Below, one piece after another: positions 1 to 52,034 of a stretch of DNA of 52,034 bases (position 1 is its first letter; each line of letters starts with the position of its first letter). This stretch comes from an uncultured Burkholderiales bacterium. GTDB taxonomy: Bacteria > Pseudomonadota > Gammaproteobacteria > Burkholderiales > Burkholderiaceae_C. The DNA lies in the NCBI GenBank assembly GCA_903956845.1, contig CAJBOO010000167.1, positions 1-52,034 on the forward strand. The letters run 5' to 3'. The notes beneath the pieces were generated by a model. That model saw only the letters and a list, made by a program, of their open reading frames with translations, searched no databases and was not told the origin of the DNA. The translations under genes were made by a program, and so were the position numbers.

Positions 1-2
1 GG

Positions 3-527
3 CAAAAGCGCCAGGCTGCCCAAGCGGCTGTCTTGTATGACACTTTTGAAAAAGCGGCCCGCGAAGCTGACTTGCCTGTGTTGACCCGTTCATTGACCGA
101 TCTGCAAAACCAGTTCGGCAGCACCACTTTTGCCCAGCAAGCCTCGTTGTTGTCCGCCCGCATTTACGTGGCCAAAGACAATCTGGCCGAAGCAGACAAA
201 GCCCTGCAATGGCAAATCGACCATGGCAAAGAAGAGGGCTACGTGGCGATTGCGCGTTTGCGCTTGTCAGCCCTGGAAATTGAGCGCACAAACCTCGACA
301 AAGCCAAGTCTTTATTGCAAGGCCAACAAGCCCCCACGGGTTTTCAACCCCTGTTTGACGACCGCCTGGGCGACATCGCCATGCTGCAAAACAAACCGGA
401 AGATGCCAAACCGCTCTTCTTGAGCGCTTGGAAGGGCATGGATGCCACCAGCGAGTACCGCCGTTTGATCGAAGTCAAATTGGCCACCCTGGGTGTGTCC
501 CCTGGCGAGACTGAGAAAAAGCAATGA
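3..527 (+). CDS. yfgM: YfgM-type TPR protein (5' end outside window)
   Basis: The frame is open from the window edge, so the N-terminus, including the expected single membrane anchor, is missing. About 174 C-terminal residues remain. They are alanine- and leucine-rich helical repeats (for example the segment around SLLSARIYVAKDNLAEADKAL) that fit the periplasmic TPR-like domain of YfgM, an ancillary partner of the SecYEG translocon. The stop overlaps the bamB start in an ATGA, and der follows. This yfgM-bamB-der order is conserved in beta- and gammaproteobacteria and supports the call more strongly than the residual sequence does. A TTG at 33 could be read as a start, but the in-frame codons upstream continue the same repeat pattern, so I treat the gene as truncated by the window. 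Confidence 0.85.
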   Translation, partial: QKRQAAQAAVLYDTFEKAAREADLPVLTRSLTDLQNQFGSTTFAQQASLLSARIYVAKDNLAEADKALQWQIDHGKEEGYVAIARLRLSALEIERTNLDKAKSLLQGQQAPTGFQPLFDDRLGDIAMLQNKPEDAKPLFLSAWKGMDATSEYRRLIEVKLATLGVSPGETEKKQ

Positions 528-1654
528 GGTTGTCAAACGCGGCATGCAAGCTTGGGGTCGGCCTGGCCCTGTTGGGTTTGGCTGCCTGTGGCAGCAGTCC
601 CAAGTCTGCTCCCCAATCGGTCGGTGAAGTCAAGCCACTGCAGGCGGTTGAACTCCAGTGGAAACATGCCGTGTCTGGTGATACGCGATTGGGCCAAACC
701 CTGTCAATGGCGAAAGACCGTTTGGCATTGGCCACCAGGGACGGACGTGTCTCTGTGGTCAACACAAGCAATGGCGAAACCCATTGGAAAGTCGATCTGA
801 AAACCAACCTCAACACGGGTGCTGGTTTTGATGGCAAATTCGCTGCCGTGGTGACCACGGGCAATGAGTTGGTGGTGATGAATGACGGCAGTGTGGTGTG
901 GCGCAGCCGGCTGACGGCGCAGTCTTTCACCAACCCTTTGGTGGCTGGCGAGCGTGTGTTTGTGATGTTGGCAGACCGCTCTGTCATGGCTTTTGACCAA
1001 GCCACCGGACAGCGTTTGTGGACCCAAGTTCGCCCAGGCGAGGGATTGGTCCTCAAACAAAACGGTGTCCTCACCGCTTTTCGAAACAACGTGTTGGTGG
1101 GGCTGGGCGGCAAACTCGCGGCCCTGGACCCTGACAACGGTGTGTTGCGTTGGGAATTGCCCATGGCCACACCCCGTGGCATCAACGATTTAGAGCGATT
1201 GGTCGATTTGGTGGCCAGTGCCTCCAGGGTCAACAACCTGGTTTGTGTGCGTGCTTTCCAAGCGCAGGTGGGATGTGTTGACGCCGCCCGCGGTGCCTTG
1301 CTGTGGACGCGTGCGGCCAACGGCTCACAAGGCGTCGATGGCGACAGCAGTACCTTGGTGGGCACCGAAGCCAATGGGGTGGTTCGTGCCTGGAACCGCT
1401 CCACAGGTGAACGTGTGTGGGACACCGAGCGATTGAAATACCGCGAACTCACCACGCCTTTGTGGACCAGCAAAGGCATCGTCGTTGGCGACGCGAGCGG
1501 ATGGCTCTACATCCTTTCAACCCAAGACGGTCAATTGCTGAACAAAATCAAGACAGGCTCAGACGGCTTTGCGTCACCCCCCACCGCACTGTCTGATGGA
1601 GGCTTTGTGGTGTTGACCCGAAATGGTTCACTGCTGGCCTATCAGTTGCCCTGA
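524..1654 (+). CDS. bamB: Outer membrane assembly lipoprotein BamB
   Basis: Lipoprotein subunit of the BAM complex, which folds beta-barrel proteins into the outer membrane. The 376-residue product starts with a lipoprotein signal (hydrophobic stretch LGVGLALLGLAAC), with the lipobox cysteine at residue 22. The rest is a run of PQQ-type beta-propeller blades, recognisable by repeated motifs such as 'NTSNGETHWKVDL', 'DQATGQRLWTQV', 'DPDNGVLRWELP' and 'NRSTGERVWDTE'. Length and repeat pattern fit the eight-bladed BamB propeller. It overlaps yfgM by 4 nt (ATGA) and is followed 15 nt later by der, so the three are probably co-transcribed and the start is translationally coupled. Confidence 0.95.
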   Translation: MRLSNAACKLGVGLALLGLAACGSSPKSAPQSVGEVKPLQAVELQWKHAVSGDTRLGQTLSMAKDRLALATRDGRVSVVNTSNGETHWKVDLKTNLNTGAGFDGKFAAVVTTGNELVVMNDGSVVWRSRLTAQSFTNPLVAGERVFVMLADRSVMAFDQATGQRLWTQVRPGEGLVLKQNGVLTAFRNNVLVGLGGKLAALDPDNGVLRWELPMATPRGINDLERLVDLVASASRVNNLVCVRAFQAQVGCVDAARGALLWTRAANGSQGVDGDSSTLVGTEANGVVRAWNRSTGERVWDTERLKYRELTTPLWTSKGIVVGDASGWLYILSTQDGQLLNKIKTGSDGFASPPTALSDGGFVVLTRNGSLLAYQLP

Positions 1655-1669
1655 TCAGCGGGACATCAC

Positions 1670-3004
1670 TTGAAACCCGTCATCGCGATAGTAGGCCGCC
1701 CGAATGTGGGCAAATCCACTTTATTCAATCGCATCACCAAAACCCGAGACGCGATCGTGGCCGATTTTGCAGGCTTGACCCGTGACCGTCATTACGGCAA
1801 TGCCAAACTGGGCAAACACGAATTCATCGTGATCGACACCGGCGGCTTTGAGCCGGATGCCGAGAGCGGCATCTTCAAAGAAATGGCCAAGCAAACCAGG
1901 CAAGCCGTGGCCGAATCAGACGCCGTGATTTTTGTGGTGGATGCACGCCAAGGCCTGTCTGCGCAAGACCATGACATCGCCAACTACTTGCGCCGCTTGG
2001 GCAAGCCCTGCTTGTTGGTCGCCAACAAAGCCGAGGGCATGCAGCAAGGCCTGCAGTTGGTGGAGTTTTACGAGCTGGGTTTGGGTGATGTTTTGCCGGT
2101 CTCTGCAGCCCACGGCCAGGGTATCCGAAGCATGATCGAGTTGGCCCTCGAACCTTTGAACCTGTCGGACGAAGAGGAAGAGGACGATGGCACTCCCCAA
2201 CCGATTCGCTTGGCTGTGGTGGGTCGACCCAATGTGGGCAAATCAACGCTGATCAACACCTGGCTGGGTGAAGAGCGTCTGGTGGCATTCGATTTGCCTG
2301 GCACCACCCGCGATGCCATCAGCGTGCCTTTTGAGCGTGACGGGCAAATGTTTGAGTTGATCGACACCGCTGGCTTGCGCCGCAAAGGCAAGGTATTTGA
2401 AGCGATCGAAAAATTCTCCGTGGTCAAGACCTTGCAAGCCATCGAATCAGCGAATGTGGTCTTGTTGTTGTTGGACGCTACCCAAGGCGTGACCGAGCAA
2501 GACGCCCATATTGCGGGCTTTATCTTGGAGTCTGGGCGTGCCGTGGTGCTGGCCGTCAACAAATGGGATGCGGTGGATGCATACCAACGCGAACTCTTGG
2601 CCCGTTCTATCGAAAGCCGCTTGGCCTTTTTGAAGTTCGCCAATTTGCACCATGTGTCGGCCAAAAAACGCCAAGGCTTGGGGCCTGTGTGGACATCGAT
2701 CGGCCAGGCCCACAAGGCGGCCATGTGCAAGATGTCTACCCCGGTGTTGACCCGACTGTTGCTCGAGGCTGTTCAATTTCAGGCTCCCAACCGTTCGGGC
2801 ATGTTCCGCCCTAAATTGCGCTACGCCCATCAAGGCGGCATGAATCCCCCGGTCATCGTGGTGCATGGCAACTCCCTGGAGCATGTCACCGAAGCCTATA
2901 AACGCTTCTTGGAAGGGCGTTTTCGCAAGGCTTTCGCCTTGGAAGGCACGCCCTTGCGGATTGAATTCAAAACCTCGGCCAATCCCTATGCCGACAAAGG
3001 CTGA
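1670..3004 (+). CDS. der: Ribosome biogenesis GTPase Der (EngA)
   Basis: Tandem-GTPase factor needed for 50S subunit maturation. The 444-residue protein has two G domains, each with P-loop GRPNVGKS (residues 9-16 and 185-192), a linker rich in acidic residues (DEEEEDD), and a C-terminal KH-like domain ending in a basic region that binds rRNA. The second domain has a canonical NKWD; the first has NKAE at the G4 position, which from memory is usual in betaproteobacterial Der. The start is a TTG: the first P-loop is expected about eight residues from the N-terminus and no ATG or GTG fits better. The upstream Shine-Dalgarno (gcggga) is weak, which with the 15-nt gap from bamB suggests coupled translation. 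Confidence 0.96.
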
Positions 3005-3018
3005 GCCAGCCTGAACCG

Positions 3019-3050
3019 CCACAGGTCCTCAGGGGTTTCAGTGCCTGTGG
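3019..3050 (+). repeat. Inverted repeat upstream of hfq
   Basis: In the der-hfq gap, CCACAGG at 3019-3025 and CCTGTGG at 3044-3050 form a perfect 7-bp inverted repeat with an 18-nt loop, 37 nt before the hfq start. There is no T tract, so it is not a simple terminator. It could be an mRNA hairpin in the hfq leader or an operator; neither is established. Confidence 0.3.
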
Positions 3051-3086
3051 TATCGTCAGCTTTCCTCATCAAACACGGAGAATATC

Positions 3087-3332
3087 GTGAATCAAAAAGG
3101 GCAATTGTTACAAGACCCGTTCCTCAACACATTGCGCAAAGAACATGTGCCTTGCTCCATTTATTTAGTGAATGGCATTAAGTTGCAAGGTCAAATTGAA
3201 TCTTTCGATCAATACGTGGTGTTGCTGCGCAATACCGTGACCCAAATGGTCTACAAACACGCTATTTCCACCATCGTGCCAGGTCGGCCCGTCAACTTTG
3301 CCCAAGGCGACACGCCTGAAACGCAAGACTGA
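3087..3332 (+). CDS. hfq: RNA chaperone Hfq
   Basis: Hexameric Sm-like protein that pairs small RNAs with mRNAs. The 81-residue product starts with the near-invariant [14 protein letters not shown] and carries Sm1 ([18 protein letters not shown]) and Sm2 with the YKH motif ([11 protein letters not shown]). The C-terminal tail after the core is short, as usual in Burkholderiales Hfq. The start is GTG, preceded at good spacing by GGAG (3077-3080), a clear ribosome binding site in contrast to the neighbouring TTG starts. The stop is immediately followed by the proposed hflX start codon. Confidence 0.97.
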
Positions 3333-4529
3333 TTGGCATCACGTGCGCATCCACCTCTCTTGATTTCCAACGACGCTGCACAGACACCCAAGGCCTTGCT
3401 GGTCGGGGTGGACTTTGGCCTACCGCATTTCGATGAGGACTTGGCTGAACTCGGCCAACTGGCTCTCACAGCAGGTTTGTCGCCCGTCGCGCACATGACT
3501 TGCAAACGCAAGGCCCCGGATGCCGCGTTGTTTGTGGGTTCTGGCAAAGCCCAAGAAATCAAAGAGATGGCGGTGCTGCACGGCGCCACCGAAGTGTTGT
3601 TTGACCAGGCCTTGAGCCCTGCGCAGCAACGCAATCTGGAGCGCACCCTCGAGATGCCGGTCAATGACCGAACCATGCTCATCTTGCAAATTTTTGCCCA
3701 GCGCGCTCGCAGCCATGAAGGCAAATTGCAAGTCGAGTTGGCTCGGTTGCAATACCTCAGCACCCGATTGGTCAGGCGCTGGTCGCACTTGGAGCGCCAA
3801 AGCGGCGGTATTGGCATGCGTGGCGGCCCGGGTGAAACCCAGATCGAACTCGACCGGCGCATGATCGGCGATTCCATCAAGCGCACCAAAGACCGCCTGA
3901 GCAAAGTCAAGCGGCAGCGAGATACCCAGCGTCGACAACGTCAACGCAACCAGGTGTTCAATGTGTCTTTGGTGGGCTATACCAACGCGGGTAAGTCCAC
4001 CTTGTTCAACAGCTTGGTCAAGGCCCGCGCCTACGCAGCTGACCAGTTGTTTGCCACCTTGGACACCACCACCCGGCAGCTCTACCTTAACAATGACCAG
4101 GGGACAGGGAGCCAAATTTCCTTGTCCGACACCGTGGGTTTCATCCGTGATTTGCCGCATGGCTTGGTAGACGCGTTTGAAGCGACCTTGCAAGAGGCCA
4201 CGTCAGCAGACCTGTTGCTGCATGTGGTGGATGCATCCCACCCGTCCTATCCCGAGCAAATTGCCCAAGTGCAGTCGGTGTTGGCTGATATTGGTGCGTC
4301 TGACGTGCCACAAATGTTGATCTTCAACAAAGTGGATGCTTTAGAAGACGCCCAGCAACCCCATCTGTTGCAGGACGTGTATGTGTTGGACGATTTGCCT
4401 GTGCCTAGGTTGTTTCTCAGCGCGCACACGGGTTTCAACCTCGACAGTCTCAGGCAGCGTTTGCTGCAACACGCCCAGGCACACACCCAATCGCTCTTAA
4501 ACCCTGTGCCTGAACATGACATTGTGTGA
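3333..4529 (+). CDS. hflX: Ribosome-associated GTPase HflX
   Basis: GTPase that splits stalled or heat-damaged ribosomes. The 398-residue product has the N-terminal HflX domain with the glycine-rich LVGSGKA/DAALFVGSGKAQEI segment, the linker motif RLVRRWSHLERQSGGIGMRG, then a G domain with P-loop GYTNAGKS (residues 215-222), the G3 region SDTVGFIRDLP and G4 NKVD. The start is uncertain: TTG at 3333 directly abuts the hfq stop (TGATTG), and another TTG at 3360 is possible. Neither has a clear Shine-Dalgarno, so translation is probably coupled to hfq. The hfq-hflX-hflK-hflC order is the classic proteobacterial hfl cluster. Confidence 0.95.
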   Translation: MASRAHPPLLISNDAAQTPKALLVGVDFGLPHFDEDLAELGQLALTAGLSPVAHMTCKRKAPDAALFVGSGKAQEIKEMAVLHGATEVLFDQALSPAQQRNLERTLEMPVNDRTMLILQIFAQRARSHEGKLQVELARLQYLSTRLVRRWSHLERQSGGIGMRGGPGETQIELDRRMIGDSIKRTKDRLSKVKRQRDTQRRQRQRNQVFNVSLVGYTNAGKSTLFNSLVKARAYAADQLFATLDTTTRQLYLNNDQGTGSQISLSDTVGFIRDLPHGLVDAFEATLQEATSADLLLHVVDASHPSYPEQIAQVQSVLADIGASDVPQMLIFNKVDALEDAQQPHLLQDVYVLDDLPVPRLFLSAHTGFNLDSLRQRLLQHAQAHTQSLLNPVPEHDIV

Positions 4530-4595
4530 GGTTTCACCTGCTTTTTCAGCTTAGGCACAATGTCGGCTTGCAAGATTCCATTTAACTGATTGCAC

Positions 4596-5984
4596 ATGAA
4601 CATCAAAACTTGGGTTTACCCCGTCTTCCTTTGGCTCTACCGAACCACTTGGTCCGGATTTGTCGCCTTGTCTGCTGGATGGCAGCGCTTGCGTGGCATG
4701 TTCAATTTGAACGATGGCCGCTGGGGCAGGGGAGATGACAGCAACCAGCCACAAGGTTCCTCCGGCGGCCCAGATGTGCCGCCCCCAGAGGATCGCCGTC
4801 GCCCACCGCCTCCCAATGGTCCACCAGACCTGGATGAACTTTGGCGCGACTTGAACCGCAAATTCGGCCAGTTGTTTGGCAAACGTGGTCCAGGTGGGAC
4901 GCCCCCTGGCTCAGGTGGCGGTTTTCAACCCCCCTTCAACAACGCAGGCTTGGGCCTGGGCTTGTTGGGCGGCATCGCGTTATTGATTTGGTTAGCCACT
5001 GGCTTCTTCATCGTGCAAGAGGGTCAGCAGGCGGTGATCACACAGTTTGGCCGCTACCACAGCACCGTGGGTGCGGGTATCAACTGGCGCATGCCCTATC
5101 CCATTCAGCGCCATGAAGTGGTGTTTGTTACCCAGATCCGGTCGTTGGACATCGGGCGCGACGCCATCATCAAGGCCACGGGTCTGCGCGAGTCGGCCAT
5201 GTTGACCGAAGACGAGAACATCGTTGAGATCAAGTTCGCGGTGCAATACCGATTGACAGATGCGCGGGCCTATTTGTTTGAAAGTAAAAACCCCACGGAT
5301 GCGGTGATGCAAGCGGCTGAAACTGCTGTGCGCGAAGTGGTGGGCAAGATGCGCATGGATGCCGCCTTGTCAGAAGACCGCGAGCAAATCGCGCCCCGCG
5401 TGCGCAAAATCATGCAGACCATCCTGGACCGCTACAACGTGGGTATCGAGGTGGTGGGCATCAACCTGCAACAAGGCGGCGTGCGTCCACCCGAGCAAGT
5501 GCAAGCGGCTTTTGACGATGTGTTGAAAGCCGGTCAAGAGCGCGAGCGGGCCAAAAACGAAGCTGAGGCTTACGCCAACGATGTGATTCCACGCGCTGTG
5601 GGTTCTGCCTCGCGGTTGAAGCAAGAAGCCGACGCCTACAAGTCACGCATCGTGGCGCAAGCCCAGGGTGATGCCCAGCGCTTCAAGTCGCTCTACAGCG
5701 AATACCAAAAAGCACCCCAGGTCACCCGTGACCGTCTCTACATCAACACCATGAATGAGATTTACAGCAATGTGACCAAGGTGCTGGTGGAATCCAAACA
5801 GGGCTCCAACATGCTGTATTTGCCGCTGGACAAAATCATGCAAATGAACGGTGTGCCTGCCGCAGTCGGCACAGCACCCGTGACGAACAGCAACACGGAC
5901 GCCCCTGCGAATCCAACGTCTTTACCGACCACTTCTGACAGCCGTGGCCGTGACAACCGTCAACGTGACCGCGACCTTCGCTGA
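4596..5984 (+). CDS. hflK: HflK, FtsH protease modulator
   Basis: SPFH/band-7 membrane protein that assembles with HflC around FtsH. After a proline- and glycine-rich N-terminal region there is one transmembrane segment (about residues 127-147, GLGLGLLGGIALLIWLATGF), then the SPFH domain (VQEGQQAVITQFG onward), a long alanine/glutamate-rich helix (ERERAKNEAEAYAND) and a low-complexity tail ending in RGRDNRQRDRDLR. I place the start at ATG 4596. An alternative is ATG 4698, which begins at MFNLNDGRWGRG, a motif close to the N-terminus of many betaproteobacterial HflK proteins. The extra 34 residues are mildly hydrophobic and aromatic. hflC follows after 8 nt. Confidence 0.93.
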   Translation: MNIKTWVYPVFLWLYRTTWSGFVALSAGWQRLRGMFNLNDGRWGRGDDSNQPQGSSGGPDVPPPEDRRRPPPPNGPPDLDELWRDLNRKFGQLFGKRGPGGTPPGSGGGFQPPFNNAGLGLGLLGGIALLIWLATGFFIVQEGQQAVITQFGRYHSTVGAGINWRMPYPIQRHEVVFVTQIRSLDIGRDAIIKATGLRESAMLTEDENIVEIKFAVQYRLTDARAYLFESKNPTDAVMQAAETAVREVVGKMRMDAALSEDREQIAPRVRKIMQTILDRYNVGIEVVGINLQQGGVRPPEQVQAAFDDVLKAGQERERAKNEAEAYANDVIPRAVGSASRLKQEADAYKSRIVAQAQGDAQRFKSLYSEYQKAPQVTRDRLYINTMNEIYSNVTKVLVESKQGSNMLYLPLDKIMQMNGVPAAVGTAPVTNSNTDAPANPTSLPTTSDSRGRDNRQRDRDLR

Positions 5985-5992
5985 GATACACC

Positions 5993-6886
5993 ATGAACAA
6001 AATCGGTTTTTACATTTCCACTGCGCTGTTGGCCTTGCTGGTCTTCAGCTCCACCATTTTCGTGGTCGACCAACGTCAATATGGTGTTGTGTATTCCTTG
6101 GGTCAGATCAAAAAAGTGATCACCGAGCCTGGCCTGAATTTCAAATTGCCACCGCCGTTTCAAAACGTCAATTTCATTGACAAGCGTTTGTTGACTCTGG
6201 ACAACGTGGACTCCGAGCCCATGCTGACCGCTGAAAAGCAACGCATGGTGATCGACTGGTACGTGCGTTGGCGCATTTCCGACCCTTCACAGTACATCCG
6301 CAACGTCGGTTTGGACGAGAAGGCCGGCGCCCAACAACTTACCCGCGTGGTTCGCAATGCTTTCCAAGAAGAAATCAACAAGCGCACTGTGAAAGACTTG
6401 CTGTCTTTGAAGCGTGAAGATTTGATGGTGGATGTCAAGCGTGAAGTCATTGAAATCGTCAAGGGCAGCAACCCCTGGGGTATCGATGTGGTGGACGTGC
6501 GGATCACCCGCGCCGATTATGTGGACACCATCACCGAGTCCGTTTACCGCCGCATGGAAGCCGAGCGTAAACGTGTGGCCAATGAACTGCGTTCTACCGG
6601 TGGCGCTGAAGGCGAAAAAATCCGCGCTGATGCTGACCGTCAGCGCGAAGTGACCTTGGCAAACGCCTATCGCGACGCACAAAAAATCAAAGGTGAGGGG
6701 GATGCAGAGGCCGCTCGTTTGTATGCGGATGCCTTTGGTCGCGATGCCCAGTTCGCCCAGTTCTACCAAAGCCTGGAAGCCTACAAAACCAGTTTCAACA
6801 AGAAGTCTGATGTCATGGTGCTCGACCCCAGTAGCGACTTTTTCAAAGCCATGCGTGGCAGCGGTGCGGGAGCTGCAAAAAAATAA
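5993..6886 (+). CDS. hflC: HflC, FtsH protease modulator
   Basis: Partner of HflK in the membrane complex that limits FtsH proteolysis. The 297-residue product starts with a single signal-anchor helix (IGFYISTALLALLVFSSTIF), followed by the band-7 domain (VVDQRQYGVVYSLGQIKKVI) and a charged helical stretch (ESVYRRMEAERKRVANELR) with the alanine-rich region KIKGEGDAEAARLYADA typical of the family. It begins 8 nt after hflK, so the pair is translated from one message. Length matches the family. Confidence 0.95.
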   Translation: MNKIGFYISTALLALLVFSSTIFVVDQRQYGVVYSLGQIKKVITEPGLNFKLPPPFQNVNFIDKRLLTLDNVDSEPMLTAEKQRMVIDWYVRWRISDPSQYIRNVGLDEKAGAQQLTRVVRNAFQEEINKRTVKDLLSLKREDLMVDVKREVIEIVKGSNPWGIDVVDVRITRADYVDTITESVYRRMEAERKRVANELRSTGGAEGEKIRADADRQREVTLANAYRDAQKIKGEGDAEAARLYADAFGRDAQFAQFYQSLEAYKTSFNKKSDVMVLDPSSDFFKAMRGSGAGAAKK

Positions 6887-6902
6887 GCAGATCGCTGTGA
6901 CC

Positions 6903-6914
6903 CTGTCATGACAG
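6903..6914. promoter_or_regulatory. 12-bp perfect palindrome upstream of hisZ
   Basis: CTGTCATGACAG lies in the 67-nt gap between hflC and hisZ. A TAGAAT at 6920-6925 follows it and could be a -10 box, which would put the palindrome in the promoter spacer, an operator-like position. I see no convincing -35 hexamer, so the promoter is tentative. Confidence 0.3.
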
Positions 6915-6953
6915 CCCAGTAGAATCTCTTTTTTAACAGCACTTCATACATTC

Positions 6954-8099
6954 ATGGCTGCCTGGGTCTTGCCGGATCACATCGCTGATGTTTTGCCTTC
7001 TGAGGCCCGGCACATCGAAGAATTGCGTCGTTTGTGCTTAGACACGGCGCGTGGCTTTGGCTATGAACTGGTCATGCCGCCCTTGCTCGAACACCTCGAG
7101 TCTTTGCTGTCTGGTACGGGTACGAATGCCGACTTGCAAACGTTCAAAATGGTCGACCAGTTGTCTGGACGCAGTTTGGGATTGCGGGTAGACACGACCC
7201 CTCAAGTGGCCCGCATCGATGCCCATTTGCTCAACCGCGTGGGTGTGACCCGCCTGTGCTACTGCGGCTCCGTTTTGCACACCTTGCCTGCTGGACCCTA
7301 CGCCACACGCGAACCCTTGCAAATGGGTGCCGAGATATACGGCCATGCGGGTTTGGAAGCCGATTTGGAAATTTTGCAGTTGTCCCTGCAATGTTTAAAG
7401 GCCAGCCATTTGGGTCCATTCCATGTGGACCTGAGCCATGCCCGGGTGTTACCGGCCTTGCTCAAAGACCAAGGCTTGACCGCAGTGCAGCAGCAAGACA
7501 TCGCGCAAGCTTTGATCCACAAAGACATGTCGCGCATGCGCGAACTGGCTGTGGCTGTGCCAGCTCAGCTTGGCGTTGCCTTGCAAGCCCTGGTTCAGAT
7601 GTACGGCGACATCAGCGTGCTGACCCGCGCCCATGCCCAGTTTGCTGCTTGGCCTGAAGTCACCCAGGCCTTGGACCAGCTGTCTTGGTTGGCCTCGCAC
7701 ATTGACCATCCGGTGAGCATCGATTTGGCTGATTTGCGCGGCTATGCGTATTACAGCGGTCCCCGTTTTTCTGTGTTCGTGCCTGAGTCAAGCGATGCCT
7801 TGGTGCGTGGCGGACGCTATGACGAAGTCGGTGCGGTCTTTGGTCGCAAACGCCCAGCTGCTGGTTTCAGTATGGACATCAAGGCCCTGGTCTCTTTGCT
7901 GCAGCAGCCAGTTCCACAAGCTGCGATTCGCGCCCCTTGGGGTGATGACCAAGCGCTGCAACATGCCATCGCTGCATTGCGTGCACAAGGTCAAACCGTG
8001 GTCTGCATGTTGCCTGGCCATGACAGCGAAGTCGATGAGTTTCACTGTGACCGTGAACTCGTCATTGTGCAAGGTGCTTGGACAGTCCAAGCCTTGTGA
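6954..8099 (+). CDS. hisZ: ATP phosphoribosyltransferase regulatory subunit HisZ
   Basis: HisRS-like, catalytically inactive subunit that pairs with the short form of HisG for the first step of histidine synthesis. The 381-residue product has the class II aminoacyl-tRNA synthetase fold (motif 2-like region around [17 protein letters not shown], and late motifs [17 protein letters not shown] and [11 protein letters not shown]) but no C-terminal anticodon-binding domain, which separates it from HisS. The hisZ-purA adjacency is common in Burkholderiales. Its presence implies a short HisG elsewhere in the genome. Confidence 0.93.
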
Positions 8100-9497
<1,398 letters not shown>

Positions 9498-9519
9498 TCC
9501 CAACTCCGAAAGCCCAGCC

Positions 9520-10044
9520 ATGTTGACTGAAGACGGCAAGCACCTTTATGTCTCCTATGACGAATACCATAACCTGATTGAAAAACTCGCGATCAAGGTG
9601 CACCAGTCGGGTTGGGAGTTCGACACGATTTTGTGTTTGGCTCGTGGGGGCATGCGCCCAGGCGATGTCTTGTCGCGCATCTTTGACAAACCATTGGCCA
9701 TCATGTCCACCAGCTCCTACCGCTCTGACGGTGGGACAGTGCAAGGCCATTTGGACATTGCCCGTTTCATCACCACACCCAAAGGTGAAATCGCTGGTCG
9801 CGTGTTGCTGGTGGACGATTTGGCTGACTCAGGACACACCCTCAACGCAGTGATTGACCTCCTGAAAAACAACTACCACCCGATCACCGAATTGCGCAGC
9901 GCGGTGATTTGGACCAAAGGCGTTTCTTCTTTCACGCCTGATTTTTCTGTCGAGTACTTGCCTACCAATCCCTGGATCCACCAGCCCTTTGAGGCCTATG
10001 ACACCACCCGCCCAGCCAATTTGTTGGAGAAGTGGCGGGTCTGA
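9520..10044 (+). CDS. Phosphoribosyltransferase, probable purine salvage type
   Basis: The 174-residue protein has a type I phosphoribosyltransferase fold. Its PRPP motif VLLVDDLADSGHTL lies at residues 95-108, with the two acidic residues at 99 and 100. Upstream is the family segment ILCLARGGMRPGDVLSR. It resembles hypoxanthine/xanthine/guanine transferases of the Gpt/Hpt1 type, and its place directly after purA supports a base-salvage role, but the base cannot be assigned from sequence alone. The stop is followed 3 nt later by the next start, so the two are tightly coupled. The C-terminal region TNPWIHQPFEAYDTTRP is typical of this group. Confidence 0.8.
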   Translation: MLTEDGKHLYVSYDEYHNLIEKLAIKVHQSGWEFDTILCLARGGMRPGDVLSRIFDKPLAIMSTSSYRSDGGTVQGHLDIARFITTPKGEIAGRVLLVDDLADSGHTLNAVIDLLKNNYHPITELRSAVIWTKGVSSFTPDFSVEYLPTNPWIHQPFEAYDTTRPANLLEKWRV

Positions 10045-10047
10045 GGC

Positions 10048-11280
10048 ATGAAGCCGATCACTGACCTGATCCACCACAGCTACCTGCCCCCCGGTGACTT
10101 CGCGTCACCTCAATTCCCTGTCCATAAAGCTTCAACGGTGTTTTTCACCGATGTTGAGCAGATGCGTGATCGCCAGTGGTTGGACAAATCGGGTTACACC
10201 TATGGCTTGCATGGCACGCCCACCACCTTCGTGCTGGAAGAGCGTTTGTGTCAACTCGAGGGTGCCCAACACGCGGTCTTGTTGCCCAGTGGTTTGGCTG
10301 CCTTGGCGCAGGTGAATCTGGCTTTTCTGAAGCAAGGTGACGAGGTGCTGATCCCCGACAACGCCTACGGTCCTTTGAAAACCTTGGTGCAAGCCGAGTT
10401 GGCAAACGCGGGCATCACCCACCAGTTGTACGACCCGATGCGTGTCAGCGATTTGGCCCAACGCATCACCGCTCAGACCCAACTGGTGTGGCTGGAGGCC
10501 CCAGGCTCTGTCACCTTGGAATTTCCTGATTTGCTGGGTTTGCTGAAGGTATGCCAGCAGCATGGCGTGCTGACAGCGTTGGACAACACGTGGGGCGCAG
10601 GGCTGGCATTCCAACCCTTTGACCTGATGCCCGGCAGTGGCGAACGCACAGGGGTGGACATGAGTGTGCATGCCCTGACCAAATACCCCAGTGGAGGGGG
10701 TGATGTGCTCATGGGCAGCGTCACCACATGCCGTGCTGACCTGGCCAAGGCCCTGAAACTCAGCCACATGCGCTTGGGTTTCGGGGTGTCCGGTAATGAC
10801 GTTGAGTTGGTCTTGCGTTCATTGCCCAGCATGGCATTGCGCTACGACGCCCAAGACCACAGCTGCCGACAAGTGGCTGCCTGGTGTTTGCAGCAAGCCG
10901 TGTTTGCCCAGGTGTTGCATCCAGCGGTTGCTGCCTCTCCAGGGCATGCCCATTGGCGACAACTCTGTGCGGGAGATGTGGTTGACGGTGGCTTGGTGCA
11001 CGGTGGCGGACGTGCCGCTAGTTTGCTGAGCTTGCGTTTTCACAGCCATGTCACACCGCAACAGGTGGATGCGTTTTGCAATGCCCTGTCGCTGTTCAAA
11101 CTGGGCTACAGCTGGGGTGGCCCCATGAGTTTGGTGGTTCCCTACGATTTAACCCACATGCGGCAGCATGCCGACGCAGCTTTGCTTCAAGGTGGGTTTG
11201 TGCGTTTGTCCATGGGTCTGGAAGACCCCATGGACCTGATCGCAGACCTTGAGCAAGCCCTTCGACAAGCGCTCTCTTGA
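10048..11280 (+). CDS. metC: Cystathionine beta-lyase
   Basis: PLP enzyme of the Cys/Met metabolism family; the likely reaction is cleavage of cystathionine to homocysteine, pyruvate and ammonia. The 410-residue protein has the substrate/PLP segment YTYGLHGTPTTFVLEERL, the phosphate-binding stretch VLLPSGLAAL, the aspartate segment TALDNTWGAGL, and the Schiff-base lysine at residue 212 in VHALTKYPSGGGDVLMG. Length and the unusual GYSWGGPMSLVVP near the C-terminus fit the MetC branch rather than MetB or MetY. It starts 3 nt after the phosphoribosyltransferase. A related lyase specificity cannot be excluded. Confidence 0.88.
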   Translation: MKPITDLIHHSYLPPGDFASPQFPVHKASTVFFTDVEQMRDRQWLDKSGYTYGLHGTPTTFVLEERLCQLEGAQHAVLLPSGLAALAQVNLAFLKQGDEVLIPDNAYGPLKTLVQAELANAGITHQLYDPMRVSDLAQRITAQTQLVWLEAPGSVTLEFPDLLGLLKVCQQHGVLTALDNTWGAGLAFQPFDLMPGSGERTGVDMSVHALTKYPSGGGDVLMGSVTTCRADLAKALKLSHMRLGFGVSGNDVELVLRSLPSMALRYDAQDHSCRQVAAWCLQQAVFAQVLHPAVAASPGHAHWRQLCAGDVVDGGLVHGGGRAASLLSLRFHSHVTPQQVDAFCNALSLFKLGYSWGGPMSLVVPYDLTHMRQHADAALLQGGFVRLSMGLEDPMDLIADLEQALRQALS

Positions 11281-11298
11281 GTTCAGCCTCAATGCCCT

Positions 11299-11321
11299 CT
11301 GACACCCTTGGGGTGCCTCAG
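11299..11321. terminator. Hairpin between convergent metC and mnmH
   Basis: CTGA-CACCC-TTG-GGGTG-CC-TCAG: a 5-bp stem with a 3-nt loop, extended by CTGA/TCAG across a 2-nt bulge. It sits at the 3' ends of two converging genes, where a bidirectional terminator is expected, but there is no T tract on either side, so intrinsic termination would be weak. It overlaps the last bases of mnmH. Confidence 0.35.
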
Positions 11322-12400
11322 GGGAAGCGTTTGCACAACTGTGCAGCCATGTCAGCCATGTTGCTCGGGTGTCTGTTTTTCAACGTCGCCACGTGGGCTT
11401 GCCCAAACCGAGTGAAATTGCGCTCAACCGATTTGGCATAAGTGGGGTCGTAATGCTGTTCAAGCAAGGCGCTGACCACCGCAGGTGTTTGACCTGCGCG
11501 CACCATGTCTTGCCATTGACCAATCAACACCTTGCCTTTTTGCGCCGTTAATACGCTCAACCGCTGGCAAAACAGCTCTGGGTCTTGGGCGAAAAACGCA
11601 TAGTCTTCAAGCAACAATGCCACCCGCTCCGTTGGGCTCAATTGCAAGTCGATGCACGGGCTGCTGCGCATGGCTTGCACCAATGCTTCTTGGATGCTGA
11701 CATTGCCTACTTTTTTGCTTTCTGCTTCCACGAAAACCGTGCGGTTGGGGTCGAACTGACGCAGCTGTTGCCACACCCGCATGTCGAAATGTTTTTGGCT
11801 GGGTTGTGCTTGCCCAGGGATGCGTCCCAAGACGGAACTTCGGTGCTGCGCCAAAGCCTCCAAATCCAACACCTGAGCCCCTTGGGCCTGCAGTGCGTGC
11901 AGCAAACGGGTCTTGCCTGAACCTGTCGGGCCTGCCACCACTTGAAAGCGCAAGCGGGGCGCGATGTTCGCCACGTCCTTCACCACTTCGGCACGAAAAG
12001 CTTTGTAACCCCCTTCAATCAACCAGACCTTGAAGCCAATCTGACCCAGCACCAACCCCAGTGAACCACTTCGCTTGCCACCGCGCCAGCAATAGAGCAG
12101 GGGTTGCCAATGTTTAGGCAGTTGCATGACTTCGCGCTCGAGGTGCTTGGCGATGTTGGCAGCAACCAGCGCTGCGCCCACTTTGTTGGCCTCAAATGCG
12201 TTGACTTGTTTGTAGATGGTGCCCACGCGAATGCGCTCTTCATTGTTCAAGGAAGGCCAGTTCAATGCAGCAGGCAGGTGGTCTAAGGCATGTTCGTCTT
12301 CGCTGCGGGCGTCGATGATGCAACTGAAGGCTTGGGGATGGTTAGCGGGCAAAGCCATGCGTTGCATGGCTTCTTGCGCCGACACAGGATAAAGCGCCAT
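11318..12400 (-). CDS. mnmH: tRNA 2-selenouridine synthase
   Basis: Replaces the 2-thio group of wobble uridine in tRNAs (Lys, Glu, Gln) with selenium via a geranylated intermediate. The 360-residue protein has an N-terminal rhodanese domain with catalytic Cys104 in LLYCWRGGKRSGS, then a P-loop domain with GPTGSGKT at residues 157-164. I chose ATG 12400, which overlaps the stop of the upstream esterase gene (TGATG), over a GTG at 12427 that would add nine atypical residues. Selenophosphate synthetase (SelD) is not in the window; without it the enzyme could still geranylate tRNA. Confidence 0.93.
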   Translation of the reverse strand: MALYPVSAQEAMQRMALPANHPQAFSCIIDARSEDEHALDHLPAALNWPSLNNEERIRVGTIYKQVNAFEANKVGAALVAANIAKHLEREVMQLPKHWQPLLYCWRGGKRSGSLGLVLGQIGFKVWLIEGGYKAFRAEVVKDVANIAPRLRFQVVAGPTGSGKTRLLHALQAQGAQVLDLEALAQHRSSVLGRIPGQAQPSQKHFDMRVWQQLRQFDPNRTVFVEAESKKVGNVSIQEALVQAMRSSPCIDLQLSPTERVALLLEDYAFFAQDPELFCQRLSVLTAQKGKVLIGQWQDMVRAGQTPAVVSALLEQHYDPTYAKSVERNFTRFGQAHVATLKNRHPSNMADMAAQLCKRFP

Positions 12401-13047
12401 CAGAGCATTTTCTTCAAAACGGCCCACACATTGGCCAAGATGATCGGATGTGCTTGTGCGGTTGGGTGAATGCGGTCTGATTGAAACAAGGCAGTCGGGT
12501 CTTTGGCATCCGCGACGCCCTTGAGCAAAAATGGCACCAAGGCCAACTGGTGTGCTTTGCTTAAGCGAACAAACAGCTGACTGAATTCAGCGGCATAACT
12601 CGCGCCGTAATTCGGCGGGACTTGCATGCCTATCAACAACACCTTGGCTTTGGCTTGCTGGCAAGCCTGGATCATCTTGACCAGGTTGTCTTGCGTCATG
12701 GCCAATGAAAACCCACGCAAGGCATCGTTGCCACCCAATTCGATGGCAACCAAATGGGGACGGTGTTGCGCGAGCAAGGCGGGTAAGCGGGCCAAGCCAC
12801 CTGCCGTGGTGTCGCCACTGATGCTGGCATTGATCACCTGCCATGGGTGCTTTTCACGCTGGAGTTGCTCACCCAGCAAGGCCACCCAGCCGGCGCCTCG
12901 TGCGATGCCATATTCCGCGCTGAGTGAGTCTCCCACCACCAGCAATTTGCTGGCATTGGCCGCAGGGCTAGACAGGGACAATGAACCTAGCAGCAAAGCC
13001 ATGAGCGTTTGCAAGTTAAAGTCTCGTCGTTTCAACACGGATTCCAC
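12400..13047 (-). CDS. tesA: SGNH/GDSL esterase, TesA-type
   Basis: Periplasmic acyl-ester or thioester hydrolase. The 215-residue protein begins with a basic stretch and a hydrophobic signal peptide (LQTLMALLLGSLSLSSPAANA). It then carries the four SGNH blocks: block I VVGDSLSAEYG (catalytic Ser), block II SISGDTTAGG, block III IELGGNDALRG, and block V SDRIHPTAQAH with the Asp/His pair. The start is GTG with GAGGA well placed upstream. Only 3 nt separate it from the divergent ATPase start, so each gene's promoter must lie inside the other. The tesA-ybbA divergent pairing is the same as in Escherichia coli. Confidence 0.9.
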   Translation of the reverse strand: MESVLKRRDFNLQTLMALLLGSLSLSSPAANASKLLVVGDSLSAEYGIARGAGWVALLGEQLQREKHPWQVINASISGDTTAGGLARLPALLAQHRPHLVAIELGGNDALRGFSLAMTQDNLVKMIQACQQAKAKVLLIGMQVPPNYGASYAAEFSQLFVRLSKAHQLALVPFLLKGVADAKDPTALFQSDRIHPTAQAHPIILANVWAVLKKML

Positions 13048-13050
13048 AGC

Positions 13051-13728
13051 ATGTCCTCACCCTTGATTGCGGTTTCTCACCTTTTCAAATCTGTCACCGA
13101 TGCCACTGGCACCTTGGACATTCTCCGCGATATCGATTTCAGCTTGCAGGCCAAACAGACCTTGGCCATCGTGGGTGCATCTGGTTCGGGCAAAAGTACT
13201 TTGTTGGCGATCATGGCGGGGTTGGACACACCCACCCAAGGCAGTGTGCACATCGCTGGAGAAGACTTGTTTGCGTTGAATGAAGACCAGCGTGCTGCGC
13301 TGCGTGCCAAGCACATTGGATTTGTCTTTCAAAGCTTTCAATTGCTGGCCCCGTTGACCGCCCTTGAAAACGTCATGCTGCCCTTGGAGTTGGCCGGGCA
13401 TCCCGACCCCAAACCTCTGGCGCGAGACATGTTGGTGCGCGTGGGTTTGGCCGAGCGACTGAACCATTACCCTAAGGTCATGAGTGGTGGTGAGCAACAG
13501 CGGGTGGCCTTGGCGCGAGCGTTTGTGGTCAAGCCAGATGTGTTGCTGGCAGATGAACCCACTGGCAGCCTGGACCACGCCACGGGTGAAAACGTGATGC
13601 AACTGATGTTGGCGTTGAACCAGGAGCTGGGCACCACCTTGGTGATGGTGACGCACGACCGCGCCTTGAGTGAGCGTTGTGACCAGCGTTTGGTGATGGT
13701 GGCAGGGCAGGCGACGCTGGAGCGCTGA
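13051..13728 (+). CDS. ybbA: ABC transporter ATP-binding protein, YbbA/LolD type
   Basis: The 225-residue nucleotide-binding subunit of the MacB/LolD class has Walker A GASGSGKST (residues 42-50), a Q-loop in FVFQSFQLLAPLTALENV, the signature SGGEQQRVALARA, Walker B VLLADEPTGSLD and an H-loop TLVMVTHDRALSE. The start is ATG 13051 rather than further upstream, because the conserved domain begins here and the upstream extension would run into the divergent esterase gene. In enterobacteria the permease ybbP follows; here the next gene is smpB on the other strand, so the cognate permease is missing from this locus. Confidence 0.9.
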   Translation: MSSPLIAVSHLFKSVTDATGTLDILRDIDFSLQAKQTLAIVGASGSGKSTLLAIMAGLDTPTQGSVHIAGEDLFALNEDQRAALRAKHIGFVFQSFQLLAPLTALENVMLPLELAGHPDPKPLARDMLVRVGLAERLNHYPKVMSGGEQQRVALARAFVVKPDVLLADEPTGSLDHATGENVMQLMLALNQELGTTLVMVTHDRALSERCDQRLVMVAGQATLER

Positions 13729-13732
13729 AGCC

Positions 13733-14206
13733 TCAGCGGGTGCGGCTTTTCATCGCGCGTTCAACTTCGCGCTTGCCTTCGCGGTCTTTGATCGTGTCTC
13801 GCTTGTCGTGCTCGGCCTTGCCTTTGGCCAAGGCAATTTCACACTTGATGCGGCCGTTTTTCCAATGCAAATTGAGCGGCACCAGGGTGTAGCCTTTTTG
13901 CTCAACCTTGCCGATCAAGCGCCTGATTTCCTCTTTGTGCAACAAGAGTTTGCGTGACCTGATCGCGTCTGGGTTGACATGGGTGGAAGCGGTTTTCAAG
14001 GGGTTGATTTGGCAACCGATGACGAACATCTCACCTTGGCGAATCACTACGTACCCATCGGTCAGCTGCACCTTGCCTTCACGCGCAGCCTTGACCTCCC
14101 ACCCTTCGAGAACCATGCCTGCTTCCAGGCGTTCTTCGAGAAAGTAGTTGAATGCGGCTTTTTTGTTGTCCGCAATACGGGTTTGAGGTGCAGTTTTGCT
14201 GGCCAT
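13733..14206 (-). CDS. smpB: SsrA-binding protein SmpB
   Basis: tmRNA partner for trans-translation, rescuing ribosomes stalled on broken mRNAs. The 157-residue protein starts [21 protein letters not shown] after a short leader, has the OB-fold core ([19 protein letters not shown]), and ends in the basic tail [21 protein letters not shown] that enters the decoding site. I chose ATG 14206. An in-frame TTG 51 nt upstream would add residues not typical of SmpB, though the ATG lacks an obvious Shine-Dalgarno. It converges on the ATPase gene with 4 nt between stops and is divergent from ratA. Confidence 0.95.
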
Positions 14207-14277
14207 GAAGGGGGTAAGGGAGGAGAAGAGGGTCTTTACAATGACCCCAGATGCCAAGTTGGCGCAAGCCCCATTCT

Positions 14278-14712
14278 ATGAAAACCGTTGAGAAGTCCGT
14301 ATTGATCTGGTTTACCGCCCAAGAAATGTTCGATTTGGTGGTGGATGTGGCGTCTTACCCGCAGTTTTTGCCTTGGTGCGATCAAACCCAGATTGTCGAG
14401 ACGCATGACAACGGCATGACAGCGCGCATTGGCATGGCCTTTGGTGGCTTGCATAAAAGTTTCACCACCGCCAACAGCCATGTGCCTGGTCGGCAAGTCC
14501 AACTCGATTTGATCGATGGACCCTTCAAGCAACTCAACGGTGTGTGGAATTTCATCCCCCTGGGCGAAGAGCAGGCCTGCCGCGTCGAGCTCAAGCTCAC
14601 CTACAGCTTTGATTCGATGTTTGGGGCCTTGGTGGGGCCGGTGTTCGACAAAATCGCCTCTACTTTGGTGGATGCCTTTGTCAAACGCGCCGAAGTGGTC
14701 TATCCCCGATGA
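14278..14712 (+). CDS. ratA: RatA/COQ10-type START domain protein
   Basis: Small SRPBCC (START-like) protein of the RatA/YfjG and COQ10 group. In E. coli RatA has been reported to block 70S assembly, while related proteins bind ubiquinone, so both roles are possible. The 144-residue protein begins MKTVEKSVLIWFTAQEMFDLV and has the family segment SYPQFLPWCDQTQIVE; the C-terminus ends VDAFVKRAEVVYP. The ATG at 14278 matches the family N-terminus better than ATG 14251. A TACAAT at 14237-14242 could be its -10 box, but no good -35 is seen. It overlaps ratB by 4 nt and is divergent from smpB, a conserved proteobacterial layout. Confidence 0.9.
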   Translation: MKTVEKSVLIWFTAQEMFDLVVDVASYPQFLPWCDQTQIVETHDNGMTARIGMAFGGLHKSFTTANSHVPGRQVQLDLIDGPFKQLNGVWNFIPLGEEQACRVELKLTYSFDSMFGALVGPVFDKIASTLVDAFVKRAEVVYPR

Positions 14713-15041
14713 ACATCGTGATCGTGCTCGGCTGGGGGCCGCGTGAATGGCACGAATACCTTTGGCAGGCACCGATGGGTGCCACAGTCAAAGACAGTCG
14801 GCAGCATCTGCTCGATGCATTTCCCCCTTTTAAGCAAGTCGATCCAGAGGAATGGCAAGCCGCGGTATGGGGCAAGCCTGTGCAGCCTGACATCTTGCTC
14901 AAAGAGGGTGACCGTGTTGAATGGTTGCGTGGCTTGCGGGTCGATCCCAAAGTGGCACGTCGCGAGCGTTTTCAAAAACAAGGCAGCCGCGCGGCTGGCT
15001 TGTTTGCCTCACGCAGACCTGGCGCGAAACAGGGTTACTGA
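14709..15041 (+). CDS. ratB: RnfH/RatB family ubiquitin-like protein
   Basis: The 110-residue beta-grasp protein (PF03658) is always next to ratA in many proteobacteria. Visible features are VVLGWGPREWHEYLWQAP at the start, the central AVWGKPVQPDILLKEGDRVE with the conserved WLRGLRVDPKVARRERF, and a basic C-terminal tail ending ASRRPGAKQGY. The ATGA overlap with ratA shows translational coupling. The molecular function is not known; the RatA-RatB toxin-antitoxin reading is debated. Confidence 0.88.
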   Translation: MNIVIVLGWGPREWHEYLWQAPMGATVKDSRQHLLDAFPPFKQVDPEEWQAAVWGKPVQPDILLKEGDRVEWLRGLRVDPKVARRERFQKQGSRAAGLFASRRPGAKQGY

Positions 15042-15083
15042 GTCCCTCGCATCTGCGCCCAGAGAAAAGGGGTTGGCAGGGTC

Positions 15084-16581
<1,498 letters not shown>

Positions 16582-16591
16582 CTTTTGACCG

Positions 16592-16607
16592 CGCCTGTTC
16601 GCAGGCG
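16592..16607 (+). promoter_or_regulatory. TTCG-loop hairpin between guaB and guaA
   Basis: CGCCTG-TTCG-CAGGCG: a perfect 6-bp GC-rich stem with a four-base TTCG loop, ending 6 nt before the guaA ATG. The purine-rich AGGCGAAG that would serve as the guaA Shine-Dalgarno lies partly in its 3' arm. No T tract follows, so it is not a terminator. It could limit guaA initiation or act as an mRNA-stability element. Confidence 0.45.
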
Positions 16608-16613
16608 AAGACC

Positions 16614-18263
16614 ATGTCCCACGACACCCTACTGATCCTCGATTTCGGCTCGCAAGTCACCCAATTGATCGCGCGTCGCGTGCGCGAAGCTCATGTGTAT
16701 TGCGAAGTGCATCCCTGCGATGTATCGAGTGAATGGATTCGCGCTTATGCCAAAGACCGTCAACTCAAGGGCATTATCTTGTCGGGCAGCCATGCCAGTG
16801 TGTACGAGGTGGATGACCGCGCGCCGGACGCGGTGTTCGAGTTGGGTTTGCCTGTGCTGGGCATTTGCTATGGCATGCAAACCATGGCCACGCAATTGGG
16901 AGGCAAGGTAGAGGCTGGGCAAACCCGCGAATTTGGCTACGCAGAAGTGCGCGCCCGTGGCCACACCGATTTGCTCAAAGACATCGAAGACTTCAGCACG
17001 CCTGAAGGCTTTGGCATGCTCAAGGTGTGGATGAGCCATGGCGACAAAGTGACTGAGTTGCCCAGCGGCTTTAAGTTGATGGCCAGCACCGACAGTTGTC
17101 CCATCGCCGGCATGGCCGACGAGGCCAGGCATTTTTACGGTGTTCAATTTCACCCTGAAGTGACCCACACCGTCCAAGGTCGCGCATTGCTTAACCGCTT
17201 CGTGCTGGGTATTTGCCAAGCCTCACCGGATTGGGTCATGGGCAACCACGTGGAAGAAGCCGTGGCACGCATCCGTCAACAGGTGGGTGATGAAGAAGTG
17301 ATTTTGGGTTTGTCCGGCGGGGTAGATTCTTCCGTGGCCGCCGCCCTGATTCACCGGGCGATTGGCGACCAACTCACCTGTGTGTTTGTCGATCACGGCT
17401 TGTTGCGCTTGAACGAAGGCGACATGGTGATGGAGATGTTTGCGGGCAAGTTGCATGCACGTGTCATCCGTGTCGATGCCAGTGAATTGTTTTTGGGCAA
17501 ACTCGCTGGGGTGTCTGACCCTGAGGCCAAACGCAAGGTGATAGGCGCGGAATTCGTGACGGTGTTCAAGCAAGAGGCAGCCAAACTCAAGGCGGGCAGT
17601 GGTGGACACAAAGGCGCTACGTTCTTGGCGCAAGGCACGATTTACCCCGACGTGATTGAGAGCGGTGGCGCAAAAAGCAAAAAAGCTGTCACGATCAAAA
17701 GCCACCACAACGTGGGCGGTTTGCCAGAACAGCTGGGTTTGAAGCTGCTTGAACCCTTGCGCGATTTGTTCAAAGACGAAGTGCGTGAATTGGGCGTTGC
17801 CTTGGGCTTGCCACACGACATGGTCTACCGCCATCCTTTCCCCGGCCCAGGTTTGGGTGTGCGGATTTTGGGTGAGGTGAAAAAAGAATACGCCGATTTG
17901 CTGCGCAGAGCAGACGCCATCTTCATCGAAGAACTGCGCAACACCCCGTTTGAAGGTGACGCTACGCAGATGGCTTTTGGCGGTACGCAAACCCCGCGCA
18001 ATTGGTATGAAGCCACCAGTCAGGCCTTTGTGGTGTTCTTGCCTGTCAAGAGCGTTGGCGTGATGGGTGACGGCCGCACGTATGACCACGTGGTGGCTTT
18101 GCGCGCCGTGGTGACCAGCGATTTCATGACCGCCGATTGGGCGGAGTTGCCCTATGCCTTGCTCAAAAAAGTATCGGGTCGCATCATCAACGAGGTGCGC
18201 GGCATCAACCGTGTGGTGATGGATGTGAGCTCAAAACCACCCGCAACCATCGAATGGGAATGA
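16614..18263 (+). CDS. guaA: GMP synthase (glutamine-hydrolysing)
   Basis: Converts XMP to GMP with glutamine and ATP. The 549-residue protein has an N-terminal class I glutamine amidotransferase domain (nucleophile Cys85 in LGICYGMQ, and the His/Glu pair in [11 protein letters not shown]), the ATP pyrophosphatase domain with PP-loop [15 protein letters not shown], and the C-terminal dimerisation domain ([16 protein letters not shown] ... [11 protein letters not shown], the usual terminus). It is somewhat longer than the 525-residue E. coli protein owing to insertions such as the one near [15 protein letters not shown]. Downstream partner of guaB. Confidence 0.97.
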
Positions 18264-18272
18264 AGGGTTGAC

Positions 18273-19172
18273 ATGAAATGGATCATCGTCTCGGTTTGGG
18301 TGTCCGCCATTTTGTTCGGGCACTTTCGCGGACAAGTGCGCCTGCCTTTGAGGCGATTGTTCTTGGACCATTCCGTGCTGCTCGCGCCCATCAATGCGCT
18401 GATGGTCTTGTTCTCCAAGGTGCCGACCACGCCCTACATCCCGATGAGCGAGTTTCCCGAACTCAAGGTGTTGGAAGACAACTGGCAAGTCATTCGCGAT
18501 GAGGCGATGAAGTTGTCCGAGATGCAACGCATCAAAGCCGCCGAAAACCACGATGACCTGGGCTTCAATTCCTTTTTCAAATACGGCTGGAAGCGTTTTT
18601 ACTTGAAGTGGTATGGCGATAGCCACCCTTCAGCCGCAGAGCTTTGCCCCCAAACCGTGGCGATTGTGAAGTCCATCCCCAGCATCAAAGCCGCGATGTT
18701 TGCCGAGTTGCCTCCCGGTGGACAACTCAACCGCCACCGCGACCCTTATGCGGGCTCGGTGCGCTTTCACATGGGATTGATCACGCCCAATGACGATGCT
18801 TGCTACATCGATGTCGATGGGCAACGCCACAGTTGGCGTGATGGCCAAGCGGTGATGTTTGACGAGACCTATCTTCACGAGGCCTACAACAAGACCGAAC
18901 ACAACCGCATCATTTTGTTTTGCGACGTGGAGCGTCCCGTCACACTGGCTTGGGTCGCTGCACTCAACACCTGGTTCAGCCGAGTGGTCATGTCGGCTGC
19001 GAGTTCACCCAACGATGGGCGGGACCAAACCGGTGCGATCAATAAGCTCACGCATTACCACGACAAGTTGGAAGCCAAGCGTCGCCAGTTCAAGCAATGG
19101 AACCGAACGGTTTACAAACTCACCAAATACACCTTGATCACCTTGATCGTGGTTTGGTTCGTTTGGGGTTGA
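18273..19172 (+). CDS. lpxO: Lipid A 2-hydroxylase LpxO (Fe/2-oxoglutarate dioxygenase)
   Basis: Membrane-bound dioxygenase that adds a 2-hydroxyl to a secondary acyl chain of lipid A. The 299-residue protein has hydrophobic helices at both ends (WIIVSVWVSAILFGHF and LITLIVVWFVWG). Between them is an aspartyl/asparaginyl hydroxylase-type domain with the iron ligands His155 and Asp157 (RHRDPYAGS) and His202 (DETYLHEAYN), and a 2-oxoglutarate arginine in EHNRIILFCDVERP. Segments such as NSFFKYGWKRFYLKWYG and the APINALMVLFSKVP region closely resemble Salmonella LpxO from memory. It starts 9 nt after guaA and ends in TGATCA, whose other half is the stop of the convergent metY. Confidence 0.9.
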   Translation: MKWIIVSVWVSAILFGHFRGQVRLPLRRLFLDHSVLLAPINALMVLFSKVPTTPYIPMSEFPELKVLEDNWQVIRDEAMKLSEMQRIKAAENHDDLGFNSFFKYGWKRFYLKWYGDSHPSAAELCPQTVAIVKSIPSIKAAMFAELPPGGQLNRHRDPYAGSVRFHMGLITPNDDACYIDVDGQRHSWRDGQAVMFDETYLHEAYNKTEHNRIILFCDVERPVTLAWVAALNTWFSRVVMSAASSPNDGRDQTGAINKLTHYHDKLEAKRRQFKQWNRTVYKLTKYTLITLIVVWFVWG

Positions 19173-20453
19173 TCAGGTTTTAGACAAAGCTTGGTCGATA
19201 TCCCACAAGATGTCGTCCAAGGTCTCCAGTCCCACACTCAATCGAATCAAGTCGGGCGGCACACCCGCGGCAACTTGCTGCTCTTCACTCAGCTGTCGGT
19301 GGGTGGTCGAGGCAGGGTGAATCACCAGCGATTTCGCGTCACCGATATTGGCCAGATGCGATAAAAATTCAATGTTTTCAATGAAGGTCTGGCCTGCTGC
19401 TGCTCCGCCTTTGACACCAAAGGTCAGCACGGCGCCCGCGCCTTTGGGCATGTATTTTTTCGCCAGCGCATGGTCTGGGTGGTTGGGCAAACTGGGGTAA
19501 TTCACCCATGCCACTTTGGGGTGCTGTTGCAAATGCTGCGCCACAGCCAAGGCATTGCTGCAATGGCGGTCCATGCGCAACGACAAGGTTTCCACGCCTT
19601 GCAACAACAAAAAAGCATTGAACGGTGACAGGGCAGGGCCAAAGGTGCGCATGCCCTCCATGCGGCATTTCATCGTGAAGCCAAAGTTGCCAAAGGTTTC
19701 AAAGAAACGCACCCCGTGGTAACCGGGCGAGGGTTCAGTCATGCCAGGAAAGCGTCCGTTGTCCCAAGGGAACTTGCCCGACTCAACGATGACCCCCCCC
19801 ATGGTGGTGCCGTGTCCACCCAAAAATTTGGTGGCCGAATGCAAGGTGATGGCTGCACCCCACTCAAACGGGCGGCACAGGTCGGGGCTGGCAAAGGTGG
19901 TGTCGACAAACAAAGGCACGCCCGCTTGATTGCCTATACGAGCCACGGCTTCGATGTCCAACACATTCAAGGACGGGTTGCCCAAGGTTTCGGCATACAG
20001 CGCCTTGGTTTTAGGGGTGATGGCGCGGGCAAAGTTTTCAGGATCTGCCGAGTCGACAAGCGTGGTGTGGATGCCGAGCTTTTGGAAATTCACCATCAAC
20101 TGGGTATGGGTGCCGCCGTAGAGCGAACGCGCCGCCACGATTTCGTCACCTGCCTCGCAGACGTTGAGCAAGGCAATCATCTGCGCAGCCATGCCTGAGC
20201 CCGTGGCCACGGCAGCGCGGCCGCCTTCCAAAGCTGCCACACGCTCCTCGAACACCGCCACCGTGGGGTTGGATAAACGGGAATACACATTGCCAAAGGT
20301 TTGCAGATTGAACAGGCTGGCGGCGTGCTCTGGGCTGTCAAACACATAGGCGCTGGTTTGGTAAATGGGCACGGCTCGGCTACCGGTCGCCGCGTCAGGA
20401 ATTTGGCCTGCATGCAGGCTCAAGGTATCAAAACCAAATGAACGGTCAGCCAT
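19173..20453 (-). CDS. metY: O-acetylhomoserine sulfhydrylase
   Basis: PLP enzyme forming homocysteine from O-acetylhomoserine and sulfide. The 426-residue protein begins with the family-typical FGFDTLSLHAGQ, has QTSAYVFDSPEHAASLFNLQ, the PLP-phosphate segment VATGSGMAAQMIAL, and the Schiff-base Lys209 in TLHSATKFLGGHGTTMGG. The C-terminus has SLVIHPASTTHRQLSEEQQ, typical of MetY. I chose ATG 20453 over a TTG nine bases upstream. It overlaps the stop of the upstream CoA-binding gene by 8 nt, so the two form an operon. Confidence 0.92.
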   Translation of the reverse strand: MADRSFGFDTLSLHAGQIPDAATGSRAVPIYQTSAYVFDSPEHAASLFNLQTFGNVYSRLSNPTVAVFEERVAALEGGRAAVATGSGMAAQMIALLNVCEAGDEIVAARSLYGGTHTQLMVNFQKLGIHTTLVDSADPENFARAITPKTKALYAETLGNPSLNVLDIEAVARIGNQAGVPLFVDTTFASPDLCRPFEWGAAITLHSATKFLGGHGTTMGGVIVESGKFPWDNGRFPGMTEPSPGYHGVRFFETFGNFGFTMKCRMEGMRTFGPALSPFNAFLLLQGVETLSLRMDRHCSNALAVAQHLQQHPKVAWVNYPSLPNHPDHALAKKYMPKGAGAVLTFGVKGGAAAGQTFIENIEFLSHLANIGDAKSLVIHPASTTHRQLSEEQQVAAGVPPDLIRLSVGLETLDDILWDIDQALSKT

Positions 20454-20928
20454 GGTGGTCAAAGCTCGGTGGGGTTTGTCGGTGGGCTGAGATCACGCCA
20501 GTGTTGACCCCAAACCATCCCAGGCCGCCAAACAAACGAGCGTGCTCTATCTTGACGCAGCGGTCCATCACGACGTCCAAGCCTGCTTGTGCAGCGATGG
20601 CCTGGGCTTCGTCATTGACCACGCCCAATTGCAACCACAGCACTTTGGCACCAATGGCCACGGCTTCATGGGCAATCGCTGGGGTCTCTGCGGGTTTGCG
20701 AAACACGTCGACGATGTCGACAGGGTGGGGGATGGCGGACAGGCTGGGATAGCACGTTTCTCCCAGGATGTCGGGGTACTTGGGGTTGACGGGCACGATG
20801 CGGTAGCCGTGGGCTTGCATGTACTTGGCCGCAAAGTAGGACGGTCTGAACCAATCGGCGGACAAGCCGACCACCGCGATGGTGCGGTGTTGCTTCAGGA
20901 CCTGTTTCAAGAGGCGAATATCACTCAT
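20446..20928 (-). CDS. CoA-binding domain protein (YccU family)
   Basis: The 160-residue single-domain Rossmann protein is related to the CoA-binding domain of succinyl-CoA synthetase alpha. Visible features are the glycine motif TIAVVGLSADWFRPSYF, the strand-turn YRIVPVNPKYPDILGE, and the late segment VVMDRCVKIEHARLFGG, all conserved in the YccU group. No catalytic domain is attached, so the function is a CoA or nucleotide sensor at most. I chose ATG 20928 (MSDIRLLKQVLKQ); the upstream in-frame extension looks non-coding. It overlaps metY by 8 nt, which suggests a link to sulfur amino acid metabolism or simple co-expression. Confidence 0.85.
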   Translation of the reverse strand: MSDIRLLKQVLKQHRTIAVVGLSADWFRPSYFAAKYMQAHGYRIVPVNPKYPDILGETCYPSLSAIPHPVDIVDVFRKPAETPAIAHEAVAIGAKVLWLQLGVVNDEAQAIAAQAGLDVVMDRCVKIEHARLFGGLGWFGVNTGVISAHRQTPPSFDHHG

Positions 20929-20962
20929 GACAAAGATATTAGCCCATTCGTGCAATAAATCA

Positions 20963-20991
20963 TTGCTTTATGTCAGAAATACAGGCATAGT
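20963..20991 (+). promoter_or_regulatory. Candidate cspA promoter
   Basis: TTGCTT (20963-20968) and CATAGT (20986-20991) are 17 nt apart. They match the sigma-70 consensus at 3 of 6 and 4 of 6 positions. Transcription would start near 20998, giving a leader of about 130 nt before cspA, the length expected for cold-shock genes. Confidence 0.35.
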
Positions 20992-20997
20992 CGCAGC

Positions 20998-21131
20998 TTC
21001 GATTATCAAGTTATGTCGTTGTTGTTCGTTTCTAGTTCTGCCCTCATAGGTATTTCTCCCTTCGTCACACGCTCCATGCTTGGCCTTCGACCCCGAGGGG
21101 GGCTTCCCTTTTTTTTAAAGAAATGCAATAA
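20998..21131 (+). promoter_or_regulatory. Long cspA leader with T8 tract and ATG-CAA-TAA mini-frame
   Basis: The 203-nt region between the divergent CoA-binding gene and cspA holds no other gene. Its 3' part is GC-rich (CCCCGAGGGGGGC near 21090-21103) followed by eight T at 21109-21116. Bases 21123-21131 read ATG CAA TAA and lie directly against, and in frame with, the cspA ATG. Long structured leaders are a known feature of CspA-type thermosensors. The candidate start of the leader is inferred from the promoter call. Confidence 0.4.
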
Positions 21132-21338
21132 ATGGCAACAGGTACAGTGAAATGGTTTAACGAGTCCAAAGGTTTTGGTTTCATTACTCCCGAAGACGGC
21201 GGCAAAGATTTGTTCGCTCATTTTTCCGCGATCCAGAACCAAGGTTTCAAAACCCTGGCAGAAGGTCAACGCGTTAGCTTTGAAGTGACCACCGGCCCCA
21301 AAGGCCTGCAAGCGTCCAACATCAAAACCGCCGACTAA
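21132..21338 (+). CDS. cspA: Cold shock protein CspA family
   Basis: The 68-residue single-stranded nucleic acid chaperone begins [20 protein letters not shown], with RNP1 (KGFGFI) and RNP2-like (DLFAHFSAI) motifs and the C-terminal ASNIKTAD. It has the standard length of the family. It is preceded by a long leader and followed 24 nt later by infA, so cold-regulated co-expression of a translation factor is plausible. A 5-bp hairpin (AAGCG/CGCTT, 21337-21351) lies in the cspA-infA gap, without a T tract. Confidence 0.96.
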
Positions 21339-21362
21339 GCGCTCAACGCTTCAGGCAGTCAG

Positions 21363-21620
21363 ATGTCCAAAGAAGAAATGCTGGAAATGTCCGGCTTGGT
21401 GCGTGAGGTGCTTCCCGACTCACGCTACCGAGTCACTTTGGACAACGGCCACGAACTCGTGGCCTACACCGCAGGCAAGATGCGCATGCACCACATCCGC
21501 ATCTTGGCCGGCGACAAGGTCACGCTGGAGCTCTCTCCATACGACATGACCAAAGGTCGCATCACCTTTCGCCACATTGAAGGCAAAGGCCCCGGCGGCC
21601 CTCGGAAGCGCCGGTTTTGA
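21363..21620 (+). CDS. infA: Translation initiation factor IF-1, extended form
   Basis: The 85-residue S1/OB-fold factor binds the ribosomal A site at initiation. The core is clear: [53 protein letters not shown] in pieces, ending ITFRH. Instead of stopping near residue 72 as canonical IF-1 does, it continues with a glycine/arginine tail ([11 protein letters not shown]). That tail resembles the second IF-1 gene found in many betaproteobacteria, while the primary infA usually sits with the ribosomal protein operon. Here it is in a cspA-infA-methyltransferase set, and its stop overlaps the next start (TTGA). Confidence 0.92.
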
Positions 21621-22297
21621 ACCCGAGCCCAGCCGACAACGGACTGGGCTACCTCGTCAAACAAGAACGCATCGCGGTCGCGCATGGCGCAGCCTTGAAC
21701 ATCCGTTCCTTGCTAGACCAACAACAATTCCACGACCCCGACGGCATCGCGCTCGCCCTTGGCGTGTCTTCTGCCACCTGGCCCCTGTTTGGTTTGGTTT
21801 GGCCCTCGGCTCAGAAGATGGCCGATCTCATGCAAACCTGGCCATTGGAGCAATTGCGCATCCTGGAGATTGGCTGCGGATTGGGCTTGGCCAGTTTGGT
21901 GATCCACAGGCGCTTGGGCCATGTCACGGCCTCCGACTACCACCCCTATACCCAGCGGTTTTTGATGGCCAATTTGCAACTCAATGACTTGCCGCACCTG
22001 CCCTATGTGCAAGGGCATTGGGAGCGAGCCAACCCCTTGCTCGGCCGCTTTGATTTGATCATTGGCAGCGATGTGCTCTATGAGCGCAACCACCCGGCGC
22101 AATTGGCGGCTTTCATCGACAGCCACGCGGCGGAGCACGCCCAAGTCTTGATCATCGACCCCAACCGTGGGCAACGCTCGGCATTCAACAAGGCCATGCG
22201 CTTAAATGGATTTGGCTTGACCCAATCCGACATCCTCACCCCCTTGGAAAACCGCGATCCCTACCGAGGCAGTCTGCTGAATTACCAGCGCGATTGA
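21617..22297 (+). CDS. Class I SAM-dependent methyltransferase, protein-lysine type
   Basis: The 226-residue protein has motif [13 protein letters not shown], a post-I acidic turn (VTASDYHPY), and motif IV-like [14 protein letters not shown]. The layout, including [14 protein letters not shown] before motif I, matches the METTL21/Methyltransf_16 group, many of whose members methylate lysines in translation factors and chaperones. The substrate is not identifiable. The TTG start overlaps the infA stop in TTGA, so the two are translationally coupled. This makes IF-1 or a ribosomal component a reasonable but untested target. The upstream ORF leaves no better start. Confidence 0.8.
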
Positions 22298-22361
22298 GGT
22301 GACTGCGGCCACGGTGGGGCTTGGTTAACATGCCCCTTTTGCCCTTCTTGAAACCCTATCC

Positions 22362-23747
22362 ATGTCCTCGCCTTCAGACCACCATTTCATGGGCTTGGCC
22401 TTGCAGCAAGCGCAGTTCGCGCAAGACGCGGGCGAGGTGCCTGTGGGGGCAGTGGTGGTGCGGGATGGCGAGGTCATCGCCCAGGCGCACAACGCCCCGA
22501 TTGGCTTGCATGACCCCAGCGCCCATGCCGAGGTGTTGGCCCTCAGAGCCGCTGCCGCCAAGCTAGGCAACTACCGCTTAGACAACTGCACCTTGTATGT
22601 GACCTTGGAGCCCTGCGCCATGTGCGTCGGTGCAGCCTTGCACGCCCGTGTGAAGCGGGTGGTCTGGGGCGCAAGCGAGCCCAAAACCGGTGCGGCTGGT
22701 TCGGTGGTGGATTTATTTTCCCAGCCGGTGTTGAACCACCATACCGACAGCCAAGGTGGGGTGAGGGCAGACGAGGCCAGCGCGATGCTGCAAGGGTTTT
22801 TCAAACAACAACGACAACAGCACAAGGATCAAGCCATGCCGCACCGTTTGCGCGATGACGCTTTGCGAACCCCAGACGAACGCTTTGCCCAACTGCCTGA
22901 TTACCCATGGACACCACAGTACCGCCATGACCTGCCATCCCTAGACGGATTGCGCATGCATTACCTCGACGAGGGCCCCAAGGATGCGCAGATCACCTGG
23001 CTGTGCCTGCATGGCAATCCTGCGTGGAGCTACCTGTACCGCCGAATGATCCCGACATGGTTGGCAGCCGGTCACCGGGTGGTGGCCCCCGACATGCCCG
23101 GCTTTGGTAAGAGCGACAAACCGAAAAAAGACAGCGCACACCGGTTTGATTGGCACCGTCAGGTCTTGCTTGAATATGTCGAAGCCATGGATTTGCGAGG
23201 CATCAACCTGGTGGTGCAAGACTGGGGCGGCATCTTGGGGCTGACCTTGCCCATGGCGGCGCCAACGCGGTACCAAGGCTTGTTGGTGATGAACACCATC
23301 TTGGCCACCGGCGAACAAGCCCTGAGCCCCGGTTTCTTGGCGTGGCGACACATGTGTGCAGACAAACCCCTGTTTGACGTGGGCAAGCTGTTTGCCCGGG
23401 GCAACCCCCACATGACTGCCGCTGAATGCGAGGCCTACAACGCCCCCTTTCCAGATGCCGGGCACCGCGCTGCCTTGCGTGCTTTTCCACCCATGGTCCC
23501 TGAACATGCCGACAGCGAGGGCGCGGCGGTTTCGAGACAAGCCAAGCAGTTTTGGTCCACCCAGTGGACGGGCAAGAGCCTGATGGTGGTGGGGCAACAA
23601 GACCCGGTCCTGGGAGAGTCGGTCATGCGTGAATTGCACGGTGCCATTCGCGCTTGCCCCGAGCCTGTGGTGTTGCCGCAAGCGGGGCATTTTGTTCAAG
23701 AGCATGGCCAAGCCATTGCTGCGCTGGCCTTGCAGCATTTGGCTTGA
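22362..23747 (+). CDS. tadA: TadA tRNA deaminase fused to DhlA-type haloalkane dehalogenase
   Basis: One uninterrupted 461-residue frame with two full enzymes. Residues 1-158 are TadA, which makes inosine 34 in tRNA-Arg: zinc ligands His55 (HAE, with proton-shuttle Glu57), Cys85 and Cys88 (PCAMC), plus VVWGASEPKTGAAGS. Residues 159-461 closely resemble Xanthobacter haloalkane dehalogenase DhlA, a family I alpha/beta hydrolase. They hold nucleophile Asp287 and halide Trp288 (VVQDWGG), second halide Trp328 (FLAWRH), Asp414 (VGQQDPVLG) and His443 (AGHFVQEHG). ATG 22836 begins the second part in frame and has AAGGA 7 nt upstream, so separate translation of the dehalogenase is also likely. The linker is only a few residues. 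Halide-releasing activity is inferred from the residues. Confidence 0.9.
   Translation: MSSPSDHHFMGLALQQAQFAQDAGEVPVGAVVVRDGEVIAQAHNAPIGLHDPSAHAEVLALRAAAAKLGNYRLDNCTLYVTLEPCAMCVGAALHARVKRVVWGASEPKTGAAGSVVDLFSQPVLNHHTDSQGGVRADEASAMLQGFFKQQRQQHKDQAMPHRLRDDALRTPDERFAQLPDYPWTPQYRHDLPSLDGLRMHYLDEGPKDAQITWLCLHGNPAWSYLYRRMIPTWLAAGHRVVAPDMPGFGKSDKPKKDSAHRFDWHRQVLLEYVEAMDLRGINLVVQDWGGILGLTLPMAAPTRYQGLLVMNTILATGEQALSPGFLAWRHMCADKPLFDVGKLFARGNPHMTAAECEAYNAPFPDAGHRAALRAFPPMVPEHADSEGAAVSRQAKQFWSTQWTGKSLMVVGQQDPVLGESVMRELHGAIRACPEPVVLPQAGHFVQEHGQAIAALALQHLA
22824..22838 (+). promoter_or_regulatory. Internal Shine-Dalgarno and ATG at the TadA/dehalogenase junction
   Basis: AAGGA at 22824-22828 is followed by a 7-nt spacer and ATG at 22836-22838, in the reading frame of the fused gene. 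It marks exactly where TadA homology ends and dehalogenase homology begins, so it can serve as an independent start for the second enzyme. Confidence 0.6.
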
Positions 23748-23812
23748 ATCCGCGGGTCCACACAGAAAGACACCGGCCTGCTTGATCGACAATGCGGTTT
23801 TAAGAGAAAAAA

Positions 23813-24733
23813 ATGCACATTTACCTGTACTCCCCCTCCGGCGCGGTGCGCGACAAAGCGGCTTTGCGCCTGGCGGTCAAACGCCTGGGCAAGCTGGGCC
23901 ATGATGTTGAACTGGACCCGGCTGCGCTGAGCAGCTCCAAGCGGTTCGCGGGCGAGGACGATGAGCGCTTGCTCGCGATCAGCCGTGCAGCCGCCAGCGG
24001 CGCAGACATCGTCATGCCGACACGTGGCGGGTATGGCCTCACGCGCTTGCTCAAACACCTGCCCGTCAAAGCCATTGCCCAGTCGATCAAGGGCGGTACC
24101 CGCTGGGTGGGTCACAGCGACTTCACTGCGTTGCAAATGGCGGTGCTGGCCAAAACCCGCGCAGTCACCTGGGCGGGGCCGCATGCCTGTTTCGACTTTG
24201 GCGCGAAAGACATGGACGACATCACCCTGGCTTGCTTTGACGACATGGCACAGGGCAGGGGAGAGGGCGCGGGTTGGCGTTTGCCCGCTGCCGACCTTGA
24301 ACACCTGCCTCAAAAGGCCTTGTTGGCCGAGCACGCCACCTTGTGGGGCGGCAACTTGAGTGTCTTGTGCAGCATGGTGGGCACGCCTTATCTGCCATCG
24401 ATCACGGGTGGCGTCTTGTTTTTGGAGGACGTGGCCGAGCATCCTTACCGTGTCGAGCGCATGTTGACCCAGTTGCTCAACGCAGGCCTCTTGGCCCAGC
24501 AAAAAGCCATTGTGTTGGGGAGTTTCAGCGACTACCAACTCAGCAGCCATGACAAGGGATTCACCCTCCATACCGTGGTGGCGTGGCTGCGCAGCCAAAC
24601 CAAAACCCCGGTCTTGACCGGATTGCCTTTTGGCCATGTGGCCACCAAACTCTGCTTGCCTGTGGGCCAAGAAGTGTCCCTGTTGCGCGAAGGCCGTGAA
24701 GCCTTTTTGCTGTGGGCACACCACGCCCATTGA
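23813..24733 (+). CDS. ldcA: LD-carboxypeptidase (peptidase S66)
   Basis: Cytoplasmic enzyme that removes the terminal D-alanine from murein tetrapeptides during cell-wall recycling. The 306-residue protein has the S66 N-terminal motif IYLYSPSGAVRD, the PTRGGYGLTRLL segment, catalytic Ser102 in WVGHSDFTAL, then the Glu in LFLEDVAEHPYRVERML and the His in GLPFGHVATK that complete the triad. No signal peptide is visible, as expected for the recycling enzyme. It follows the TadA-dehalogenase frame by 65 nt. Confidence 0.9.
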   Translation: MHIYLYSPSGAVRDKAALRLAVKRLGKLGHDVELDPAALSSSKRFAGEDDERLLAISRAAASGADIVMPTRGGYGLTRLLKHLPVKAIAQSIKGGTRWVGHSDFTALQMAVLAKTRAVTWAGPHACFDFGAKDMDDITLACFDDMAQGRGEGAGWRLPAADLEHLPQKALLAEHATLWGGNLSVLCSMVGTPYLPSITGGVLFLEDVAEHPYRVERMLTQLLNAGLLAQQKAIVLGSFSDYQLSSHDKGFTLHTVVAWLRSQTKTPVLTGLPFGHVATKLCLPVGQEVSLLREGREAFLLWAHHAH

Positions 24734-24777
24734 CCCACTTGTTTAGCCCCCCAACCGACTTTTTTGATGGACAGACC

Positions 24778-26202
24778 ATGACCACCTACGACAGCCACTA
24801 CATCAACGGCGCTTGGCGCAAAGCCACCTCGGACGCGGTGTTCGAGGTACATGACGCCACGACCGAAGAGACCATGGCCACCGTGCCACAAGGCACAGCC
24901 GAGGAGGCCACGCAAGCGGTGTTGGCTGCCCGTGCTGCGTTCCCAGCCTGGTCTGCCTTGGGTGTCGAAGAGCGCTGTGGTTACATCGACAAAATCGTGG
25001 CGGGCCTCAAAGCCCGCACCGAGGAGATGGGCACCGCGATCGCTCGAGAGGTCGGCATGCCGATCAAGATGGCCAAAATGATCCAGGTGGGCGGTCCGGT
25101 CTTCAATTGGGGCAATGCGGCCAAGGTGGCGCGTGCCTATCCGCTCGAAGAGAAAGTGGGCCATTCACTGGTGGTGCGCGAACCAATTGGCGTGGTCTCC
25201 TGCATCACGCCTTGGAACTTCCCACTCAACCAAATCACCCTCAAAGTGGCGCCCGCCTTGGCTGCAGGCTGCACGGTCGTTTTGAAGCCCAGCGAAATCG
25301 CGCCTGTCAACGCCATGATCTTGACCGAGATCATCCACGCGGCAGGGCTGCCCGCTGGCGTGTTCAACCTGGTCAATGGCCTGGGCCCGGTGGTGGGCGA
25401 AGTCTTGGCCAGCCACCCCGAGGTGGACATGGTGAGCTTCACCGGATCGACCCGAGCGGGCAAGCGCGTGGCAGAACTGGCGGCCGACACTGTCAAGCGC
25501 GTGGCGCTTGAATTGGGCGGCAAGTCGGCCAGCGTGGTCCTGCCAGACGCCAACCTGGAAGCCGCGGTGAAGGGCACGCTCAACGCGTGTTTGCTCAACA
25601 GCGGCCAAACTTGCTCGGCGCACACCCGCATGCTTGTGCCAGCGTCGCGTTACGACGAAGTGAAAAGCTTGATTCAAACAGCGATAGCCAAATTCACCTT
25701 GGGCCCCAGTTTGGAAGAAAGCACCCGTTTAGGCCCACTGGTCAGCGCCACGCAGCGTGACCGGGTGATCGGCTTCATCGAACTGGGCCTGAAAGAAGGT
25801 GCTGAGTTGATCGCTGGCGGACCTGCCAAGCCTGCGTTTGACAAAGGCTATTTTGTGCAACCGACGGTGCTGCGCGTCAAGCCCACAGACACCTTGGCGC
25901 ATGAAGAAATTTTTGGCCCGGTCTTGGTGGTGTTGACTTACGACGATGAAGACCATGCCGTGCGCATCGCCAACGATTCCATCTATGGGCTGGGTGGCGG
26001 TGTGTGGAGCACCGATGAAGCGCATGCCATCCGCGTGGCCCGCCAAATGCGCACCGGTCAGGTGGACATCAACGGTGCAGCCTTCAACGGTAACGCGCCC
26101 TTTGGTGGCTACAAGCAATCGGGCAATGGCCGCGAAAATGGCAGATATGGTTTCGAGGAATTTTTGGAGCACAAAGCCATCCAACTACCCACAAAGGGCT
26201 GA
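24778..26202 (+). CDS. Aldehyde dehydrogenase family protein
   Basis: NAD(P)-dependent oxidation of an aldehyde to the acid. The 474-residue protein has PWNFPLNQITLKVAPALAAG, the glycine motif SFTGSTRAGKRVA, general-base Glu245 in LELGGKSAS, nucleophile Cys279 in NSGQTCSAHTR, and EEIFGPVLVV. The C-terminus has the usual PFGGYKQSGNGRENGRYG. The aldehyde cannot be named from sequence; it fits a broad-specificity ALDH. ATG 24778 is the first codon of the conserved YINGAW start. The penicillin-acylase gene begins 2 nt after it. A DhlA-type dehalogenase lies nearby, and chloroacetaldehyde dehydrogenase is a known partner in 1,2-dichloroethane degradation, but this is a weak link. Confidence 0.9.
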   Translation: MTTYDSHYINGAWRKATSDAVFEVHDATTEETMATVPQGTAEEATQAVLAARAAFPAWSALGVEERCGYIDKIVAGLKARTEEMGTAIAREVGMPIKMAKMIQVGGPVFNWGNAAKVARAYPLEEKVGHSLVVREPIGVVSCITPWNFPLNQITLKVAPALAAGCTVVLKPSEIAPVNAMILTEIIHAAGLPAGVFNLVNGLGPVVGEVLASHPEVDMVSFTGSTRAGKRVAELAADTVKRVALELGGKSASVVLPDANLEAAVKGTLNACLLNSGQTCSAHTRMLVPASRYDEVKSLIQTAIAKFTLGPSLEESTRLGPLVSATQRDRVIGFIELGLKEGAELIAGGPAKPAFDKGYFVQPTVLRVKPTDTLAHEEIFGPVLVVLTYDDEDHAVRIANDSIYGLGGGVWSTDEAHAIRVARQMRTGQVDINGAAFNGNAPFGGYKQSGNGRENGRYGFEEFLEHKAIQLPTKG

Positions 26203-26204
26203 AC

Positions 26205-28637
26205 ATGAAAAAAATCTTGACGTGGGGGGCAGGGGGGCTGCTGGCCTTGGTGATCTTGAGCCTGGGCGTGGTGGGCATCTACCTGCTGCGGGCACAACCT
26301 CAACTCGATGGGCAGTTGCGTCTGCCTGGGTTGACTGGGCCGGTCAAGGTCAGCCGAGATGCGGCAGGCGTGGTGCATATCGAAGGTGCCTCTCAGCGCG
26401 ATACCGCGTTTGCATTGGGCATGGTGCATGCGCAAGAGCGCGGCTGGCAACTCGAGTTCAATCGACGCATCATGCACGGCGAATTGGCGGCGATCCTGGG
26501 TGAAGCAGCGCTGCCCGTGGACAAGCTGATGCGCACCCTGGGCATCATGGACATGGCACGCACCCAATTCGCGGCTTACCCAGCGGATGCCAAAGCGGTG
26601 CTAGAGGCCTACAGCCAGGGCATACAGGCTTTCCATGACAGCCAAAGCCAATCCCTGTCGCCCGAGTTTTGGTTGCTCGGCACACGTCCTGGCGGCCAGA
26701 CGGGCCCTGCTTGGGAAGCCGCTGACAGCGTGGGCTGGGGTTTGATGATGGCGCTGGACTTGGGCGGTAACTGGGGCCAGGAAATGGCCCGCTTGAGCGT
26801 GGCCAAGACCTTGGACACCCAACGCCTGTGGCAGTTGATGCCGGCTTATCCGGGTGAAGCGCCCGCCACCCAAGTCGACTTGTCCAACTTTTACAAAGGC
26901 CTGGGGGTGTATGCCTCCCCTCAAGGCCAAGCCTTGCAGGGCGGCCGAGAAGCCGTGGCCAGTGGGTCCGTGCCTTTTTTGGGGGAGCCGGGCTTGAGTG
27001 AAGGCAAGGGCAGCAACAACTGGGCGCTCACGGGCGAACGGACGACCTCAGGCAAGCCTTTGTTGGCCAACGACCCGCACCTGGGTTTGGGCACCCCAGC
27101 GATTTGGTTTTACGCGCACCTCTCGTCGCCGGGACACAACGTGATTGGTGCCACGTTACCCGGCATGCCCTTGGTGGTCTTGGGACACAACAGCCATGTG
27201 GCTTGGGGTTTCACCAACACCGGACCCGATGTGCAAGACCTGTATTTGGAAAAAATCAACCCAGACAACCCCAAGCAATACCAAACACCGCAGGGCTGGC
27301 AAGACTTCGAGAGCCGCCAAGAAACCATCCAGGTCAAGGGCATGGCAGACGTGGTTCATACCGTGCGCCGCACCCGCCATGGGCCGGTGTTGAGCGATGC
27401 CCAGGCCGCGCATGCTGACATCATCGACACGCAACGTTTTGTGCTGGCCTTGCGCTGGGCTGCGCTGGAGCCGGACAACCAGACCTTGGTCGCGGGTATC
27501 CGTGGCAGTCAAACATCCACCGTCAAAGCATTTTTGACCGCTTTCAATGACTACCACTCGCCGATGCAAAACGTGGTGGTCGCCGATGACCAAGGCACGG
27601 TCGCCTACAAAGCCTTAGGCAAGGTCCCTGTGCGTCATCGGGACAACGATTTGATGGGCATGGCACCCGCACCTGGTTGGCAAGCCAAATATGACTGGGT
27701 TGGCTGGTTGCCGATGGACCAAACCCCGCAAGACAATGCCAGCAAGGGTTGGGTGGCAACGGCCAATCAACGGATCACACCCGAGGGCTATCCTCATTTC
27801 TTGGGTCAAGATTGGGTTGCACCGCACCGCATGCAACGTATCACCCAACTCATCGATGCCAAGCCCAAGCACAGTCTGCAAGACATGCAAAGCATGCAAA
27901 ACGATGTCTTGTCTTTGTCCACACAGCGCTTATTGCCACACCTGTTGTCAGCGACTTCCAAGCATGCCTTGGCCCCACAAGCCATGGTCTTGTTGCAGTC
28001 CTTCAACGGTGAAATGAAGGCAGATGCGGCCGCACCGGTGATCTTTGCGTATTGGGCAGACGAGCTGACGCGTGGGTTGGTGGCCCCCAAACTAGGCCCA
28101 GCTTTGTTTGAGTCGCAATACGGCAAAAAACTTTTCCGTTCGTTTTTGGAAGACGTGATGGACAAACAAGATGCTTGGTGGTGTGGACATTCCTGCGCTG
28201 ACCAGTCATCACAGGCCTTGACCCGTGCCTTGGACCGATTGGTCAGTGACCAAGGTGCTGACCCGAGTGCCTGGCGCTGGGGCACAGCCCATGTGGCGAT
28301 CAGCAGCCACCGGCCTTTGGGCAAATCTCCTTTGTTGGCCAAACTCTTTGACGTGACTGCGCCCAGCGCAGGTGATCCGTTCACGGTCAATGTGGGCAGC
28401 TATTGGTTGAGCGAGAAAACACAGCCATTTGCCAGCCGCCATGCGCCATCGTTGCGTGTGGTGTACGACCTGAGTGACCTGGAACGATCGGTGTTTATTT
28501 ACCAAACGGGCCAAAGCGGTGTTTGGGGCTCTAAGCGTTACAGTGACATGGCCCAAGCATGGTCCCAAGGCGAATACAGACCCTTGCAAATGAAGCCGAC
28601 TCAGATCACCAGCCAACTGTTGTTGCAACCCCAGTAA
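26205..28637 (+). CDS. Penicillin acylase family Ntn hydrolase (S45)
   Basis: The 810-residue precursor of the penicillin amidase/AHL acylase family is made as one chain and self-cleaves to alpha and beta subunits. The N-terminus is a signal or membrane anchor (ILTWGAGGLLALVILSLGVVGIYLL). The alpha part has VHIEGASQRDTAFALGMVHAQERGWQLE. The expected cleavage is before Ser270 in KGSNNWAL, which becomes the catalytic N-terminal residue, followed by the conserved ANDPHLGLGTP. Later GHNSHVAWGFTNTGPD is the family oxyanion region. Substrates may be amides such as acyl-homoserine lactones or beta-lactams; none is proven. It starts 2 nt after the ALDH stop. Confidence 0.9.
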   Translation: MKKILTWGAGGLLALVILSLGVVGIYLLRAQPQLDGQLRLPGLTGPVKVSRDAAGVVHIEGASQRDTAFALGMVHAQERGWQLEFNRRIMHGELAAILGEAALPVDKLMRTLGIMDMARTQFAAYPADAKAVLEAYSQGIQAFHDSQSQSLSPEFWLLGTRPGGQTGPAWEAADSVGWGLMMALDLGGNWGQEMARLSVAKTLDTQRLWQLMPAYPGEAPATQVDLSNFYKGLGVYASPQGQALQGGREAVASGSVPFLGEPGLSEGKGSNNWALTGERTTSGKPLLANDPHLGLGTPAIWFYAHLSSPGHNVIGATLPGMPLVVLGHNSHVAWGFTNTGPDVQDLYLEKINPDNPKQYQTPQGWQDFESRQETIQVKGMADVVHTVRRTRHGPVLSDAQAAHADIIDTQRFVLALRWAALEPDNQTLVAGIRGSQTSTVKAFLTAFNDYHSPMQNVVVADDQGTVAYKALGKVPVRHRDNDLMGMAPAPGWQAKYDWVGWLPMDQTPQDNASKGWVATANQRITPEGYPHFLGQDWVAPHRMQRITQLIDAKPKHSLQDMQSMQNDVLSLSTQRLLPHLLSATSKHALAPQAMVLLQSFNGEMKADAAAPVIFAYWADELTRGLVAPKLGPALFESQYGKKLFRSFLEDVMDKQDAWWCGHSCADQSSQALTRALDRLVSDQGADPSAWRWGTAHVAISSHRPLGKSPLLAKLFDVTAPSAGDPFTVNVGSYWLSEKTQPFASRHAPSLRVVYDLSDLERSVFIYQTGQSGVWGSKRYSDMAQAWSQGEYRPLQMKPTQITSQLLLQPQ

Positions 28638-28656
28638 ACCTTTTCCATTTGATACG

Positions 28657-29337
28657 ATGCATATTATGTTAAGTCAAACAAACACCTCATCCCAACCGTC
28701 CCCAAGCCAGGCCACACGGCAAGTTCCCCGTGGATGGACAACTGCTGTTCAAGCCCTGTTGTCGGCGGGTCTTTTATTGCAAACAGGTGTTGCCCTGGCG
28801 GACTACAAAGGCGCCAACCCCATGCAGGAAAGCCGTGAGGTGGCTGCAGCCATGCTCAAAGAATTGGGCCAACAGCTTCAAGCAGCCATGGCTGAAGGTG
28901 GTGTCTTGAACGCGATTGGTGTCTGTCACACCCAAGCACCGGCGATCGCTGCACGCATCAGTAAAGAAGAAAACATCACCATCACACGCATAGGCACGCG
29001 TGTTCGCAACCCGGTCCTCGGTGTCCCCAACGATTGGCAAGCCTTGGCACTCAAGGAGTTTGAAGTTGGCTTGGCCAAGGGCCAAAAACCCGCCGACATG
29101 GAGTTTGTGCAAGCGGTCAAGGCCGGTGCCGGTTCGCGCATGGAATTGCGTTATGCCAAACCCATCGTGACCCAGCCCATGTGCCTGGCCTGCCATGGTT
29201 CAGGCGATGACATCAGTCCACAGGTCAAAGCCAAGCTGGATGAGCTCTATCCCCAAGACAAAGCCACCGGTTACAAGGCGGGTGAATTGCGCGGCGCCGT
29301 GGTGGTCAGCCGTTTCATTGGTTACAGCAACAATTAA
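28657..29337 (+). CDS. Secreted Tll0287-like (DUF3365) haem protein
   Basis: The 226-residue product has a signal peptide (TTAVQALLSAGLLLQTGVALA, cleavage near residue 48), then a helical domain with AAAMLKELGQQLQAAMAEGG, VCHTQAPAIAARIS, and a single CXXCH c-type haem site (C176-L-A-C179-H180) in QPMCLACHGSGDDIS. This combination fits the Tll0287-like domain of periplasmic sensor or redox proteins (PF11845, formerly DUF3365). Function is unknown, but covalent haem in the periplasm is a reasonable inference. ATG 28669 is an alternative start. It shares a TTAA stop palindrome with the convergent ankyrin gene. Confidence 0.82.
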   Translation: MHIMLSQTNTSSQPSPSQATRQVPRGWTTAVQALLSAGLLLQTGVALADYKGANPMQESREVAAAMLKELGQQLQAAMAEGGVLNAIGVCHTQAPAIAARISKEENITITRIGTRVRNPVLGVPNDWQALALKEFEVGLAKGQKPADMEFVQAVKAGAGSRMELRYAKPIVTQPMCLACHGSGDDISPQVKAKLDELYPQDKATGYKAGELRGAVVVSRFIGYSNN

Positions 29338-30002
29338 GGGGTTTTGTCGGGGTATTTGTCGCGCCAAACCGCTTCAAATGCCTGGATGTACAGCACGGCG
29401 TCAGCCTGCTTGGCCTGGGTAGCAAAGTCCAAAGCGTTCAAGCCCAGTTGGTTGGTCAAACGCGGATCAGCGCCCTCTTCCAACAACAATTTGGTGGCCA
29501 TGGGGCTGCCGTAATGGGCTGCCATCATGAGGGGCGTGGTGCCATTGGGTGACTCTGCATCCAAATAGGCGTGGTTTTCAATCAGCAGGCGCATCATGTC
29601 CACATGCCCTTTGCTGGCTGCGTAATGCAGCGGTGTCCAACCAGACTTGTTGACCTCTGCGCCGTTGGCAATGAGTTGCGCCGCCAGCGCGCGTTTGTTT
29701 TGGATGGCCGCGAGCATCAAAGGGGTTTCGCCTTGCAGGTTTTGGATGCTGAGGTTGGTTTTGGGCCACTTCACCAACACATCCACCACCTTGTCTGACG
29801 ATTTTTGCATCGCCAAAATCAGTGCAGGCTGTCCTTTGTTGTTGGGGCTGTCAGGGTCAAATCCCCTTTGGAGCAATTGGCTGATGGGCTCGGGTTGATC
29901 GAGTTCTATGGCCTTGAAAAAGTCTTCATAGGAGCCTGCATAAACAGGAAAATACCCAATGAAAACAATAGCTAATAAAGTATTTTTAAAGTAAAACTTC
30001 AT
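29334..30002 (-). CDS. Secreted ankyrin-repeat protein
   Basis: The 222-residue protein has an N-terminal signal peptide (FKNTLLAIVFIGYFPVYAG) and about five ankyrin repeats. Examples are GETPLMLAAIQNKRALAAQLI, GWTPLHYAASKGHVDMMRLLI and GTTPLMMAAHYGSPMATKLLL. Ankyrin repeats bind other proteins; a periplasmic location is predicted. The start overlaps the tatD stop in ATGA, so it is the last gene of the mltG-tmk-holB-tatD run. The first 61 bases, coding the signal peptide, are very AT-rich (14 of 61 are G or C) compared with neighbouring genes. No role is known. Confidence 0.85.
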   Translation of the reverse strand: MKFYFKNTLLAIVFIGYFPVYAGSYEDFFKAIELDQPEPISQLLQRGFDPDSPNNKGQPALILAMQKSSDKVVDVLVKWPKTNLSIQNLQGETPLMLAAIQNKRALAAQLIANGAEVNKSGWTPLHYAASKGHVDMMRLLIENHAYLDAESPNGTTPLMMAAHYGSPMATKLLLEEGADPRLTNQLGLNALDFATQAKQADAVLYIQAFEAVWRDKYPDKTP

Positions 30003-30793
30003 GCCAAAACGCCCGCAAATAATCGGTCAAAGTTGCGTGAGGTTTGTTCGCCCACGGCTTCGACGGTGAGGCCGCGCAAGTCTGCAATTTGCTTGGCCAC
30101 CCATGGCACGTAGGACGGGTTGTTGGTTTTGCCCCGGTGGGGTGCAGGCGCGAGGTAAGGGCTGTCGGTCTCGATCAACATGCGTTCGAGCGGCACCCAA
30201 GACGCCACATCCCGTAAATCTTGGGCGTTTTTGAAAGTCAGGATGCCCGAAAAAGAGATGTCAAAGCCCAAGTCCAGCGCAGCCTTGGCCACCTCAGCGC
30301 TTTCTGTGAAGCAATGAAAGACGCCGCCCACCGATCCGCTTGAGCCGTCTTCGCCCTCTTCTTTCAGGATCGCCAACGTGTCAGCACTTGCGCTGCGGGT
30401 GTGGATGACCAGGGGCAAGCCGAGTTGCCGTGCCGCGCGGATGTGGCGGCGAAAACGCTCTCGTTGCCATGCCATGTCGGCCACGCTGCGGTCGCCCAAG
30501 CGGTAATAGTCCAAGCCTGTTTCACCGATACCCACCACTTTGGGGCTTTGCCCAATGCGCAGCAGGTCATCCAAGCTGGGTTCTTGCACGCCCTCTTCGT
30601 CTGGGTGCACGCCCGCAGTGCACCAAAAGTTGTCATGTGCCATGGCCAAGCGATGGACATCGGCAAAGGTTTCGAGCTTGGTGCTGATCAGCAAGGCACG
30701 AGTCACTTGTGCATCGGCCATGTCTTGTCGAATCTGGGTCAGATGCGTTTCCAACTCAGGAAAGTTCAGATGGCAATGGCTGTCGGTATACAT
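29999..30793 (-). CDS. tatD: TatD-family metal-dependent hydrolase
   Basis: TIM-barrel metallohydrolase, a DNase-like or quality-control enzyme. The 264-residue protein begins MYTDSHCHLNFPEL, the first metal-binding motif, with further ligands in IHTRSASADTL, FHCFTESAEVA and ETDSPYLAPAPHRG. The ATG at 30793 is the family start; a TTG at 30808 would add five residues. In many relatives pilZ lies between holB and tatD, but here only 41 nt separate them. The start of the ankyrin gene overlaps its stop. Confidence 0.93.
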   Translation of the reverse strand: MYTDSHCHLNFPELETHLTQIRQDMADAQVTRALLISTKLETFADVHRLAMAHDNFWCTAGVHPDEEGVQEPSLDDLLRIGQSPKVVGIGETGLDYYRLGDRSVADMAWQRERFRRHIRAARQLGLPLVIHTRSASADTLAILKEEGEDGSSGSVGGVFHCFTESAEVAKAALDLGFDISFSGILTFKNAQDLRDVASWVPLERMLIETDSPYLAPAPHRGKTNNPSYVPWVAKQIADLRGLTVEAVGEQTSRNFDRLFAGVLA

Positions 30794-30834
30794 GGTTCTG
30801 GCTTTCAATGACCTTGGCTGTCAGTAAGCGTGTC

Positions 30835-31830
30835 TCAGGCGCGGGCGGTCATGGCGCGTTGGGCACGGCTGACCCAGGCTTCGAGCAGCAATCCCGCTTG
30901 GTAGGGGTGGTCAACGGTTTTGGCACTGTCCATCAAATCGCGCGACCATTGGCTCAATGCAAACAGGGAACTGGGCGAAGGCAAATCGCTGGCGTCGAAA
31001 AAACGGGGCGAGGCGCCACAGGCCAGGTGTTGCATGTCGTGACACACTTTCTGCAAAGACGACAGCACCATGGCGGGGCTGTGGTCTGCCAGCACACCGG
31101 GATCACCGCGCAGCAGGTGTTTGGGCAAGGCGCGCCAGGTTTGGGCTTGCACACCGAGCTGATGCAGCTGCAGCGCATCGTCTGGGCGACCACCGGCCGC
31201 CCGCAACAGCACGGCGGTTTGCGCCTCAGGCACCCCTTGTTGGGTCAACCAGGCCAGCCCGGCCTCGGTGCTTGGCCAGGTCATCGCATGCACTTGGCAT
31301 CGGCTGCGCACCGTGGGCAGCAATTCATGGGCTGCCGCGCTGGCCAAAATGAACCGTGTATTGCCAGGGGGTTCTTCCAAGGTCTTGAGCAAGGTGTTGG
31401 CGGTCACGGTGTTCATGCGCTCGGCCGGGTAAATCAAGACCACTTTGCCGCGTGCGCCCGCTCCCGTGGTTTGGGTGAAACCGAGCAAGTCGCGCATCGC
31501 GTCAACTCGAATTTCTTTGCTGGGTTTGCGCTTTTTGTCATCGATGTCTTTTTGCGCTTTTTCCGACAATGGCCAAAGCAGCGACAACATGTCGGTTTCG
31601 GGCATCAAGACACTCAAGTCGGCATGGGCGCGCACCTCGATGCCATGGCAGCTGGGGCATTCGCCGCAAGCGCCGTCTGCCTTGGGTTGATGGCACAGCC
31701 AAGCAGCGGCCAAGGCCAATCCCAGCTCGTATTGCCCCAAACCAGAAGCGCCTTGCAACAACCAGGCATGACCGGCTCGCGGCACCAGCGTGGCGAGTTG
31801 GTTTGCTAACCAGGGGGCCAGCTTGCTCAT
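30835..31830 (-). CDS. holB: DNA polymerase III subunit delta'
   Basis: Clamp-loader subunit that helps open the beta clamp; it does not bind ATP itself. The 331-residue protein has a degenerate P-loop ([14 protein letters not shown], without Lys-Thr), which is normal for delta', a zinc site with CGECPSC preceded by cysteines, and the sensor-type segments [24 protein letters not shown] and [11 protein letters not shown]. The start overlaps the tmk stop in ATGA. The gene order mltG-tmk-holB-tatD is conserved across proteobacteria. Confidence 0.95.
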
Positions 31831-32477
31831 GCGGCGGGCAAGTGTCCACGCGACTGCAGGGCTTGCAAGACCGCTTGGCGCACCTCATCAAGGGTGGCGC
31901 TGGCGTCGATCTGCACAAAACGCTGGGGGTCTGCCAAGGCCCGGTCAGCGTAACCTTGGTGCACGCTTTGAAAAAACGCCAAAGGCTGGGACTCAAACCG
32001 ATCTGGCAAGCGGGCCGCGCTCAAGCGCTCGGCCGCGATGCGCGGGTCCAAGGCAAACCAAAGGGTGACATGGGGTTGGCGCAAGCCGCCTTGGGGCAAG
32101 GCTTGTACCCAGTGTTCGAGTTGACCCAACACCTGCAGGTCAAAACCACGCCCTGCCCCTTGGTAGGCAAAGGTGGCATCGGTGAAGCGGTCGCACAACA
32201 CCACGTCGCCGCGCTGCAGCGCGGGTTCGATCACTTGGTTCAAGTGGTCACGGCGGGCAGCGAACACCAGCAGGGCTTCGCACAAGGGGTCCATGGCGTC
32301 ATGCAAGACGATGTCACGCAGTTTTTCAGCCAACGGCGTGCCGCCAGGTTCGCGCGTGCGCACCACCGCGCGACCGGCTGTGGCAAAGGCCTGGGCCAAG
32401 GCCTCGATGTGACTGGACTTGCCTGCTCCATCGATGCCTTCAAAACTGATGAACAAACCGGTTTGCATGCGGCTCAT
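31827..32477 (-). CDS. tmk: Thymidylate kinase
   Basis: Phosphorylates dTMP to dTDP. The 216-residue protein begins with the P-loop [19 protein letters not shown], then [17 protein letters not shown], and the DR motif [19 protein letters not shown] with the lid region. It has the full family length. Both ends overlap neighbours by 4 nt (ATGA with mltG upstream and holB downstream), showing tight translational coupling in an envelope-replication operon. Confidence 0.96.
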
Positions 32478-33496
32478 TGTGCCTCGCCAGACAGGCCGCG
32501 CTGGTATCGGTTGACCGCGTTGTTGTGCTGGGTCAGGTTCTCGCTGAACTGGCTGCTGCCATCCCCCCTGGCCACGAAGTACAGCGCTTGGCTGGTGGCC
32601 GGGTGAAGGGCTGCGTGCAGTGCATCTTTGCCGGGCATGGCGATGGGCGTGGGCGGCAGGCCTTTGCGGGTGTAGGTGTTCCAGGGGTGGTCGGTTTGCA
32701 GGTCCACGCGTCGCAAATTGCCATCGAATCGCTCGAACATGCCGTAGATAACCGTCGGGTCGGTTTGCAAGGGCATGTCGATGCGCAAGCGGTTGGTGAA
32801 CACGCTGGCAATCATGGCTCGGTCGCTGACCCTGCCGGTTTCCTTCTCGATGATGCTGGCCAAGACCAAGGCTTGTTCGGGGCTGGTCAAGGGCAAGCCC
32901 ATGTCGCGGTGAGACCAGGCTTGGCTGAGCTGGCGATCCATGGCCGCGGCGGCGCGTTGCAGCAGGTGCAAGTCGGAGGTGCCTTTGCCCACCATGTACG
33001 TGTCCGGGAAGAACCGTCCTTCGGGTGCCACACCTGCTTTGCCCAGGTGGCTCATCAGCTCTTCATCGCTCAAGGCTTGGGCGTCGTGTTTCAAAAAATC
33101 GGCTTTGTTCAATGCCGCGCGAAACTGCCGCCAGGTCCATCCCTCGACCAAAGTGATGGCGCGCAGGCTTTCTTCGCCACGCACGAGTTTTTGCAGCAAG
33201 GACCAAGGGGTGGTGTTGGCGTCCAGTTCATAGCTTCCTGCTCGAATCAAGCGCGATTGGCCGCTCAACTTGAACAGGTAGTAAAGGGCCCAAGGGGGTT
33301 CATCCACCCCGGCTTGAACCGCCAGTTGACTGATCGCTTTGACTGATTGCCCCGGTTCGATGGACAGGTCTACCGGGGTTTGCCGCAGGGACAAGGGTTG
33401 CAGTGCCCACCAGACAGCGCCTACCCAGGCCAAGACCAAAGCCAGCAGCGCCATCACCAACCACCGCCAAACGCTGCGCCAAAAACTGGGTTTCAC
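32474..33496 (-). CDS. mltG: Endolytic transglycosylase MltG
   Basis: Inner membrane glycan terminase that cuts nascent peptidoglycan strands. There is an N-terminal transmembrane helix ([21 protein letters not shown]), a LysM-like section, and the YceG domain with the catalytic glutamate in [15 protein letters not shown] and the segment [11 protein letters not shown]. The end includes [21 protein letters not shown] chose the GTG at 33496 (product [12 protein letters not shown]), 341 residues. ATG 33550 or 33529 would add residues atypical of MltG, and the longer one would overlap the divergent ygfZ start. Start remains uncertain. Confidence 0.9.
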
Positions 33497-33541
33497 AAGC
33501 CTGTCCCGCCTGAAATGCAAAGCGCACATGATAATTGACCC

Positions 33542-34522
33542 ATGACCCATGCCAATGCTTTACCCCACTTGCCCCAGACGGGCGCCTGCGCCTTGCCACA
33601 CCTGGGCGTGATCCGCGCTGTCGGTGCCGATGCCGCCTCCTTTTTGCACAACCAACTGACCCAAGACTTTGTGCTGATCAAAGAAGGGCAAGCACGCTGG
33701 GCTGCTTTTTGCAACGCCAAAGGGCGCATGCAAGCCAGCATGGTGGGCTTCAAACCCAGCCCAGAGGAAGTCTGGTTGGTGATGCGCCAAGACCTGCTGG
33801 CGCAAACCCTCAAACGCTTGTCCATGTTTGTGTTGCGCGCCAAAGTCAAGCTGAGTGACGCGTCGGCTGAACTCGCCGTCTGGGGTGTTTTGGCGCCCCC
33901 AGGCGTGCCGCCCTGGACTTGCCAACCGATTGGGGTTGAGGGCGTCGCCCCTGCAGGGCATGCGGCTTGGTCGGTTTCGCTCTACCCTGCAGCTGGTGTG
34001 TCGCGCAGTTTGCAGGTCCGGCCGGTGGGTGATGCCCCTGCCTTGCCACCGTTGGCCCTTGCTGACTGGCAATTGTCCGAGGTGCTCAGTGGCATTGCCG
34101 ATGTGCAAGCCGCCACCTTCGAAGCCTTTGTGCCGCAGATGCTCAACTATGAATCCGTGGACGGGGTGAATTTCAAAAAGGGTTGCTATCCCGGCCAAGA
34201 AGTGGTGGCGCGCAGCCAATTTCGCGGCACTTTGAAACGCCGCGCTTACCTTGCCAGGTCGAGCGCTGCGATGCAAGCCGGTCAAGAGGTCTTCAGCGCA
34301 ACTGATCCGTCACAACCGGCGGGCTTGGTGGCGCACACCGCGCACCATGCGGTGCATGGCGACTGGGCCTTGCTGTGTTTGCAAACCAGTGCCGCGGAAT
34401 CGGGAGACTTGCATGTGGGTGGAGCGGTGCCTGGGCACGACCCATCAGAAACCGCAGACACCTCCACTGGCGCGTCCCTGCAATTGTTCCCCCTGCCCTA
34501 CCCGCTCAAAGAAGACATTTAA
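33542..34522 (+). CDS. ygfZ: Folate-dependent protein YgfZ
   Basis: Tetrahydrofolate-binding protein that helps repair iron-sulfur clusters of enzymes such as MiaB. The 326-residue protein belongs to the GcvT family and has the diagnostic motif KKGCYPGQEVVARSQFRG with the conserved Cys. The N-terminus has LGVIRAVGADAASFLHNQLTQD. A GATAAT at 33530-33535 lies only 6 nt before the ATG, so if it is a -10 box the mRNA would be nearly leaderless. It diverges from mltG and converges on the alcohol dehydrogenase gene. Confidence 0.9.
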   Translation: MTHANALPHLPQTGACALPHLGVIRAVGADAASFLHNQLTQDFVLIKEGQARWAAFCNAKGRMQASMVGFKPSPEEVWLVMRQDLLAQTLKRLSMFVLRAKVKLSDASAELAVWGVLAPPGVPPWTCQPIGVEGVAPAGHAAWSVSLYPAAGVSRSLQVRPVGDAPALPPLALADWQLSEVLSGIADVQAATFEAFVPQMLNYESVDGVNFKKGCYPGQEVVARSQFRGTLKRRAYLARSSAAMQAGQEVFSATDPSQPAGLVAHTAHHAVHGDWALLCLQTSAAESGDLHVGGAVPGHDPSETADTSTGASLQLFPLPYPLKEDI

Positions 34523-34528
34523 GCGGCC

Positions 34529-35677
34529 TCACATCGAGGCCAGCAGCATCTCGCGGTAATCCTGAGCCGAGGCCTCACGCGGGTTGGTTTTGTGCGAATG
34601 GTCGGCCAATGCGCCTTGGATGATGGCTTCAAACTGCCCCTCCACCACGCCCATGGTGGCCAAACCACTGGGCAAACCCAATCGCTGGTTCATGGCGCGA
34701 ATCGCATCCCCCAAGGCTTGAGCGGAGGTGCTGCTGGCGGGCAATCCCATGGCGTCGGCCATGCGCGCCAACCGATGTTCGGCTTGCATCGCTGGCACCG
34801 GGGCGTTGAAGGCAATGACCGCAGGCAAGAACACCGCGTTCAAAGTGCCGTGGTGCAGCCTGGGGTTGATGCCCCCCAGGCTGTGGCTCAAGGAGTGCAC
34901 GCATCCCAGGCCTTTTTGAAACGCCAACGCGCCTTGCACCGAGGCACTCATCATCTGCAAGCGGGCGTGGGCGTCTTGGCCGTTGCGTGTGGCGGCTTCG
35001 ATGTGGGCCCAGCCCCGGCGCAAGCCATCCAAGGCAATGCCATCGGCCGGCGGGTTGAAAGCAGAGGACATGAAGGTTTCCATGCAATGGGCAATGGCGT
35101 CCATGCCCGTCGCAGCGGTCATGCCTGGGGGCAAACCCACTGTCAAAGCGGGGTCGCAAATCGCGGCCTTGGGCAACAAGTGCCAAGAGTGAAAGCCCAG
35201 CTTGCGACCATCGTCGACGATGATGATCGCGCCCCGCGCAACCTCGCTGCCCGTGCCTGCGGTGGTGGGCACGGCAATCAGCGGCAGCACTTGGTCAGTG
35301 ATGCGGCCCGAGCCACCTTCGATGGTGGCGTAATGGGTGAGTGGCCCGGGATGGGTGGCCGCGATCGCCACGCCTTTGGCGCAGTCCATGGATGAGCCGC
35401 CACCCAAGGCAATCAAACCGTCACAGCCGTGTTGCTGACAGAAGGCCGTGGCCGCACGGACAGCGGCTTCCGTGGGGTTGGAGGGGGTGGCGTCAAACAC
35501 TGCACAGTCCACGCCGGGCAGCGCGTCCAAGGCCTGTTGCAGCAAGCCTGCGGCCTTGATGCCTGCATCGGTCACGATCAAAGGCTTGTGGATGCCGTGC
35601 TTGAGGCACTCAGCGGCCAGGTGTTTCAAGGCGCCGAATTCGAGGTGGATTTGCGTGAGGTAAATGAAGCTGGACAT
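34529..35677 (-). CDS. Iron-containing alcohol dehydrogenase
   Basis: NAD(P)-dependent oxidoreductase of the group III (Fe-ADH) family. The 382-residue protein has the dinucleotide-binding GLIALGGGSSMDCAKG, PTTAGTGSEVARGAI, and metal ligands in GMDAIAHCMETFMSS (Asp and His), GCVHSLSHSLGG (His) and LHHGTLNAVFLP (His). The natural alcohol is unknown; family members act on short alcohols, lactaldehyde or maleylacetate-like substrates. It lies alone on the minus strand, with ygfZ convergent (6 nt between stops) and the thioesterase fusion divergent. Confidence 0.88.
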   Translation of the reverse strand: MSSFIYLTQIHLEFGALKHLAAECLKHGIHKPLIVTDAGIKAAGLLQQALDALPGVDCAVFDATPSNPTEAAVRAATAFCQQHGCDGLIALGGGSSMDCAKGVAIAATHPGPLTHYATIEGGSGRITDQVLPLIAVPTTAGTGSEVARGAIIIVDDGRKLGFHSWHLLPKAAICDPALTVGLPPGMTAATGMDAIAHCMETFMSSAFNPPADGIALDGLRRGWAHIEAATRNGQDAHARLQMMSASVQGALAFQKGLGCVHSLSHSLGGINPRLHHGTLNAVFLPAVIAFNAPVPAMQAEHRLARMADAMGLPASSTSAQALGDAIRAMNQRLGLPSGLATMGVVEGQFEAIIQGALADHSHKTNPREASAQDYREMLLASM

Positions 35678-35730
35678 GGCATGCAGGGCTCGTTGTAGGA
35701 TGCGTCGACTTTAACGCCAACTCCCTCACC

Positions 35731-36588
35731 ATGAACCGCCAAGACTTCCGATTTCTCCATCCCCTGCGCGTGCGCTGGGTGGAAGTGGACCTGCAAAAAA
35801 TCGTCTTCAACGGCCACTACCTCATGTACTTGGACACGGCCATGGGCGATTACTGGCGCGCCCTTGCGCTGCCCTACCAAGACACCATGCACCAATTGGG
35901 CGGCGACTTGTATGTGGTCAAGTCGAGCCTGGAATACAAAGCCTCGGCCGAATACGACGATTGGTTGCACGTGGGTTTGCGCTGTGCCCGCATTGGCACC
36001 TCGTCCATCCTGTTCGAAGCAGCTGTGTTCAGAGGCGAAACGCTGCTGGTCAAAGGCGAGTTGGTGTATGTATATGCAGACCCGCAGACCAAAACCTCGA
36101 TGCCCGTGCCCCAAGCTTTGCGCGACACCCTGTTGGGGTTTGAGCAAGCCCAGGCCATGACCGCCCTGAGCCTGGGCGATTGGGAAACGCTTCAAGCCGA
36201 TGCCTCTCCCCTGCGCACCCAGGTGTTTGTGCAAGAGCAAGGCGTGCCGCCAGACATGGAATGGGACGAGCACGATGCGCAGTCCGTGCATGCGGTGCTG
36301 CGCAACCGGTTGGGGGTGACGGTGGCCACGGGTCGCTTGCTGCCCTCGGTCCAGGGCGTGGCCAAGATCGGGCGCATGGCCGTGCTGCGGCAACTGCGGG
36401 GCATGCGGTTTGGCGAACAGGTGTTGCAAGGATTGATGGATGCCGCCCGCCATCGGGGCGACACTCGGGTGGTGCTGCATGCCCAATGCAGTGCCGAGGC
36501 GTTTTACCTGCGGCAGGGCTTTGTTCGACACGCAGAGGTGTTTGAGGAAGCCGGCATCGCGCACATCGAGATGCACAAGTCAATTTGA
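35731..36588 (+). CDS. Fusion of YbgC-type acyl-CoA thioesterase and GNAT acetyltransferase
   Basis: One 285-residue frame. Residues 1-135 form a 4HBT hot-dog thioesterase: RVRWVEVDLQKIVFNGHYL places the catalytic Asp20 in the YbgC position, followed by DTAMGDYWR and VGLRCARIGTSSILFEAAVF. Residues about 145-285 are a GNAT domain of the ElaA/YjcF kind, with LRTQVFVQEQGVPPDMEWDEH, the acetyl-CoA region KIGRMAVLRQLRGMRFG and the C-terminal EAFYLRQGFVRHAEVFEEAG. No stop or internal ribosome binding site is evident between them. A thioesterase acting on acyl-CoA and an acyl-CoA-using transferase in one chain suggest that they share CoA substrates. Substrates are not identifiable. Confidence 0.85.
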   Translation: MNRQDFRFLHPLRVRWVEVDLQKIVFNGHYLMYLDTAMGDYWRALALPYQDTMHQLGGDLYVVKSSLEYKASAEYDDWLHVGLRCARIGTSSILFEAAVFRGETLLVKGELVYVYADPQTKTSMPVPQALRDTLLGFEQAQAMTALSLGDWETLQADASPLRTQVFVQEQGVPPDMEWDEHDAQSVHAVLRNRLGVTVATGRLLPSVQGVAKIGRMAVLRQLRGMRFGEQVLQGLMDAARHRGDTRVVLHAQCSAEAFYLRQGFVRHAEVFEEAGIAHIEMHKSI

Positions 36589-36639
36589 CGCGTTTGCAGT
36601 TCGCTGGAAGCGATCCATCCCCACCCAGCGCGTCAGTGC

Positions 36640-37722
36640 TCAGAGCGGCTCGACCAAACTGACATCAGGGCGCAGCAACCACTGCGCGAGTTCATCGGCC
36701 AGGCGCCCTGCTTCACTCACGGCTTGCTGCCATACCGCCACCCGCGCCGCCAAGTCTTGTCCATAGGTGACAAAGTCGCTGCGGTCGGGCAGCTTGCCGT
36801 TGGGCAAGGTTTTGACCCACTCAGGGTTGGGTGCCAACACAATGGTGCTGTCCAAAAAAGAGGTGCTGCCATGCCGCCAAGTCAGGGCTTTGTCTAGCCA
36901 GCCTGGCACCACGGCTTTTTGGAAATGGGGATAGAGCGTGAGTCCTTTGGCACCTCGGTAATCCAGGTGCAGGTGGTAATCGGTGATGCCGCCGTCCCAA
37001 TACGCCCCTGTGGGCGCGCCCGCGATGTGGTGCACCGCTTGCAAGACAAACGGAATCGAGCAACTGGCTTGCACCGCATCCAAAAAATTGGCCTCGCTCA
37101 AGGCGAATTGGCGGGTGCGGTAATCCGAAGTGGCAAACGGCAGGGGTTGGGGCGTGCCCATGAACGGTGACGAAAACACCACCCGCTCAAGCCACAAGCC
37201 CATGGCACGGCGACTCACGGCATTGGTGAGGTAGGCCCCGGCATAGCCCAAGGGGGTGCGCCAGGCGCTGTCACGGGACAGAAGGCCTCGCCCATGCGAG
37301 GTGACCACGTGCAAGCGGTAACGCGGGTGCTGCAACACATGGTGCATGCGGCCGCTGTAAAAACCCGTGAGGTTGTTTCGGAAGTCTTCGCTCACCTGTT
37401 TGGCCGTGGGTCGGGATTGACCCGGTTCGAGCTCGTAGTGTTGGTGGATGTAGGCGTCTTCCAAGGCTTGGAGCTCGGACACAGGGTTGGGCAAGCAAGC
37501 TGTGGCCATGCGCCAGGCACCGATGGAAGCACCCACCAAGTCCATCGGCTGGGTGCTGCGGGGCAACCATTGACCAAACAGGAAACGGTCCATGGGGCCC
37601 AAGATCAAGCCCTTGGGCCCACCGGCCGCGCCAGGCACGACGCCGATGTGTTGGGGCAGCAAGCCATGCTGCGCCATGTGTCGGCGCGCAGTAGGTCCAG
37701 CGTAAATCTTGAGGGCTTTCAT
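36640..37722 (-). CDS. Patatin-like phospholipase
   Basis: The 360-residue lipid acyl hydrolase has a Ser-Asp dyad. The glycine-rich oxyanion stretch is GAAGGPKGLILG (residues 31-42), the nucleophile Ser66 is in GASIGAW, and the catalytic Asp243 is in YWDGGITDYH. The usual DGG is kept. The segment between is diverged, but no insertion breaks the core. No signal peptide is seen, so it probably acts in the cytoplasm on membrane phospholipids or other lipids. It converges on the thioesterase-GNAT gene across a 51-nt gap and lies 21 nt downstream of tex. Confidence 0.85.
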   Translation of the reverse strand: MKALKIYAGPTARRHMAQHGLLPQHIGVVPGAAGGPKGLILGPMDRFLFGQWLPRSTQPMDLVGASIGAWRMATACLPNPVSELQALEDAYIHQHYELEPGQSRPTAKQVSEDFRNNLTGFYSGRMHHVLQHPRYRLHVVTSHGRGLLSRDSAWRTPLGYAGAYLTNAVSRRAMGLWLERVVFSSPFMGTPQPLPFATSDYRTRQFALSEANFLDAVQASCSIPFVLQAVHHIAGAPTGAYWDGGITDYHLHLDYRGAKGLTLYPHFQKAVVPGWLDKALTWRHGSTSFLDSTIVLAPNPEWVKTLPNGKLPDRSDFVTYGQDLAARVAVWQQAVSEAGRLADELAQWLLRPDVSLVEPL

Positions 37723-37743
37723 GCGGGGATTGTCGTGCAGGGA

Positions 37744-40110
37744 TTACTTCTTCAAGCCCTGCAGCTTGGCGAAAGCCGACGCCATGGCCGATGCGCTGGC
37801 TGCCGGCGCTGACCGGTCTGGGTAAGACGACTTGGGCCCGCCCATGCCACGCGGTTTGTCAGAGCGAGGTTGGTCAGATCGGACCGGGGGTGCTGCATCG
37901 AGTTTCATGGACAGGCTGATGCGCTGGCGTGGCAAGTCCACTTCGAGCACCTTGACTTTGACTATCTCACCTGTTTTCACGATCTCTCTGGCGTCATTGA
38001 TGAACTTGTGGCTGAGTTGGCTCACATGGATCAAACCGTCTTGGTGCACACCGATGTCCACGAAGGCCCCAAAGGCCGCCACATTGCTGACCGTGCCTTC
38101 GAGCACCATCCCTGGTTTCACATCGGCAACGGTTTCGACGCCTTCGTTGAAACGCGCCACCGCGAAAGCGGGTCGCGGATCGCGCCCAGGCTTCTCCATT
38201 TCCTTCAAGATGTCACGCACCGTGATGACGCCCACACTGTCGTTGGCGAACAACTCCGGACGAAGCGTGGCGAGCATGTCTGCGCGTCCCATCAGGCTCT
38301 CAATCGCCTGCCCGCTGTGCTGGAGAATGCTTTGCACCACGGGGTAGCTCTCGGGGTGCACACCGGTCATGTCCAAGGGGTTGTCGCCGCCACGGATGCG
38401 CAAAAAACCCGCGCATTGCTCGAAGGTTTTGGGCCCCAGGCCAGTGACCTGCAACAACTGCTGGCGGTTGGCAAACGCACCATGGCTGTCGCGCCATCGC
38501 ACCACCGACTGGGCCATGTGTTTGGACAAGCCAGAGACTTGGCTGAGCAAGGGCACGCTGGCGGTGTTGAGGTCCACACCGACGGCATTCACGCAGTCTT
38601 GCACCACCGCGTCCAGGCTGCGGGTCAGCTCGAACGGGTTCACATCATGCTGGTATTGACCCACGCCAATCGACTTGGGTTCGATCTTCACCAACTCGGC
38701 CAAGGGGTCTTGCAAACGCCTGGCAATGCTGGCTGCGCCTCGCAAAGACACATCGACATCGGGCATCTCTTGGCTGGCGAGTTCGCTGGCGCTGTAAACC
38801 GATGCACCGGCTTCGCTGACCACCACTTTTTGGATGGGCATGGCATCGGGGAGTTGGGCCAAGCGAGCGATCAAGTCGGCAGCGAGTTTGTCTGTTTCGC
38901 GGCTGGCCGTGCCGTTGCCGATAGCAATCAAGCCAACGCCATGGGTCACGCACAACTGCGCCAGGGTGTGCAAAGCGCCTTCCCAGTCTTTGCGGGGCTC
39001 GTGCGGGTAAACCGTGTGGGTGGCCACGAGCTTGCTGGTGGCGTCGACCACAGCGACTTTGACACCGGTGCGAATGCCAGGGTCCAAGCCCATGACCACG
39101 CGCGGGCCAGCCGGCGCAGCCAACAACAAGTCACGCAGGTTGTCGGCAAACACCTTGATCGCCACTTTCTCAGCGCTTTCACGCACGCGGGTCAACACAT
39201 CGCGTTCGCTGCTCAGACTGAGCTTGACTTTCCAGGCCCAGTCTATGCATTTGCGCAAAAAATCGTCTGCGGCGCGGCCTTGGTGACGCCAACGCAAGTG
39301 GCCAGCGATGCGTCCGATGGCCAAGGATTCTGGCTTGGCTTTGCTCTCAGGGGCCGGCTCGGTCTCGGGCACCATCAGTTTGACCTCGAGCATGTCCAAG
39401 GCCCTGCCCCGAAACACAGCCAAGGCACGGTGGGAAGGCACTTGCGACAAGGGCTCGTCGTAGTCCAGGTAATCGCGGAACTTGGCCACCTCCGGGTGGT
39501 TGTCATCTTTGCCTTTGGCGAGTTGGCTGCGCAAGCGCCCCTCGGTCCACAGCCATTCGCGCAACAGGGCCAACAAGCCTGCGTCTTCTGCCCAGCGCTC
39601 GGCCAACAGGTCTCGCACACCGTCGAGCACAGCGGGCACGGTGGAGAAATCGGCACCTTCGATCGCATCGGCTTTGAGCAAAAAAGCCTGTGCCTGGACG
39701 GCCGGGTCTTGACTGGGATCGGCCAACAGCGCATCGGCCAAGGGCTCCAAGCCTGCTTCACGGGCCATCATGCCTTTGGTGCGGCGTTTGGGCTTGTAAG
39801 GGAGGTAGAGGTCTTCTAGAGCTTGCTTGGTGGTGGCTTGCAGCAATGCCGCGTGCAACTCGGGGGTGAGTTTGCCTTGCTCGGTGATGCTTTGCACAAT
39901 GGCCTCTCGGCGGCTTTGCATCTCGCGCAAATAGCTCAAGCGGCTCTCCAATTCGCGCAGTTGGATGTCGTCCAAACCGCCTGTGGCCTCCTTGCGGTAG
40001 CGGGCGATGAAGGGCACGGTTGCGCCCCCGTCCAGCAAGGCCACCGCACTGCTCACCTGCTCTAGGCGAACCCTCAGCTCTTGCGCGAGCTGTCCCTCAA
40101 TCGTCTGCAT
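37744..40110 (-). CDS. tex: Tex-family RNA-binding transcription accessory protein
   Basis: The 788-residue protein has the conserved order for Tex: N-terminal helical region (VPFIARYRKEATGGLDD), YqgF-like RNase H fold domain (VVMGLDPGIRTGVKVAVVD at about residue 335), helix-hairpin-helix (VPLLSQVSGLSKHMAQSVV), and a C-terminal S1 domain (GMVLEGTVSNVAAFGAFVDIGVHQDGLIHVSQLSHKF in parts) before a low-complexity tail. Tex binds RNA and nucleic acids and affects transcription; the exact role is unclear. It is a full-length copy. The next upstream gene (SDR) ends 4 nt from its start. Confidence 0.95.
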   Translation of the reverse strand: MQTIEGQLAQELRVRLEQVSSAVALLDGGATVPFIARYRKEATGGLDDIQLRELESRLSYLREMQSRREAIVQSITEQGKLTPELHAALLQATTKQALEDLYLPYKPKRRTKGMMAREAGLEPLADALLADPSQDPAVQAQAFLLKADAIEGADFSTVPAVLDGVRDLLAERWAEDAGLLALLREWLWTEGRLRSQLAKGKDDNHPEVAKFRDYLDYDEPLSQVPSHRALAVFRGRALDMLEVKLMVPETEPAPESKAKPESLAIGRIAGHLRWRHQGRAADDFLRKCIDWAWKVKLSLSSERDVLTRVRESAEKVAIKVFADNLRDLLLAAPAGPRVVMGLDPGIRTGVKVAVVDATSKLVATHTVYPHEPRKDWEGALHTLAQLCVTHGVGLIAIGNGTASRETDKLAADLIARLAQLPDAMPIQKVVVSEAGASVYSASELASQEMPDVDVSLRGAASIARRLQDPLAELVKIEPKSIGVGQYQHDVNPFELTRSLDAVVQDCVNAVGVDLNTASVPLLSQVSGLSKHMAQSVVRWRDSHGAFANRQQLLQVTGLGPKTFEQCAGFLRIRGGDNPLDMTGVHPESYPVVQSILQHSGQAIESLMGRADMLATLRPELFANDSVGVITVRDILKEMEKPGRDPRPAFAVARFNEGVETVADVKPGMVLEGTVSNVAAFGAFVDIGVHQDGLIHVSQLSHKFINDAREIVKTGEIVKVKVLEVDLPRQRISLSMKLDAAPPVRSDQPRSDKPRGMGGPKSSYPDRSAPAASASAMASAFAKLQGLKK

Positions 40111-40114
40111 GCAC

Positions 40115-41017
40115 TCAACCTCGTAACGCTTGTCTCAACTGCACCCCGATGTCGGGGCGTTCCGCAAAAGGATCGGGGGGATTGTGCCCGTGCACGATGG
40201 CATCGAAACGGGTTTGTGCATTACCCAAGGCTTTGGGGTGGCTGTATATATAGAACTGGTCTGCCTGGATCGCGTCAAACACCATCTGCGCGACTTGCGC
40301 GGCACTCACCTTGCCGCTGCCGACCGCCTTGTCGCTCATGGCCTGTCCGATCAACTGGCTTTGCGTGGGTTGGGCAGCTGCCAAATGGCCGGGGCGGTTG
40401 CGCTCGCTTTGGTTGATGCCGGTAGGCACAAAGTAAGGACACAACACGCTGGCACTGACTTGTTCGCTCACCAGTTTCAAGTCTTGGTAAAGGGTTTCAG
40501 TGAGCGAGACCACCGCGTGTTTGGTCACGTTGTAGACACCCATGTTGGGTGGGGTCAGCAAGCCCGCCATGCTGGCGGTGTTGACGATGTGGCCTTGGTA
40601 ATGCGGGTCTTGCTTGGCCGCCTCGAGCATCATGGGGGTGAACAAACGCACGCCATGGATCACACCCCAAAGGTTCACTCCCAGCAGCCATTCCCAGTCT
40701 TGCACGGTGTTTTCCCAGACCAAACCGCCAGCACCCACCCCTGCGTTGTTGAAAACAAAGTGTGGTGCGCCAAACTCGGCGTGCACGGCTTGGGCCAGTG
40801 CTTCCATCTCTTGGGCACTGGACACGTCCACCCGCTTGGCCATGACACGCACGCCCATGGCCTTCATCTCGTCATGGGCGGCTTTGAGGGCGTCTTTTTG
40901 CACATCCACCAAGACCAGGTTCATGCCCAATGACGCGCCAATGCGAGCGCATTCCAAGCCAAAGCCGGACGCGCCGCCGGTCAAGACAGCGGTTTTGCCT
41001 TTGAAGTTCGCGATCAT
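40115..41017 (-). CDS. Short-chain dehydrogenase/reductase (SDR)
   Basis: The 300-residue classical SDR has TGGASGFG for NAD(P) binding, VFNNAGVGAGG, and the catalytic Ser, Tyr and Lys in VNTASMAG and VYNVTKHAVV. Like several SDRs of acyl or steroid metabolism, it has a longer C-terminus. It overlaps the GST-like gene by 4 nt (ATGA) and lies 4 nt upstream of tex. It belongs to the left end of the acyl-CoA catabolic cluster, but its substrate is unknown. Confidence 0.88.
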   Translation of the reverse strand: MIANFKGKTAVLTGGASGFGLECARIGASLGMNLVLVDVQKDALKAAHDEMKAMGVRVMAKRVDVSSAQEMEALAQAVHAEFGAPHFVFNNAGVGAGGLVWENTVQDWEWLLGVNLWGVIHGVRLFTPMMLEAAKQDPHYQGHIVNTASMAGLLTPPNMGVYNVTKHAVVSLTETLYQDLKLVSEQVSASVLCPYFVPTGINQSERNRPGHLAAAQPTQSQLIGQAMSDKAVGSGKVSAAQVAQMVFDAIQADQFYIYSHPKALGNAQTRFDAIVHGHNPPDPFAERPDIGVQLRQALRG

Positions 41018-41940
41018 GCGTCCACCTTTTTCATCACAAAGCCCATGCGGGGGAAATGCACATGCACCGTGCCCACTCGATCGTCTTGTCGGCGCAAGGT
41101 ATAGCGGGTGCGGGTGGCAGCCAGCAATTCACCTGCGGTCGGTTCGGTACCGAAGCTTTCGGCAGCGATGGTGACTTGGCTGCCCAAGGGAATGCCATGT
41201 TCATCTTGGAAAAAATCATCGCCCAAGGCCTGAGGGGTTGCGCCCTTGGCGGTCTGCAAGGCCGCTTCCGCCGTGATGGCCGTCATCTGACCATGGCCGA
41301 AAGAAGCCATGCGGTCGGCCCATGCCGTGACCGCGGGGGTGGCGTCGAAGATGCCTGCCAGGCTGGGCACTTGCACGCGGGTGAACCACAGCGAGTGGTA
41401 AACCGAGAAATCGGCCAAACAAGGCTGGTCTCCCAGCAAAAACGTTTGGCCCTCCAGCATGCTGGCGATGCGTCGCAAATGGCTTTTGTACATGCCGGTG
41501 CCCTCTGCGTGGTGCATGCGGGCACCGCCACCGCGCATGGCTTGGCGGTCAGCGGCAAACACCTTGACGGTCTCGGGGGTGAAACTCGCCATCACTTGTG
41601 CTGCGCCCTGGGGCTGGAAGTTGTACGCCATGGCCACCGGAAACAGCAAGGTGTCGGCCCATTGCGCCAGGCTGCGTACCAAACCCTTGGGCGCGTGGTT
41701 GTAGAGCGATGGCGTGGGCGCCAAGTGCTCGAGCACATCGCAAATCAAGGCCGTGTCGCAATACACATCGGCGCCAATTTGCAGCACCGGGGTTTTGCGG
41801 TAACCGCCGGTGAGGGGCATCAGGTCGGGCTTGGGCATGACCGAGGGAATCATCACGCTTTGCCAGTTGAGCTGCTTGAAGCCCAGGATGGCGCGGATTT
41901 TTTCCGCAAACGGCGAGGCCGGGTAGTGGTGAAGGATCAT
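41014..41940 (-). CDS. Glutathione S-transferase family protein with C-terminal extension
   Basis: The 308-residue protein has an N-terminal thioredoxin-like GST domain (MILHHYPASPFAEKIRAIL, TGGYRKTPVLQIGADVYCDT, then ALICDVLEHL) and a helical GST C-domain to about residue 220. About 85 further residues (from DDFFQDEHGIPLGSQV) form an unassigned extension ending in the segment RMGFVMKKVDA. The extension reads as beta-rich and is longer than in standard GSTs of about 200-230 residues. It is encoded in an operon with an SDR. Glutathione dependence is inferred from the fold only. Confidence 0.82.
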   Translation of the reverse strand: MILHHYPASPFAEKIRAILGFKQLNWQSVMIPSVMPKPDLMPLTGGYRKTPVLQIGADVYCDTALICDVLEHLAPTPSLYNHAPKGLVRSLAQWADTLLFPVAMAYNFQPQGAAQVMASFTPETVKVFAADRQAMRGGGARMHHAEGTGMYKSHLRRIASMLEGQTFLLGDQPCLADFSVYHSLWFTRVQVPSLAGIFDATPAVTAWADRMASFGHGQMTAITAEAALQTAKGATPQALGDDFFQDEHGIPLGSQVTIAAESFGTEPTAGELLAATRTRYTLRRQDDRVGTVHVHFPRMGFVMKKVDA

Positions 41941-41948
41941 GGGAGCGC

Positions 41949-42962
41949 CTAGAGTTGAACGACTTGCTTGCCGAAATTCTTGCCCTTGAGCAAGCCGAAA
42001 AACGCTTGTGGCGCGTTCGCCAAACCATGGGCCACGGTTTCGCGTGGCTTGAACTGGCCGCTGCCCACCAAGCCACCCAATTCTTTCAAGGCCTCAGGCC
42101 AATCGGCAGGGTGCTCGCTGACGATGAAGCCCTGCACTTTCATGCGGTTGACCAAAATCAGTGACGGGTTGGCCAAGGGGATGGGTTGGCCGTTGTAGCC
42201 GGCGATCATGCCGCACACCGCGATGCTGCTGAACTGGTTCATGCGCAACATCACCGCGTCCAACACCATGCCACCGACGTTTTCAAAGTGGCCGTCGATG
42301 CCGTCGGGACAAGCTGTTTTCAAAGCCTTGGACAGCGACAGGTAATCGCTGTGTTCCTTGTAGTCGATGCAGGCATCAAAGCCGAGATCATTCACCACGT
42401 AATCGCATTTGTCTTTGCCACCGGCGATACCCACCACACGGCAACCGCGTGCCTTGGCCAAGGCGCCAAAGGCACTGCCCACCGCGCCACTGGCGGCACT
42501 GACGGTCAGGGTTTGACCAGCTTTGGGGGCAATGATGCGCACCAAACCGTGCCAGGCGGTCACGCCCGGCATGCCGACCGCGCCCAGGTAATGGCTGATG
42601 GGCACGTGGGTGGTATCGACTTTGCGCAACACGCCCGGGGTGTCGGCATCGACCACGCTGTAGGTTTGCCAACCGCCCATGCCGACCACTTTGTCGCCGG
42701 GGGCGAACTGTGGATGGCGGCTCTCAACCACCTCACCCACGGTGCCACCGATCATCACGCTGTTGAGCGGTTGGGGCAAGGTGTAACTCTTGGTGTCGTT
42801 CATGCGGCCTCGCATGTACGGGTCCAGGCTCATGAAGGCATGCTTGACCAAGACCTGTTTGTCTTGCAATGCAGGCGTGTCCAAGGTGACCAGTTTGAAA
42901 TTGTCCGCGGTGGGCTCACCGCTGGGGCGGCTGACCAAATGGATTTGAGGGTTTTGGGGCAT
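41949..42962 (-). CDS. NADP-dependent MDR oxidoreductase (CurA/leukotriene reductase-like)
   Basis: The 337-residue medium-chain reductase lacks zinc ligands, consistent with the quinone/enal reductase branch. Visible motifs are FMSLDPYMRGRMNDTKSY (substrate and start of the GroES-like domain) and the cofactor motif TVSAASGAVGSAFGALAKARG. This pattern resembles YncB/CurA and mammalian prostaglandin reductases that act on alpha,beta-unsaturated ketones. It lies 9 nt upstream of the GST-like gene and downstream of an SDR in a minus-strand catabolic run. Confidence 0.87.
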   Translation of the reverse strand: MPQNPQIHLVSRPSGEPTADNFKLVTLDTPALQDKQVLVKHAFMSLDPYMRGRMNDTKSYTLPQPLNSVMIGGTVGEVVESRHPQFAPGDKVVGMGGWQTYSVVDADTPGVLRKVDTTHVPISHYLGAVGMPGVTAWHGLVRIIAPKAGQTLTVSAASGAVGSAFGALAKARGCRVVGIAGGKDKCDYVVNDLGFDACIDYKEHSDYLSLSKALKTACPDGIDGHFENVGGMVLDAVMLRMNQFSSIAVCGMIAGYNGQPIPLANPSLILVNRMKVQGFIVSEHPADWPEALKELGGLVGSGQFKPRETVAHGLANAPQAFFGLLKGKNFGKQVVQL

Positions 42963-42978
42963 GGATGTCTCCTTGTGT

Positions 42979-43770
42979 TTATCCGCCAGTGATGCAGCTC
43001 ACGCCGCCGTCAATCGCCAACCATTGGCCAGTGATGTGTTTGCCAGCATCCGATGCATACAGCAGGGTGATGCCTTTGAGGTCTTCGTCATCACCCAAAC
43101 GCCGCAAGGGTGCATGGGAAATCAAGGTGTCTTCACCATAGGTCTCAAACGTGCCAGCGGTCATTTTGCTGGGGAAAAAGCCCGGGCAAATCGAGTTGAC
43201 ACGGATGTTGTAAGCACCCCATTCGCCAGCCAAAGCACATGAGAAATTGATGACCGCCGCTTTGGAGGTGTTGTAGGCAATGGTGTTGATGCCGGTGGGG
43301 TTGCCCCCCAAACCGGTGATGGAAGCGATGTTGATGATGCTGCCACTGCGGCGCGGAATCATGCTGTGCTTGCCCATGTATTGGCTCAAGATGAAATAGC
43401 CGCGCACATTCAGGTTCATCACCTTGTCCCAACCGTCGATCGGGTGGTCTTCGGCAGGCGCACCCCAAGCCGCGCCCGCGTTGTTGAGCAAGATGTCGAC
43501 ATGGCCAAATTGCTTCAAGGTTTGCTCGCCCAGGTGTTGCAAGTCGGTTTGGTCCGCGCAATTGGCGGCGATCCAATGCGCATCGATGCCGGCGGCTTTC
43601 AACTCGGCCACGGCTTGCTCGAGCTCGGGCGCTTTGCGCGAGCTGATCATGACGCGGGCCCCGGCCTCGCCCAGGGCATGCGCCATTTGCAGGCCCAAGC
43701 CCCGCGAACCGCCTGTGACCAAGGCGGTTTTGCCACTCAAATCGAAAAGTTGTTTCACAGTACGGGTCAT
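42979..43770 (-). CDS. Short-chain dehydrogenase/reductase, second copy
   Basis: The 263-residue SDR has VTGGSRGLG, ILLNNAGAAWG, INIASITGLGG, and the YNTSKAAV active-site motif; the C-terminus ends in the segment GQWLAIDGGVSCITGG, a pattern common in 3-oxoacyl reductases and gluconate-5-dehydrogenase-like enzymes. It is unlike the SDR at 40115 in sequence. Its position between the acyl-CoA dehydrogenase and the MDR gene suggests action on an acyl intermediate, but the substrate is not identifiable. Confidence 0.88.
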   Translation of the reverse strand: MTRTVKQLFDLSGKTALVTGGSRGLGLQMAHALGEAGARVMISSRKAPELEQAVAELKAAGIDAHWIAANCADQTDLQHLGEQTLKQFGHVDILLNNAGAAWGAPAEDHPIDGWDKVMNLNVRGYFILSQYMGKHSMIPRRSGSIINIASITGLGGNPTGINTIAYNTSKAAVINFSCALAGEWGAYNIRVNSICPGFFPSKMTAGTFETYGEDTLISHAPLRRLGDDEDLKGITLLYASDAGKHITGQWLAIDGGVSCITGG

Positions 43771-43802
43771 CTCACAGTCCTTCCAGGCAAACGGCCATCA
43801 CA

Positions 43803-45617
43803 TTAAAAAGCATCTTCGGGCATGTGGGCACACGTGGCGTCACGCGCAGACACCACGCTCAGCCAAGCACCGATCTTGGGTAATTCGTAATGGAAAAAGA
43901 AACGGCAAGCATGGCGTCGGCCCACCGCCGCTGCCTCGTTGCCTGGGCTGGCCAAACACAGGTCAAGCCAAACCCAGGCCAATACGGTGTGGCCAAAGGC
44001 CTGCATGTAAGGCACGGCATTGGCCAAGCTCAATGCCGGGTCATCACCTTCCCAAGCAGCCTGGGTGGCTTGCAGCACTTCGCCCCAAGCGTGTTGGAGG
44101 GCATGGGCGTAGGCCTGGGTGTCAGGGTCTTGCGCCCTTGCCATCGTGGCCTGCATGCGTTCACCCAGCAAACGCAAGCCCAGGCCTTTGTCAAGCAAGA
44201 CCTTGCGGCCCAGCAAGTCCATGGCTTGGATGCCATGGGTGCCTTCGTGGATCATGTTCAAGCGTTGGTCGCGCCAATACTGCTCGACGGGAAAGTCTCG
44301 CGTGTAGCCATAGCCGCCGTGGATTTGGATCGCCAAACTGTTGGCTTCCAAGCACCATTCACTGGGCCAGCTTTTCACGATCGGGGTCAAGACTTCCAAC
44401 AAGCCATGGGCATGGTCCTGCGCGGCGGCGTCGCCGGTGTGCAACTCATCGACCAAACGGGCGCAGTACAAACCCAGCGCCAAGGCACCTTCACCATATG
44501 CTTTTTGGGCCAGCAGCATCCGCTTGATGTCAGCGTGTTCGATCAGACGCACGGGGGGCTGCGCGGGGTCTTTGCCAGACGGCCCGACCGGTCGGCCTTG
44601 GGTGCGATTTTGGGCATAGTCAAGCGATGCGTAGTAGCCTGCCAAGCCCAGCATGGTGGCGGCCAAACCGACACCAATGCGGGCCTCGTTCATCATGTGG
44701 AACATGCATTGCAAGCCCTTGCCTGGCTCGCCGACCAAGTAGCCAATCGCGCCACTGCTGCCGCGCACCGGGTACTTGCCCTCGCCAAAGTTGAGCAAGG
44801 TGTTGACCGTGCCGCGCCAACCCAGCTTGTGGTTGAGACCCGCCAAGGCCACGTCGTTGCGCTCGCCTGTCAATGCACCTTGGCTATCGACCAGTTTTTT
44901 CGGCACGATGAACAAGGAAATGCCTTTGGTGCCTGCGATGGTTTTGCCATCGGCATCGGGAATTTTGGCCAGCACCAAATGGATGATGTTTTCACTCAGT
45001 TCATGGTCGCCCGTGGAAATCCACATCTTGTTGCCTTTGAGGCGAAAGCGGGGCCCCAAGGGGTCTTGCACATGGTCTGCGCCGTCGGGGGTGGCGCGGG
45101 TGGCCACATCCGACAAGGAGGAGCCTGCTTGCGGTTCGCTCAAGCACATGGTGCCGCTGAAGCGGCCATTGAATTCGTTGAGCGCGAACACCTGCTTTTG
45201 AAGGGCAGTGCCATGTGCCATCAGCAAATTGGCGTTGCCAACCGTCAGCATGCCGCCACCGATGCTCACCGAGGCGCAAGCAAAAAAACCATTGGCCGCC
45301 GCCTCCACGCTGTAGGGCAGTTGCATGCCCCCGATGTCATGGTCTTGTGCCGCGCTCAGCATGCCGCTTTGCACATAGGCGTCATGCGCTGCTTGGGTAC
45401 AGGCGGGCAGGATGACTTTCTCGCCATCAAAAGTGGGTTCTTCGGTATCCACCGTGCGGTTGAATGGCGCGTACTTGTCGCGGGCGATGCGCTCGCAGGT
45501 GTCCAAGACCGCGTCAAAGGTTTCCCGCGAATGCTCGGCAAAACGTTCGCGCTCGGTCAACTGTGCGGTGTTCAGCCAGTCGTACAACAAAAAATCAACG
45601 GTGGTTCTGAGGCTCAT
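43803..45617 (-). CDS. Acyl-CoA dehydrogenase, DmdC-like long form
   Basis: The 604-residue flavoenzyme introduces a double bond into an acyl-CoA. It has the FAD/substrate motifs SGTMCLSEPQAGSSLSDV and KMWISTGDHELSENI, the segment MFHMMNEARIGVGLAATML, and the long-form C-terminus with IHGGYGYTRDFPVEQYWRD and the glutamate in HEGTHGIQAMDLLGRK. The length matches the 600-residue family that includes the methylmercaptopropionyl-CoA dehydrogenase DmdC, rather than the 380-residue short forms. I start it at ATG 45617 (MSLRTTVDFLLYDWLN); the longer frame upstream reads through a terminator. It has a poor ribosome binding site. Substrate chain length is unknown. Confidence 0.9.
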   Translation of the reverse strand: MSLRTTVDFLLYDWLNTAQLTERERFAEHSRETFDAVLDTCERIARDKYAPFNRTVDTEEPTFDGEKVILPACTQAAHDAYVQSGMLSAAQDHDIGGMQLPYSVEAAANGFFACASVSIGGGMLTVGNANLLMAHGTALQKQVFALNEFNGRFSGTMCLSEPQAGSSLSDVATRATPDGADHVQDPLGPRFRLKGNKMWISTGDHELSENIIHLVLAKIPDADGKTIAGTKGISLFIVPKKLVDSQGALTGERNDVALAGLNHKLGWRGTVNTLLNFGEGKYPVRGSSGAIGYLVGEPGKGLQCMFHMMNEARIGVGLAATMLGLAGYYASLDYAQNRTQGRPVGPSGKDPAQPPVRLIEHADIKRMLLAQKAYGEGALALGLYCARLVDELHTGDAAAQDHAHGLLEVLTPIVKSWPSEWCLEANSLAIQIHGGYGYTRDFPVEQYWRDQRLNMIHEGTHGIQAMDLLGRKVLLDKGLGLRLLGERMQATMARAQDPDTQAYAHALQHAWGEVLQATQAAWEGDDPALSLANAVPYMQAFGHTVLAWVWLDLCLASPGNEAAAVGRRHACRFFFHYELPKIGAWLSVVSARDATCAHMPEDAF

Positions 45618-45634
45618 GGACAGACTGTAAAAGA

Positions 45635-45661
45635 TAAAAAACCCGTCACGCAGGACGGGTT
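45635..45661 (-). terminator. Rho-independent terminator after the thiolase gene
   Basis: On the minus strand the sequence reads AACCCGTC-CTGCGT-GACGGGTT followed by a T-rich tail (T6 then ATCTTTT). The stem is a perfect 8 bp with a 6-nt loop. It lies 24 nt after the thiolase stop and 17 nt before the acyl-CoA dehydrogenase start. Confidence 0.8.
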
Positions 45662-45685
45662 GGCTGTGGGTGTCAGGTGGGTGAC

Positions 45686-46861
45686 TTACAAAACTTCGAA
45701 CACACCAGCCGCGCCCATGCCGCCGCCGATACACATGGTCACGCACACCCGTTTGGCGCCCCGGCGTTTGCCCTCGATCAAGGCGTGGCCCGTCAAACGC
45801 TGACCGCTCACTCCGTAGGGGTGACCCACAGCGATGGCACCACCGTTGACATTGAGCAATTCGGCCGGGATGCCCAGCTTGTCACGGCAAAACAGCACCT
45901 GCACCGCAAAGGCTTCGTTGAGTTCCCACAGGTCGATGTCGTTGACCGTGAGGCCCAGGCGTTTCAAGACCTTGGGGATCGCGTAGACCGGACCGATGCC
46001 CATTTCATCGGGCTCACAACCCGCGATGGCAAAGCCCAAAAAGCGGCCCAAGGGTTTCAAGTTGCGCTTGGACGCCAAGTCTTCGCTCATGATCACGCAA
46101 GCACCTGCGCCGTCAGAGAACTGGGACGCGTTGCCCGCAGACACCACGCCGCCGGGCATGGCGGGTTTGATGCCGGAGATGCCTTCTTTGGTGGTGCCTT
46201 CGCGCAGGCCTTCATCGACGCTGACCGTGACCTGCTTGGTCATCATGCCCATCACTTTGTCGACCACCCCGGCCTGCACCGTGATCGGTGCGATTTCATC
46301 GGTGAACTTGCCAGCGGCTTGGGCTGCGCAAGCCTTTTGTTGGCTGGCAGCGCCGTACTCGTCCATGGCGTCACGTGCGATGTTGTAGCGCTTGGCCACT
46401 TGCTCGGCGGTTTGCAGCATGTTCCAGTAGATTTCAGGTTTTTTCTTGTTGAGTGCGGGGTCCATCAACATGTGTTGGTTCATTTCCTGTTGAACACAAG
46501 AAATGCTTTCCACGCCACCGGCCACATACACCTCACCCTCGCCCGCGATGATGCGCTGGGAAGCCAGCGCGATGGTTTGCAAGCCAGAGGAGCAAAAACG
46601 GTTGATGGTCAAGCCACTGACCGTGACTGGGCATTCGGCCATCAAGGCAATTTGACGAGCGATGTTGGCGCCAGTGGCGCCCTCTGGGTTGGCGCAACCC
46701 ATGATCACGTCCTCGACTTCAGAGGCTTCGATGCCTGCGCGGGCGATCGCGTGTTTGACGGCATGACCACCCAAGGTGGCACCATGGGTCATGTTGAAGG
46801 CACCACGCCAGCTTTTGGCCAAAGGGGTGCGGGCAGTTGAAACAATGACGGCGTTGCTCAT
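45686..46861 (-). CDS. fadA: Acetyl-CoA C-acyltransferase (thiolase)
   Basis: Splits 3-ketoacyl-CoA with CoA to acetyl-CoA and a shortened acyl-CoA. The 391-residue protein has the nucleophile Cys in [13 protein letters not shown], the His motif [10 protein letters not shown] and [14 protein letters not shown], and the second Cys in [15 protein letters not shown], the normal C-terminus. It lies 9 nt downstream of the FadJ-like gene, so the two form the fad pair. It is the last gene before the terminator at 45635-45661. Confidence 0.94.
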
Positions 46862-46870
46862 ATCGGTTCC

Positions 46871-48973
46871 TTAATTGAATGTTTTGCCTTCGGCGACCAA
46901 GCGGGCAAGCAAGGGCGCGGGTTGCCAGAATTGGGCGTCGTCGTGTGGGTTTTGAGCAAAGCGCTTCATGGCCTGAATCACATTGAACAAACCAAACTGA
47001 TCGGCATAGTTCATGGGGCCTCCACGGTAAATCGGAAAGCCATAGCCGGTGATGTAGACCATGTCGATGTCACTGGCGCGGGCGGCAATGCCCTCTTCCA
47101 AAATGAAGGCGGCTTCATTGACCAGCGAAAACACCAGGCGTTGCACGATTTCTTCATCGCTGATCTTGCGGGCGGTGATGCCCAAGCTGGTGCGGTGCTT
47201 GGCGATCATGTCCTCGACTTCCTTGCTGGGGATCGCATCGCGTTTGCCCGCCTGGTAGTCGTACCAGCCCTTGCCTGCTTTTTGGCCAAAACGGCCTTGC
47301 TCGCAGAGCAGGTCAGCGGTTTTGCTGTATTTCATGTTGGGCTTTTCTTGGTAGCGACGTTTGCGGATCGCCCAGCCAATGTCATTGCCTGCCAAGTCGC
47401 CCATGCGGAACGGGCCCATGGCAAAACCGAATGTCTCCACCGCTTTGTCCACCTGTTGGGGTGTGCAACCCTCCTCGATCAAGAAGCCTGCTTGACGGCT
47501 GTATTGCTCGATCATGCGGTTGCCGATGAAGCCGTCGCAAACGCCGGAGACCACGGCGGTTTTTTTGATTTTCTTGGCCACGTCCATGACGGTGGCCATG
47601 ATGTCCTTGCCAGTCGCCGAGCCACGCACCACCTCAAGCAGTTTCATCACGTTAGCGGGGCTGAAGAAGTGCAAGCCCACCACGTCTTGCGGACGCTGGG
47701 TGAAATGCGCGATGGCATTCACGTCCAAGGTGGAAGTGTTGGAGGCCAGGATCGCACCCGGCTTCATCACCTCGTCGAGCTTTTTGAACACCTGTTCTTT
47801 GACACCGATTTCCTCAAACACCGCTTCAATCACCAAGTCGGCATCAGCCAAGTCTTCGTAATTCAAGGTGGTGGACAACAGGGCCATGCGTTGCTTGAAC
47901 TTGTCTTCCTTCAGCTTGCCTTTGTTGACTTGGGATTGGTAGTTTTTCTCGATGATGGCGATGCCTTTGTCCAAGGCCTCTTGCTTCATCTCTAGGATCT
48001 TGACTGGGATGCCTGCGTTCAAGAAGTTCATGCTGATGCCGCCACCCATGGTGCCCGCACCAATGACCGCCACGCTCTTGATCTCGCGCTTAGGCGAATC
48101 GGCTGGCACATCGTCGATCTTGGACGCGGCGCGTTGGGCCACGAACAAATGACGCAAGGCTCGGCACTCGGGGGTCCACATCAGGTTGATGAAGATTTCG
48201 CGCTCGGCCAACATGCCCTGGTCGAACTTCATTTTGGTGGCGTTTTGCACGGCTTCGATGCATTTCAGCGGTGCCGGGTATTTCCCTTTGGTCATGCCAT
48301 TGACCATGTTGGTGCTGAATTTGAAGAAGGCATCGGCATTCGGGTGCTTGCAAGGCAGGTCGCGCACCTTGGGCAGTGGCGAGGTGCCGACCACCCCTTT
48401 GGCAAACGCCATTGCTTCCTCTAACAGGCTGTCTTTCGACGTGGCCATCTCGTTGAAGAGTTGTTGACCTGGCAGCATGGCGAGCATCTCGCTCTTGATG
48501 GCTTCACCGCTCACGATCATGTTGAGTGCGGCTTCGACACCGATCAGGCGTGGCAAGCGCTGCGTGCCACCTGCCCCGGGAATCAGACCGAGCTTGACTT
48601 CAGGCAGGGCCACATCCGTGCCGGGGGCGGCCACGCGGTAATGGCAACCCAGCGCCAATTCGAGGCCACCACCCATGGCCACGCTGTGAATCGCAGCCAC
48701 CGTGGGTTTGGGACAGTTTTCCAGCGCGACGATCAGGTTGAGCAAATTGGGCTCTTGTAACGCCTTGGGGGAACCAAATTCTTTGATGTCCGCACCGCCC
48801 GAAAAAGCCTTGCCAGCCCCGGTGACCACGATCGCGTGGACCGCTGGATCAGCAATGGCTTGGTCTAGCCCTTGCATGAAGGCTTGTCGGGAGGCCAGGC
48901 CCAGGCCATTCACCGGCGGATTGTTCAGGGTGATCACAGCGACATCGCCGTGGACTGCGTAGTCAGCGCTCAT
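46871..48973 (-). CDS. Enoyl-CoA hydratase / 3-hydroxyacyl-CoA dehydrogenase (FadB/FadJ type)
   Basis: The 700-residue fusion carries the two middle steps of beta-oxidation. The N-terminal hydratase has GGGLELALGCHYRVAAPG and LPEVKLGLIPGAGGTQRL, both carrying the catalytic glutamates. The dehydrogenase has the NAD motif VIGAGTMGGGISMNFLNAG and the catalytic region HFFSPANVMKLLEVV; a C-terminal domain includes GYGFPIYRGGPMNYAD. Start ATG 48973 has AGGAAA upstream. It overlaps no neighbour; livF lies 63 nt away with a palindromic candidate operator between them. Confidence 0.93.
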   Translation of the reverse strand: MSADYAVHGDVAVITLNNPPVNGLGLASRQAFMQGLDQAIADPAVHAIVVTGAGKAFSGGADIKEFGSPKALQEPNLLNLIVALENCPKPTVAAIHSVAMGGGLELALGCHYRVAAPGTDVALPEVKLGLIPGAGGTQRLPRLIGVEAALNMIVSGEAIKSEMLAMLPGQQLFNEMATSKDSLLEEAMAFAKGVVGTSPLPKVRDLPCKHPNADAFFKFSTNMVNGMTKGKYPAPLKCIEAVQNATKMKFDQGMLAEREIFINLMWTPECRALRHLFVAQRAASKIDDVPADSPKREIKSVAVIGAGTMGGGISMNFLNAGIPVKILEMKQEALDKGIAIIEKNYQSQVNKGKLKEDKFKQRMALLSTTLNYEDLADADLVIEAVFEEIGVKEQVFKKLDEVMKPGAILASNTSTLDVNAIAHFTQRPQDVVGLHFFSPANVMKLLEVVRGSATGKDIMATVMDVAKKIKKTAVVSGVCDGFIGNRMIEQYSRQAGFLIEEGCTPQQVDKAVETFGFAMGPFRMGDLAGNDIGWAIRKRRYQEKPNMKYSKTADLLCEQGRFGQKAGKGWYDYQAGKRDAIPSKEVEDMIAKHRTSLGITARKISDEEIVQRLVFSLVNEAAFILEEGIAARASDIDMVYITGYGFPIYRGGPMNYADQFGLFNVIQAMKRFAQNPHDDAQFWQPAPLLARLVAEGKTFN

Positions 48974-49019
48974 AGGGTTTCCTTGTCAGAAGCGGAGAAA
49001 AAAGAAGGGTTGATAAAAA

Positions 49020-49033
49020 AGAACGACCGTTCT
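49020..49033. promoter_or_regulatory. 14-bp palindromic operator in the livF-fad gap
   Basis: AGAACG-AC-CGTTCT: perfect 6-bp inverted arms around 2 nt, 47 nt before the FadJ-like start on the minus strand. A TATAAA in the minus orientation at 49036-49041 lies just upstream and could be its -10 box, so a bound repressor would block the start. The size and symmetry fit the binding sites of TetR-type acyl-CoA regulators in Burkholderiales; the protein is not in the window. This is the only copy I noticed. Confidence 0.5.
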
Positions 49034-49036
49034 ATT

Positions 49037-49732
49037 TTATACCTCAAGCCATTCCTGGCGGATGGCGGCGTTTTCCCGGAGTTGGGCGGGGGTGCCATCG
49101 AAGACGATGTGGCCATGGCCCATGACCAGGGCACGGTCGGAGATGTTCATGGCGATGGTGAGTTTTTGCTCGATCAGCAACACAGACACCCCGCGTTGGC
49201 GCAAGGCTTGCAAAAACTCGCCCACCAAGGCCACGATTTTGGGCGCCAAACCCTCGGTGGGTTCGTCAATGATGATCAGCGATGGGTCACCCATGAGCGA
49301 GCGGCACAGCGTGAGCATTTGCTGCTCGCCCCCAGACAGGACGCCCGCTTCCACGTGCTGGCGCTCGCGCAGCCGCGGGAACAAGTTGTACATGTCTTCA
49401 AAATCCCAGCGACCTGAAGGCTTGTCACCTTTCAAACCCAGCAACAAATTTTGATGCACCGTCAGTTTGGGAAAGATGTCCCGGTTTTCAGGCACATAGC
49501 CCAGGCCCAGGTGGGCAATGTCAAATGGCTTGCGCTTGAGCAGGCTTTGACCCTTGAAATGCATCTCGCCGTGGCAGTCAACCAGACCCATGATCGCTTT
49601 GGCCGTGGTCGATCGACCTGAGCCGTTGCGGCCCAGCAAGGCGACGATTTCGCCCTCCCCGACCTCGAAGTCCACGCCTTGCAAGACATGGCTTTTGCCG
49701 TAATAGGCATGGAGTTGGCGGATGGTCAACAT
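49037..49732 (-). CDS. livF: Branched-chain-type ABC transporter ATPase LivF with Walker A Lys to Arg
   Basis: The 231-residue nucleotide-binding subunit has the LivF pattern: TIRQLHAYYGKSHVLQGV, signature LSGGEQQMLTLCRSLM, Walker B LIIIDEPTEGLAP, and glutamine in place of the H-loop histidine (LLIEQKL), as in other LivF proteins. The Walker A reads GRNGSGRSTT, with arginine at residue 40 where lysine is nearly invariant; the codons are GGT CGA TCG. I place the start at ATG 49732, which has AAGGG at 8 nt spacing, rather than the TTG at 49738. It is the last gene of the liv set, downstream of livG. Confidence 0.92.
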   Translation of the reverse strand: MLTIRQLHAYYGKSHVLQGVDFEVGEGEIVALLGRNGSGRSTTAKAIMGLVDCHGEMHFKGQSLLKRKPFDIAHLGLGYVPENRDIFPKLTVHQNLLLGLKGDKPSGRWDFEDMYNLFPRLRERQHVEAGVLSGGEQQMLTLCRSLMGDPSLIIIDEPTEGLAPKIVALVGEFLQALRQRGVSVLLIEQKLTIAMNISDRALVMGHGHIVFDGTPAQLRENAAIRQEWLEV

Positions 49733-49734
49733 GC

Positions 49735-50499
49735 TCAATGCCCTTGCTCTTCCAAACTGCCCAGGTAAGCCTCTTGCACCCTGGCGTTGGCTCGGATCTT
49801 GTCGGGGGTGTCAAACGCAATGATTTCGCCGTAGACCAGCACCGCGATTTTGTCGGCCAGTCCAAACACCACGCCCATGTCATGTTCGACGGTCAAGAGG
49901 GTTTTGCCTTCGGTCACCGTTTTGATCAGCTCGATAAAGCGTTCGGTTTCGCTGTTGCTCATGCCTGCGGTGGGTTCGTCGAGCAAGACCACGTTGGCGC
50001 CACCGGCCATGGTGATGCCAATCTCCAATGCGCGTTGCTCTGCGTAGGTGAGGTTCATGGCCAGCACATCGCTTTTACCGTCCAAATGGATGCGCTGCAT
50101 CCAGGTGTGGGCCAAGTCATTGGCGTCTTTCAGGTTACCCAAAAAGGTCCAAAAGCTGTAGCGGTGTCCCAGGCTCCACAACACGGCGCAACGCAGGTTT
50201 TCAAACACGCTGAGCTTGGGAAAGATGTTGGTGATTTGGAAGCTGCGGGACAAGCCCATGCGGTTGATTTCAAAGGGCTTGCGGCCATCGATGCGGGCAC
50301 CATTGAGCATGATCTCACCACTGGTGGGTGCAAAACGCCCGCTGATCAAGTTGAACATGGTGGATTTGCCGGCGCCATTGGGGCCGATGATCGCCACCCG
50401 CTCGCCAGCCGTGACTTCCAAGTTGAGGCCACGGATGATCTCGGTGTTGCCAAAACGTTTGCACACATCCCGCAAAGACAAAGCCATGGTTGGGTTCAT
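49735..50499 (-). CDS. livG: Branched-chain-type ABC transporter ATPase LivG
   Basis: The 254-residue partner of LivF keeps a canonical Walker A (GPNGAGKST), Q-loop FQITNIFPKLSVFENL, the signature region LTYAEQRALEIGITMA and Walker B VVLLDEPTAGMSN, with an H-loop His in LLTVEHDMGVVFGLA. It ends with the family tail VQEAYLGSLEEQGH. The start is ATG 50499, coupled to the permease stop by ATGA. A longer frame upstream would overlap the permease gene by more than 120 nt and is not supported. Confidence 0.95.
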   Translation of the reverse strand: MNPTMALSLRDVCKRFGNTEIIRGLNLEVTAGERVAIIGPNGAGKSTMFNLISGRFAPTSGEIMLNGARIDGRKPFEINRMGLSRSFQITNIFPKLSVFENLRCAVLWSLGHRYSFWTFLGNLKDANDLAHTWMQRIHLDGKSDVLAMNLTYAEQRALEIGITMAGGANVVLLDEPTAGMSNSETERFIELIKTVTEGKTLLTVEHDMGVVFGLADKIAVLVYGEIIAFDTPDKIRANARVQEAYLGSLEEQGH

Positions 50500-51776
50500 G
50501 AGGTCACCGCCTGTGCCTGGCTGATGTCGGCTTGCACAGCCGTCCAACGCTTTGCAAAACGTTTGCGCACCCACTCGAAGCACAGCAAACCCAAAAGAAA
50601 CACAGCCGCCGAAGCCAACCATGTCATGGGTTCGGCCGTGTTCAAGACCATGCCAGCGAAGGGCAACTCAGGACCCAAAGCGGCATTGAGTTGCTGGTGG
50701 TAAATCATTTCCACCAAAGCACCCGCGCCTGCCAACATCAACGCACAGGCCAAGGCAAAGCCCAAGTAACTGGGCAGCAAACCACCCCCTTTACCGTGTT
50801 TGAACACCCGCAGATTCAGCATGATCAAACTCGCCAGACCGCCAGGGGCATACACCACCATGAACAAGAAAACCAAACCCAAGTAAAGCAACCAGGCTTT
50901 GGTCACTTCAGACAAAAGCACAAAGGCCAAGACCATCAAGATTCCCCCAAGGATGGGGCCAAAAAAGAAGGTCGCGCCCCCCAAAAACGTGAACAGCAAA
51001 TAAGCACCCGAGCGGGCCGGCCCCACCACCTCGGCGGTCACGATCTCAAAATTGAGTGCGCCCAAGCCGCCCGCGATGCCTGCGAAAAACCCAGCGATGA
51101 TGAATGCGCGGTAACGCACTTGCTGCGTGTTGTAGCCCACAAACTCGACCCGCTCAGGGTTGTCACGCACGGCATTGAGCATGCGACCCAAGGGGGTTTG
51201 GGTGAGTGCGTACAGCAGTCCCACGCAAATGAAGGTGTAGACCGCAATCAGGTAGTACACCTGACGCTGCGGCCCGAAGGTGATGCCCCACACCGCCTGT
51301 CCCACGACCCGGTTGCCTGAGATGCCGGCTTCGCCACCGAAAAACTCGGAGAACATCAGCGACATGGCAAACACCAACTCAGCCATGCCCAAAGTGATCA
51401 TGGAGAACGCTGTGCCCGATTTGCGGGTGGTGACGAAGCCCAACAACATGGCAAAGCCCATGCCTGCCAATCCGCCCACCACAGGCAACACAGCCACAGG
51501 CAAAGCCAACTGACCGTGACTGACTGCATTCAACGCGTGGATCGTGAGGTAACTGCCCAAGCCGGTGTAGACCGCGTGTCCAAAGCTCAACATGCCTCCC
51601 TGCCCCAGCAGCATGTTGTATGACAGACAAGCAATGATCGCGATGCCCATTTGAGACAGCATGGTCAGCGACAAATTGCTGGTGAACAGCCAGGGAGCAG
51701 CCAGCAATACCAAGGCAAAGCCCAGCCAAACCCAGGCACCTGGGGTGTGTTGTGAAGAAGTCATTGACGAGGCCAT
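50496..51776 (-). CDS. livM: Branched-chain-type ABC transporter permease LivM
   Basis: The 426-residue membrane protein has about ten hydrophobic segments and the LivM signatures LSYNMLLGQGGMLSFGHAVYTGLGSY and FNPVRDNPERVEFVGYN-like (here VRDNPERVEFVGYN), plus a C-terminal extension of about 60 residues (LGFALACALMLAGAGALVEMI onward) ending in basic residues. Its stop overlaps the livG start, and livH ends 3 nt upstream, so livH-livM-livG-livF are one operon. Confidence 0.93.
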   Translation of the reverse strand: MASSMTSSQHTPGAWVWLGFALVLLAAPWLFTSNLSLTMLSQMGIAIIACLSYNMLLGQGGMLSFGHAVYTGLGSYLTIHALNAVSHGQLALPVAVLPVVGGLAGMGFAMLLGFVTTRKSGTAFSMITLGMAELVFAMSLMFSEFFGGEAGISGNRVVGQAVWGITFGPQRQVYYLIAVYTFICVGLLYALTQTPLGRMLNAVRDNPERVEFVGYNTQQVRYRAFIIAGFFAGIAGGLGALNFEIVTAEVVGPARSGAYLLFTFLGGATFFFGPILGGILMVLAFVLLSEVTKAWLLYLGLVFLFMVVYAPGGLASLIMLNLRVFKHGKGGGLLPSYLGFALACALMLAGAGALVEMIYHQQLNAALGPELPFAGMVLNTAEPMTWLASAAVFLLGLLCFEWVRKRFAKRWTAVQADISQAQAVTS

Positions 51777-51779
51777 GGC

Positions 51780-52034
51780 TCAGGTGTCCCTCGTGCCCAA
51801 GAGGCCACGTGGTCTGAAAATCAAGATCAGCACCAAGAACAGGTAGGGCAAGATTGGTGCGACCTGCGAGACCGACAATTTGGCAAACGAGTTGTTTTGC
51901 ATGGCCGCCGAGGCAGACACGCCCAGGTCTTTGAGCAGTTGCAAGAAGGAGTAGTCCACCGCCACGGCAAAGGTTTGAATCACACCGATCAGGATAGACG
52001 CCAAAAACGCGCCACTGAGCGAACCCATGCCGCC
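51780..52034 (-). CDS. livH: Branched-chain-type ABC transporter permease LivH (5' part outside window)
   Basis: The C-terminal 85 residues of the second permease. The segment begins GGMGSLSGAFLASILIG, the conserved permease motif near the end of LivH, continues with IQTFAVAVDYSFLQ, and ends FRPRGLLGTRDT. The N-terminal transmembrane segments are beyond the window edge, as is any substrate-binding protein. Its stop is 3 nt before the livM start. Confidence 0.88.
   Translation of the reverse strand, partial: GGMGSLSGAFLASILIGVIQTFAVAVDYSFLQLLKDLGVSASAAMQNNSFAKLSVSQVAPILPYLFLVLILIFRPRGLLGTRDT

Follow-up and report, generated by a model that had tools for sequence, protein, structure and literature searches.

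Introduction

What is a haloalkane dehalogenase doing at the end of a tRNA deaminase? This question is raised by a gene of an uncultured Burkholderiales bacterium (contig CAJBOO010000167.1), in which a TadA domain and a DhlA-type dehalogenase domain are read in a single frame. The whole stretch of DNA that was analysed, 52,034 nucleotides long, is referred to here as the window. A preliminary description of the gene saw either a true bifunctional protein or a gene pair whose stop had been lost while an internal start remained, and it knew of no functional link between the halves. Both protein families are well known; what is apparently new is their union in one chain, together with its spread through the family, a probable second origin and its repeated decay to a tail that carries residues specific to the fused form. 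The evidence assembled below leans toward the reading that TadA gained an accessory C-terminal domain from the dehalogenase, which is complete in the window and eroded elsewhere.

Results

Two complete domains in one frame

The fusion gene with its parts and the ldcA-like gene described below lie on the + strand. The tadA-hld fusion gene (22362..23747) runs from an ATG start to a TGA stop and encodes 461 amino acids without internal stops, which bears out the 461-codon stop-free frame reported initially. The TadA domain, residues 1-158 (22362..22835), exceeds the cut-off of the NCBIfam TadA equivalog NF008113 (195.7 bits against 150, residues 5-158), has TadA 1z3a as its nearest solved chain in phmmer (E 1.4e-45), and carries His55, Glu57, Cys85 and Cys88 in the HAE and PCxxC zinc motifs. 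The RibD equivalog TIGR00326 gives the fusion 50.8 bits, under its cut-off of 156. Of two deaminase-domain matches in the genome of the window, the fusion is the sole TadA and the second is RibD (TIGR00326, 346.7 bits, cut-off 156).

The remainder, residues 166-461 (22857..23744), is a haloalkane dehalogenase domain of subfamily I, as identified by NF002043 (312.8 bits, cut-off 265, residues 166-459) and by structure matches of the model; its nearest solved chains by phmmer are DppA 2xt0 (E 7.1e-108) and DhlA (E 1.2e-90). Sequence and alignment place the nucleophile Asp287 next to Trp288 (23220..23225), the catalytic acid Asp414 at 23601..23603 and the catalytic base His443 at 23688..23690, and Trp328 (23343..23345), the second halide-binding Trp, aligns with the GFTAW Trp of DhlA, which we take to be W175. 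Each zinc and pentad residue named in the preliminary description is found at the position given there.

The two domains are connected by the linker LRDDALRTP (residues 163-171, 22848..22874), which is mostly retained in intact and eroded fusions alike; its strict form, LR[DE]DA[LVI]R, occurs in 101 of 125 fused loci. With the window protein and 77 named relatives as input, AlphaFold2 gave a model with a mean pLDDT of 90.2 and a pTM of 0.66, in which the linker is soft (block means of 63 and 74, residues 151-170). Each half of the predicted structure is confident and the relative placement of the halves is not; because of the pTM and the soft linker, the model lends no support to a domain interface. 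The predicted dehalogenase half can be overlaid on 7avr, 2xt0 and 1b6g (Z 45.6, 45.5 and 43.5, respectively) at 1.3-1.8 Å over 296-297 residues. Structure-search matches covered residues 155-461 only, and the TadA half was matched to 1z3a by sequence.

The segment upstream of the fusion gene (21132-21620) encodes translation initiation factor IF-1, which TIGR00008 scores above its cut-off, and a cold-shock protein that reaches 120.2 bits with the CspE model NF049933 (cut-off 120). On the 3' side of the fusion gene lies an ldcA-like muramoyltetrapeptide carboxypeptidase gene (23813..24733; NF008424, 301.7 bits, below the cut-off of 378).

Spread of the fusion

The preliminary description proposed comparing the tadA locus among relatives. 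Among named genomes, the best 80 of at least 586 confirmed dehalogenase stretches are all in one frame with TadA (80/80); in three of them the contig ends inside TadA. These loci come from isolates as well as assemblies of Limnohabitans, Hydrogenophaga, Acidovorax, Polaromonas, Ramlibacter, Curvibacter, Caenimonas and Rhodoferax, and the same-frame fusion is also present in single-contig genomes (e.g., G349, G320 and G086). The fusion is neither an artefact nor peculiar to the genome of the window.

A survey of the family with about one genome per genus (140 genomes, 126 genera) found a TadA match at E 1e-25 in 135 genomes. When a tail of at least 100 residues past Arg151 is counted as a fusion, 81 of these 135 TadA genes are fused, 33 with the full pentad and 48 without it, and 54 are unfused, 35 by examination of the locus and 19 as inferred from frames of at most 271 residues; the loci examined thus come from 116 genomes (33, 48 and 35). 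At the same threshold, five family genomes of 90-100% completeness (G089, G121, G131, G163 and G192) gave no TadA match, through either true absence or a gap in the assembly. Within the genus of the window (84 genomes), 50 loci could be classified among the matches listed: 27 intact, 17 eroded, 5 unfused and one cut. Across the order (200 genomes), the matches listed, best first, include fusions beyond the first family in two genomes of a second family (f3) only; four of five f3 genomes are fused. In the phylum (299 genomes), matches beyond the family cover the dehalogenase half only, at a threshold of E 1e-60 that would miss most eroded fusions. The TadA-dehalogenase chain is widespread in a large group of bacteria from fresh water and soil.

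Gene order and origin

An ldcA gene lies downstream on the tadA strand in 39 of the 40 unfused loci and, past the added domain, in 73 of the 80 named intact, 36 of the 46 eroded and 11 of the 14 other intact loci, counts that include stretches ending too early to show the downstream neighbour. The tadA-ldcA order is old. A tree of TadA alone was resolved too poorly for counting erosion events (its starred branches force 2-3), and LdcA was therefore added, leaving 155 of 180 rows, namely those with enough LdcA. A branch with SH-aLRT 100 divides this tree in two. On one side are 118 rows, of which 63 are intact, 50 eroded and 5 unfused; the 37 on the other comprise 34 unfused rows, the two f3 fusions and one eroded row. 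This topology is compatible with a single fusion event in the first-family clade. The unfused rows L054 and L055 diverge first and may always have been without the domain. By contrast with these, L052 and L053 sit deep among fused rows in a starred group of 9, so the domain has been lost outright at least once, and because it was lost within the fused clade it is dispensable; an outright loss is probable for L056 as well. The eroded fused TadA L155 (G195) sits on the unfused side of the tree, as a possible transfer or a misplaced long branch.

Did all fusions arise from one event? In the dehalogenase tree, the fused domains of the first family group together (SH-aLRT 93 and 85) and adjoin the standalone L088 and L286, and the f3 fusions fall within a standalone group. 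A single-origin constraint was not rejected with all 98 rows (p-AU 0.273) and was rejected (p-AU 0.0014) after the long-branch rows L091 and L033 were dropped and the first-family fused rows were thinned to 37, a trimmed set that was altered after the first result was known. One origin for all fusions is disfavoured on these two results, and the fusion probably arose twice, the second time independently in f3. A separate search for TadA positions that distinguish fused from unfused proteins returned residue 90 alone, which we read as a clade signal.

Repeated loss of the active site and retention of other residues

The preliminary description considered both halves catalytically intact, which agrees with the residues of the window gene but not with the family. 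Among 142 distinct fused sequences, the pentad DWWDH is present in 77, and the TadA His-Glu-Cys-Cys set is whole in 140, the other two being cut by a contig start. Where the pentad is incomplete (48 surveyed fusions), Asp287 survives in 3 cases, Asp414 in 4 and His443 in 4. Under a strict pentad label, which leaves out L051 (cut by a contig end), the TadA+LdcA tree requires 16 changes between intact and eroded, and its starred branches give 6 independent pairs; a looser label that counts L091 (pentad DDWDH) as intact gives 17 changes and 7 pairs, and the strict figures were adopted. Since regain of a lost pentad is implausible, these changes are mostly losses.

What remains after the active site is gone? 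Eroded tails retain Arg164 and Asp166 in 63 of 64 rows, and Ala167, Arg169, His217, Asp244, Gly247, Gly249, Ser251 and Asp252 in all 64. Arg169 and the six residues from His217 to Asp252 are common to free dehalogenases and may have a structural role. Other retained positions distinguish fused from standalone domains in a residue comparison that omits L086, L087 and L033 and places L091 on the eroded side. At Lys255-Lys256 (23124..23129), position 255 is Lys in none of 20 standalone enzymes and in 74 of 74 intact first-family fusions, and is Lys or Arg in 64 of 64 eroded tails; at position 256, 18 of 20 standalone enzymes have an acidic residue and 60 of 64 eroded tails have Lys or Arg. Gly367-His368-Arg369 (23460..23468) are fused-clade residues retained in part after active-site loss: Gly367 occurs in 0 of 20 standalone enzymes, 74 of 74 intact fusions and 86% of eroded tails, and Arg369 is kept in just 63% of the latter. 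Two of the six fused-specific sites (331 and 332) are gone in eroded tails. When six eroded C-terminal parts were scanned against Pfam, all six matched Abhydrolase_1 at E <= 1e-4, four of them above the cut-off.

Tail dN/dS, taken from pairs of 60-98.5% identity with both dS values below 2.5 and each sequence used once, is 0.06-0.30 in 35 intact pairs, similar to that of TadA (one of them the second-family pair L086/L087), and 0.12-0.52 in 17 eroded pairs. Selection on eroded tails is relaxed, with dN/dS still below 1, and since tail dN/dS exceeds that of TadA in 16 of the 17 eroded pairs, the tail is partly decaying.

These data bear on the alternative that the protein is a plain bifunctional enzyme, whose halves are independently useful, whose hydrolase activity is selected, and whose eroded relatives are on their way to losing the domain. 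The complete pentad in 33 of 81 surveyed fusions and in the window protein and the 77 named relatives of alignment A3, themselves chosen as best dehalogenase matches, would fit it, as would the TadA-like dN/dS of intact tails and the occurrence of outright loss. However, eroded tails stay in frame across many genera, keep fused-clade residues and have dN/dS below 1, and plain decay should strike the 255-256 loop as hard as Asp287. We consider this alternative rather unlikely.

Several individual tails depart from the general pattern. In L139 (G144), the tail stops at 115 residues and the dehalogenase match continues past an in-frame TAA, through either tail loss or error. L170 (G155), which is classed as eroded, has a 430-residue tail with the linker RLREDALRLP and no BLAST match to the dehalogenase half, being either extremely diverged or rebuilt. 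L297 (G355:C1), from the genus that also includes the 'GLWDH' eroded rows L114 and L122, lies in a single-contig genome, and there TadA ends in one frame and the dehalogenase tail is in another, which would be a sequencing error or a real split. The genus of the window itself includes strongly divergent tails of 26-33% identity (L044-L047 and L049-L051, with L051 cut by a contig end): HDAS replaces QDWGG and SDRFKK replaces SDKPKK in L044-L047, and the 330-aa eroded subgroup L049/L050 has HDWSAQ, with SDHLRS as its 255-256 loop.

A possible internal start at the junction

In the window, the Shine-Dalgarno-like AAGGA (22824..22828) stands 7 bases 5' of the ATG of Met159 (22836..22838), just before the segment whose homologue forms the N-terminus in free dehalogenases. 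The motif and ATG at 22824-22838 probably mark the start of the ancestral dehalogenase gene, and the ATG might still yield a free dehalogenase. Could the gene thus have two products, a fused TadA and a free dehalogenase from 22836? The 78 intact fusions have 35 junction ATGs, 17 of which follow a Shine-Dalgarno match of at least 5 bases; in the rest of these genes, 28 of 976 in-frame ATGs do so. In the named set the figures are 14 of 37 and 24 of 976. One junction comparison omits 11 of the 78 intact, 3 of the 64 eroded and 15 of the 80 named sequences, in which the linker falls outside the search expression; L091 is taken as intact in the motif counts, in the row counts of junction ATGs and in the TadA-only and looser-label TadA+LdcA trees. 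Both f3 genes examined have GAGGAG-N6-ATG, and eroded genes have ATG in none of 1024 junction codons, compared with 370 of 23374 codons elsewhere; 0 of 64 eroded rows have a junction ATG. The junction ATGs resemble starts of a once separate gene, and some may still be in use.

On the other hand, a junction ATG is absent from 43 of 76 intact rows, which rules out a conserved internal start as a general rule, and an ATG with a Shine-Dalgarno motif was not found at the junction of five near relatives of the window. Moreover, the sequences are related, and once the tree is taken into account erosion and ATG loss are not significantly linked (3.1 of 7 pairs differ, median p 0.25); the junction motif may also be a relic. 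Two products from one gene therefore seem improbable. Each alternative of the preliminary description holds in part: a true single chain is supported by conservation of the fusion over many genera, and a lost stop with a surviving internal start agrees with AAGGA and ATG 22836 and with some intact relatives, but not with the five near relatives.

It is still less probable that the tail is a passenger without positive function, kept because shortening it would expose or misfold the C-terminal helix of TadA. Most retained residues are indeed core alpha/beta-hydrolase structure common to free enzymes, and dN/dS is elevated in eroded tails, but tail-less TadA occurs within the clade (L052/L053) and core packing leaves the gained lysines unexplained. 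An assembly or frameshift artefact that joined two genes is hardly conceivable: nothing in favour of it was found in the window, and the same-frame named loci, including isolates, together with the single-contig genomes rule it out for the family.

Discussion

How might a free dehalogenase have become an accessory domain of TadA? We propose that a DhlA-type gene was inserted between tadA and ldcA in the ancestor of a large Comamonadaceae-like clade, and that the stop codon preceding it was then lost to give one chain, although the steps may have come in a different order. Conservation, synteny and trees support the insertion and the stop loss. The TadA half, as the sole TadA of the genome and a member of its family, would keep its usual task of making inosine 34 in tRNA-Arg(ACG). 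The dehalogenase half would have turned into an accessory domain, with its full active site lost in at least 6 lineages, or about 16 by parsimony. Eroded lineages keep the linker, the basic 255-256 loop, Gly367 and portions of the alpha/beta-hydrolase fold from its first half. The kept parts would most likely steady TadA or touch tRNA beside the C-terminal helix of TadA. In the species of the window, where the hydrolase site is complete, haloalkane hydrolysis may also take place.

Repeated loss of the active site with partial retention of the domain suggests a new job beside TadA, and the earlier view that there is no functional link is probably wrong, as 48 of 81 surveyed fusions have kept a tail without a full dehalogenase active site. 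Contact with tRNA or TadA is suggested by the lysines, which are newly gained and retained. The last helix of TadA lies near the substrate in TadA-based base editors and in RNA-bound TadA, and the dehalogenase domain is attached directly to this helix. A more specific and decidedly tentative idea is that TadA, an essential tRNA editor, took up the dehalogenase as a domain for regulation or RNA contact: a ligand or halide in the dehalogenase pocket could tune inosine-34 formation in intact members, and eroded ones would be left with the part serving TadA (linker, basic loop and Gly367 segment). TadA can manage without the domain, since L052/L053 lost it, and most of the kept residues, being common to free dehalogenases, may be plain fold structure.

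The TadA-dehalogenase fusion was not found in the open-licence papers searched, a sample that does not establish its absence from print, and it goes unmentioned in the parts of PMC13355053 and PMC11658234 available to us. For its dehalogenase use case, the enzyme-mining study PMC13355053 discarded sequences that carry further Pfam domains, a step that would hide the TadA-fused group. Dehalogenase counts of this bacterial family include proteins that are possibly kept for another reason. The fusions look like a natural series from enzyme to non-catalytic accessory domain on a housekeeping protein, with parallel repeats and members ranging from intact to dead, and the role of the second domain for TadA becomes directly testable in culturable Limnohabitans, Acidovorax and Hydrogenophaga.

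How does the fusion compare with known systems? It shares with TadA (NF008113; 1z3a, 2b3j) the full domain, the zinc and proton-shuttle residues and its status as the only copy in the genome, but 40 unfused relatives end 0-66 residues past Arg151, whereas the window protein has 310 more. With the subfamily I enzymes DhlA (1b6g), DppA (2xt0) and DpaA (7avr) it has the fold and the pentad in common at 46-55% identity; those are single-domain chains, whereas the window domain is C-terminal to TadA, and Lys255 and Gly367 are absent from 20 of 20 standalone dehalogenases compared and Lys256 from 19 of 20. RibD-type bifunctional deaminases likewise join two catalytic domains in one chain, with a zinc deaminase as the N-terminal one, although their second domain is a different one. 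The halves of RibD serve one pathway; for TadA and the dehalogenase we know of no common pathway. Pseudoenzyme domains, which are retained after catalysis is lost, resemble the eroded relatives, which keep parts of the fold without the active site; what differs here is that one fused family runs from intact to dead members.
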